Of a stretch of 52,912 nt of DNA, positions 1 to 52,912 are shown piece by piece (position 1 is the stretch's first letter; each line of letters opens with the position of its first letter). Source of the stretch: Pseudomonadota bacterium (GTDB lineage: Bacteria; Pseudomonadota; Gammaproteobacteria; Xanthomonadales; Rhodanobacteraceae). The stretch covers positions 1-52,912 of the forward strand of contig JAKAZT010000002.1 of NCBI GenBank assembly GCA_021815695.1, written 5' to 3'. Both the position numbers and the translations under genes were made by a program. The notes below the pieces were generated by a model, which was not told the DNA's origin, ran no database searches, and saw only the letters and a list, made by a program, of their open reading frames with translations.

Positions 1-180
1 GGGCGCCGGGTAGCCGGTGCCGTGCCGGATCGGGGCTGTGTCGAGTTTGATCCTGGTCATGCGCGGACGCTCGATGCGGAACCGGGGCCAGCGTAGCAAG
101 ACCGGCGACGGCTGCGGAACGCGCAGGGGTGCGGCCCGCCAGCAGGCCCGCGCGATGAGTCGTTCGCGGGATCGCCGGGA

Positions 181-1032
181 TCAGTACAGGCGCGTCCTGT
201 GATGCGCGCGCCACCAGGTCTCGGCGTCGCGTTGCGCCGAGGCCAGCTGCAGCGGGCTCATGGTTGCGCCCAGTGCGGTCATGGCCCGGTCGGTGCAGAG
301 CGCGCCCGTGCCTTTCGGCTGCGATGCCGCCTTGGCCAGCGCGTCCCAGGTGTAGGCGGCGACCGCGTTGCGCGCGATGCCGTGACCGCCCGCGTACAGC
401 ATGCCCAGCGCGCGCTGGGCGGGAACGAATCCCTGTTCGGCGGCGCGCCGGTACCAGGTCACTGCGCGCGCCGGGTCCGCCGGCACGCCGCGGCCGAACT
501 CGAAGGTCACACCGAGATTGAACTGTGCCGGCGCGAAGGTGCGGGCAGCGGCGGCAAACCAGCCCTCGGCCCTGCCGTAGCTCTGCGGCACGCCGCGTCC
601 CTGCGCGTACATCACGCCGAGATCGTTCTCGGCGTCGACGTCATCCTGCAGCGCGGCGCGGTCGAACCACTGCACGGCGCGGGCGTCGTCCTGCGGCACG
701 CCGCGGCCCTGGACATACATCACGCCGAGCAGGTGCTGGGCGGCGGGATTCCCGTGTGCGGCGTGCAGCCGGATCCAGTGCACGCCGGCCCAGCTCGCCG
801 CGTGCCCGAACAGCTGCATCACGCCGTGGCCGATTCCATACAGGTTGAGCAGCGCCTGGGTGTCCGACGGGCCGTGCACGGGCGTCGGGCGGACCGCTGG
901 GAACGTCGTCGCGTAGGCCGGCTCAATGGCGACCGGGCACGCCGGCACGGCCGCAGGCGCCGCGATCGGCAGCAGCATGCCGGCGAGGAGGCCCGGCACA
1001 GCGAGCCGGCGTGGATGACGAAGCGGATGCAT
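181..1032 (-). CDS. Secreted Sel1-like (SLR/TPR) repeat protein
   Basis: ORF with N-terminal signal-like hydrophobic stretch and repeated 'A...LGVMY.QGRGVPQD...A..WF..AA' Sel1 units. Confidence 0.85.
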   Translation of the reverse strand: MHPLRHPRRLAVPGLLAGMLLPIAAPAAVPACPVAIEPAYATTFPAVRPTPVHGPSDTQALLNLYGIGHGVMQLFGHAASWAGVHWIRLHAAHGNPAAQHLLGVMYVQGRGVPQDDARAVQWFDRAALQDDVDAENDLGVMYAQGRGVPQSYGRAEGWFAAAARTFAPAQFNLGVTFEFGRGVPADPARAVTWYRRAAEQGFVPAQRALGMLYAGGHGIARNAVAAYTWDALAKAASQPKGTGALCTDRAMTALGATMSPLQLASAQRDAETWWRAHHRTRLY

Positions 1033-1101
1033 TTCAGGGATGGCCCGGCGGCAGGGGCGCGACGATACGGTGTTCGCGTGCCGCGCGGAAGGGCCGTCTG
1101 A

Positions 1102-2088
1102 TCAGGGCTTCGGTGCCGGCGTCACGCGTACCGGCAGCGGCACGTTGCAGACGCTGATGCGGCCGGCCGGGCGCACGAACCAGGATTCGCTGCGGTCGCG
1201 GCGTGCCTCGACCAGCGCCGCGAAGGTGGCCGTGTCGGTGCGCAGCACCTCGAGTCGCGGGCGGTCGGCGAGCGGCAACTCGCCGGCGAGGCGCACGCTA
1301 AGGATGCGCGTGCGATGGGCGGGATCGCGGTAGAAACCCAGGTCGCCGCCGCCGCGCGGCAGCGCCGCCAGCAGATGCATGCCCTGAACCACGCGGCCGA
1401 CCACGGTGATGTTGCGATCGAGCTGGCGCGGCGCCTGGCCGATCACGGCATAGAGCTCGGCGCCGCTGCCGTTGTCGGGCGGATCGTCGCGCCCCACGCC
1501 GACCATGCCGTAGCAGTGCAGCAGCCAGGCCGTGTTCGTGCGCGGATCACGGCCGACCGGGAAGCCGTCGACGAAACCCGCCTGCGGCGCATAGACATCG
1601 CCGTCGGGCAGGCGCGTGAAGTCGAGTCCGATGGCGCTGCGCTGGTATTCGTCGGGCATCGCGGCGCGGGCATCCGCGGGCAAGGGCCGCGCCTTGGCGG
1701 GAATGTCCGAATCGGCGTCGCCCCACTGGGTGACGAAGTCGTCCTGCACGCGATTGATGGTCAGGCCGTCGAAAAAATGCGCGCGCGCCAGTGCCTCGAT
1801 GTTGGCGACGTGGCGTGGCGCGAAGGTCGGCGCCAGCTCGATCACCACGCGGCCCTGCGGCAAGGTCATCACCAGCGTCTGCGCCGGATCGAGCGCGCGC
1901 CAGTCGGACGGTTTGGAGGCGGCGAGCACCTGCTGCATGGTGGCGTGCGATTTTTCGGTCCTGACCGTGGCCGTGGCCGTGGCCGTGGCCGGCACCGCAC
2001 CGGCGTGTGCGGCGATCGCAACCAGCGCCAGACCCAGCACCGGCGATGCGCGGTGAGGCACGATGGATCGGGAATGCTGGCAGTGCAT
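1102..2088 (-). CDS. Cyclophilin-type peptidyl-prolyl cis-trans isomerase, exported
   Basis: Cyclophilin-like motifs ([44 protein letters not shown]) after a signal peptide-like N-terminus. Confidence 0.8.
1965..1991. repeat. Hexanucleotide microsatellite (GTGGCC)4, encodes TATATATA-type linker in the cyclophilin gene
   Basis: ccgtggccgtggccgtggccgtggcc read directly; minus-strand translation ATATATATV. Confidence 0.85.
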
Positions 2089-2150
2089 GCGCAGGCTCCG
2101 CGGTTGCCGATGTCGCAGGATAGCGCCGGCGGGTCCGAATGCCGGAGCGC

Positions 2151-2200
2151 GGCCCCTTCCCCCGGCGGAGCCGGGGGAGAGGGCCGGGTGAGGGACAGCG
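2151..2200. repeat. Intergenic palindromic repeat (REP-like; spurious peptide '[13 protein letters not shown]')
   Basis: ggccccTTCCCCCGGCggaGCCGGGGGAgagggcc: 9-bp perfect stem with GGA loop plus outer GGCCC/GGGCC arms, followed by gggtgaggg. Confidence 0.7.
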
Positions 2201-2240
2201 TCCCCGCCAGGGGCTCGCGGTCGTTCGGAATTCCCGCCGC

Positions 2241-5200
2241 TCAGTCGAACGGCCGGATCACGTCCTCGCCCTGCTCCTCGGTGCCGTCGCTGTGGTCGCC
2301 GCCGAGCCGGCGCACGATCACGTAGAACACCGGGATCATGAAAATGCCGATCAGGGTTGCGCCGAGCATGCCGCCGATCACGCCGGTACCGATGGCCTGG
2401 CGGCTGTTGGCGCCGGCGCCGCTGGAGATCGCCAGCGGCATCACGCCGAGGATGAACGACAGCGAAGTCATCAGGATCGGTCGCAGGCGCAGCCGCGCCG
2501 CCTCCATCGTCGCCGCGATCAGGCCCTTGCCCTCCTTGAGCTGCAGCTCGCGCGCGAACTCGACGATCAGGATCGCGTTCTTGGCCGACAGGCCGATGAT
2601 CGCGATCAGTCCGACCTTGAAGTAGATGTCATCCGACAGCCCGCGCAGGAAGGTCAGCGCCAGCGAGCCGAGCACGCCCAGCGGTACCACCAGCAGTACC
2701 GCGACCGGGATCGACCAGCTCTCGTACAGTGCCGCCAGCGCCAGGAACACCACGATCAGGCTCATGCCGTAGACGATCGGCGCCTGCGCGCCGGAGAGCA
2801 CTTCCTGCAGCGACTGCCCGGTCCATTCGTAGCTGATGCCCTTGGGCAGGTCGCGGTCGATGATGTTCTGCATCGCCGTCATCGCCTGGCCCGAGCTGAC
2901 GCCCGGCGCGGCATTGCCGACGATCTCGATCGACGGATAGCCGTTGTAGCTGTCGAGCACCGGCGGTCCCAGGGTCCACTTGGCCGTGGTCACGGTCGAC
3001 AGCGGAACCATCGCGCCGCTGCTGCTGCGCACGTAGAAATCGTGCAAGGCCTGCGGGCTCATGCGGTAGGGCGCATCGGCCTCGAGCAGCACGCGCAGCA
3101 CGCGGCCACCGTAGTTGAAGTCGTCGGCGTATACCGGCGCCAGCATCAGCTGCAGGGCGCTGTAGACGTCGGTGACCGAGAGTCCCATCGACGCCGCCTG
3201 CACGCGGTCGACGTGCAGTTGCAGCTGCGGCGCATCGGCGAGCCCGTTGGGACGCACGCCGTTGAGTAGCGGGCTCTGCGCGGCCTTCTGCAGCAGGATG
3301 TTCTGCGCGGCGAGCAGCTGCTCGCGACTCAGTCCGGCGCGGTTTTCCAGCTCCAGGTCGAAGCCGCCGAACTGGCTGAGGCCGCGGATCGCCGGCAGGT
3401 TGACGACGAAGATCTGCGCGCCCTTGATGCCGTACAACGCGCCGTTGGCCCAGTTGATGAACGCGCCGATCTGTTCGTCGGGTTTGGTGCGCGCGCTCCA
3501 CGGCTTGAGGCGGATGAAGGCGAGGCCGACGTTTTCGCCGGAGCCGATGAAGCTGAAGCCGGCGACGTCGACCATGCCCTCGACGGCGGGGTTCTTCAGG
3601 ATCACGTTTTCCATCTGCTCGAGCACGGCGGAGGTGCGCTGAAGGGTGGCGCCGGGCGGCAACTGCACGATGGCGAAGGCGTAGCCCTGGTCCTCCTCGG
3701 GCAGGAAGCTGGTCGGCAGCTTCCAGAACAGCACGCCGACCAGCACGATGATCAGCGCGTAGACGAACATCCAGCGCGGCGTATGCCGGATCGCCGAACG
3801 CACGCGATCGAGATAGCGCCGCTGCATGCGTGCGAACCAGCGGTTGAACCAGCCCAGCGCGCGATTCTCGTGATCGACCGGCTTGATCAGGCTGGCGCAC
3901 AGCGCCGGGGTGAAGCTCAGCGCCATCAGCGCCGAGATGCCCATCGAGATGGCGATGGTCAGCGAGAACTGCCGGTAGATCGCGCCGACGCTGCCCGACA
4001 GCAGCGCCGCCGGGATGAACACCGCCGCCAGCACCAGGGTGATGGCGATGATCGCGCCGGTGATCTGCTGCATCGCGAGGATGGTGGCCTCGCGCGGGGC
4101 GAGGCCTTCCTCGGTGATGTGGCGTTCGACGTTTTCCACCACCACGATGGCGTCGTCCACCACCAGACCGATCGCCAGCACCATGCCGAACAGGGTCAGG
4201 ATGTTGATCGAGAAGCCGGCGATGTAGAGACCCGCGAAGGTGCCCAGCAGCGCCACCGGCACCACCAGGGTCGGGATCAGCGTGGCGCGCAGGTTCTGCA
4301 GGAACAGGTACATCACCAGGAACACCAGCACGATCGCCTCGAACAGGGTCTTGACCACCTCGTCGATGGAAATGCTGACGAAGGTCGTGCTGTCGTAGGG
4401 CGAGAACCAGGTGATGCCCGAGGGCAGCGTCGACACGATCTGGTCCATCTTCGCGCGCACCGCGGCGGCGACCGTGAGCGCGTTGGCGCCGGGCAGCAAC
4501 TGCAGGCCGAGGCCGGCCATCGGCTGGCGGTTGTAGCGCGCCGCGAAGGCGTAGTTGTAGGGCGCCAGCTCGACGCGGGCGACGTCACCGAGATGCACCG
4601 TGGTGCCGTTGCTGTCGGTGCGCAGGATGATGTCGGCGAACTGCTGCGGCGTGGTGAAGCGGCTTTCGCCGTTGACCGTCGCGGTGATTGCCTGGCCGGC
4701 CAGCGAGGGTGCGGCGCCGATCGCGCCGGCGGCGGTCTGCACGTTCTGCGCGCGCACCGCGGCGAGCACGTCCGTCGCCGACAGTCCGTAGCCCTGCAGC
4801 TTGCGCGGATCGAGCCAGATGCGCATCGCGTATTCGGAGCCGAACTGGTTGGCGCTGCCGATGCCGGGGATGCGCAGGATCGGATCGAGCACCTGCGCCG
4901 AGAGCATGTTGTTCAGCGCGTAGGCGTCGATCTGCGGATTGCTCGAGCGCAGCGCAACCACCATCAGGAAGCCGGCATTGGCCTTGTTGACCGTCACGCC
5001 GTTGGCGATGACCTCGGCCGGCAGCCGCGGCTCGGCGACGGCGACGCGGTTCTGCACCTGCACCGCGGCGATGTCGAGGTTGGTGCCGTTGCGGAACGTC
5101 GCCGTGATGTTCGAGCCGCCATCGGAGCTCGACGACGAGCTGAAGTAGAGCAGGCCGTCGAGTCCGGTCAGCTGCTGCTCGATCACCGAGGTCACGGTGT

Positions 5201-5375
5201 CCTCGACCACCTGGGCGCTGGCGCCCGGGTAGCTGGTGCTGATCACCACGCTGGGCGGCGCGATCTCGGGATAGGCCTCGACCGGCAGGCGGAAGATCGC
5301 GGCGATGCCGCACAGCATGATCAGGATCGCGATCACCCACGCGAAGATCGGGCGGTCAATGAAGAAACGGGGCAT
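2241..5375 (-). CDS. RND (HAE1 family) multidrug efflux permease, AcrB/MexB-like
   Basis: 1044 aa; [17 protein letters not shown] start, [14 protein letters not shown] and [14 protein letters not shown] motifs. Confidence 0.95.
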
Positions 5376-5384
5376 GGCGAGTCC

Positions 5385-6527
5385 TCAGCCCTGGGCCGGC
5401 TTGCCGGCGCCGGGCGCGGCGACGCGCGCGGGAGCGCCGGGCTTGACCTTCTGCACGCCGTCGACGATCACGCGCTGGCCGTTGTCGAGGCCGCCGGTGA
5501 CGATCCAGGCGCTGCCACGCATCTCGCCCAGTTGCACCGGCTGCTGCACGACGATGCCGTTGCCGTCGAGCACGTACACGAAGGCGCCCTTGGGATCGCG
5601 CAGCACCGCGGCCTGCGGCAGCAGGAACACGTGATCGAGGGTGCCGACGTGCAGGCGCACGGTGACGAACAGGCCCGGCAGCAGGTTGCGGTCGGGGTTG
5701 GGGATCAGCGCGCGCAACTGCACGGCGCCGGTTTGCGGGTCCACCGCCATGTCGGAAAAGTCCAGCGTGCCGGAGTGCGCGTAGACCCGGCCATCGGGCA
5801 GCACCAGTTGCACCGCCGGGATGCCGCCGGCGCTCGGCTTGAGCTGGCCGGCCGCCTGCGCGGCGCGCAGCTGTTCGACCTCGGAATACGGCTCGCTGAA
5901 GTAGGCGTAGATCGGATCGATGCGCTCGACCGTGGTCATCGGCGTGCCGGCGGACGCGCTGACCAGCGCGCCGACGGTGGTCAGCGCGATGCCGGCACGG
6001 CCGGTGATCGGTGACTTCACCGTGGCATAGGACAGATTCAGCCGCGCCGCCTCGACGTTGGCGGCGGCCTGCCGCACGGCGGCGGCGGCACTGCGCGCCG
6101 TGGCGTTGGCGTCGTCGTAGGTCTGCCGCGCGATCAGCCCGCGCCTGACCAGATCGGCATAGCGGCTGGCGGTTTGCTCGGCATTGACGGCGGTCGCCTG
6201 CGCCTGTGCCAGCGTCGCGCGCTGCGCGTCCAGCGCCGCCTGCAGCGGCGCCGGATCGATGCGAAACAGCACCTGGCCGGCCTTGACGTCGCTGCCCTCG
6301 GTATACGCCAGCTGCAGCACGTTGCCGGTCACGCGCGCGTTGACCTGTGCGGTCAGCGTCGGCGTCAGCCGGCCGACCAGATCGCGCGTCAGCGGCAGAT
6401 TCACGGCGCGCGCGGTGACCACCTCCACTTCCGGCGGCGGTGGCGTGAAGCTGGGCGCCTTGCTGCAGGCTGTCACCAGCAGGATGCCGGCGACGAGCAG
6501 GAGCTGGCGCGGGAGAGAGCGGATCAT
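5385..6527 (-). CDS. RND efflux periplasmic adaptor (membrane fusion lipoprotein), AcrA/MexA-like
   Basis: Start reassigned to MIRSLPRQLLLVAGILLVTAC (lipobox LVTAC); lipoyl/HlyD motifs; directly upstream of the permease. Confidence 0.92.
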   Translation of the reverse strand: MIRSLPRQLLLVAGILLVTACSKAPSFTPPPPEVEVVTARAVNLPLTRDLVGRLTPTLTAQVNARVTGNVLQLAYTEGSDVKAGQVLFRIDPAPLQAALDAQRATLAQAQATAVNAEQTASRYADLVRRGLIARQTYDDANATARSAAAAVRQAAANVEAARLNLSYATVKSPITGRAGIALTTVGALVSASAGTPMTTVERIDPIYAYFSEPYSEVEQLRAAQAAGQLKPSAGGIPAVQLVLPDGRVYAHSGTLDFSDMAVDPQTGAVQLRALIPNPDRNLLPGLFVTVRLHVGTLDHVFLLPQAAVLRDPKGAFVYVLDGNGIVVQQPVQLGEMRGSAWIVTGGLDNGQRVIVDGVQKVKPGAPARVAAPGAGKPAQG

Positions 6528-6690
6528 GGTGCGGCTCCAGGGGCAATCAAGGCAGGCGGACGTCGATCGGGCGGGGCATGCGGCGGCGGCAGGCGGCTGA
6601 TCCGCGAGGTGTGAGCAGGCCATCGGCGCCCGCCTCGCGAGGGGGTTGACGCCGCGCAAGAACTGCTGCCGTCGTTCAAGTGCACCACTC

Positions 6691-6720
6691 AGTTTAGTTA
6701 TTTGTGCGAGCCAGGGTCAA
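6691..6720 (-). promoter_or_regulatory. Candidate sigma70 promoter for the RND operon (TTGACC-N18-TAAACT)
   Basis: Minus-strand TTGACC at 6720-6715 and TAAACT at 6696-6691 upstream of the adaptor gene. Confidence 0.4.
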
Positions 6721-6909
6721 GCGGGGCGGGGGCCGACTGGATGCAGTGGCCGGCAGCGCCGTTTTGTGCTTGCGATCCTGTTCGCGGGATGTCGCGTGGA
6801 CGCCTGAACCTTGGCGGAAAGTGCTTGCCTCCGGTTCCGGCCGGCGTGTATCAGGGCGCGGTCGAAGCGATATGCTTGTGCGATTTCTTCACTAGCAACT
6901 GGACTACCC

Positions 6910-9900
6910 ATGCCATCGAATCACGCGCTTGAGGCATCCACACCGGCCTCGCGGCTGCTTGAAGAGGTCATCGCCCGTCTGCCCGGCACCCGCAGCGCCG
7001 AGGCGCAGGTGCTGGTGCCGGCACTGCTGGCGCGGGCGCCGGCCGAGGAGCTGGCGCTGCGTGATGCCGCCGACTGGGCGGCGCTGACCCTGGATCTGCT
7101 CGACTTCCTGCGGCTGCGCCGCAGTGGTCATGCCGCGGTGCGCGTCTTCAATCCGGTCCGCGCCGGGCATGGCTGGGAGAGTCCGTACACGGTGGTGCAG
7201 ATCGTCACCGACGACATGCCGTTTCTGGTCGATTCGGTCGGGATGGCGCTGCAGGCGGCCGGGCTGGAGATCCATGCCCTGCTGCATCCGGTGCTGGCGT
7301 GCAGACGCGACGCCGGCGGGAATCTGCTGGCGCTGCGTGACGGCACGCCCGAGTCGCTGACCCATGTCGAGGTGGATCGTCTGGCCGACGGCGCCGACAT
7401 CGCGCGCGTGACCAGGGCGATCGAGAGTGCGCTCGAGGACGTGCGTCTGGCGGTCAGCGACTGGCCGGCGATCCGCACGCGCATGCTGGCGATCGCGGAC
7501 GAGCTGCCCGCGCGCAGCGGACCGCTGTCGCCGCAGGATCGGGCCGAAGCCCAGGAATTCCTGCGCTGGGTCGCGGACGATCATTTCACCTTTCTCGGCT
7601 ACCGCGAATACGAGGTCGCCGCCAAGGGCGGCGACGAGGTGCTGGACGCGCGCGCCGGATCCGGTCTCGGCATCCTGCGCATCCCCGAGCGGCGGCTGAC
7701 GCCGCGCTCGCTGAAATCGCTGGTGGCCAACAGCCTGCCGCAGTCGGGCGCGGTCGACGCGATCATCCTGACCAAGACCAACGCCCGCGCCACCGTGCAT
7801 CGCCCCGGTTACATGGACTACATCGGCGTGCTGCGCTTCGATGCCTCCGGCAAGCCGGTGGCCGAGCAGCGTTTCCTCGGGCTGTTCACCTCCGGCGCCT
7901 ACATGCGGCGGCCGCAGGACGTGCCGCTGGTGCGGCGGAAGTTCGAGGCGGTGATGGAGCGCTCGGCGCTGCGTCGCGATTCGCACTCCGGCAAGGCGCT
8001 GCGGCACATTCTCGAGACCCTGCCGCGCGACGAGTTGTTTCAGTGCAGCGAGGACGAGTTGTACGCCATCGCCAGCGGCATCCTCGAGCTGGGCGAGCGC
8101 GCCCGCACGCGGCTGTTCGTGCGCGCCGACCGCTATGGCCGGTTCTATTCGTGTCTGGCGTTCCTGCCGCGCGAGCGTTTCACCGCCGGCGTGCGCGAGA
8201 AGATCGAGCAGATGCTGCGCGAAGCACTGGATGGCGAGCAGGTGGACGCCACGGTGTTGCTGGACGAATCGGCGCTGGCGCGGCTGCACGTGGTCGTGCG
8301 GCTGCGCGCCGGCGCTCGCCCGCAGGTCGACGCAGCCGCGCTCGAACTGCGCCTGACCGCGCTGGTGCGCAACTGGCAGGACGATCTGCGCGAGTGCCTG
8401 GTGCGGCGCTGCGGCGAGGAGCGCGGTCTGCGCCTGGCCGCACGCTACGGCCGCGCGCTGCCGGCCGGCTACATCGAGGAAGTCACGCCCGAGATCGCCG
8501 CCGCCGATGTCGAGCATCTCGCCGCGCTGGCCGGACCCGACGATCTGCGCATGTCGCTGTACCGCGCACCGCGTGGCGGTGGTCTGCGCTTCAAGCTGAT
8601 CCACTTCGGGGCGCCGATCGCGTTGTCGCTGGCGTTGCCGATGCTGGAGAACATGGGCGTGCGCATGCTCGCCGAGCATGTCTACCCGCTGTCGCTGCAA
8701 GGTTCCGAGCTGACCATCCACGACTTCGAGCTGGAGGCGCCGCCGGTACTGGCCTTCGAACTCGGCGAGCTGGCCGACGGCTTCGAGCGCGCCTTCGCGG
8801 CGGTCTACCGCGGCCAGGCCGAGAGCGACACCTTCAACCGGCTGGTGCTGACCGCGCGGCTCGACTGGCGCCTGGTTGCGCTGCTGCGCGGCTACTGCAA
8901 GTACTTGCTGCAGGTCGGCGTGCCGTTCTCGCAGGCGTACATGGAGGAAACCCTCAATCGCTATCCGCTGATCGCCGGTCTGCTGGTGGAGCTGTTCCTG
9001 GCCAAGTTCGATCCGCGCCGCGAGACGCTGCCCGCGGCCGGGCTGGAGGCAGCGCGCGCGCGCCTGACCGCCGAGCTCGACGCGCTGCTGCCGGGTGATG
9101 TCTCGCGCACGCATCCGCAGCTGGCGGCGGACCTGGTGGATGCGCTGGGCGCGCCACGCGCGGCGCAGATCGATGCGGTGATCGCCACCCTCAAGGTGCT
9201 GTTCGACGGCGTCGCCAGCCTCGACGAGGACCGCATCCTGCGCAGCTTCATGGGCGTGATCCGCGCCACCCTGCGCACCGGCTTCTTCCAGACCCGCGAC
9301 GGCCGGCTGCGCGACTACATCGCCTGCAAGTTCGACAGCGCTCAGGTCCCCGATCTGCCCAAACCGCGGCCCTATCGCGAGATCTTCGTCTACAGCCCGC
9401 GCGTCGAGGGCGTGCATCTGCGCTTCGGCCCGGTGGCGCGCGGCGGTTTGCGCTGGTCGGACCGGCGCGAGGATTTCCGCACCGAGGTGCTGGGCCTGGT
9501 CAAGGCGCAGATGGTCAAGAACACGGTGATCGTGCCGGTCGGCTCCAAGGGCGGCTTCTTCGTCAAGCGCCCGCCCGTCGGCGCAGATCGCGAGGCGCAA
9601 CTGGCCGAGGGCGTCGCCTGCTACCGGTTGTTCATCAACGGCCTGCTCGATCTCACCGACAATCTCGTCGATGGCAGGGTCGTGCCGCCGGCCGACGTGA
9701 TCCGTCACGATGCCGACGATCCCTACCTGGTGGTCGCCGCCGACAAGGGCACCGCGACGTTTTCCGACATCGCCAACGGCATTGCGCTCGAACACGGCTA
9801 CTGGCTGGGCGATGCCTTCGCTTCGGGCGGCTCCCACGGCTACGACCACAAGGGCATGGCGATCACCGCGCGCGGCGGCTGGGAATCGGTGAAGCGCCAC

Positions 9901-11835
9901 TTCCGCGCGCTCGGACGTGACTGCCAGAGCGAGGCCTTCAGTTGCGTCGGCATCGGCGACATGTCCGGCGACGTGTTCGGCAACGGCATGCTGCTGTCGC
10001 GTCACACGCGCCTGCTCGCCGCGTTCGATCACCGCGACATCTTTCTCGATCCCGATCCCGATCCCGCGGCTTCGTTCGCCGAGCGCGAGCGGCTGTTCAA
10101 GTTGCCGCGCTCGTCGTGGCAGGACTACGACAAGGGCGCGATTTCCGCGGGCGGCGGGGTCTGGCCGCGCTCGGCCAAGAGCATTCCGGTCTCGCCCGCG
10201 GTGCGCGCCGCGCTCGGCATCGAGGAGGCGGTCGAGCAGATGAGCCCGATCGAGCTGCTGCGCGCGATCCTGCGCGCGCCGGTCGACCTGCTCTGGAACG
10301 GCGGCATCGGCACCTACGTCAAGGCCAGCTCCGAAACCAATGCCGACGCCGGCGATCGCGCCAACAACGCCATCCGCCTCAACGGCAGCGAGCTGCGCTG
10401 CCGAATCGTCGGCGAGGGCGGCAACCTCGGCCTGACCCAGCGCGGCCGCGTCGAAGCCGCCTTCAACGGCGTGCTGCTGAATACCGATTTCATCGACAAC
10501 TCGGCCGGCGTCGACACCTCCGATCACGAGGTCAACATCAAGATCCTGCTCAACGACGCCGTGCAACGCGGGGAGCTGAGCTTCGACGACCGCAATCGCC
10601 TGCTGGCCTCGATGACCGACGAGGTGGCGCGGCTGGTGCTGTGGGACAACTATCGCCAGAACCAGGCGATCAGCCTGATGGAGCGCATGGCGGTCAAGCG
10701 GCTGGGCTCGATGGCGCACCTGATCCGCACGCTGGAAGCGGAGGGCGTGCTCGATCGCGTGATCGAGTTCCTGCCCGGCGACGCCGAGCTCGCCGAGCGC
10801 AAGGCGCGCGGACTGGGCCTGACGCGGCCCGAGCTGGCGATCCTGCTGTCCTACGACAAGATCAAGATCTATCAGCAGTTGCTCGATTCCGACGTGCCCG
10901 AGGATCCGTACCTGTCCAGGGAGCTGATGCGCTATTTCCCCGAGCCGCTGCACGAGCCCTACACCGGGCACATGCAACGCCACCGGCTGAAGCGCGAGAT
11001 CATCGCCACCGCGGTGACCAACACCCTGGTCAACCGCATGGGCGCCAGCTTCATGCTGCGCATGCAGGAGGACACCGGTCAGAGCCCGGCCGCCGTCGCC
11101 AAGGCCTTCACCATCGCCCGTGAAGTGCTGGACGCCCGCGCGCTGTGGGCCGAGATCGAGGCCCTGGATGGCAAGGTCAGCGATGCCGCACAGATCGAGG
11201 CGGTGCTGGCGGTATGGGAACTGCTGCGCAGCCTGACCCGCTGGCTGCTGGGCCGTCCGGTGACCGGGCTCGACATCGCCGCGCACGTCGAGCGCTATGC
11301 GCCCGGCGTGCAGCGCCTGCGTGCCGCGCTGCCACGGATCCTGCCGGAGGCCGCGCGAACCGCGTTTGTCGCGGCCGGCGAGCGCTGGGTCGCGCAGGGG
11401 TTGCCCGCCACGCTGGCGCAGGCGCTGGCGGGATTGCCCGATCTGGCCATGGCGCTGGACGTGGTCGAGGTCGCCAGCAGCAGCCGGCATGACGTCGAGG
11501 AGGTCGGCGCGGTGTTCTACCAGATGGGTGCCGCGCTCGAGCTCGACTGGCTGCGCGCGCGCATCGAGGAACTGCCGGTGGAAAGCCGCTGGCATGCGCA
11601 GGCGCGCGGTTCGCTGCGCGACGAACTGGCTGCGCAGCACCGGACGCTGGCAATGCAGGTGATCGCGTCGGCGCGCACGGGTGATGCGACACCGGTGCAG
11701 GCCTGGCTGGGTCGCGATGACGCGCAGCTCAAATACACGCTGGGCATGCTGGCCGAGATCCGCAGCCAGAGCATGGACTATCCGATTGCCTCGGTGGCGC
11801 TGCGCCGACTGGCGCAGCTGGCCCACGCCGGCTGA
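6910..11835 (+). CDS. gdhB: NAD-specific glutamate dehydrogenase, large (about 180 kDa) class
   Basis: About 1641 aa; start [20 protein letters not shown]; characteristic [43 protein letters not shown] block. Confidence 0.95.
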   Translation: [1641 protein letters not shown]

Positions 11836-11867
11836 GCGTCACGCGCCTGCGGATCGCCGACAGGCAT

Positions 11868-11909
11868 CCCCGGCCGGATCACGCGATCCGGCCGGGGCGC
11901 TGATCCGGC

Positions 11910-11916
<7 letters not shown>
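11868..11916. terminator. Two adjacent hairpins between convergent NAD-GDH and rhlE genes
   Basis: CCCCGGCCGGATC-ACGC-GATCCGGCCGGGG (13-bp perfect stem, 11868-11897) followed by GCGCTGA-TCCGGC-TCAGCGC (7 bp, including the rhlE stop codon); no clear U-tract. Confidence 0.5.
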
Positions 11917-13241
<1,325 letters not shown>

Positions 13242-13563
13242 CAACAGGACTCCTGAAGCCGCCTCACCACGCGGACGCGATACCGGTTCAGGCAGAAATG
13301 AAGGGGGAGGGCGGGCGCCGACGGCGCTGCCGGGTTTGCTGCGGAAGAAGACTGGATCGACAGCAGGGGCGCAACCGGAGCGCCACGACAAACGCCGCCA
13401 TGATAGCCGAAGCCGGCCGCGGCCGTCGGCCCGGCGTGTCCGCGCTCCGGATCACGCCGTGCTTACCGATCGTTGAGGTGGATCGCGAAGGCGCCTGCGA
13501 CGGGCACAATGACGACTCCGCCCGTGCCGTTCGCGCGGGCGATTCATCCCCGGGAGGACCGTC

Positions 13564-14589
13564 ATGAGATCGCACGCTGCCGCGCTGTCGCGCCATCCAC
13601 TCTTGCTCGTCGCCGTCACACTGGCCCTGGCGGTCAGCGCCGCCGCGAGCGCCGGCACCACGCTGCTGCGGATTCCCGGCGGCGCGCACGGTCTCGGCTT
13701 CGACGACCTCGGCTATGCCCCGGCGCTCGGGCGCGTGCTGGTGCCGGCGGCGCAGAGCGGCGCGCTGGTGCTGGTCGATCCCGCCAATGACGCGCTGCGG
13801 GTGCTGGCGGATGTCGCGCCCGCCGGCCATGCTGTCAGCGGCCACGATGCCGGCACCACCTCGGCCGATTACGGCGAGGGCCTGCTGTTCGCCAGTGACC
13901 ACGAGCGCATGGCGGTGGTGGCGGTCGATCCGCGAACCGGCGCCGTTGTCGCGCGTGCGCAACTCGCGGGCGGCCCCGACTACGTGCGCTACGTGGCGCC
14001 GCTGCATCAGGTGTGGGTCAGCGAGCCGCACCAGAAGCAGATCGAGCGCTTCGCGGTGACCGCGGGCGCGCACCCGGCGCTGACGCGTGTCGGCGCGGTC
14101 AGTGTGCCGGGCGGTCCCGAGTCGCTGGTGATCGACGCCGCGCGTGGACAGGCCTACAGCAACGAGTGGAAGGATCACACGGTCGCGATCGCGCTGAGGA
14201 ATCCCCGCGTCACCGCGCGCTGGGCCAACGGCTGCGAGGGCAGTCGCGGTCTGGCGCTGGATGCCGCCGGCCACACGCTGTTCGTCGGCTGCAAGGAGGG
14301 CAGGGTGGTGGCGCTCGATCTCGATCACGCCGGCAGGATCGAAGCCAGCGCCAAGGTCGGCGCCGGCGTCGACATCATCGCCTGGAACCCGGTGCTGCAT
14401 CACGTGTATGCGCCCGGCGCGGTCAGCGCCACGATGACCGTGCTCGACTTCAAGGACGGTACCCTGAAGCCGGTCGCGACCGTGCCGACGGCGGCGCATG
14501 CGCATTGCGTCGCGACCGACGGCAAGGCAGTGGCCTACGTCTGCGATCCCGGCGCAGGCGCGCTGATCGTCTATCGCGATCATCCCTGA
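13564..14589 (+). CDS. Exported YncE/YVTN-like beta-propeller protein
   Basis: Signal peptide then repeated beta-propeller-like segments (VLVDPANDALRVL, VVAVDPRTGAVV, VFVGCKEGRVVALD). Confidence 0.75.
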   Translation: MRSHAAALSRHPLLLVAVTLALAVSAAASAGTTLLRIPGGAHGLGFDDLGYAPALGRVLVPAAQSGALVLVDPANDALRVLADVAPAGHAVSGHDAGTTSADYGEGLLFASDHERMAVVAVDPRTGAVVARAQLAGGPDYVRYVAPLHQVWVSEPHQKQIERFAVTAGAHPALTRVGAVSVPGGPESLVIDAARGQAYSNEWKDHTVAIALRNPRVTARWANGCEGSRGLALDAAGHTLFVGCKEGRVVALDLDHAGRIEASAKVGAGVDIIAWNPVLHHVYAPGAVSATMTVLDFKDGTLKPVATVPTAAHAHCVATDGKAVAYVCDPGAGALIVYRDHP

Positions 14590-14593
14590 GCGC

Positions 14594-14620
14594 AGATCCT
14601 TCGCGTTGCTCAGGATGACA
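14594..14620. repeat. REP-like element copy 1 (AGATCCTTCGC..GCTCAGGATGACA), direct
   Basis: agatccttcgcgttgctcaggatgaca. Confidence 0.8.
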
Positions 14621-14624
14621 AGAC

Positions 14625-14710
14625 TTCGGGTACGCCAAGGCCTTCGGTACGCCAAGACCTTCGGTACGCCAAGGCCTTCGGTACGCCAAGACCTTCGGTA
14701 CGCCAAGACC
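14625..14710. repeat. Tandem array A: five copies of a 17-bp unit TTCGGTACGCCAAGRCC (first copy 18 bp)
   Basis: ttcgggtacgccaaggcc|ttcggtacgccaagacc|ttcggtacgccaaggcc|ttcggtacgccaagacc|ttcggtacgccaagacc. Confidence 0.95.
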
Positions 14711-14741
14711 TTCCCCGTGGGGGCTCCTTCCACCCTTCTTT

Positions 14742-14772
14742 TGTCATCCTGAGGGCGCAGCCCGAAGGATCT
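14742..14772. repeat. REP-like element copy 2, inverted
   Basis: tgtcatcctgagggcgcagcccgaaggatct, inverted relative to copies 1 and 3. Confidence 0.8.
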
Positions 14773-14789
14773 TCCCGGCGATGCGGCGC

Positions 14790-14822
14790 GGATGCCCGCA
14801 CGGTAGCGGGCGACGGGCATCC
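14790..14822. repeat. 9-bp inverted repeat in the middle of the composite repeat region
   Basis: GGATGCCCG-N15-CGGGCATCC. Confidence 0.8.
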
Positions 14823-14856
14823 TGCTGCATGGCTGTTCCGGGCGGCCTGGCAAGCC

Positions 14857-14883
14857 AGATCCTTCGCTGCGCTCAGGATGACA
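14857..14883. repeat. REP-like element copy 3, direct
   Basis: agatccttcgctgcgctcaggatgaca. Confidence 0.8.
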
Positions 14884-14888
14884 AGGTC

Positions 14889-14973
14889 TTCGGCATGACA
14901 AGGCCTCCGGCATGACGAGGCCTTCGGCATGACGAGGCCTTCGGCATGACAAGACCTACAGCATGATCAAGAC
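14889..14973. repeat. Tandem array B: five copies of a 17-bp unit TTCGGCATGACRAGRCC, homologous to array A
   Basis: ttcggcatgacaaggcc|tccggcatgacgaggcc|ttcggcatgacgaggcc|ttcggcatgacaagacc|tacagcatgatcaagac. Confidence 0.95.
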
Positions 14974-15033
14974 AGTTGCTGAGCGCGCATCCAGCCGCCC
15001 GTGTCGTCGCTGACGACACGGGTGCGCGGGGTC

Positions 15034-17403
<2,370 letters not shown>

Positions 17404-17511
17404 GGGGATCTCCGGTCGCGGCGGGCAGGAAAGCCCGCTATTGTCCGGCCCGCGGCAGGCTGAAACAAGCACGCATGGCGCCGCTCGCGTCATGTTCCGA
17501 CCCGTCAGGAG

Positions 17512-18333
17512 ATGTCGATGCGGCGCACGGTGTTCTACGTTTCCGATTCCACCGGCATCACCGCCGAGACGATTGGTCACAGCATCCTGACCCAGTTCGA
17601 CGGCATCGAGTTCGACACCCACCGCATTCCCTTCGTCGACAGCACCGACAAGGCGCAGGCCGCCGCGTTGCGGATCAAGTCCGAGTACGCGCGCTCGGGC
17701 CAGCGGCCGGTGGTGATCAACACCGCGGTCGATCAGGCGTTGAGCGAGATTCTGGCCGGCAGCGGCGCCCTGATGCTGGACGTGTTCGCGCCGTTCGTCG
17801 GCCCGCTCGAAGCCGAGCTCGGTTCCAAGCGCCGGCCGGCGGTCAATCGCGCGCACGGGCTGGTGGACTTCGCCAGATACGAGGCGCGCATCAACGCCAC
17901 CAACTACGCGCTGACCCACGACGACGGGCTGGACGTGAACTACGCCGAGGCCGACCTGATCCTGGTCGGCGTGTCGCGCTCGGGCAAGACGCCGACCTGC
18001 CTGTACATGGCGCTGCACTTCGGCGTCAGTGCCGGCAATTATCCGCTGACCGAGGACGACCTCGACAAACTCGAGTTGCCGGCGCGGTTGCGGCCCTATC
18101 GTGCGCGCCTGTTCGGGCTGACCATCGAGGCCGGGCGGCTGGCGCAGATTCGCGAGCAGCGTCGTCCGGGCAGCACCTACGCCACGCTGGCGCAGTGTCG
18201 CAAGGAACTGGCGCAGGCCGACCAGCTGTTCCGGCGCGAGAACATCCCGGTCCTCAACACCACCCACACCTCGATCGAGGAGATCGCCAGCAAGATCTTT
18301 GCCCAGCTCGGCATCGAGCGGCATCTGTTCTGA
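17512..18333 (+). CDS. ppsR: PEP synthase regulatory protein (PSRP, kinase/pyrophosphorylase, DUF299)
   Basis: [43 protein letters not shown]-loop; divergent from ppsA. Confidence 0.95.
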
Positions 18334-18395
18334 GCCGCACGTCCGCCGGCGTCCCGCCGGCCAGTGCCCGGTCGCGCCGATGCTAAGCTCGGGCC

Positions 18396-18875
18396 ATGCT
18401 GGCCGATCGCATGACTGCCGCCGCGCTGCTGCCCGGACGCTTCGAGCTGCTGATGGGGCTGTACGCGGAAAACTATCACCGCCTGGCGCGACTGTTCGCG
18501 CCGCAGCAGCTGGCGGCGGGGCGCTACGTGTCCGATGTCGACGATGGCCTCGACGTGCATCTGGAAGTGCAGGCGCGGCACCCCTACACGATCGAACTGG
18601 AACTGACCTACGACCTGCGCGACACCGATACCGGCCTGCGCGCCCCGTCGGCGCAGATCCGCATGTACACCGACGCGCACGTCGCCGAGGTGCTGCACTG
18701 CCATCCCGGGCGGCGGCTGTGGCAGGTGCTCGGTCCGTTTCCGCCGCCGCGCACGGTGCTGCAGCACCGCATGCGCATGGCGAGTTTTCTCAGCCGCTGG
18801 CTGGAGTATCTGGTCGAGCAGGGTCACTCGGCGGGGACGCTGATGCGCGCCGTCGACGTCGCTGCGGATCCCTGA
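18396..18875 (+). CDS. DUF1249 (YqiB-like) protein
   Basis: [16 protein letters not shown]...[18 protein letters not shown]...[12 protein letters not shown] family pattern. Confidence 0.8.
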
Positions 18876-18914
18876 AGCACCAGACGCGCGACGACGGCCG
18901 GGCCTGAAACGAAC

Positions 18915-18935
18915 AAGCCCGCTCGCGGCGGGCTT
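18915..18935 (-). terminator. Hairpin downstream of tRNA-Asp (minus-strand reading)
   Basis: AAGCCCGC-CGCGA-GCGGGCTT followed on the minus strand by gttcgtttc. Confidence 0.55.
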
Positions 18936-18943
18936 GAAGTGAA

Positions 18944-19020
18944 TGGCGGAGCGGACGGGACTCGAACCCGCGACCTCCGGCGTGACAGGCCAGCATTCTA
19001 ACCAGCTGAACTACCGCTCC
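18944..19020 (-). tRNA. tRNA-Asp (GTC)
   Basis: 77-nt cloverleaf, anticodon GTC in ctggcctGTCacgcc, acceptor GGAGCGG/CCGCTCC, encoded CCA. Confidence 0.95.
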
Positions 19021-19085
19021 GCGTTTTGACGACTGCTCGTGTTGCCTTGCAACTCCGCCCGGCTTCCGCTGCCGGGGCGACCTCG

Positions 19086-19161
19086 TGGCGTCCCCACGGG
19101 GATTCGAACCCCGGTCGCCACCGTGAAAGGGTGATGTCCTAGGCCTCTAGACGATGGGGAC
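19086..19161 (-). tRNA. tRNA-Glu (TTC)
   Basis: 76-nt cloverleaf, anticodon TTC, GTCCCCA acceptor, encoded CCA. Confidence 0.95.
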
Positions 19162-19169
19162 TTGAAGGG

Positions 19170-19245
<76 letters not shown>

Positions 19246-19262
19246 CACGCTGGAAGCCGGAA

Positions 19263-19291
19263 AGGTTACGGGGGGGGCGCGAAGCCGTCAA
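19263..19291 (-). promoter_or_regulatory. Predicted sigma70 promoter of the tRNA-Ala-Glu-Asp operon (TTGACG-N17-TAACCT) with a C8 tract in the spacer
   Basis: Minus strand ttgacg gcttcgcgCCCCCCCCg taacct, 18 nt upstream of tRNA-Ala. Confidence 0.65.
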
Positions 19292-19368
19292 GCTTTATCG
19301 CCGATGGCCACGCGCGCCGGGCGCATGAATCGCGGCTGCACGGCGGTCCGCGGGCGGCGCGCTGGCGT

Positions 19369-19397
19369 TTGCCAATCGTAAGGTGGTCCCGCACAAT
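19369..19397 (+). promoter_or_regulatory. Candidate sigma70 promoter for the FKBP gene (TTGCCA-N17-CACAAT)
   Basis: ttgcca at 19369, cacaat at 19392, 60 nt upstream of the ATG. Confidence 0.45.
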
Positions 19398-19457
19398 GGC
19401 CGTCCGCGTTCGTGCACGGCGTGTCGCGCGAACGCCCATCCACATGAGGAATATCGA

Positions 19458-20201
19458 ATGTCGAAGATTCTGCGTCCCACGCTGCTCGCGGCGGTGATGT
19501 CCGCGACGCTGGGCCTGACCGCGGTCGCGCACGCGGCCGGGCCGGCGCTGACCACCGAGAAGGCCAAGAACAGCTACGTCGTCGGCATGGATCTCGGCAG
19601 CTCGCTGCCGCCGATCGTGCGCGAGGAACTCGATCCCGCCATCGTGGCGCGCGCACTGCAGACCGTGTTGTCGGGCCAGAAGCCGGCGATGAGCGAAGCC
19701 GAGGCCAAGACCGTGCGCGAGGCCTTCATGGTCAAGCTGCAGGCCAAGAACAAGATCGAAGTGGCCAAGATGGCGGCCAAGAACGAGACCGACGGCGCGG
19801 CATTCCTTGCCAAGAACAAGACCCGTCCGGGCGTGAAGACCTTGCCCGACGGTCTGCAGTACGAAGTGCTGCAGATGGGCACCGGCGCCAAGCCGACCGC
19901 CAATGACACGGTGCAGGTCAACTACACCGGTACCTTCATCAACGGGCAGAAGTTCGACGCCTCTGCCGATCACGGCGGTCCGGCCTCGATCCCGCTGGGC
20001 AACGTCATCCCGGGCTTCCGCGAGGGCGTGATGCTGATGCCGGTGGGCAGCAAGTTCAAGCTGTTCATCCCCGGCAACCTGGCTTACGGCGCCACGCCGC
20101 CGCCGGGCACGCTGCCGCCCAACATGACCCTGGTGTTCGACATCGATCTGCTGAAGGCGATGCCGACGCCGGCCGCGCCGCCGGCACCCGCCGGCAAGTA
20201 A
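19458..20201 (+). CDS. FKBP-type peptidyl-prolyl isomerase, Mip/FkpA-like, exported
   Basis: Signal peptide, dimerisation helix, [18 protein letters not shown]...[28 protein letters not shown]. Confidence 0.93.
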
Positions 20202-20221
20202 GCCGGTCGCACCTGTGCAGC

Positions 20222-20255
20222 GGGGCGTGGAGCAATCCGCGCCCCGTTTCCTTTT
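20222..20255 (+). terminator. Intrinsic terminator after the FKBP gene
   Basis: GGGGCGTGGA-GCAA-TCCGCGCCCC stem-loop followed by GTTTCCTTTT. Confidence 0.8.
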
Positions 20256-20356
20256 GCGCAGCGGTCGGCCATTGCGCTGGCTGCGATCCATGGCGGCGCC
20301 TAGAATCGCCATGCGGATTCGCCGCCGTCTCCTGTCCCGCGCATTCCGGAGCGTTC

Positions 20357-21697
20357 ATGCGTGTCACCCTGTTTGGTACCGGATACGTCGGTCTGGTCAC
20401 CGGCACCTGTCTCGCCGAGATGGGCAATGACGTGCTCTGCATCGATGTCGATGCGGCCAAGGTCGCGCGCCTGGAGCGCGGCGAGACGCCGATCTTCGAG
20501 CCTGGCCTGGCGCCGCTGGTGGCACGCAACCGTGCCGCCGGGCGACTGCATTTCGGTACCGACGCGGCGGCCGGCGTGGCCCACGGCGAGTTGCTCTTCA
20601 TCGCGGTCGGCACGCCGCCGGACGAGGACGGCAGCGCCGATCTCAGCCACGTGCTGGCAGTGGCGCGCAGCATCGGCCGCCATCTCGACAGCTACGCCGT
20701 GGTCGTCAACAAGTCGACGGTGCCGGTCGGCACCGCCGATCGGGTGCGCGCTGCCATCGACAAGGAATTGACCTCGCGCGATGCACGCCTCGAATTCGAC
20801 GTCGTCTCCAATCCCGAATTCCTCAAGGAAGGCGATGCGGTCAGCGACTGCCTGCGCCCCGACCGCATCATCGTCGGCAGCGACAGCGCGCGCGCCATCG
20901 CGCTGCTGAAGGCGCTCTACGCGCCGTTCAACCGCAATCACGAGCGGATCGTGCTGATGGACGCGCGCTCGGCCGAGCTGACCAAGTACGCCGCCAACGC
21001 CATGCTGGCGACCAAGATCAGTTTCATGAACGAAGTCGCCAACATCGCCGAGCAGGTGGGCGCCGATATCGAGCTGGTGCGTCAGGGGATCGGCGCCGAT
21101 CCGCGCATCGGCTACCACTTCATCTATCCCGGCGCCGGCTACGGCGGCTCGTGCTTTCCCAAAGACGTGCAGGCGCTGGAGCGCACCGCGCACGCGCATG
21201 GCTATGCGGCGCGCCTGCTGGCCGCGGTCGAGGCGGTCAATGCCGACCAGAAGGGCAGGCTGTTCGCGCTGATTTCGCGGCATTTCGGTGCTGCGCTGCG
21301 CGGCCGCACGATCGCGGTGTGGGGACTGGCATTCAAGCCCAACACCGACGATCTGCGCGAGGCACCCAGTCGCCGCCTGCTCGAGCAGCTGTGGGCAGCG
21401 GGTGCGCGCGTGCGCGCCTTCGACCCCGAGGCGATGGATGCGGCGCGGCAGCTCTACGGTGCGCGCGCCGATCTCGAACTCTGCGCCGACCCGCACGCGG
21501 CCCTTGCCGGTGCCGATGCGCTGGCCCTGGTCACCGAATGGAAGGCCTTTCGCAGTCCCGACTTCGCGCGGGTGCGCGCCGAGCTGCGCGAGGCGGTGGT
21601 CTTCGATGGTCGCAATATCTGGGATCCCCGGGTGGTCGAGGCGGCGGGGCTGGCTTACTACGGCATCGGTCGCGGCCGTTCGCTGGCGCGGGTCTGA
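20357..21697 (+). CDS. ugd: UDP-glucose 6-dehydrogenase
   Basis: [43 protein letters not shown] catalytic Cys motif. Confidence 0.95.
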
Positions 21698-21699
21698 GC

Positions 21700-21909
21700 A
21701 TGGACGTGCCGGATCGCCTCGCCGAGCTGGAGGTGCGCATGACCTTTCTGGACGAGGCAGTGGCTGGCCTGCTGCGCGCCGACGCCGAACGCAGCGTGCG
21801 ACTGGATCTGCTCGAGCGCACCGTGCGCGAATTGCGCAGCGAGCTGGCGGCGGTGCGCGTTGCACTCGGTGCCGACACCCGTCTCGAACCGCCGCCGCCA
21901 CATTACTGA
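21700..21909 (+). CDS. slyX: SlyX family protein
   Basis: 69-aa coiled-coil MDVPDRLAELEVRMTFLDEAVAGL...RLEPPPPHY. Confidence 0.8.
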   Translation: MDVPDRLAELEVRMTFLDEAVAGLLRADAERSVRLDLLERTVRELRSELAAVRVALGADTRLEPPPPHY

Positions 21910-21918
21910 GAGCCGGGC

Positions 21919-22551
21919 ATGAGCGAATCCCTGCGTGATCAGCTGCTGAAGAGCGGTTTGGTCCAGGCCCGACGTGACGACAAGTCGCGCGGCGACAGAC
22001 CCCGCGATGGCGGATCGCCGGAAGGCCGATCGCGTGGCGCTCAGTCGCGCGAGGATCGGCCGCGCGACGACAAGCCGCGCGAGCAGCGTCCTGCACGGCA
22101 AGGCGAGCCGACACCAGGCGCTGCCCGCCGCAAGACCGCGCCACATGCCGCGTCGGCCGAGATCGACCTGGCCAAGGCCTATGCCCTGCGCGCCCGGCAC
22201 GAGCGCGACGAACGCGCGCGCGCCGAACGCGAGGCTGCCGCCAAGGCGGCGGCGCGCAAGGCGCAGCGGCAGAGGCTGCTCGCGCTGCTCGACGGTCGCG
22301 CGCTCAATCATGCGGACGCCGAGCACGCGCGGCATTTCGAATACGGCGGCAAGATTCGCCGCGTCTACGTCAGCGCCGAGCAGCTGAGGGAGGTCAACGA
22401 CGGCGCGCTGGGCGTGATCCAGTGCGAGGGTCGCTACCTGCTGGTGCCGCGCGCGCTGGCCGAGGAAGTGCGCGCCTTTGCGCCCGCGGTGGTGGCGTTG
22501 CTGGCCGAGCCGGGCAGCGCCGCGGACGATCTGCCGGCCGACGCCGACTAG
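21919..22551 (+). CDS. DUF2058 (YaiL-like) protein
   Basis: MSESLRDQLLKSGLV N-terminus with basic low-complexity middle and the conserved FEYGGKIRRVYV C-terminal region. Confidence 0.85.
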   Translation: MSESLRDQLLKSGLVQARRDDKSRGDRPRDGGSPEGRSRGAQSREDRPRDDKPREQRPARQGEPTPGAARRKTAPHAASAEIDLAKAYALRARHERDERARAEREAAAKAAARKAQRQRLLALLDGRALNHADAEHARHFEYGGKIRRVYVSAEQLREVNDGALGVIQCEGRYLLVPRALAEEVRAFAPAVVALLAEPGSAADDLPADAD

Positions 22552-22567
22552 CCGTCGCTGCTCGCGG

Positions 22568-24631
22568 TCAGCCGGCGCTGTCGTCCGTGCGCAGCGCGGG
22601 GTTGTCCCAGCCGCGCCTGGGTGCGAAGCGCGGGCCGTGGTGCGCGGCCAGTCGCTCCAGCCGCGATCGCAGCGCGTCCGCGCCGACGTTGCGGATGTGG
22701 GCGATCGGGCCGCCACGAAACGGCGCGAAGCCGGTGCCGAAGATCACGCCGGCATCGAGCAGGTCGGCATCCGCCACCACGCCATCGGCCAGGCAGGCGA
22801 CGGCCTCGTTGAGCAGCGGCAGGATCATGCGGTCCTCGAGGTCGTCGGGCGCCGCGTATCTGGACTCGACCGCCGGCTTGACTGGTTTGCCCTCGCGCCA
22901 GACGTAGAACCCCTGACCGTCCTTCTTGCCGCGCTTGCCGGCCGCCAGCAATGGCTCCAGCCCGGCGGGAATATCGAGGCCCAGGAACGGCCCCAGTTCC
23001 CTGCCGACCGAGGCCGCGACGTCGAGACCGACGGTGTCGGCCAGCTCGATCGGCCCCATCGGCATGCCAAAAGCGCGTGCGACCTTGTCCAGCAGCGGCC
23101 CCGGCACGCCCTCGGCGTAGCAACGCATGGCCTCGAGCAGATAGGGCATCAGGATGCGGTTGACGAGGAAGCCTGGCGTGCCGGCAACCGGTACCGGCAG
23201 CTTGTCGATGGCGCGCACGAAAGCCAGCGCGCGCTTTTCGGCCTGCGCATCGAGCCGATCGTGGCGCACCAGTTCGACCAGCGGCATCTGGGCGACCGGG
23301 TTGAAGAAGTGCAGGCCGAGAAAATGTCCGGGGGCGACCAGCTTCGCGCGCAGTTCGTCCAGCGGGATGCTCGAGGTATTGGTCGCCAGCAGGCCGCCCG
23401 CACGCAGCTTCGGCTCGATCTGCGCGTACAGCGCTTCCTTGGCCGCGGGGTTCTCGAAGATCGCCTCGATGGCCAGTTCGGCATCGGCGGCGCCGCTGCC
23501 TGCGACGTCCGCGCTCAGCCGTGCCGTGGCCGCGGCGATGCGCTCGGGCGTCTTCAGGCGCTTCTCGAACAGCACCCCGGCGCGTGCCAGGGCCGGCTCG
23601 ATGAACTTCAGCTCGCGATCCTGCAAGGTCACGTCGAAGCCGCGATACGCGCACCAGGCCGCGATGTCGCCGCCCATCACGCCGGCGCCGACGACGTGCA
23701 CGTGCCGGATGCCGTGCTCGACTCCGGCACCCAGGCCCTTCAGTCGCTCCTGCAGGAAGAACACCCGGATCAGGTTGCGCGCGGTCGCTGTCTCGGCCAG
23801 CCGCGCCACCGAGCGCGCCTCGAGTTTCAGGCGCTGGCGGATGTCGCTGCCGCCGCGACGCCAGACCTCGATCAGCGCGAACGGCGCCGGGTAATGCGCT
23901 GCGCGCACCTTGGCCGCGGTCTGCCTGCGCACCAGCGGCGCGAGCAGTTGCCGCGCGATCCAGGCATTGCTGGCCCACGCCCGCAGCCGCTGCGCCAGCG
24001 GGCGCGGCGGTGGCTGCCGCAGCATCGCCAGTGCGGCATCGAGCAGATCCTCGACGGGCACTACCCGCTCGACCAGGCCCAGCCCGCGCGCGGCGGTCGC
24101 CGAAACCGTCTTGCCGGTCAACATCAATGGCAGCGCCTGCAGGGCGCCGATCAGGCGCGGCAGGCGCGCGGTACCACCCCAGCCGGGGTGGATGCCCAGC
24201 ATCACCTCGGGCAGGCCGATGCGGGTCCCGGCGCTGTCGCTGGCCACGCGATGGCGGCAAGCCAGCGCCAGCTCGGTGCCGCCACCCATGCAGTGGCCAT
24301 GGATCGCGGCCACGGTGGGGCAGGGCAGCTCGGCCAGGTGCTGGAACACGCGCTGGCCGAACCGGATCGCCGCCAGCACGCCGCCGTTGCGCTCGTAGGT
24401 GGCGAACTCGCGGATATCGGCGCCGGCAATGAAGCCGGCCGGCTTGGCCGAACGGATCAGCACGCCGGCCGGCGGCTCGATGGCGAGGCGTTCGACGATC
24501 GCGGCGAGCTCGTCCAGCACCGCGCGCGCCAGCGCATTCACGCTGCTGTCCGCGCGATCGAGCGCGAGCACCACGATGCCGTCGTCGCGCTGCTGTGCCT
24601 GCCAGTGCCTGAACCGCAGACCTTCGAACAT
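22568..24631 (-). CDS. Fatty-acid oxidation complex alpha subunit-like (enoyl-CoA hydratase / 3-hydroxyacyl-CoA dehydrogenase), FadJ/FadB family
   Basis: Start MFEGLRFRHWQ; IHGHCMGGGTELALACRHR; VVGAGVMGGDIAAW; LGLHFFNPV; 687 aa. Confidence 0.93.
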   Translation of the reverse strand: MFEGLRFRHWQAQQRDDGIVVLALDRADSSVNALARAVLDELAAIVERLAIEPPAGVLIRSAKPAGFIAGADIREFATYERNGGVLAAIRFGQRVFQHLAELPCPTVAAIHGHCMGGGTELALACRHRVASDSAGTRIGLPEVMLGIHPGWGGTARLPRLIGALQALPLMLTGKTVSATAARGLGLVERVVPVEDLLDAALAMLRQPPPRPLAQRLRAWASNAWIARQLLAPLVRRQTAAKVRAAHYPAPFALIEVWRRGGSDIRQRLKLEARSVARLAETATARNLIRVFFLQERLKGLGAGVEHGIRHVHVVGAGVMGGDIAAWCAYRGFDVTLQDRELKFIEPALARAGVLFEKRLKTPERIAAATARLSADVAGSGAADAELAIEAIFENPAAKEALYAQIEPKLRAGGLLATNTSSIPLDELRAKLVAPGHFLGLHFFNPVAQMPLVELVRHDRLDAQAEKRALAFVRAIDKLPVPVAGTPGFLVNRILMPYLLEAMRCYAEGVPGPLLDKVARAFGMPMGPIELADTVGLDVAASVGRELGPFLGLDIPAGLEPLLAAGKRGKKDGQGFYVWREGKPVKPAVESRYAAPDDLEDRMILPLLNEAVACLADGVVADADLLDAGVIFGTGFAPFRGGPIAHIRNVGADALRSRLERLAAHHGPRFAPRRGWDNPALRTDDSAG

Positions 24632-24714
24632 GATGCGGTCGCTCCGTGTTTGCGTCAGAGTAATGATCACACGATAACCAGCGGCCGCAAGCAAGGCCGC
24701 GCGAGTGCCGGGGA

Positions 24715-25203
24715 ATGCCAGAACTGCAGGTCGAGGTCGTTGCCACCACTGCCGAGTTGCTGGCACGCGTACTTGCCGGCGAGCAGGCACTGACCCTGCT
24801 TGATACCGGTGACGCGGCAACGCTGGTCGACGAGTTTCGCCGCCAGGCACTGCTGGGCGGCCAGTCGCTGTATCTGTGGAATGCCGAAGAAGGCCTGTGC
24901 AGCCTGCGCGAGGCCGGTGTGCGGGTACCGGCGACGCATCGTCCGGGCGACGCCCTGCGCTACGTGCTGCAGAGCATGCATTTCGGCATCTATCTGATCC
25001 CGTTGCCGCTGCAGGACCTGCCCGCAGTGCTGCCGCTGCTGCATCAGATCCTGCGGCAGCGTGCGGGTTACGCGCGCCGCGTGGTGCTGCTGGCGCCCCT
25101 GGATGCACTGCCGCCCGTCCTGGCCGAGCAGGCGCTGCGCCTGCGTCTGGCCGCGAGCGGGCAGGGCCGCCTGCGCCTGCGCGGCGGCCGCTGGGTGCGC
25201 TGA
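24715..25203 (+). CDS. Uncharacterised 162-aa protein; resembles N-terminal region of Ycf46-type AAA proteins but lacks a P-loop
   Basis: Clean ORF with ATG, ends 2 nt before the downstream gene; pattern LYLWNAEEGL...PGDALRYVL...GIYLIP...VVLLAPLDALPPVL. Confidence 0.7.
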   Translation: MPELQVEVVATTAELLARVLAGEQALTLLDTGDAATLVDEFRRQALLGGQSLYLWNAEEGLCSLREAGVRVPATHRPGDALRYVLQSMHFGIYLIPLPLQDLPAVLPLLHQILRQRAGYARRVVLLAPLDALPPVLAEQALRLRLAASGQGRLRLRGGRWVR

Positions 25204-25205
25204 GG

Positions 25206-27770
25206 ATGCCTGGCCACGAAGCCCCCGCCCTGCTGATCGTGGCCGCTGACCGCGGCGAGCGCCGCGTTCTTTACGACGCCCTGGAACAGGCCGGTTTCGA
25301 GGCCCTGTATACCGCGCGTGACGTGACGCAGGCGCGTGCCCTGCTGGCGCAGATTCCCGTGCTGGATCTGGTGCTGCTCGAATTCAACGGCGAGGCCGGC
25401 GAGGCCGTGTCGCTCTGTGCCCAACTCGCGCGGCGCCAGGGCCCGGCCGTGCTCGGGCTGCTGGCCGGCGAATCCGCGCAGAGGGTCTGGGGTTTTCACC
25501 GCGCCGTGCCGGGCGTCAGCGACTGGCTGGCGGCGCCGTTCGCAGCCGGCGAGGTCTGTGCACGCGTCAACACCGCGCTGGGACGGCGCACCACGGTTGC
25601 CGCGGTCAGCGGCGAGGCAGACGATGTCCTGCGGCTGTTTTTCGATACCAGCAGCGACGAGCTGCTGGTCAGCGACAGCGATGGCCGCATTCTCGCCTGC
25701 AATGACGCGTTCGCGCGCGCCAACGGATCGACCGGCGCGGCGTGGCGCGGGCGCCATCTGGATCCGATCGCCCTGTGCGCGGGCTCCGAGCGCCAGCGAA
25801 CGCTGCGACGCAAGCTGCAACTGGAGGGCGCGGTGCAGTTCCGCTGCGAGCGACCGCGCCCGGACGGTCGCAGCGATCCCGTCGAGATCAGCCTGCGACT
25901 GGCGCTGCGTGATGGCGTAGCGGTGCACTGCAGCCGGATCCGCGTCCTCGATGACCAGCGCCGAGCCCGCGATGCCCTGGCGCTGCTGGCACGCGTGAAC
26001 GCGGCCGGCCGCGGCGATGCCGCACTGGAAGCTGCGGCGCGCTTGCTGACCGATACCCTCGACCTGGCCTTTCTGGCGGTCTATGTCACCGCCGGCGATG
26101 GCGCCGTGTTGCCGCTGGTAATCGTGCAGCGCGTGCCGGCACCGGCCGATGCGCCCGACCCGGCCCTGCAGCCGACGCTGGCGCTGGCGCTGGCCGGCGA
26201 GGAGGTGATGCATCTCGACGACGCACGCCAGCTGGCCGCGGCCGACGGCTTTCTTGCCGCGATCGCGGCATCGGTCTGTGCCTGTCTGCCGCTGACGGAT
26301 CCGCACGGCAACGTGCTCGGCGCGATGCTGGCCTACGCGCGCGCGCCGCGCGGCTCCGATCTGCTGCTGGCCGACACCCTGCGGGTGGCGGCGGGCCGCT
26401 TTGCCGCCGAGCTGGCCCTGCGCCGGGCCCGCGAGCAGGGCCGGGCGCGCGGACTCGAGGACGCCCTCACCGGCCTGCCCAACCGGTTGCTGTTCAACGA
26501 CCGGTTGCAGAACGTGCTGCTGGAGGCGGAACGCAGCGGCGAGAGCTTCGCCGTGCTGTTCGTCGATCTCGATCGTTTCAAGAGCATCAACGACGCGCTG
26601 GGCCACGCCACCGGCGACCAGGTGCTGCAGGCCGCCGGGCGACGCCTGCGCGCCAGCGTGCGCGCCTACGACACCGTTGCCCGCTATGCCGGCGACGAGT
26701 TCACCGTGATCCTGCGCCAGATCGTGCAGCGCGACGACGTGCATCGCATCGCCGACAAGATCGTGCGGCTGATGGAAGCGCCGCTGGACCTGCCCGATGG
26801 CAGCGCGATCGCCGTCACCGCGTCGATCGGACTGAGCGTCTATCCCGACGACGCCGCCAACGCCGAGCAACTGCTGCAGCATGCCGACATGGCGATGTAC
26901 AGCGCCAAGGGCCTGGGCCGCAATACCTGGCAGGCCTACGTGGCGATGCCGCAGGAGGCGCACCGCCAGCGCGTCGCGCTGGAGGGGCGGCTGCGCCAGG
27001 CCGAGCGCAACGACGAGTTGCGCCTGCACTATCAGCCGCAGGTGGATGCCGCGAGCGAGGACATCGTCGGCATGGAAGCGCTGATCCGCTGGGAGCACCC
27101 CGATCTCGGCATGATCAGCCCGGCGTTCTTCATCCCGCTGGCCGAGGAGACCGGCCTGATCCTGCCGATCGGCGAGTGGGTCCTGCGCACCGCCTGCGCC
27201 GATGCGGTGCGCTGGCAGCGCCGCTTCGGCTTCGGTCTGCGCGTGGGCGTCAACCTTTCGGCACTGCAGCTGCGCCACCCCGGGCTGGTGGAAACGGTGC
27301 GCGCGGTCCTCGCCGAGAGCGGCATCGACCCCGCTCTGCTCGAGCTCGAGGTCACCGAGAGCGTCAGCCTGAAATCCGCGAGCGGCGTACCGGAGGCATT
27401 GCAGGCACTGCGCGCGCTGGGCTGCCGCATCGCCATCGATGATTTCGGCACCGGTCAGGCGTCACTCGACTATCTGCGCCGGTTTCCCGCCGATCGCATC
27501 AAGATCGACCAGAGTTTCGTGCGCCATATCGGCATCGACCCGGATGACGAGGCGATCGTGCGCGCCACCGTGTCGATGGCGCACAGCCTGGGTCGGGCGG
27601 TGGTCGCCGAGGGCGTGGAAACCGAGCAGCAATTCGAGTTCCTGCGCCTGCTGGGTTGCGAGGAGCTGCAGGGCTATCTGTTTTGCCGACCACTGGCGCG
27701 CGAGGCGTTCGAGCGCCTGCTGGCGACTCGCCTGCAGTTGCACCCGGAGTCTTCCGGGCCCGGGGCCTGA
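25206..27770 (+). CDS. Cyclic-di-GMP signalling protein: degenerate receiver-PAS-GAF-GGDEF-EAL
   Basis: RAYDTVARYAGDEF (I-site plus AGDEF), EALIRWEHPD, DDFGTGQASLDYLRRFPADRIKIDQSFV, EGVETEQQ. Confidence 0.92.
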   Translation: MPGHEAPALLIVAADRGERRVLYDALEQAGFEALYTARDVTQARALLAQIPVLDLVLLEFNGEAGEAVSLCAQLARRQGPAVLGLLAGESAQRVWGFHRAVPGVSDWLAAPFAAGEVCARVNTALGRRTTVAAVSGEADDVLRLFFDTSSDELLVSDSDGRILACNDAFARANGSTGAAWRGRHLDPIALCAGSERQRTLRRKLQLEGAVQFRCERPRPDGRSDPVEISLRLALRDGVAVHCSRIRVLDDQRRARDALALLARVNAAGRGDAALEAAARLLTDTLDLAFLAVYVTAGDGAVLPLVIVQRVPAPADAPDPALQPTLALALAGEEVMHLDDARQLAAADGFLAAIAASVCACLPLTDPHGNVLGAMLAYARAPRGSDLLLADTLRVAAGRFAAELALRRAREQGRARGLEDALTGLPNRLLFNDRLQNVLLEAERSGESFAVLFVDLDRFKSINDALGHATGDQVLQAAGRRLRASVRAYDTVARYAGDEFTVILRQIVQRDDVHRIADKIVRLMEAPLDLPDGSAIAVTASIGLSVYPDDAANAEQLLQHADMAMYSAKGLGRNTWQAYVAMPQEAHRQRVALEGRLRQAERNDELRLHYQPQVDAASEDIVGMEALIRWEHPDLGMISPAFFIPLAEETGLILPIGEWVLRTACADAVRWQRRFGFGLRVGVNLSALQLRHPGLVETVRAVLAESGIDPALLELEVTESVSLKSASGVPEALQALRALGCRIAIDDFGTGQASLDYLRRFPADRIKIDQSFVRHIGIDPDDEAIVRATVSMAHSLGRAVVAEGVETEQQFEFLRLLGCEELQGYLFCRPLAREAFERLLATRLQLHPESSGPGA

Positions 27771-27892
27771 GCCCGCGCCGCGATTCGCGCCACCGGCAGA
27801 GACCGCGTCACGGGGCCTGCAGCGGCTCGCCGGCACGTCGCTTCGGCTACTCTAGGAGGACCTGCACCGAGGGGATGCGGCGATCCTGCGCC

Positions 27893-27910
27893 CGCCGGGC
27901 GTGCCCGGCG
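27893..27910. repeat. Perfect 8-bp inverted repeat in the rpoE leader
   Basis: CGCCGGGC-GT-GCCCGGCG, 47 nt upstream of the rpoE ATG. Confidence 0.6.
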
Positions 27911-27957
27911 CAAGAACACTGCTGGCGATCCGTCGCCGTCGAGGGAGATCAGCCCGG

Positions 27958-28539
27958 ATGGGCGAGCCAGAAACCGATCGTGCGCTGGTCGAGCAGGTGC
28001 AGAAAGGCGATACCCGCGCCTTCGACCTGCTGGTGCGCAAGTATCAGCATCGGGTGATCGGCCTGATCTCCCGCTACATCCAGGACTGGAGCGAGTGCGA
28101 GGACGTCGCCCAGGAAGCGTTCATCCGCGCCTATCGGGCGATCGGCTCGTTTCGCGGCGACAGCCAGTTCTACACCTGGATGTACAAGATCGCCGTCAAT
28201 ACCGCCAAGAATCATCTGGTCTCGCTGGGCCGGCGTCCGCCGACCGAGGACGTCGCGATCGAGGACGCCCTCTACGCCGAGAGCGCCAACGGCCTGCGCG
28301 ACGGCGATACCCCGGAGCACGAACTGTTGCGGCAGGAGATTGAACAAACCGTGTTTTCCACGGTCCAAGCCTTGCCCGAGGATTTGCGCACCGCGATCAC
28401 GCTGCGCGAGGTCGACGGGCTGAGTTACGAGGAGATTGCCGAAGCGATGAACTGTCCGATCGGCACCGTGCGTTCACGGATCTTCCGCGCCCGCGAGGCG
28501 ATCGACACCAGCCTGCGGCCGCTGATCACGGACAGTTGA
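27958..28539 (+). CDS. rpoE: ECF RNA polymerase sigma factor RpoE (AlgU)
   Basis: MGEPETDRALVEQVQKGDTRAFDLLVRKYQHRVIGLISRYIQDWSECEDVAQEAFIRAYRA; LPEDLRTAITLREVDGLSYEEIAEAMNCPIGTVRSRIFRARE. Confidence 0.97.
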   Translation: MGEPETDRALVEQVQKGDTRAFDLLVRKYQHRVIGLISRYIQDWSECEDVAQEAFIRAYRAIGSFRGDSQFYTWMYKIAVNTAKNHLVSLGRRPPTEDVAIEDALYAESANGLRDGDTPEHELLRQEIEQTVFSTVQALPEDLRTAITLREVDGLSYEEIAEAMNCPIGTVRSRIFRAREAIDTSLRPLITDS

Positions 28540-28557
28540 GAGTTGAGGGTTGCAGCC

Positions 28558-29160
28558 ATGAGCGACACGACGATCCGCGAGCACCTTTCCGCCCTGATGG
28601 ATGGCGAGCTGTCGCGCGAGCAGACCCGTTTCCTGCTGCGTCGGCTCGGTCACGATCGCGAAGCCGTTGCCTGCTGGACGCGGCTGCACGTCGCCCGCGA
28701 TTGCCTCAAGGGTGCCACGCCGCGCCTGGCCGACCCGGGCTTTGCCGCCCGCGTCAGCCGTGCGCTGATCGGCGGCCGGTTGCCGGTGCGCGGTCGCTGG
28801 CTGCGCTGGTCGGCGGGCGGGGTCATTGCTGCGGCGGTGGCGGTGGCCGCGCTGCTGATGGTCCAGCCGCTGCCGCGCTCCGAGCCCGACATGGCGGCGG
28901 TGCCCGCGTCGACACCCGCTCCGGCGTGGCTCAATGATCCCGCTGCCGCGCAGCAGCCTGCGGTGGCATTCGCCCAGGCACCGGTGGCCATCGACGATGT
29001 GCAGACCGCCGCCTACTCGCCGCAGCTCGACGCCTACACCCTGCGTCACTACCAGTCGGGTGACGCGGCGGCGGCCGGCGGTTTGGTGCCCTATGTGCTG
29101 CTGATGTCGCCGCCGCGGGACACGACCCCGGTGCGCGGAGGCGCCGCGGAGCAGCACTGA
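28558..29160 (+). CDS. rseA: Anti-sigma-E factor RseA (MucA)
   Basis: REHLSALMDGELSREQTRFLLRRL N-terminal RseA motif, single TM; directly after rpoE. Confidence 0.93.
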   Translation: MSDTTIREHLSALMDGELSREQTRFLLRRLGHDREAVACWTRLHVARDCLKGATPRLADPGFAARVSRALIGGRLPVRGRWLRWSAGGVIAAAVAVAALLMVQPLPRSEPDMAAVPASTPAPAWLNDPAAAQQPAVAFAQAPVAIDDVQTAAYSPQLDAYTLRHYQSGDAAAAGGLVPYVLLMSPPRDTTPVRGGAAEQH

Positions 29161-30089
29161 TGCGTGCCCGGCGCGGCGCGCTGCTGCTGCTGCTGGGGTT
29201 GCCCGGACTGGCTGCCGCGGCGCAGCCGCTTGCAGCGGCCGCCTGGCGGCGAATGCGCCAGGCGCTGGTACAACTCGACTACAGCGGCACCTTGGTGCTG
29301 CGCCAGGGCAGCGACCTGCAGACGCTGGCGATCGAGCACCGCGCCGGCAGCCCCGACCGTGATCTGCTGACCAGTCTCGACGGCCGCGCGCTGCAGATCA
29401 CGCGCAGCGGTACCCGCGTGCAGTGGACGCTGGCCGGCGCACCGCCGTTGCGGCTCGATCCCGGTCACCTGCATACCCTGCTGCCGCTGGTGCCCGACGT
29501 GCCGCTGGCCGCGCTGCATCCCAGCTACACGCTGGCCCTGCGGACGGGTGAGCGCATCGCCGCGCAAGCGACCGAGCAACTGCGGATCCAGCCGCGCGAC
29601 GGCTACCGCTACGGCTATCGCTTGTGGCTCGATCGCGCGAACGGATTGCCGCTGCGCGTGCAGCTGACACTCGGCGGCCGGCCGCTGCCGGAGGAGTTCC
29701 GTTTCGTCGCGCTGCGGGTGGGCTCGCAGGCCGATCTCGCGGCACTGGGCGGCACCGCGCCGGCGACCGCGACGCGGCTCGCGGCGCGTCAGCCCGCACG
29801 ACCCGCGCAGTGGCGCGTGCTCAATGCGCCACCGGGGTTCCATGTGCGCGTGTGCGTCGGCGACGGCACGCCCGGCAGCGAACATCTGGTGCTCAGTGAC
29901 GGCATCGCCAGCGTATCGGTCTACGTCCAGCGCGGCCCGGTGCCGATGCCCCAGGGCGCCGGCGTGCGCGGGGCGCTGAGTTTCGTCAGCGAGACCCGTG
30001 ACGGCGAGCGGGTCACCGTGCTCGGTGACGTGCCGGTACCGACGGTGCAGCGGATCGCCGACTCGGTGGCGTTGGCGGCGGGCCATTGA
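29160..30089 (+). CDS. rseB: Sigma-E regulatory protein RseB (MucB)
   Basis: Overlapping TGATG with rseA; LVQLDYSGTLVLRQGSDLQTLAIEHR; HLVLSDGIASVSVYV. Confidence 0.93.
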   Translation: MRARRGALLLLLGLPGLAAAAQPLAAAAWRRMRQALVQLDYSGTLVLRQGSDLQTLAIEHRAGSPDRDLLTSLDGRALQITRSGTRVQWTLAGAPPLRLDPGHLHTLLPLVPDVPLAALHPSYTLALRTGERIAAQATEQLRIQPRDGYRYGYRLWLDRANGLPLRVQLTLGGRPLPEEFRFVALRVGSQADLAALGGTAPATATRLAARQPARPAQWRVLNAPPGFHVRVCVGDGTPGSEHLVLSDGIASVSVYVQRGPVPMPQGAGVRGALSFVSETRDGERVTVLGDVPVPTVQRIADSVALAAGH

Positions 30090-30257
30090 GCGCGCGGATT
30101 CCGCTTCGCGCCGGCCTTGCCTGGCCGCCCGGCGGGCATCGCCGGGCTGAACGGATACCCACCGGCACTTGAACTTCGCGGCCCGCGCTGGCATCGAAGG
30201 CCTCACTGGCGCCGCGTGCGCCGCTCCCCCATCCGTCCATCTGGAGGTAATCCCGTG

Positions 30258-31661
30258 ATGAGCAAAACATGGAAGCGACTGGCGGCCATGGCCGTGCTGC
30301 TGCTGGCGACCGCGGGTGCCGCGGCCGCCGCCTCGTTGCCTGACTTCACCGGCATCGTCCAGCAGAATGGTCCGGCGGTCGTCAATGTGCAGGCGGTGAT
30401 CAGCCAGCCCGAAGGATCGATGCCGGCCGGCGCGCAGGGCATGCCGCCGGACTTCTTCCGCTTCTTCGGCATTCCGATGCCGCGCCAGCAGCCCGGCGCC
30501 GGCGAGGAAATGTCGCTGGGCTCGGGCTTCATCATTTCCAGCGACGGCTACATCCTCACCAACAATCACGTCGTCGCCCACGCCAGCAAGGTCACGGTCA
30601 AGCTGTCCGATCGCCGCGACTACACCGCCAAGGTGGTCGGAACCGATCCCTCCTACGACATCGCGCTGCTGAAGATCGACGCCAAAAACCTGCCGACGGT
30701 CAGCATCGGCGACTCCAACACGCTCAAGGCCGGGCAGTGGGTCCTGGCGATCGGCTCGCCCTACGGCCTGAGCCACACCGTCACCGCCGGCATCGTCAGC
30801 GCGGTCGGCCGCAGCCTTGGCACCGACCAGCCCTACGTGCCGTTCATCCAGACCGACGTGCCGATCAACCGCGGCAATTCCGGCGGGCCGCTGTTCAACC
30901 TGGACGGCCAGGTGGTCGGCATCAATTCGCAGATCTTCTCCAACAGCGGTGGCTACATGGGTCTGTCGTTCGCGATCCCGATCGATGTCGCCATGAACGC
31001 CGTGCAGCAGATCAAGGCCAAGGGCTATGTCAGTCACGGGATCATCGGCGTCTTTGTGCAGCCGCTGACCCGGAGCCTGGCCAAGAGCCTCAAGCTCGAC
31101 AGCGAGAGCGGTGCGCTGGTGGCCAAGCTCGTGGCCGGTGGCGCGGCGGAAAAGGCCGGCGTGCACGTCGGCGACCTGATCACCGCCTTCAACGGCCAGC
31201 CGGTGTACAGCAGCTCGGATCTGCCGCCGATGGTCGGTCTGGCGCCGATCGGCAGCATCGCCAAGCTGACCGTCCTGCGGGATGGCAAGCCACGCACGCT
31301 CGACGTCAGGATCGAGGCCGCGCCGCGCAACGCCGCGGATCTGGCGGCGGTGCAGGGACGCGCCGAATCGGGCAACAATCTGGGCCTGGTGGTGGAGAAC
31401 ATCACCCAGGAGCAGCGCAGCCAGCTCGGCCTGAAGAACGGCGAGGGCGTGCTGATCACGCGCGTGCTGGGTTCTGCGGCGATGCAGGCCGGCCTGCATG
31501 CGGGCGACGTGATCCTGATGGTCGGGCAGCGCCCGGTCGGCAGTGCCAAGGCCTTCGACCAGGCCCTGCAGGGTTACCGCCCGGGCGACGACGTGATGCT
31601 GCTGGTGCGCCGTGACAACCTCACCCAGTTCATCGCCATCCCGGTGCCCAAGCAGGGCTGA
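30258..31661 (+). CDS. mucD: DegP/HtrA-type periplasmic serine protease (MucD)
   Basis: Catalytic NNHVVAH, SYDIALLKID, NRGNSGGPLFN; two PDZ domains; signal peptide. Confidence 0.95.
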   Translation: MSKTWKRLAAMAVLLLATAGAAAAASLPDFTGIVQQNGPAVVNVQAVISQPEGSMPAGAQGMPPDFFRFFGIPMPRQQPGAGEEMSLGSGFIISSDGYILTNNHVVAHASKVTVKLSDRRDYTAKVVGTDPSYDIALLKIDAKNLPTVSIGDSNTLKAGQWVLAIGSPYGLSHTVTAGIVSAVGRSLGTDQPYVPFIQTDVPINRGNSGGPLFNLDGQVVGINSQIFSNSGGYMGLSFAIPIDVAMNAVQQIKAKGYVSHGIIGVFVQPLTRSLAKSLKLDSESGALVAKLVAGGAAEKAGVHVGDLITAFNGQPVYSSSDLPPMVGLAPIGSIAKLTVLRDGKPRTLDVRIEAAPRNAADLAAVQGRAESGNNLGLVVENITQEQRSQLGLKNGEGVLITRVLGSAAMQAGLHAGDVILMVGQRPVGSAKAFDQALQGYRPGDDVMLLVRRDNLTQFIAIPVPKQG

Positions 31662-31665
31662 TCGC

Positions 31666-31701
31666 GGCAGGCCGGGGCCGCGGCGGACCCCGGCTTCTGC
31701 C
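31666..31701 (+). terminator. Stem-loop between mucD and lepA
   Basis: GGCAG-GCCGGGG-N10-CCCCGGC-tt-CTGCC; no long U-tract. Confidence 0.4.
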
Positions 31702-31780
31702 ATAATCCGCGCCTCGCGCCGCCTCCGGGCGGCGCGCGGCCATGCGGACCGCGCATTGCCGTTGCCTCTGCGCGTTGGCC

Positions 31781-33574
<1,794 letters not shown>

Positions 33575-33605
33575 TCCGGCCCGCCGCGGCCGCCTGGGAG
33601 TGAAC

Positions 33606-34412
33606 ATGGAATTCGATTTTGCCGCGGTGCTGCTCGCCCTGACCGTGTTCACCGGCGTGATCTGGGCGGTGGATGCGCTGTTTTTCCGCAGGGCACGGGT
33701 GGCGCGCGCCGTCGCCGCCGGCGAGAAGCCGCACGAGCCGACCCTGGTCGACTATTCGCGCTCGCTGTTTCCGGTGATCCTGGCGGTGCTGATTTTCCGC
33801 TCGTTCATCGCCGAGCCCTTTCGCATTCCTTCGGGCTCGATGATGCCGACGCTGCGGGTGGGCGATTTCATCCTGGTCAACAAGTTCGCCTACGGTTTGC
33901 GCCTGCCGGCCTTCAACACCAAGATCCTCGACACCGGCGAGCCGCGGCGCGGCGACGTGGTGGTGTTCCGCTTTCCGCTCGACCCCAGGCAGGACTACAT
34001 CAAGCGCGTGATCGGCCTGCCGGGCGATACCGTGACGGTCCGCAACGAGCAGGTCTACATCAACGGCAAGCCGGTTCCGACCGCGCTGATCGGGCCCTAC
34101 GATGACGGCAGCGGCAAGGAAAGCGCACTGGTCGAGGCCAACGCCGGGCAGCTCTATCGCGAGGATCTCGGCCGCGTGAAGAACGACCTGATCGAAATGC
34201 CCGACCTCAGCCGCGCGCCGCAGGGCAGCTGGAAGGTGCCGCCCCACTGCTACTTCGCGATGGGCGACAATCGGGACAACAGCTACGACAGCCGCTTCTG
34301 GGGCTGCGTGCCGGAGCAGAATCTGGTCGGGCGCGCATTCTTCATCTGGTTCAGCTGGCGCGGCGAGTCGCGCGGCATCGATTTCAAGCGCATCGGCACC
34401 ATCATCCATTGA
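33606..34412 (+). CDS. lepB: Signal peptidase I
   Basis: RIPSGSMMPTLRVGDFILVNKF catalytic Ser; DYIKRVIGLPGD catalytic Lys; FAMGDNRDNSYDSRFWG. Confidence 0.96.
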   Translation: MEFDFAAVLLALTVFTGVIWAVDALFFRRARVARAVAAGEKPHEPTLVDYSRSLFPVILAVLIFRSFIAEPFRIPSGSMMPTLRVGDFILVNKFAYGLRLPAFNTKILDTGEPRRGDVVVFRFPLDPRQDYIKRVIGLPGDTVTVRNEQVYINGKPVPTALIGPYDDGSGKESALVEANAGQLYREDLGRVKNDLIEMPDLSRAPQGSWKVPPHCYFAMGDNRDNSYDSRFWGCVPEQNLVGRAFFIWFSWRGESRGIDFKRIGTIIH

Positions 34413-34443
34413 CTTTCCGCGCGGGCGGGCACGAGGGGGCGGC

Positions 34444-34830
34444 ATGAAAACGAGGCAGTCGGGCATCACCCTGCTGGGGTTCCTGTTCATCCTGATCATC
34501 TTCGGTTTCTTCGCCTTCATGGCGATGAAGCTGGTGCCGGCCTATGCCGAGTACATGGGCGTGGTCAAGACCCTGAAGGAAGTCGCGGCCGAACCCGGTG
34601 TGGTCAACAAGCCGCTCGACCAGATCAAGCGCGACATGTCCTTCAAGGGCGACTTCCAGTACGTCGACAGCAGCACGCTCAACAACGCGCGTATCCGCAT
34701 CCTGACCGGCAACGGGACGCCGCAGCTGTCGATCCAGTATGAGCGCGACATCCCGTTCATCTACAACATCGACTTCCTGCTGCACTTCGAGAAGACGGTG
34801 CCGATGAACGCGCAGTCCACCGGCGGCTGA
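34444..34830 (+). CDS. DUF4845 membrane-anchored protein
   Basis: MKTRQSGITLLGFLFILIIFGFFAFMAMKLVPAYAEYMGVVKTL; position between lepB and rnc. Confidence 0.85.
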   Translation: MKTRQSGITLLGFLFILIIFGFFAFMAMKLVPAYAEYMGVVKTLKEVAAEPGVVNKPLDQIKRDMSFKGDFQYVDSSTLNNARIRILTGNGTPQLSIQYERDIPFIYNIDFLLHFEKTVPMNAQSTGG

Positions 34831-34834
34831 AGGC

Positions 34835-35488
34835 GTGCGGCTCGATTACGCTTTTCGCGATCCGCAGCTGGCCACGCTGGCGTTGACCCACCGCAGCGTC
34901 GGCCGGCCCAACAACGAGCGTCTGGAGTTTCTCGGCGATGCGCTGCTCAACATGCTCGTCGCCGAGCTGCTGTTCGAGCTGCATCCGCGTGCCGACGAGG
35001 GCGAGTTGTCGCGGTTGCGCGCGCAGCTGGTCAATGGCATCGCTCTGGCCGACGTCGCGCGCGCGCTCGAGATCGGCGGCGGACTGCGGCTGGGTTCCGG
35101 CGAACTGAAAAGCGGCGGATTCCGTCGCGACTCCATCCTTGCCGACGCTTTCGAGGCGCTGCTGGCCGCGGTCTACCTCGACGGCGGCTTCGACGCCTGT
35201 CGCGACGTCGTGCGCGGCCTGTTCACGGCGCGCGCCGCGGCGCTGCCGCGGCCGGAGAAGGATCCCAAGACGCGGCTGCAGGAACTGCTGCAGGCACGCG
35301 GCCAGCCGCTGCCGCGCTACGAGCTGAGTGCCGCCCATGGCGAGGAGCATGCGCGCGTATTCGCGGTGACCTGCGTGATCGAAGCGCCCCCGGCCCGCTT
35401 CGCCGGCAGCGGCAGCAGCCGGCGTGCCGCCGAACAGGACGCGGCCCAGATGGCGCTGGCCGCACTCGCGGCGCAGGACGCCGCATGA
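34835..35488 (+). CDS. rnc: Ribonuclease III
   Basis: GTG start; THRSVGRPNNERLEFLGDALLNMLVAELLF; dsRBD; overlap with era. Confidence 0.97.
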   Translation: MRLDYAFRDPQLATLALTHRSVGRPNNERLEFLGDALLNMLVAELLFELHPRADEGELSRLRAQLVNGIALADVARALEIGGGLRLGSGELKSGGFRRDSILADAFEALLAAVYLDGGFDACRDVVRGLFTARAAALPRPEKDPKTRLQELLQARGQPLPRYELSAAHGEEHARVFAVTCVIEAPPARFAGSGSSRRAAEQDAAQMALAALAAQDAA

Positions 35489-36384
35489 GCGACGCCAGCC
35501 TGCGCTGCGGCTTTGCCGCCCTGGTCGGCCGCCCCAACGTCGGCAAGTCCACCCTGCTCAACGCGCTGGTCGGTGCGCACCTGAGCATCGTCAGCCCCAA
35601 GCCGCAGACCACCCGGCACCGCATTCTCGGCATCGCCACGCGCCCGGCGGGGCAGATCCTCTACGTCGACACGCCCGGTCTGCATCGCGGTGCGCGGCGC
35701 GCGCTCAATCACAGTCTCAACCGTGCCGCGCATGCCGCGATCGCCGAGGTCGACGTGGCGCTCCAGGTGGTCGAAGCCGGCCACTGGACCGACGAGGACA
35801 GCAGCGTGCACGCGATGCTGGCCGAGCACGCCCGCCCGCGGATGCTGGTGGTCAACAAGATCGACCGGCAAAAGGACAAGCGCGCGCTGCTGCCTTACGT
35901 CGCCGGGGTGATCGAACGGCATCCGTTCAACGCCGTGTTCTACGTCTCCGCGCTGCGCAACGAGGGTCTGGCCGAGCTCGAACTCGCGATTCTCGAACGC
36001 CTGCCCGTGCGCGAACCGCTGTATGCCGAGGACGAACTGACCGACCGCAGCGAGCGTTTCCTCGCCGCCGAGCTGGTGCGCGAACAGCTGATGCTGCGGC
36101 TGGCGCAGGAGCTGCCCTACGCGACCACGGTCGAGATCGAGCAGTTCGTCGAACGCGAGGATGGCATGGCCGAGATCCACGCGGCGATCTGGGTCGAGCG
36201 CGAAGGCCAGAAGGCGATCGTGATCGGCGAGGGCGGAGCCATGCTCAAAGCCGTCGGCAGCGCCGCGCGACGCGGGATGGAGCGGCTGTTCGCGCGCCGT
36301 GTCCATCTGCGTCTGTGGGTCAAGGTCCGCGCAGGCTGGTCGGATGACGCCAGCGCGTTGCGCCGCCTCGGCCTGACCGACTAG
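35485..36384 (+). CDS. era: GTPase Era
   Basis: ALVGRPNVGKSTLLNALVGAHLSIVSPKPQTTRHRILG; KH-domain C-terminus. Confidence 0.97.
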   Translation: MSDASLRCGFAALVGRPNVGKSTLLNALVGAHLSIVSPKPQTTRHRILGIATRPAGQILYVDTPGLHRGARRALNHSLNRAAHAAIAEVDVALQVVEAGHWTDEDSSVHAMLAEHARPRMLVVNKIDRQKDKRALLPYVAGVIERHPFNAVFYVSALRNEGLAELELAILERLPVREPLYAEDELTDRSERFLAAELVREQLMLRLAQELPYATTVEIEQFVEREDGMAEIHAAIWVEREGQKAIVIGEGGAMLKAVGSAARRGMERLFARRVHLRLWVKVRAGWSDDASALRRLGLTD

Positions 36385-36395
36385 CGCGCGCCGGC

Positions 36396-37106
36396 GTGCG
36401 CGTCCGGCAGCAGCCCGCCTACGTCCTGCATGCGCGCCCGTGGCGCGAAACCTCGCTGCTGCTGGAGTGCCTGACGCGCGAGCATGGCCGCATCGGCCTG
36501 GTCGCGCGCGGCGTGCGCGGCGCGCGATCCCGCGGCGGCGGTCGTGCGGCACTGGAACCGTTTCATCTGCTGGCGCTGGATTTCCTGCTGCGTGGCGAGC
36601 TGGGCACCCTGACCGCGGTCGAGGCCGGCGTTCCGTTGCCGTTGGCGGGCGACGCCCTGCTCGCCGGCCTGTATCTCAACGAGCTGACGGTGCGTCTCAG
36701 TGGTCGCCAGGATCCGCATCCTGCGCTGTTTGCCGCCTATGGCGAGGCCCTGGTACGGCTGAGCGCCGGCGCCACTCTGGGCTGGACGCTGCGCCGCTTC
36801 GAGCGCGACCTGCTGGGCACGCTGGGTTATGCCCCGCAACTGGAGCGCGAGGTCGACGATGGCGCGCCGGTGCTGCCGGAGGCGACCTACGTCTATCTCC
36901 CCGAGCACGGCCCGCAGCGCTGGCACGGCCAGCCTGGCGTGCGCGTTTCCGGCGCCGCGCTGCTGGCGCTGGCGAGCGACCGCGAGCCGGACGCCGCGGC
37001 GCAGGCCGAACTGCGGCGACTGTTGCGCAGCCTGATCGGCGCGGTGCTGGGTGGCAGCGAGTTGCGCAGCCGGCGCGTGCTGGGGGATGCCCTCAGGGGA
37101 CGTTGA
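36396..37106 (+). CDS. recO: DNA repair protein RecO
   Basis: GTG start; AYVLHARPWRETSLLLECLTREHGRIGLVARGVRG. Confidence 0.95.
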   Translation: MRVRQQPAYVLHARPWRETSLLLECLTREHGRIGLVARGVRGARSRGGGRAALEPFHLLALDFLLRGELGTLTAVEAGVPLPLAGDALLAGLYLNELTVRLSGRQDPHPALFAAYGEALVRLSAGATLGWTLRRFERDLLGTLGYAPQLEREVDDGAPVLPEATYVYLPEHGPQRWHGQPGVRVSGAALLALASDREPDAAAQAELRRLLRSLIGAVLGGSELRSRRVLGDALRGR

Positions 37107-37839
37107 CCGCCGTGCTGCCGGCGTTGCCCAGCGCGCTGCGGGTAGCAGCGAGCAGTGCGCCGAAACGCGTCGCCGCCGGCGACGTGCCGGCATGGCGCTG
37201 CCGCAAGTCGCGCTCCAGCGCGGCAGCGGCGGCCGCCAGCGTCGGCGCGCCGCAGAATCCGCACGCCGCCTGCAGGCGGTGCAGCGGCTCGACCAGGCTG
37301 GCGGGATCGTGGTGCAGTCGGTGCTCGAAATCGCCTGCCAGCTCCGTCAGCTCCGCGGCCAGCAGTCCGCGCAGTGCGTTCATGCTGTCGCGGCTGCGCC
37401 CCAGTGCCTGCAACGCGGCGGTGTCATCGAGCAGGGCATGGCCGAGGCGCAGGCGCTGCGCCTGGACCAGCGCCTCGAGCGTGGCCAGCGTGACCGGCTT
37501 CGGCACGATGCCGGCGAAACCGGCCGCGAGCAGGGTGCGCCGCTGCGAAAAATCCAGTGCCGCGCTGCTGGCCAGCGCGACGCTGTCGCGGGAGACGGCC
37601 TGCGCGTCGGCGCGCAGCGCATGCAGCAGATCGGCGCCGCCGATTGCGGGCAGGCGCACGTCGAGCAGCAGCAGGTCGTAAGGTCGCGTGCGTGCCAGCC
37701 GCAGCGCCTCGTCGCCGCGATCGCAAGTGTCCACGACGCAGCCGAGGGCGGCGAGCGCTGCGGCGAAAAAACGCTGACTGACCGCATCATCCTCGGCCAG
37801 CAGCACGTGCAGGAGCGTGTCGGGAGCGCCGTCGTTCAT
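37093..37839 (-). CDS. Response regulator with receiver domain plus C-terminal HPt-like domain
   Basis: HVLLAEDDAVSQRF, LLLLDVRLP, VPKPVT receiver residues; LHRLQAACGFCGAPTLAAAAAALE resembles HPt (AHRLKGAAGFVGA). Confidence 0.8.
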   Translation of the reverse strand: MNDGAPDTLLHVLLAEDDAVSQRFFAAALAALGCVVDTCDRGDEALRLARTRPYDLLLLDVRLPAIGGADLLHALRADAQAVSRDSVALASSAALDFSQRRTLLAAGFAGIVPKPVTLATLEALVQAQRLRLGHALLDDTAALQALGRSRDSMNALRGLLAAELTELAGDFEHRLHHDPASLVEPLHRLQAACGFCGAPTLAAAAAALERDLRQRHAGTSPAATRFGALLAATRSALGNAGSTAVNVP

Positions 37840-37886
37840 GCCCCGTTCCCCTGGCGGAGCCGTTCCTTCTGTCAGAATCCCCAATC

Positions 37887-39920
37887 ATGAGGCCGTCCGC
37901 AAGGGTGCATGTCCGGCTGCTCGCGATCGCGCTGGCGCTCGTGGCGGGGTCCGCGCAGGCCGCGCTTCGTGCCAGCGCGACACGCATCGCCGGCAGCGGT
38001 TTCGTGCTGCAGCAGGTGACGTTGACACTGGCTCCGGCGTCGGCGCCGGCCGGCGCCCTGACGCTGCACCTGGCGACCGCTCATGCCGATGTGCCGGCGC
38101 TGGGCTGGCACGATGTCGCCCTGACGCTGGACGGCAGCCTGCTGCGTGGCGTCGACGGACGCTGGCATCTGGATGGACCGCTGCAGGTCCGCGGCGCACC
38201 GGGCGGCGCCCTTGCCGCGGCGCAGCTGGGCCTGCTGCTCGATCCGGCCGAGGACACGCTCGAGGCCGTGATCGACCAGCGCGGCGTGCGCCTGGCCGCC
38301 GCGGTGCCGCTGGACACGCCGACCCACGTCGAGCTGCGCATGGTCGGGTTGCCGCTGGGCTGGCTGCAGGGCGCGCTGGCGCAGGCGTGGCGGGGCGCCA
38401 GCGTGACCGCCGGCACTCTCGACGGCACGCTGGCGGTGGATCTCGATCCGGCACGCACGCGCGTGTCGGGGCGCCTCAGCCTCGCCGGGTTCGGGTTCTC
38501 CGCCGCGCAGGGCGCGACCGCCGCGCAGCAGTTCGGTGCGCGCGGCGATATCAGCTTCGAGCGGGCCGCCAGCGGCAGCCGTTTCAGTTTTGACGGCACG
38601 TTGCGCGGCGGGCAACTGCTGGCCGGGCGCCTTTACGTCGCCCTTCCGACCCGCGATGCCGAGCTGCATCTCAGCGCTGCGCGCGCGGCCGACGGCGCGC
38701 TGAGCGTGCCGCGGCTGCGATACGACGACGTCGACGGACTGCAGGTGGACGCCGCGCTGAGCACCAATGCCGCGGGCACGCTGACCGCGCTGCGGGTCGA
38801 CCGTTTCGACGCGCGCCTGCCGCAGGCGCTGCAGCGCTACGGCCAGGGCCTGCTGGGCGCGATCGGCTATCCCAAACTGGAGGCGGTCGGGCGCGTGCAG
38901 GGCCAGCTCGCCTATGCGCAGGGAGCATTGACTCGCCTGCAGCTCAATTTCGATCGTGTCGACATCGCTGACGGCGGCAACCGCTTCGCGGTCGCCGGAC
39001 TGAACGGAGGCGTGGACTGGCGGCAGGGCGCCGTGGCGCCTGCAACCACGCTGATGTGGAGCGCTGCCAGCCTGTATCGCGTGCCGCTGGGCGCGGCGAC
39101 CCTGCGCTGGCGTGCCGACGGCACGGCCCTGGCGCTGAGCGCACCGGCATCGATCCCGCTGCTGGGTGGCAATCTGCTGCTGCAGCATCTGGCGCTGGAT
39201 CCGGGTGCCAGCAAAGGATCCCGGCTGGTGGCGTCGCTGGCGCTCGCCGGGGTCGATCTCGGCCAGCTTTCGGGCGCGCTGGGCTGGCCGGCCTTTCGCG
39301 GCACGCTGGGCGGTGCGCTGCCCGACCTGCGCGTGGGCCAGGGACGCATCGCGCTCGACGGCGGACTCAGCCTCAACGTGTTCGGCGGCTTCGTCGACGT
39401 CACCCGGCTGGCGCTGGCGCACCCGTTCGGACCCGCGCCCGAACTCGCCGCCGATCTCAGCCTGAAGGGCATCGATCTGGCGCCGCTGACCGGCGTGTTC
39501 GACTTCGGTCAGATCACCGGTGCGCTGGACGGATCCATTCGCGGACTGCGGCTGGTGAACTGGAAGCCGGTGGCGTTCGATGCGACCTTGCGCGCCGATC
39601 ATGGCGGTCGCATCAGCCAGCGCGCGGTCAAGAACCTCACCGAAGTCGGCGGCGGCGGCCTCGCCGGCGGGCTGCAGGCCGCCGTGCTCGGCATCTTCAG
39701 CAGCTTTCCCTACAGTCGCATCGGTCTCAGCTGCACGCTGGCCGGCGACGTCTGTACGATGGGCGGCGTCGCGCCGGCCGATGGCGGCGGCTATACCATC
39801 GTCGAAGGCGGCGGGCTGCCTTACATCAAGGTGATCGGTCATCAGACGCGGGTGGACTGGCCGACACTGTTGTCCCGGTTGAAGGCCGCCACTTCCGGCC
39901 AGGCCCCGGTGATCCGCTGA
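37887..39920 (+). CDS. YdbH-like (AsmA/intermembrane lipid transport-type) exported protein
   Basis: Signal peptide; C-terminal GQITGALDGSIRGLRLVNWKPVAFDATLRAD...RISQRAVKNLTEVGGGG pattern; adjacent ydbL-like gene. Confidence 0.8.
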   Translation: MRPSARVHVRLLAIALALVAGSAQAALRASATRIAGSGFVLQQVTLTLAPASAPAGALTLHLATAHADVPALGWHDVALTLDGSLLRGVDGRWHLDGPLQVRGAPGGALAAAQLGLLLDPAEDTLEAVIDQRGVRLAAAVPLDTPTHVELRMVGLPLGWLQGALAQAWRGASVTAGTLDGTLAVDLDPARTRVSGRLSLAGFGFSAAQGATAAQQFGARGDISFERAASGSRFSFDGTLRGGQLLAGRLYVALPTRDAELHLSAARAADGALSVPRLRYDDVDGLQVDAALSTNAAGTLTALRVDRFDARLPQALQRYGQGLLGAIGYPKLEAVGRVQGQLAYAQGALTRLQLNFDRVDIADGGNRFAVAGLNGGVDWRQGAVAPATTLMWSAASLYRVPLGAATLRWRADGTALALSAPASIPLLGGNLLLQHLALDPGASKGSRLVASLALAGVDLGQLSGALGWPAFRGTLGGALPDLRVGQGRIALDGGLSLNVFGGFVDVTRLALAHPFGPAPELAADLSLKGIDLAPLTGVFDFGQITGALDGSIRGLRLVNWKPVAFDATLRADHGGRISQRAVKNLTEVGGGGLAGGLQAAVLGIFSSFPYSRIGLSCTLAGDVCTMGGVAPADGGGYTIVEGGGLPYIKVIGHQTRVDWPTLLSRLKAATSGQAPVIR

Positions 39921-39946
39921 GCCCGTCATTTCACAAGGAGATTCGC

Positions 39947-40555
39947 ATGCGTATCCGCGCTCCAATCGTGCTCACCGGCCTGCTCGCCGTGCTGGCGACG
40001 GGTTGCGTCACCATCAATGTCTACTTTCCCGCTGCCGCGGCGCAGAAGGCGGCGCAGCAGATCGTCCAGGACGTGATCGGACCGGCTCCGTCGGCTTCGG
40101 CCCCGACCCCGGCGCCGGCCGCCAGTGCGGCTCCCGCCAAGTCCGGTGGCGGCATGGCCGCCGTGCTCGATCTGCTGATCCCGGCCGCGCAGGCCGCCGC
40201 GCCCGACATGGACATCAGTACGCCCGAGATCCAGTCCATCCGCGCCAGCATGCACAGCGAGTTCGAAAGTCAGGTCGAGCCGCTGCTGACATCGGGCGCG
40301 GTCGGCTTCACCGCCAATGGCAACATCGCCGTGCGCGACCTCTCCGCGGTGCCGCTGGCGCAGCGTCCGCAGGTCAGCCAGATCGTCGCCAGCGCCAACG
40401 ACCAGCGGGCGCGACTGTACGCCGCGATCGCGAATGCCAACGGCCACCCGGAGTGGGAAGCACGCATCCGTGCCGTGTTCGCGCAGACCTGGATTCAGGA
40501 AGCGCGACCCGGCTGGTATTATCAGGACAGTTCCGGCGCGTGGAAGAAGAAGTAG
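39947..40555 (+). CDS. Lipoprotein with C-terminal YdbL-like (DUF1318) domain
   Basis: Lipobox LATGC-VTINVYFPAAAAQKAAQQIVQDVIG; C-terminal VGFTANGNIAVRDL...RARLYAAIANANG...EARPGWYYQDSSGAWKKK; aaggag RBS. Confidence 0.8.
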   Translation: MRIRAPIVLTGLLAVLATGCVTINVYFPAAAAQKAAQQIVQDVIGPAPSASAPTPAPAASAAPAKSGGGMAAVLDLLIPAAQAAAPDMDISTPEIQSIRASMHSEFESQVEPLLTSGAVGFTANGNIAVRDLSAVPLAQRPQVSQIVASANDQRARLYAAIANANGHPEWEARIRAVFAQTWIQEARPGWYYQDSSGAWKKK

Positions 40556-40614
40556 TCCGCAATCCCCTCGACCCCAGCCAGCCCGGGCCGCAAGCCCGGG
40601 CTTCGTTTCTGCGC

Positions 40615-41913
40615 ATGACCGCGACCGAAGTTTCCATCGACGATCTCAGCCACGACGGTCGCGGCGTTGCCCGCCTCGACGGCAAGGCGCTGTTCGTCAC
40701 CGGGGCCCTGCCCGGCGAGCGCGTGCGCGTGCGCATCACCCGCCGGCACCGGCATTACGACGAGGCGGCGGTGGTCGAACTGCTGACTGCGTCATCGGAC
40801 CGCGTCGTGCCGCGCTGCGCGCATTACGACATCTGCGCCGGCTGCAGTCTGCAGCATCTGGCGCCGGCGGCGCAGATTGCCGCCAAGCAGCGGGTGCTCG
40901 CCGAGAACCTCGAGCGCATCGGCAGGCTGCAGCCCCGGCGCTGGCTGCCGGCGCTGACGGCCGAACCCTGGGGTTACCGGCGCAAGGGCCGGCTGTCGGT
41001 GCGCTGGGTCGAGAAGAAGGGCCGCGTGCTGGTGGGCTTTCGCGAGGCCAACCCGCAGTTCGTCGCCGACCTGCGCCGCTGCGAGGTGCTGGATCCGGCG
41101 CTGGGGCCGCAACTGGGCGCGCTGGGCGAGCTGCTGGGTACGCTGGATGCCGCACGCAGCATTCCGCAGATCGAGTTTGCCGCCGGTGATGCGGCGCTGG
41201 TACTGGTGCTGCGTCATCTGCAGCCGCTGTCGGTCGCGGATCGCGCGCGTCTCGCCGGCCTGGCCCGCGAGCACGGCTGGGCGATCTGGCTGCAGCCCGG
41301 CGGCATCGACAGCGTCCATCCGCTGGAGGCCGCCGATGCGGTGGAACTGAGTTACACGCTGCCCGCCAGCGGCACCTCGCTGGCATTCCGGCCGCTGGAC
41401 TTCATCCAGGTCAATGCCGCGATCAACCGGGCGATGGTCGATCGCGCGCTGGAGCTCCTCGATCCGCAACCGCACCAGCGCGTGCTCGACCTGTTCGCCG
41501 GGTTGGGCAACTTCACCCTGCCGATCGCGCGCCGGGTGGCGACCGTCACCGGCATCGAGGGCGAAGCCGGCCTGGTGCAGCGGGCGGTCGAAAACGCCAC
41601 GCGCAACGGTATCGACAACGCGCGCTTTTTCAGTGCCGACCTGTTCGCCGACCAGCGCGGCGCGATGTGGGCGCGCGAACCCTGGGACGCGCTGCTGCTC
41701 GACCCCCCGCGTGCCGGCGCGCAGCAGTTGCTGGAGTACCTTCCGCAGGCGTCGACGCGACGCGTGGTCTACGTGTCCTGCCATCCCGGCTCGCTGGCGC
41801 GCGACGCCGCCACGCTGGCACGGCGCGGATTCACCCTGGATGCGGCCGGCGTGATGGACATGTTTCCGCATACCGCGCATGTCGAGTCGATCGCGCTGTT
41901 CGAGCGCGCATGA
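40615..41913 (+). CDS. rlmD: 23S rRNA (uracil(1939)-C(5))-methyltransferase RlmD
   Basis: TRAM domain; CAHYDICAGCSLQHL Fe-S cysteines; DLFAGLGNFTLPIAR; YVSCHPGSLARD. Confidence 0.95.
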   Translation: MTATEVSIDDLSHDGRGVARLDGKALFVTGALPGERVRVRITRRHRHYDEAAVVELLTASSDRVVPRCAHYDICAGCSLQHLAPAAQIAAKQRVLAENLERIGRLQPRRWLPALTAEPWGYRRKGRLSVRWVEKKGRVLVGFREANPQFVADLRRCEVLDPALGPQLGALGELLGTLDAARSIPQIEFAAGDAALVLVLRHLQPLSVADRARLAGLAREHGWAIWLQPGGIDSVHPLEAADAVELSYTLPASGTSLAFRPLDFIQVNAAINRAMVDRALELLDPQPHQRVLDLFAGLGNFTLPIARRVATVTGIEGEAGLVQRAVENATRNGIDNARFFSADLFADQRGAMWAREPWDALLLDPPRAGAQQLLEYLPQASTRRVVYVSCHPGSLARDAATLARRGFTLDAAGVMDMFPHTAHVESIALFERA

Positions 41914-41941
41914 CCACCGTCACGTACCGGCGGGGCGACTG

Positions 41942-42454
41942 ATGGCCATCGAGATCGAACGCAAGTTCCTGCTGCGCGACGCCCGCTGGCGCACGCAGAT
42001 CGTGCGCAGCCGCCGTTTCGTGCAGGGGTATCTGGTCGGCGCTGCCGCGCCTGCGCCGGGCGCGGCGCGCGCCTCGGTGCGCGTGCGCGTCGCCGAGGCG
42101 GATGCCTGGCTCAACATCAAGTCGGCACGCACGACGATCGAGCGCGAGGAGTTCGAGTACCCGATTCCGCGTGCGGACGCCGAGCGGATGCTCACGCGAC
42201 TGTGCGGCCCGATCGTCGAGAAGATCCGCCACGACGTGCCGGTCGACGGCTTCGTGTTCGAGGTGGACGAGTTTCTCGGCGCCAACGCCGGACTGGTTGT
42301 CGCCGAGATCGAGCTGCCGGCGACGGACGCGGCATTTCCGCAGCCCGCCTGGCTGGGCCGCGAGGTCAGTCGTGATGCGCGTTATCTGAACGTGCAGCTG
42401 GCGGAATATCCTTATTCGACATGGGACCTCGCGCAGAGGCAGGAGGAGATCTGA
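41942..42454 (+). CDS. CYTH domain protein (inorganic triphosphatase/class IV adenylate cyclase superfamily)
   Basis: MAIEIERKFLLRD; VRVRVAEADAWLNIKSART; FEVDEFLGANAGLVVAEIELP. Confidence 0.92.
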   Translation: MAIEIERKFLLRDARWRTQIVRSRRFVQGYLVGAAAPAPGAARASVRVRVAEADAWLNIKSARTTIEREEFEYPIPRADAERMLTRLCGPIVEKIRHDVPVDGFVFEVDEFLGANAGLVVAEIELPATDAAFPQPAWLGREVSRDARYLNVQLAEYPYSTWDLAQRQEEI

Positions 42455-43473
42455 TGCTGGTGGTCGGCTTCGACGGCATCGAGCTGGGCGCGCGTGAACG
42501 CGCGCTGCTGGCGGCGGAGGAAATCAGCGGCGTGATCCTGTTCTCGCGCAACTTTCGCGACCGCGCCCAGGTCACCGACCTGATCGATGCGCTGCGCGCA
42601 CTGCGCGGCGCCGACTTCCTGGTCAGCGTGGACCAGGAGGGCGGACCGGTGCAGCGCTTCCGCGAGGGGTTCACCCGCCTGCCGGCGCTGGCGCGCATCG
42701 GCGCGCTGTACGACCGCGATCCCGCCGCCGCGATCGCGCGTGCCGAGGAGCATGCCTGGGTGATGGCCAGCGAGATGCGCGCGCTGGATATCGATCTGTC
42801 GTTCGCGCCGGTCGCCGACCTCGCGCGCGGCAATCGTGCGATCGGCGTACGTGCCCTGCACGCCGAACCCGATGCCTGCGCCACCCTGGTGCAGGCCTAT
42901 GTGCGCGGCATGCATCTGGCCGGCATGGCGGCGACGGCCAAGCACTTTCCCGGTCACGGCTCGGTGCGCGAAGACACCCATGTCGCCGCCGCCAGCGATC
43001 CGCGCGATCTGGAGCGGTTGCATGCCGCCGATCTGCTGCCGTTCGCGGCCGCGTTCGAGGCCGGCGCCGAGGCGGTGATGATGGCGCACGTGGCCTATCC
43101 GGCGGTCGATCCGCAGCCGGCCGGTTACGCGCGGGTGTGGATCGAGGACATCCTGCGCGGCGAGATGGGCTTTGGCGGCATCGTCTTCAGCGACGACATC
43201 GGCATGGCCGCTGCGCAGTCCGCGGGCGGCATCGGCGCACGCATTCATGCGCACCTCGATGCCGGTTGCGATCTGGTGCTGGTGTGCGCGCCGGCGCTGG
43301 TCGAGGAAGCGCTGGCTTGCGTGCGCGGTCGCGCGCGCTGTGATCCGGCGCGCCTGGCCAACCTGCGCGGCGCGGCGGCAGGCAGCTGGGCCAGTCTCGA
43401 GGACAATCCCCAGCGCGCGGCCTTCATCGCCCGGCTGCAGGCACTGCCTATCGTGGACGGAGATCCCGCATGA
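42454..43473 (+). CDS. nagZ: Beta-N-acetylhexosaminidase NagZ
   Basis: GVILFSRNFRD; VDQEGGPVQRFREGF; KHFPGHGSVREDTH; VFSDDIGM. Confidence 0.95.
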   Translation: MLVVGFDGIELGARERALLAAEEISGVILFSRNFRDRAQVTDLIDALRALRGADFLVSVDQEGGPVQRFREGFTRLPALARIGALYDRDPAAAIARAEEHAWVMASEMRALDIDLSFAPVADLARGNRAIGVRALHAEPDACATLVQAYVRGMHLAGMAATAKHFPGHGSVREDTHVAAASDPRDLERLHAADLLPFAAAFEAGAEAVMMAHVAYPAVDPQPAGYARVWIEDILRGEMGFGGIVFSDDIGMAAAQSAGGIGARIHAHLDAGCDLVLVCAPALVEEALACVRGRARCDPARLANLRGAAAGSWASLEDNPQRAAFIARLQALPIVDGDPA

Positions 43474-44027
43474 GTCTGCCTGTCACGCTGGTCGAGGCGC
43501 TGGGCAAAGCCGAGCGCCTGCACGATCGCGCCGCGATCGAGACCGCGATCGCGCGCATGGGCCGCGAGCTGGACGTCCTGCTGGCCGGCGAGCGCGCGGT
43601 GTTCCTCACCGTGATGAACGGCGCGCTGATGTTTGCCGGTGCGCTGGCGCTGTCCGTGCGCAGCGATCTCGAATTCGACTACCTGCACGCCACGCGTTAT
43701 CGCGGCGCCACCCGCGGCGGCGAACTGCACTGGCTGCGCCGCCCGGTGGTCGGGCTGGGCGGGCGCACGGTGATCCTTGCCGACGACATCCTCGACGAGG
43801 GCCACACCCTGGCCGCGGTGCGCGACGCCTGTCGTGCCGCCGGCGCGCGGCGCGTGCTGATCGCAGCGCTGTGCGTCAAGCGCCACGGCCGCTGCGTACC
43901 GGGACTCGCCGCCGACGTCTGCGGCCTCGAGGTGCCCGACCGCTACGTGTTCGGCTACGGCATGGACTTCCAGGACCAGGGCCGCAACCTGCCGGCGATC
44001 TACGCGCTGCCGGAGGAAGGTGCATGA
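43470..44027 (+). CDS. hpt: Hypoxanthine-guanine phosphoribosyltransferase
   Basis: [33 protein letters not shown] loop; translationally coupled to nagZ. Confidence 0.92.
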
Positions 44028-44779
44028 GCGACCCCGTCGCGCTGGCCCTGATCGGCGGCACCGGCCTGTACGCGCTGCCGGACATCGAGGTGATCGAGCG
44101 GCGCGCACTGGACACGCCCTGGGGCATGCCCTCGGCACCGCTGGTGCTGGGGCGGCTCCATGGCCGCGTGCTGGTCTTTCTGGCCCGCCACGGCGAGCAC
44201 CATCACCTCGCCCCGCATCGGGTCAACTACCGCGCCAACCTGTGGGCGCTGCACGCGCTGGGCGCGCGTCGCGTGCTCGCCGTCAACGCCGTCGGCGGCA
44301 TCCGCGCCGACCTGGCGCCGCGCACGCTGGCCCTGCCGGACCAGCTGATCGACTACACCTGGGGCCGTGCCGCCAGCTACAGCGACGCCGACGGCGCCGC
44401 GGTGACGCACATCGACTTCGGCGAACCCTACGGCGCGAGCCTGCGCCGGGACGTGCTGCGGGCCGCCCATCGTGCCGGGGTCGCCCTGATCGACGGCGGC
44501 TGCTACGGCGCCACCCAGGGGCCGCGGCTGGAGACGATCGCCGAGATCGCGCGCCTGCGCCGCGACGGCTGCGATCTGGTGGGCATGACCGGCATGCCCG
44601 AGGCCGCATTGGCGCGCGAGCTGGACCTGGACTACGCCTGCCTGGCCGTGGTCGCCAACTGGGCGGCCGGCTGCGATCCCGAGCCGCGCGCGATCACCAT
44701 GGACGAGGTGCAGGCGAACGTCGCCGCCGCCAGTGCCGGCATCCCGGGCCTGCTCGCCGCGCTGCTGGCCATGGCCTGA
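44024..44779 (+). CDS. S-methyl-5'-thioinosine phosphorylase (MTAP/PNP family)
   Basis: [56 protein letters not shown] (Asn rather than Asp in base pocket). Confidence 0.88.
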
Positions 44780-44784
44780 GTCAG

Positions 44785-44806
44785 GCCCGGACCGCCCGGG
44801 CGTTTT
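44785..44806 (+). terminator. Terminator of the nagZ-hpt-MTIP operon
   Basis: GCCCGG-ACCGC-CCGGGC followed by GTTTTC. Confidence 0.6.
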
Positions 44807-44814
44807 CGAGCCGA

Positions 44815-44834
44815 GTTAATCGGCTGCGATTAAC
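44815..44834. promoter_or_regulatory. 8-bp perfect inverted repeat upstream of the csp gene, candidate operator
   Basis: GTTAATCG-GCTG-CGATTAAC. Confidence 0.45.
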
Positions 44835-44869
44835 TGGCCGCAGTCCGCGGCGGCCATCACGGTGCCCGC

Positions 44870-44899
44870 TTGCGAATGTGCCGCCATCGTGGCGATACT
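44870..44899 (+). promoter_or_regulatory. Candidate sigma70 promoter of the csp gene (TTGCGA-N18-GATACT)
   Basis: Motif spacing; followed by a leader of about 75 nt containing hairpin CCCCGC-CGT-GCGGGG (44900-44914). Confidence 0.45.
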
Positions 44900-44979
44900 C
44901 CCCGCCGTGCGGGGATCCGGGGCCACGGGGACAGCCGGATGCCGGACCTGCACTTCTTCCATCGCAAGGGGTGAAGGCA

Positions 44980-45186
44980 ATGTTGCTCGGTACCGTGAAG
45001 TGGTTCAACGACGCCAAGGGTTTCGGTTTCATCGCGCCCGAAGACGGCAGTGAAGACGTGTTCGTGCATTACTCGGCGATCAATGCCGAGGGTTTCCGCT
45101 CCCTGCAACAGGGACAGCGGGTGAGTTTCGAGGTGGTGCAGGGCCCCAAGGGCGCCCAGGCCTCGGGCGTGCAGATCGCCAGCTGA
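44980..45186 (+). CDS. Cold-shock protein (CspA family)
   Basis: [34 protein letters not shown]; 68 aa. Confidence 0.96.
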
Positions 45187-45214
45187 TCGATTATCCCCTG
45201 ACCGGATGACGGTA

Positions 45215-45246
45215 CCCCGTGCGCAGTGCGCGCGGGGTTTTTCTTC
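45215..45246 (+). terminator. Intrinsic terminator of the csp gene
   Basis: CCCCGTGCGC-AGT-GCGCGCGGGG-TTTTTCTTC. Confidence 0.85.
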
Positions 45247-45268
45247 GGGAGGCGCAGCGCCGCCGGGG

Positions 45269-47032
45269 TCAGCTGAGAAACTGCAGACGCGCGAGGTCGG
45301 CATACAGCCCGCCCGCGGCGAGCAGACGTTCGTGCGTGCCCTCGGCGACGATGCGGCCGGCATCCATCACCACGATGCGGTCGGCGCGCTGCACGGTGGC
45401 CAGGCGATGCGCGATCACCAGCGTGGTCTGGCCGTAGTGCAGATGTGACAGCGCTTTCTGGATGGCCGCCTCGGATTGCGCATCGAGACTGGCGGTGGCC
45501 TCGTCCAGCAGCAGCACCGGGGCATGCTTGAGCAGGGCGCGGGCGATGGCGATGCGCTGTTTCTGGCCGCCGGACAGGCGCACGCCGCGCTCGCCCAGCG
45601 GCATCGCGTAGGCCTCGGGCAGCGCGCGGATGAATGCGTCGGCCTCGGCGGCCTGCGCGGCGGCGATCACCGCCGCATCGTCGGCATCGGCGCGGCCGAA
45701 GCGGATATTGTCGGCCGCGCTGGCGTGGAAGATCACCGGCTCCTGCGGCACCAGCGCCAGCGCGCGGCGCAGCGCCGCGGGGTCCAGTTCGCGCAGGTCT
45801 GCGCCATCGAGCGTGATGCGCCCCTGCTGCGGATCGTAGAAGCGCAGCAGCAGCTGCAGCACGGTGGTCTTGCCGGCGCCGGAGGGGCCGACCAGTGCGA
45901 CCGTCTCGCCCGAGCGCACGCGCAGGCTGAAGTTCGCCAGCGACAGGGTGTCTGGGCGCGTCGGATAGTGGAACCCCACCTGCTCGAATGCGATTTCGCC
46001 GCGCATCGGTTGCGGCAGCACCCGGGGTTGCGCGGGTGCGACCAGCTGCGGCTGTTCGGCAAGCAGTTCGTTGATGCGCTCCATTGCGCCGGCGGCACGC
46101 TGCACCTCGCCCCAGGTTTCGGCCAGCGCACCGATGGCGCCCGCGGCGAACACGGCGTACAGCACGAACTGGCCGAGCACGCCGGGGCTGAGCTGGCCGG
46201 CGACCACCTCGCGTGCGCCCGTCCACAGCACCAGCGTCACCGCGCCGAATACCAGCACGATGACGGTGGCGGTCAGGCCGGCGCGTGTGCCGATGCGTCG
46301 TTGCGCCATGCGCAGCGCCTGCGTCAGCGCGGCGCGGTAGCGGCCGGCCTCGACGCCCTCGCGCGCATAGGCCTTGACCGTGCTGGCGGCGTTGAGCGTC
46401 TCGTTGGCGATCGCCGCGGTGTCGGCGATGCGGTCCTGATTGCTGCGCGAGAGCTTCTGCACGCGCCGCCCGAACAGCAGGATCGGCAGGATCACGCCGG
46501 GGATCACCAGCGCGGTCATGCCGGCCAGACGCGGCTGGGTCCATGCCATCAGCGCGGCCGCGCCGATCAGGGTGACCGTGCTGCGCAGCGCCACCGAGAC
46601 ACCCGATCCCAGCATGTCCTGCACCACCTGGGTATCGGTGCCCAGGCGCGAGATCACCTCGCCGACCCGCAGCCGCTCGAAAAAGGCCACGTCCTGGCCG
46701 ATCAGGTGCGCGTACAGCCGGTCGCGCAGCGCGGTGACCGCGCGCTCGCCCAGCAACGAGATGCAGAAGTAGCGCCCGGCGGTCGCCAGTGCCAGCACCA
46801 GGGCGATCGCGAACAGCAGCAGGAAGCTGCGGTTGAGCGCGGCCGGGTCGCTGCGGCTGAAGCCGTGGTCGATCATCAGCCGCACGCCGTAGGGCAGTGC
46901 CAGCGTGGAGCTCGAGGACAGCGCCAGAAACGCCACCCAGCCCAGCGCCAGCGCGCGATACGGTCGCACATAGGGCCACAGGCTGGTCAGCGCGCGCAGG
47001 TTGCGCCCGCGCGGTCGGGAGGCGTCGGTCAT
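45269..47032 (-). CDS. ABC exporter half-transporter (MsbA-related, ABCB type)
   Basis: TM domain plus VALVGPSGAGKTTVLQLLLRFYDPQQGRITLDG Walker A; LSGGQKQRIAIARALLKHAPVLLLDEATASLD. Confidence 0.93.
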   Translation of the reverse strand: MTDASRPRGRNLRALTSLWPYVRPYRALALGWVAFLALSSSSTLALPYGVRLMIDHGFSRSDPAALNRSFLLLFAIALVLALATAGRYFCISLLGERAVTALRDRLYAHLIGQDVAFFERLRVGEVISRLGTDTQVVQDMLGSGVSVALRSTVTLIGAAALMAWTQPRLAGMTALVIPGVILPILLFGRRVQKLSRSNQDRIADTAAIANETLNAASTVKAYAREGVEAGRYRAALTQALRMAQRRIGTRAGLTATVIVLVFGAVTLVLWTGAREVVAGQLSPGVLGQFVLYAVFAAGAIGALAETWGEVQRAAGAMERINELLAEQPQLVAPAQPRVLPQPMRGEIAFEQVGFHYPTRPDTLSLANFSLRVRSGETVALVGPSGAGKTTVLQLLLRFYDPQQGRITLDGADLRELDPAALRRALALVPQEPVIFHASAADNIRFGRADADDAAVIAAAQAAEADAFIRALPEAYAMPLGERGVRLSGGQKQRIAIARALLKHAPVLLLDEATASLDAQSEAAIQKALSHLHYGQTTLVIAHRLATVQRADRIVVMDAGRIVAEGTHERLLAAGGLYADLARLQFLS

Positions 47033-47163
47033 GGATCGGGGCAGGTCGGCAGGGAGTCGCGATTGTAGAGGGCGGCGCGTCCCGCGGGGTGACAGGCACG
47101 GCGACAGCCGGCTCGCGGCGGGCCGGTTGGGAACTCGCCGGCGCGCGCTTCCGGGGCGTCGTA

Positions 47164-47745
47164 CTAGGGCGTCCGGCAGCGCCCCTGGCCGCGGGTCTGG
47201 TCAGCCAGCCAGCGTTCCAGCGCGGGCAGGTGCTCGGCGGGCAGGCGCAGGACCAGTGCGGTGCCGCTGCGGGCGGTGGCGTCGAGCGTGGCCTCGAACC
47301 GGGCCAGACGTCCGCGCAGTCGCGCCAGCACGGCCGGCGTGGCCTGCACGTTCGCCGTGATCAGCAGGCGCAGTGACCGCCGCGGCGCGGTGCGCAGGCA
47401 TTCCGCGGCGGTGCCGCCGTAGGCGCGCATCAGCCCGCCGGCGCCGAGCTTGATGCCGCCGAACCAGCGCGACACCAGCACCCCGACGTGATCCAGGCCC
47501 TGACCATCGATCGCCTGCAGGATCGGGCGTCCCGCCGTGCCCGCCGGCTCGCCGTCGTCGCTGCAGCGACAGGCGTCGCCGACGCGATACGCCCAGCCGT
47601 TGTGACTGGCCGCGGCGTCGGTCTGCGCGGTGATCCAGGCGGCTGCCGCGGCGACGTCGTCCACGGACGTGGCCAGGGCCAGGAAGCGGCTGTGGCGGAT
47701 GCGCTGTTCGAAGCGCGCCGGGGCGGCGAGGGTGACGGTCGCCAC
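47164..47745 (-). CDS. YigZ/IMPACT (UPF0029) family protein
   Basis: SRFLALATSVDDV; DDGEPAGTAGRPILQAI; VSRWFGGIKLGAGGLMRAYGG. Confidence 0.92.
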   Translation of the reverse strand: MATVTLAAPARFEQRIRHSRFLALATSVDDVAAAAAWITAQTDAAASHNGWAYRVGDACRCSDDGEPAGTAGRPILQAIDGQGLDHVGVLVSRWFGGIKLGAGGLMRAYGGTAAECLRTAPRRSLRLLITANVQATPAVLARLRGRLARFEATLDATARSGTALVLRLPAEHLPALERWLADQTRGQGRCRTP

Positions 47746-47757
47746 GCTGCGGGTGCT

Positions 47758-49116
47758 TCAGCTCTCGTCGCCGGCCACGCGCAGCCGCAGGCTGCCGTCG
47801 GCGAGGCGGGCCTGCAGGCAGTCGCCGGCACGGGCATCCGCCGCCCGGCGCAGCACACGACCCTCGGTGTCGAGCAGGATCGCGTAGCCGCGTTCCAGCG
47901 TGGCCAGCGGGCTGACCGTCTGCAGCGTCCGCACCATCGCCGCCAGCGCCTGTTGCCGGCGCGGCAGCAGCGTATGCAGCGACGCGGCGAGCCGCCCTTG
48001 CGCCGCCATCAGCCGGCGCCGTGTTTCGGCCAGCGCCCGGCGCGGGTCGTGTGCCTGCAGCCGCGCAGCAAGAATGCCCAGGCGTGCGCGCGCAGCGGCC
48101 AGGCGTGCTCCCGGTGCGTTGCGCAGCCGCGCCGCCAGCATGGCCAGGCGCGCCTGTTGCAGCGCCAGCCGCGTCTGCGGTCGCTGGGTCTGCAGTCGCA
48201 CCCAGCGCTGATCCAGGCCCTGCGCGATCGCGTCGAGGCGACGCCGCAGCGCGCGCGCCGCGCGCTGGTGCAGCACGGTCAGCCGCGCCGCCAGCTCCTG
48301 CGCATCCGGCACCAGCAGTTCGGCGGCGGCGGACGGGGTCGGTGCGCGCAGGTCGGCGGCGAACTCGGCGAGGGTGAAATCGGTTTCGTGACCGATCGCC
48401 GCCACTACCGGCACCGCGCTGGCGGCGACGGCACGCACCACACCCTCGTCGTTGAACGCCCACAGGTCCTCCGCCGCGCCGCCGCCGCGGGTCAGCAGCA
48501 GCACGTCATAGCGGCCGCTGGCGGCGGCGCGTGCCAGCATCGCCGCGATCGCCGGCGGTGCCTCGCGGCCCTGCACCGGTACCGGCAGCAGATCGGCCTC
48601 GACCAGCGGGAAGCGGCGCGCAAGCACGCTCAGCACGTCGCGCACGGCGGCGCCGCTGGCCGACGTGATCACGCCGATGCGCCGCGGCAGCACCGGCAAC
48701 GGCCGCTTGCGCGCGGCATCGAACAGGCCCTCGGTGGCGAGTCTGGCGCGCAGCTCTTCGTAAGCGCGCTGCAGCGCACCCGCGCCGGCGTCCTGCAGGT
48801 GCTCGACGACCAGCTGGAACTCGCCGCGCGGCTCGTACAGCGTCACCCGTGCCCGCAGCAGCACGTGCTGGCCATCGGCGGGCCGGAAGCGCAGCAGCTG
48901 CGCGCGCGGCCGGAACATCGCGCAGCGCACCTGCGCGTGGGCGTCCTTGAGGGTGAAATACAGATGTCCGGAGGCGGGGCGGGCGAGGTTGGACAGCTCG
49001 CCCTCGATCCACAGCAGCGGCAGCGCGTCGTCGAGCAGATCGCGCACCAGCCGCGTCAGCGCGCTCGGCGTGAGCGGACTGCGGTCGGATGCGGTGGAGT
49101 CGGCGGACGCGGCCAT
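47758..49116 (-). CDS. xseA: Exodeoxyribonuclease VII large subunit
   Basis: LWIEGELSNLARPASGHLYFTLKDAHAQVRCAMFR; RIGVITSASGAAVRDVL; LLTRGGGAAEDLWAFND. Confidence 0.96.
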   Translation of the reverse strand: MAASADSTASDRSPLTPSALTRLVRDLLDDALPLLWIEGELSNLARPASGHLYFTLKDAHAQVRCAMFRPRAQLLRFRPADGQHVLLRARVTLYEPRGEFQLVVEHLQDAGAGALQRAYEELRARLATEGLFDAARKRPLPVLPRRIGVITSASGAAVRDVLSVLARRFPLVEADLLPVPVQGREAPPAIAAMLARAAASGRYDVLLLTRGGGAAEDLWAFNDEGVVRAVAASAVPVVAAIGHETDFTLAEFAADLRAPTPSAAAELLVPDAQELAARLTVLHQRAARALRRRLDAIAQGLDQRWVRLQTQRPQTRLALQQARLAMLAARLRNAPGARLAAARARLGILAARLQAHDPRRALAETRRRLMAAQGRLAASLHTLLPRRQQALAAMVRTLQTVSPLATLERGYAILLDTEGRVLRRAADARAGDCLQARLADGSLRLRVAGDES

Positions 49117-49274
49117 CGGACCGCAAAGGCTAGCATGCCGATCCGCGGGTCCTGGGGTGTGTCCCGGAAGTGCGCGCCGGCAATTTCCGATGGATTTCGC
49201 TGCGAGACCAGGCGCAACGCCGTATCGCGCCGAAAGACGCGGGAATGAGTCATGCGTATTTCCGAGACGCTGCG

Positions 49275-50696
49275 CTAGCGCGACGGCGGCCGTCGCCGCA
49301 GGCGCAGGCGCTTGCGCAGCAGGCTGGCGCCGATCCAGCCGCAGAGCAGCGCCAGCGGCCACGCCAGCAACTGCGGCAGCAGCACCGCGAGGATCGCCAG
49401 CGCGAGCAGGAGCAGGCCGCCGGCCAGCAGGGCGCCGCCCTCGGACGGCCCCAGCACGCGGCGGTTGGACAGCGCCGCGCCGACCGTGTTGGCCAGACGC
49501 AGCGCGCCGGCCGCGGCGCGGCTGGAACTGCCGCCGGCGCGACGCGGGCGCGGCGGCGCGGCGCCGCTCGGTCGCGGTCGCCGGCCATCGGCGAGCACGA
49601 TCTCGGTGGCGTTGGCGAGATCGCGTTCGTACTGCTCGGCCATCAAACCGGCGAAGCCCTCGTCGTCGATCGCGGCGTCGAGTTCGAGGTTGGCCAGCCA
49701 GCTCGACAGATTGAGATTGGACGACCCGACCCGTGCCCAGCGGCCGTCGGCGACCGCGGTCTTGGCATGCAGCATGCTGCCGTTCCACTCGAACACGCGG
49801 ATCCCGGCCTCGAGCAGCGGCCGGTAGCCGGCGCGCGAGAGCGCCGCCACCGCATGCAGATTGCTGCTGCCGGGCACCAGCAGACGCACGTCGACGCCGT
49901 CGCGCGCGGCCGACACCAGTCCTTGCACGTAGGTGGGGATGCCGACGAAGTAGGCATCAGTCAGCCACAACGTGCGCTGCGCCATTGCCGCCACCAGCTG
50001 GTCGAGGCGATACAGCCCCGCGGTCTGCGGATGGGTCGCGATCACCCGCAATGCGATGGCTCCGGCTGCCTCGGGCACCGTTGCGACGGGCAGGTCCAGC
50101 GGTTCGCCCAGACCGGCCCAGGAGTCGCGGAAAGCCAGCTCGAGATCGCCCAGCGCGGGGCCGCGGATCACCAGTCCGGTGTCGCGCCACGGCGGCACGC
50201 CGCGCGCCGGATCGCCCAGCCATTTGGCGGCGGCGCAGACGCCCGACAGCGAGCCCCAGACGCCGTCGACCAGCACCAGTTTGCGGTGATCGCGACTGAT
50301 CCAGCCGAACGGGCTGTCGGCGCGCAGCCGGTTGTAAACGCGCACCTCGCCGCCGGCGGCGCGCAGCGGCAGCCAGAACGCGGCGCGCGCATTGCCGAGA
50401 TTGCCCAGCCAGTCGTGGATCACGCACACGCGCGTACCGCGCTGCGCGGCAGCGATCAGGGCGTCGCGCAGGCCGCGGCCGACGGGATCGTCGGCGATGA
50501 TGTAGTTCTCGACGAACACATGCGATCGCGCCGATTCGATCGCCGCCTGCCAGGCGGCAAAATGCGCGGCACCGTCGATCAGCAGTTCGACCGCATTGCC
50601 GGCCACCAGCGGGGCGCCCGCTGCGCGGCTGAGCGCCTGCTCGGCGAGCAGGCGCGCGTGCAGGGTCGGACGCGGCGGCGGGGCGGAGGCATTCAC
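49275..50696 (-). CDS. Phospholipase D-type cardiolipin synthase-like protein (two HKD motifs); probable GTG start
   Basis: HRKLVLVDG and HAKTAVADGRWARVGSSNLN HKD motifs; C-terminal TM segments. Confidence 0.9.
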   Translation of the reverse strand: MNASAPPPRPTLHARLLAEQALSRAAGAPLVAGNAVELLIDGAAHFAAWQAAIESARSHVFVENYIIADDPVGRGLRDALIAAAQRGTRVCVIHDWLGNLGNARAAFWLPLRAAGGEVRVYNRLRADSPFGWISRDHRKLVLVDGVWGSLSGVCAAAKWLGDPARGVPPWRDTGLVIRGPALGDLELAFRDSWAGLGEPLDLPVATVPEAAGAIALRVIATHPQTAGLYRLDQLVAAMAQRTLWLTDAYFVGIPTYVQGLVSAARDGVDVRLLVPGSSNLHAVAALSRAGYRPLLEAGIRVFEWNGSMLHAKTAVADGRWARVGSSNLNLSSWLANLELDAAIDDEGFAGLMAEQYERDLANATEIVLADGRRPRPSGAAPPRPRRAGGSSSRAAAGALRLANTVGAALSNRRVLGPSEGGALLAGGLLLLALAILAVLLPQLLAWPLALLCGWIGASLLRKRLRLRRRPPSR

Positions 50697-50752
50697 GGCC
50701 CGAGTGTAGCCGCCCGTCGCCGGCCGCCGGCCGCATCTGCGAAGATCCGCCC

Positions 50753-52912
50753 ATGAGCGCGCCCGAACGCTGCGACGATCCCGACACCCTTGCCGAACGC
50801 ATCCTCGCGCGCGTCGGCCCGGATCTGGTGGTGGCGACGCCATTGGGGCTGGGCAAGCCCAACGCGTTGCTGAATGCGCTGTACCGGCGCGTCGCTGCCG
50901 ATCCGGCGCGCTCGCTGACGATCTACACCGCGCTGTCGCTGCAGCGGCCGCGTGCGCACAACGACCTCGAGGCGCGCTTTCTCGAGCCCTTTCTGGCGCG
51001 CCAGTTCGGCGCCGACTACGCCGACCTCGACTACGCCCTCGCGCAGGCCGCCGATCGCCTGCCGCCGAACGTGCGTGTGCACGAGTTCTATCTGCAATCC
51101 GGCGCGCTGCTCGCCAGCCGCAGCGCGCAGGGCGACTACATCAGCCAGAACTACACCCACGTCGCCCGCGATCTCGCCACGCGCGGCGTCAATCTGATCG
51201 TGCAACTGGTCGCGCTGCGCGACGATGCGGGCACGCCGCGCATCAGTCTGTCCTGCAATCCCGATCTGACCCTCGAACTGCTCGAGCGCATGGCCGCCCG
51301 CGGCGTGCCGCGTCCGCTGTGCGTGGCGGTGGCGCACCCGCAGCTGCCGTTCCTCGGCCATGCCGCCGAGGTACCGGCGACGCTGTTCGATCTGCTGCAG
51401 GTGCCGGCGGTGCTGCCGCCGCTGTTCGCGCTGCCGCGCGAGCCGGTGGACGACGCCGAGCACGCGATCGGCCTGCACGCCAGCGCGCTGGTCGCCGACG
51501 CCGGCACCCTGCAGATCGGCATCGGCGCGCTGTCCGACGCGCTGGTGTACGCGCTGGGATTGCGGCACGCCGACAACGCGCGCTGGCGCGCCGCGCTCGA
51601 CGCGCTCGACGCCGGCGGCGGTACGCGTGCACTGGCTGCGCGGATCGGCGGCCTCGATCCGCTGGCGCACGGCCTGCACGGCTCCAGCGAGATGGTGATG
51701 GACGGCTTCATGCATCTGCGCCGCGTCGGCATCCTGCGCCGCGAGGTGTTCGACGATCCGGCGCTGGAGCACGCGTTGGCTGCCGGCATCATCACGACAA
51801 CGCTGGCCGCCGGCGATGCGCAGCGGTTGCGCGACGCCGGTGTGCTGCCGGCGCGGGTGGATGCCGGCGGGCTGGCGCGGCTGCACAGGTTCGGCCTGCT
51901 GCCGGCGGATTGTCGCGTGGATGGCGCGGAACTGCTGTGGCCGGGCGCGCGGCGGCTGCCGGCCGATCTCGACCACGCCGTCACCCGTGCCGCGCTGGAG
52001 TCCTGGCTGCCCGGTCAGTGTCTGCGCGGCGGCCGTTATCTGCGCGGCGCGTTCTTCCTCGGTTCGCGCGACCTCTATGGCTGGCTGCGCGGGCTGGACG
52101 GCGCCGACTGGGACGGCCTGGAGATGACCCGCGTGGCGCGGCTGAACCAGATTGCCGGCGCCGATGCCGCGCTCGATGCCCTGCAGCGCCGCGGCGGCCG
52201 TTTTTTCAATATCTGCATGATGATGACGCCGCTGGGCGCGGCGGTGTCCGATGCGCTGGCCGACGAGCGCGTGGTCAGCGGCGTCGGCGGCCAGTACAAC
52301 TTCGTCGCCATGGCGCACGCCCTGCCGGATGCGCGCTCGATCCTGATGCTGCGCGCGACCCGCAGCGCGCACGGCCGCAGCGAAAGCAACATCCGCTGGT
52401 CCTACGGGCACACCACGATTCCGCGCCACCTGCGCGACGTGGTGATCACCGAATATGGCGTCGCCGACCTGCGCGGACGCAGCGATGGCGAGTGCGCGCG
52501 GGCGATGCTGGCGATCGGCGACGCCCGTTTCATCGACGGGCTGGTCGCCGACGCGCAGCGCGCCGGCAAGCTGCCGCGCGACTTTCGCGTCCCCGACGCC
52601 TGGCGCGCCAATACCCCGCAGCGTCTGCGCGCCGCGCTGGCGGCTTCGCGTCGGGCGGGACTTTTCCCGGCATTTCCCCTGGGCAGCGATTTCGATGCTG
52701 CCGAGCAGGGGCTGCTGCCTGCGCTGGGCTGGCTGCAAGGGCAGGTGGCGCGCGGCCCGCGCGGCTGGCCGGCGCTGGCCGGGGCGCTGCTGGCGCCGGG
52801 ACGCGCGATCGATGCCGAGGCCGCGCTGGCGCGCCTGCGGCTGGCGACGCCGCGCGGTCCGCGCGAGCGCCTGCTGGCGCGGCTGCTGCGCGGCGCCTTG
52901 GCACGAGCGCCG
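50753..52912 (+). CDS. Acetyl-CoA hydrolase/transferase family protein, 3' truncated by window end (absent from supplied ORF track)
   Basis: Open frame from ATG 50753 with no stop to 52912; HGSSEMVMDGFMHLRRVGILRR, VSGVGGQYNFVAMAHALPDARSILMLRATR, VVITEYGVADLRGRSDGECARAML. Confidence 0.85.
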   Translation, partial: MSAPERCDDPDTLAERILARVGPDLVVATPLGLGKPNALLNALYRRVAADPARSLTIYTALSLQRPRAHNDLEARFLEPFLARQFGADYADLDYALAQAADRLPPNVRVHEFYLQSGALLASRSAQGDYISQNYTHVARDLATRGVNLIVQLVALRDDAGTPRISLSCNPDLTLELLERMAARGVPRPLCVAVAHPQLPFLGHAAEVPATLFDLLQVPAVLPPLFALPREPVDDAEHAIGLHASALVADAGTLQIGIGALSDALVYALGLRHADNARWRAALDALDAGGGTRALAARIGGLDPLAHGLHGSSEMVMDGFMHLRRVGILRREVFDDPALEHALAAGIITTTLAAGDAQRLRDAGVLPARVDAGGLARLHRFGLLPADCRVDGAELLWPGARRLPADLDHAVTRAALESWLPGQCLRGGRYLRGAFFLGSRDLYGWLRGLDGADWDGLEMTRVARLNQIAGADAALDALQRRGGRFFNICMMMTPLGAAVSDALADERVVSGVGGQYNFVAMAHALPDARSILMLRATRSAHGRSESNIRWSYGHTTIPRHLRDVVITEYGVADLRGRSDGECARAMLAIGDARFIDGLVADAQRAGKLPRDFRVPDAWRANTPQRLRAALAASRRAGLFPAFPLGSDFDAAEQGLLPALGWLQGQVARGPRGWPALAGALLAPGRAIDAEAALARLRLATPRGPRERLLARLLRGALARAP

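Follow-up and report, generated by a model that had tools for sequence, protein, structure and literature searches.

A mosaic of REP-like hairpin elements and tag-end tandem arrays in the convergent gap beside ppsA of a Rhodanobacteraceae bacterium

How does the gap between two convergent genes come to be filled with palindromes and tandem repeats, and how do these two kinds of repeat relate to each other? The gap in question (14590-15033) lies in a stretch of 52,912 nucleotides, here called the window, which is contig 168 of a 2.18-Mb MAG (188 contigs, 88% complete). Judged by the product of ppsA, which is 83-84% identical to proteins of Dokdonella, Rudaea and other Rhodanobacteraceae, the host is a Rhodanobacteraceae MAG near Dokdonella/Rudaea. 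On one side stands a beta-propeller gene (13564-14589, forward strand), on the other ppsA on the reverse strand, and their stops at 14589 and 15034 agree with the convergent arrangement described in the original prediction. Between them we find three copies of a palindromic element, in a 23-nt and a 27-nt form, and two arrays of a 17-bp unit (Table 1).

Table 1. Repeats and hairpins in the gap between the beta-propeller gene and ppsA (positions in the window).
Feature	Position	Strand	Remarks
REP-like element, 23-nt form with AGAT tail, AGATCCTTCGCGTTGCTCAGGATGACA	14594..14620	+	tag end at 14620
Array A, five clean 17-bp units AAGRCCTTCGGTACGCC and a degenerate end	14620..14713	+	
REP-like element, 27-nt form, inverted, TGTCATCCTGAGGGCGCAGCCCGAAGGATCT on the + strand	14742..14772	-	left half of tags-outside heterodimer
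Dimer spacer, 84 nt	14773..14856		contains 9-bp inverted repeat; shared with dimers on contigs 79, 93 and 132, partly contig 3
REP-like element, 23-nt form, AGATCCTTCGCTGCGCTCAGGATGACA	14857..14883	+	right half of heterodimer
Array B, four 17-bp units AAGRCCTTCGGCATGAC and one degenerate	14883..14967	+	
Conserved flank CAAGACAGTTGCTGAGCGCGCATCC	14968..14992	+	directly 3' of the tag at array-less loci; probably a degenerate inverted element
Hairpin CCCGTGTCGTC-GCT-GACGACACGGG, 11 bp, G+C-rich	14998..15022		adjoins ppsA stop; read by eye; probably the host's own terminator-like hairpin, outside the insert

Most of the layout foreseen for this gap is borne out. No other tandem repeat of the window reaches the TRF scores of the two arrays, with array A at 14619-14713 (period 17, 5.6 copies, score 160) and array B at 14878-14971 (period 17, 5.5 copies, score 130). 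Five units had been counted in each, which is correct for array A with its five clean units of the TTCGGTACGCCAAGRCC type and has to be corrected for array B, where four good units, one of them with TCCGG, are accompanied by the degenerate unit TACAGCATGATCAAGAC. The units of the two arrays differ at positions 6, 8 and 10 as described, and the element, AGATCCTTCGC..GCTCAGGATGACA, directly precedes both of them. The inverted element between the arrays is also present, albeit in the longer 27-nt form, together with the expected 9-bp inverted repeat (GGATGCCCG at 14790-14798 and CGGGCATCC at 14814-14822, read directly from the sequence), and the spurious peptides VILSAAKDL and HPERSEGS both appear in mechanical ORFs over the gap.

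The unit of array B can be spelled from the element. Both arrays start at its TGACA end, and the register is kept across the junction with array B (...GGATGAC/AAGRCCTTCGGCATGAC/AAG...). The B unit CCTTCGGCATGACAAGA corresponds to a prefix plus a suffix of the 27-nt element at 17 of 17 positions, compared to at most 14 for 1500 random 17-mers; read as CCTTCGGC+ATGACAAGA, it equals the 27-nt element CCTTCGGCCTGCGGCCTCAGGATGACA plus AGA and minus 13 internal bases. With arrays in phase with the edge and a unit that amounts to an internally deleted element, the proposal that the arrays iterate the element's own edge is supported. Adjacency of element and array, likewise predicted for other loci, recurs in the host and in two related genomes (G006 and G009): the B-type unit follows the tag in phase in 0-6 copies, and 2-6 copies are found at about 15 places in the three genomes, single-unit calls being mostly noise at the threshold of this census. 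At other element copies the tag runs straight into a downstream flank (AAGACAGTTGCTGAG...) with zero units. Of the two 17-mers, the B-type unit thus recurs in the genome, but the exact A unit was found only at the window locus. Since bridging units between B and A exist (CATGCC, TATGCC), divergence of A from B is simpler than an independent origin, although array A may possibly have arisen by itself, through deletion of internal bases from a 23-nt element (match 15/17). Samples of 198 genomes from the family and 300 from the order, the second with just two members of the genus, contained the 17-mer pattern in this genus only. The variation typical of a minisatellite or VNTR is seen between loci, with 0-6 units per element in three genomes and none at the orthologous site of two relatives. 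Rotational self-complementarity of single 17-mers is not above that of shuffles, and an argument from a palindromic unit was rejected for this reason.

The element itself forms a strongly covarying hairpin, is found throughout the genome and has TGTC as an unpaired tag at one end. A search with the exact pattern CCTTCG-N3..12-CTCAGGATGACA retrieves 77 copies from the 2.18-Mb assembly and 0 in a reversed-pattern control, in line with the prediction of a REP-like element dispersed over the genome. In either form the lower stem has 5 bp and is followed by an invariant 2x2 mismatch; the apical stem above it measures 2 bp in the 23-nt element and 4 bp in the 27-nt element and is mostly closed by a 3-nt loop. 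The lower stem is fully paired in 163 of 172 copies; measured against the commonest stem, 43 copies carry changes in both arms and still pair, none carries unpaired changes in both arms and nine are changed on one side, counts that do not represent independent events because the copies are related. At least four stem types occur (TCC/GGA, CCC/GGG, TTC/GAA and TGC/GCA), and GC and CG swaps are also seen in the apical stem. The tag strand reads TGTC-ATCCT...AGGAT, and TGTC is left unpaired in the predicted folds; the frequency of the tag depends on the search, as the patterns demanded TGAC(A). Loops of 3 nt were counted in 137 of 163 copies, and the tail is CT or CTGG. On the strand starting with TGTC the mismatch is GA/GA (TC/TC on the other), and 95 of the 137 three-base loops conform to GNA. 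Tandem G-A mismatches and GNA loops stabilise DNA hairpins; only the TGTC strand would therefore combine a stabilising mismatch with stabilising loops, a polarity that we infer from the letters and that is not displayed by the folding parameters used.

Among thirteen genomes of the genus including the host, copy numbers are 77, 47, 38, 14, 9, 5, 1 and 1, and five genomes have none. Outside the family the distribution is patchy: a genome from a different family of the order has 33 copies, and of 248 other genomes drawn from the whole phylum 2 contain the element. At G055:C1:235322-235627 and similar places, in a genome likewise belonging to a different family of the order, copies of a 24-nt version follow each other at intervals of 130-140 bp without change of orientation, as though they belonged to a longer tandem unit. 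In G011, 8 of the 14 copies are located inside 31 kb (C2:1408007-1438557). The dimer gave no match in PLSDB, and spread by plasmids was rejected on this basis. In a viral collection the element is found on 19 stretches of contigs and the tags-outside pair on three (L320, L331 and L332), which bear pairs of the 27-base element sequence with 36-39 bases between the partners.

Concerning the enzyme behind this dispersal, the original prediction had envisaged an associated RAYT (TnpA_REP) transposase in the genome. This is not supported: NF047646 and PF01797 both gave 0 matches in the 88%-complete MAG, and a RAYT link was rejected for the host genome. PF01797 counts do not track the element, as transposases are missing from the host, G006 and G012 with 77, 38 and 9 element copies, while G010 has nine and not a single element. 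Inspection of seven Y1 gene regions in other genomes revealed no exact element beside any of them. One Y1 transposase gene of G011 (C2:1691138) is situated about 4.3 kb from an element, the inspected flanks being free of exact elements.

Neighbouring copies are arranged as 37 tags-outside (HH), 31 tags-inside (TT) and 14 same-orientation (HT) pairs. Heterodimers of a 23-nt and a 27-nt element make up 28 of the 37 tags-outside pairs and several of them share spacers, including the dimer of the window (14742-14883; Table 1). In the host (C185:22400-23600), about 150 bp in which inverted arrays of the heptamer type enclose one element have the opposite orientation to their counterpart on C22 of the relative G007, and were either inverted between the arrays or misassembled. 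In G006 (C59:6800-7400), three element+17-mer arrays succeed each other at a spacing of 230-280 bp, which suggests duplication of the whole block.

Several known systems resemble this mosaic. BIMEs are intergenic assemblies of palindromic units of two sizes in alternating orientation with recurring spacer motifs, and all of these traits are present here; unlike in BIMEs, 17-mer minisatellites that stem from the unit and can expand are among the pieces between the units. In the parts of the work on CGTC-tagged REPs considered here (Di Nocera et al., 2013; PMC3733652), these repeats are alike in an unpaired CGTC/TGTC end tag, a stem opening with A-T (A-T, T-A in our main element type), mainly tags-outside dimers, common heterodimers and conserved spacers, and in lying between convergent or same-direction genes with no dedicated transposase known. 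In contrast, their stem is described there as a continuous 8-9 bp helix instead of 5 bp, a 2x2 mismatch (TC/TC) and 2-4 bp, their loop has 4-5 nt instead of mostly 3 nt, their tail is CCA-like instead of CT, and tag-end 17-mer arrays are absent from that portion of the description. Because loop length, stem continuity and tail disagree, we assign no published family; from its sequence, the element looks like a branch of CGTC-like REPs outside the four published families, and appears to be new. REPINs and GTAG REPs with a RAYT are likewise dispersed noncoding pairs of inverted hairpins, but carry a GTAG/GGAG tag, in contrast to the TGTC tag and the host MAG without RAYT/Y1 matches (Nunvar, 2010, PMC2817692; Bertels and Rainey, 2011, PMC3116915). 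The intergenic heptamer repeats of Xanthomonas and Nostoc are the same kind of 7-bp arrays of variable copy number; no general association with mobile elements is reported for them (PMC4692102), whereas the heptamer arrays found here are placed at REP tag ends. In the open-access literature we found no paper with the peptides, with the element as a bacterial repeat or with arrays at REP tag ends, and searches combining REP with minisatellite or BIME with tandem returned known REP papers only. The one-sided association of hairpin and tandem repeat hence seems to be undescribed.

This association is wider than the 17-mer and, in its refined form, includes heptamer and other arrays. We scored arrays of period 5-30 at either end of 137 elements in 357 kb of assembly, comprising all exact-pattern loci and, as background, about 281 kb drawn from contigs C1-C20 and from the window. 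An array lies within 45 nt at 37 of 133 tag ends versus 5 of 132 tail ends (Fisher P 5e-8), and the array units include 17-mers, 16-mers, 12-mers and many heptamers. Elements are clustered and not independent within one genome; counted once per contig by hand, the figures are about 22 versus 2 (P 4e-5). The contrast between the two ends is inflated, as the tail faces the dimer spacer and has less room, which leaves the contrast with the background unaffected (0.9% of random positions and 1.2% of noncoding-proxy positions away from elements). Replication elsewhere is weak: G006 and G009 together give 7 of 52 tag ends versus 1 of 51 tail ends (P 0.06), and the elements of G011 and G055 display no tag-end array contrast. 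Most of the support for this unexpected one-sidedness thus comes from a single genome and those closely related to it.

The composite can be compared with the orthologous site in G006 and G007, where the ppsA protein is 97% and 96% identical to that of the window and gene order is kept. In both relatives the gap is devoid of elements and arrays: the aligned flanks, 91-96% identical around the empty sites, leave 388 bases in the window versus -1 in G006 and 456 versus 52 in G007. With two relatives lacking the insert, gain here is likelier than loss there. Each of the two gaps has, by eye, a G+C-rich inverted repeat of a sequence other than that of the window; since such hairpins occupy the empty sites, the composite stands beside a hairpin that is probably the host's own (Table 1). 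CTGAGCGC marks either end of the insert, has a single copy in the empty site of G007 and may represent a target site duplication, though identical letters also occur inside the element. Further element clusters of the host (on C19, C110, C176 and C150) have no counterpart, or a much shortened one, at the corresponding sites of G007, pointing to a wide turnover of elements after the species split; an apparently clean empty site on C28 was left out, as it may be a deletion in the reference.

Taken together, we consider it roughly two-thirds probable that a mosaic of REPs of the CGTC/TGTC-tagged kind entered the convergent ppsA gap and that minisatellites grew from their tag ends. The REP-like heterodimer would have been dispersed, possibly by a trans-acting HUH enzyme (Y1/RAYT-like) of which none was found in the host, and would then have arrived in this gap. 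There, an element copy may have lost its hairpin core and left a 17-bp seed (CCTTCGGC+ATGACAAGR), which slippage or unequal exchange would have extended by in-phase copies next to the hairpin, a likely pause site of the polymerase. Array A would subsequently have diverged from CATGAC via CATGCC to TATGCC/TACGCC; the steps from core loss to this divergence are inferred from the sequence. In its present form the composite would be a neutral or selfish passenger, at most adding 3'-end structure to both transcripts.

The way in which the arrays reached their sites allows for other accounts. One is that dimer, flanks and short array form a single mobile or recombining cassette, so that the arrays are inherited cargo of a subfamily and were not nucleated at each site. 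In favor of this, flanks past the tag recur between loci (AAGACAGTTGCTGAG; CCCTCCGGTGTCATCC; CCCTTTAGGCTTGTCC; GCCTGCTTTT), and dimers with the CGCGGCGGAGACG spacer bear arrays whose unit is a 7-mer or a multiple of 7, whereas 17-mers accompany the CCCGGCGATGAGG spacer. As array type goes with spacer type, arrays may be copied together with the dimer instead of growing anew; however, within a single subfamily the units change from locus to locus (CCGGCTT, CCGGTAG, TGGGAAG and TCCCGGC, among others) and the number of 17-mers ranges from 0 to 6, which implies much growth or turnover after dispersal, and we regard the cassette as a strong rival, though of fairly low probability. Of similarly low probability is the idea that the tag end is a hot spot making tandem repeats de novo, for example by repeated single-strand nicking or fork pausing. 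That elements insert preferentially beside pre-existing tandem repeats could draw on the independent abundance of intergenic heptamer arrays in Xanthomonas (PMC4692102), but the site of the window has neither element nor array in two relatives, and the element's own letters spell the 17-mer in phase with its end. Such targeting is therefore very unlikely and, for the 17-mers, disfavoured. An artefact of short-read metagenome assembly has next to nothing to recommend it: elements stand at the ends of many contigs in the MAG, in places next to runs of N, but the window gap is free of N, each array is below 100 bp and the element+17-mer junction is also found in two other MAGs (G006, G009).

A different question is whether the composite serves the genes beside it, as a bidirectional terminator, RNA stabiliser or protein-binding array selected at the 3'-ends of ppsA and its neighbour. 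The setting is suggestive, as 9 of 24 element clusters but only 18 of 110 intergenic gaps are convergent (P 0.026), and divergent gaps are possibly under-represented (2 of 24 versus 29 of 110, P 0.065), based on clusters with both neighbours visible and genes from our own simple caller; REPs in general share this preference for convergent gaps according to the parts of PMC3733652 considered. On either strand, the predicted fold of the gap also surpasses that of shuffled sequences (z -3.9 and -4.4). Yet array B folds strongly (z -6.7) whereas array A is no better than shuffles (z +0.5), which argues against a conserved fold shared by the arrays, and a known RNA family was rejected as Rfam gave no match up to E 1 over 13400-15300. 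Moreover, relatives with the same gene order manage without the composite, and a separate 11-bp hairpin remains beside ppsA. A selected local function is possible but unlikely, and a dedicated 3'-end device would be an improbable form of it.

For the annotation of this group, the element accounts for a set of spurious peptides and contig breaks. Beyond this, REPs and tandem repeats are usually catalogued apart, while at this locus one is spelled from the other and at one defined end, offering a possible route for the birth of bacterial minisatellites. If the tag-end bias holds in complete genomes, the start of new tandem repeats would become directly testable, and the bias would point to a strand-specific nick or pause at the tag. 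Should the tag end indeed be a hot spot, REP populations would be nurseries of minisatellites and heptamer arrays.
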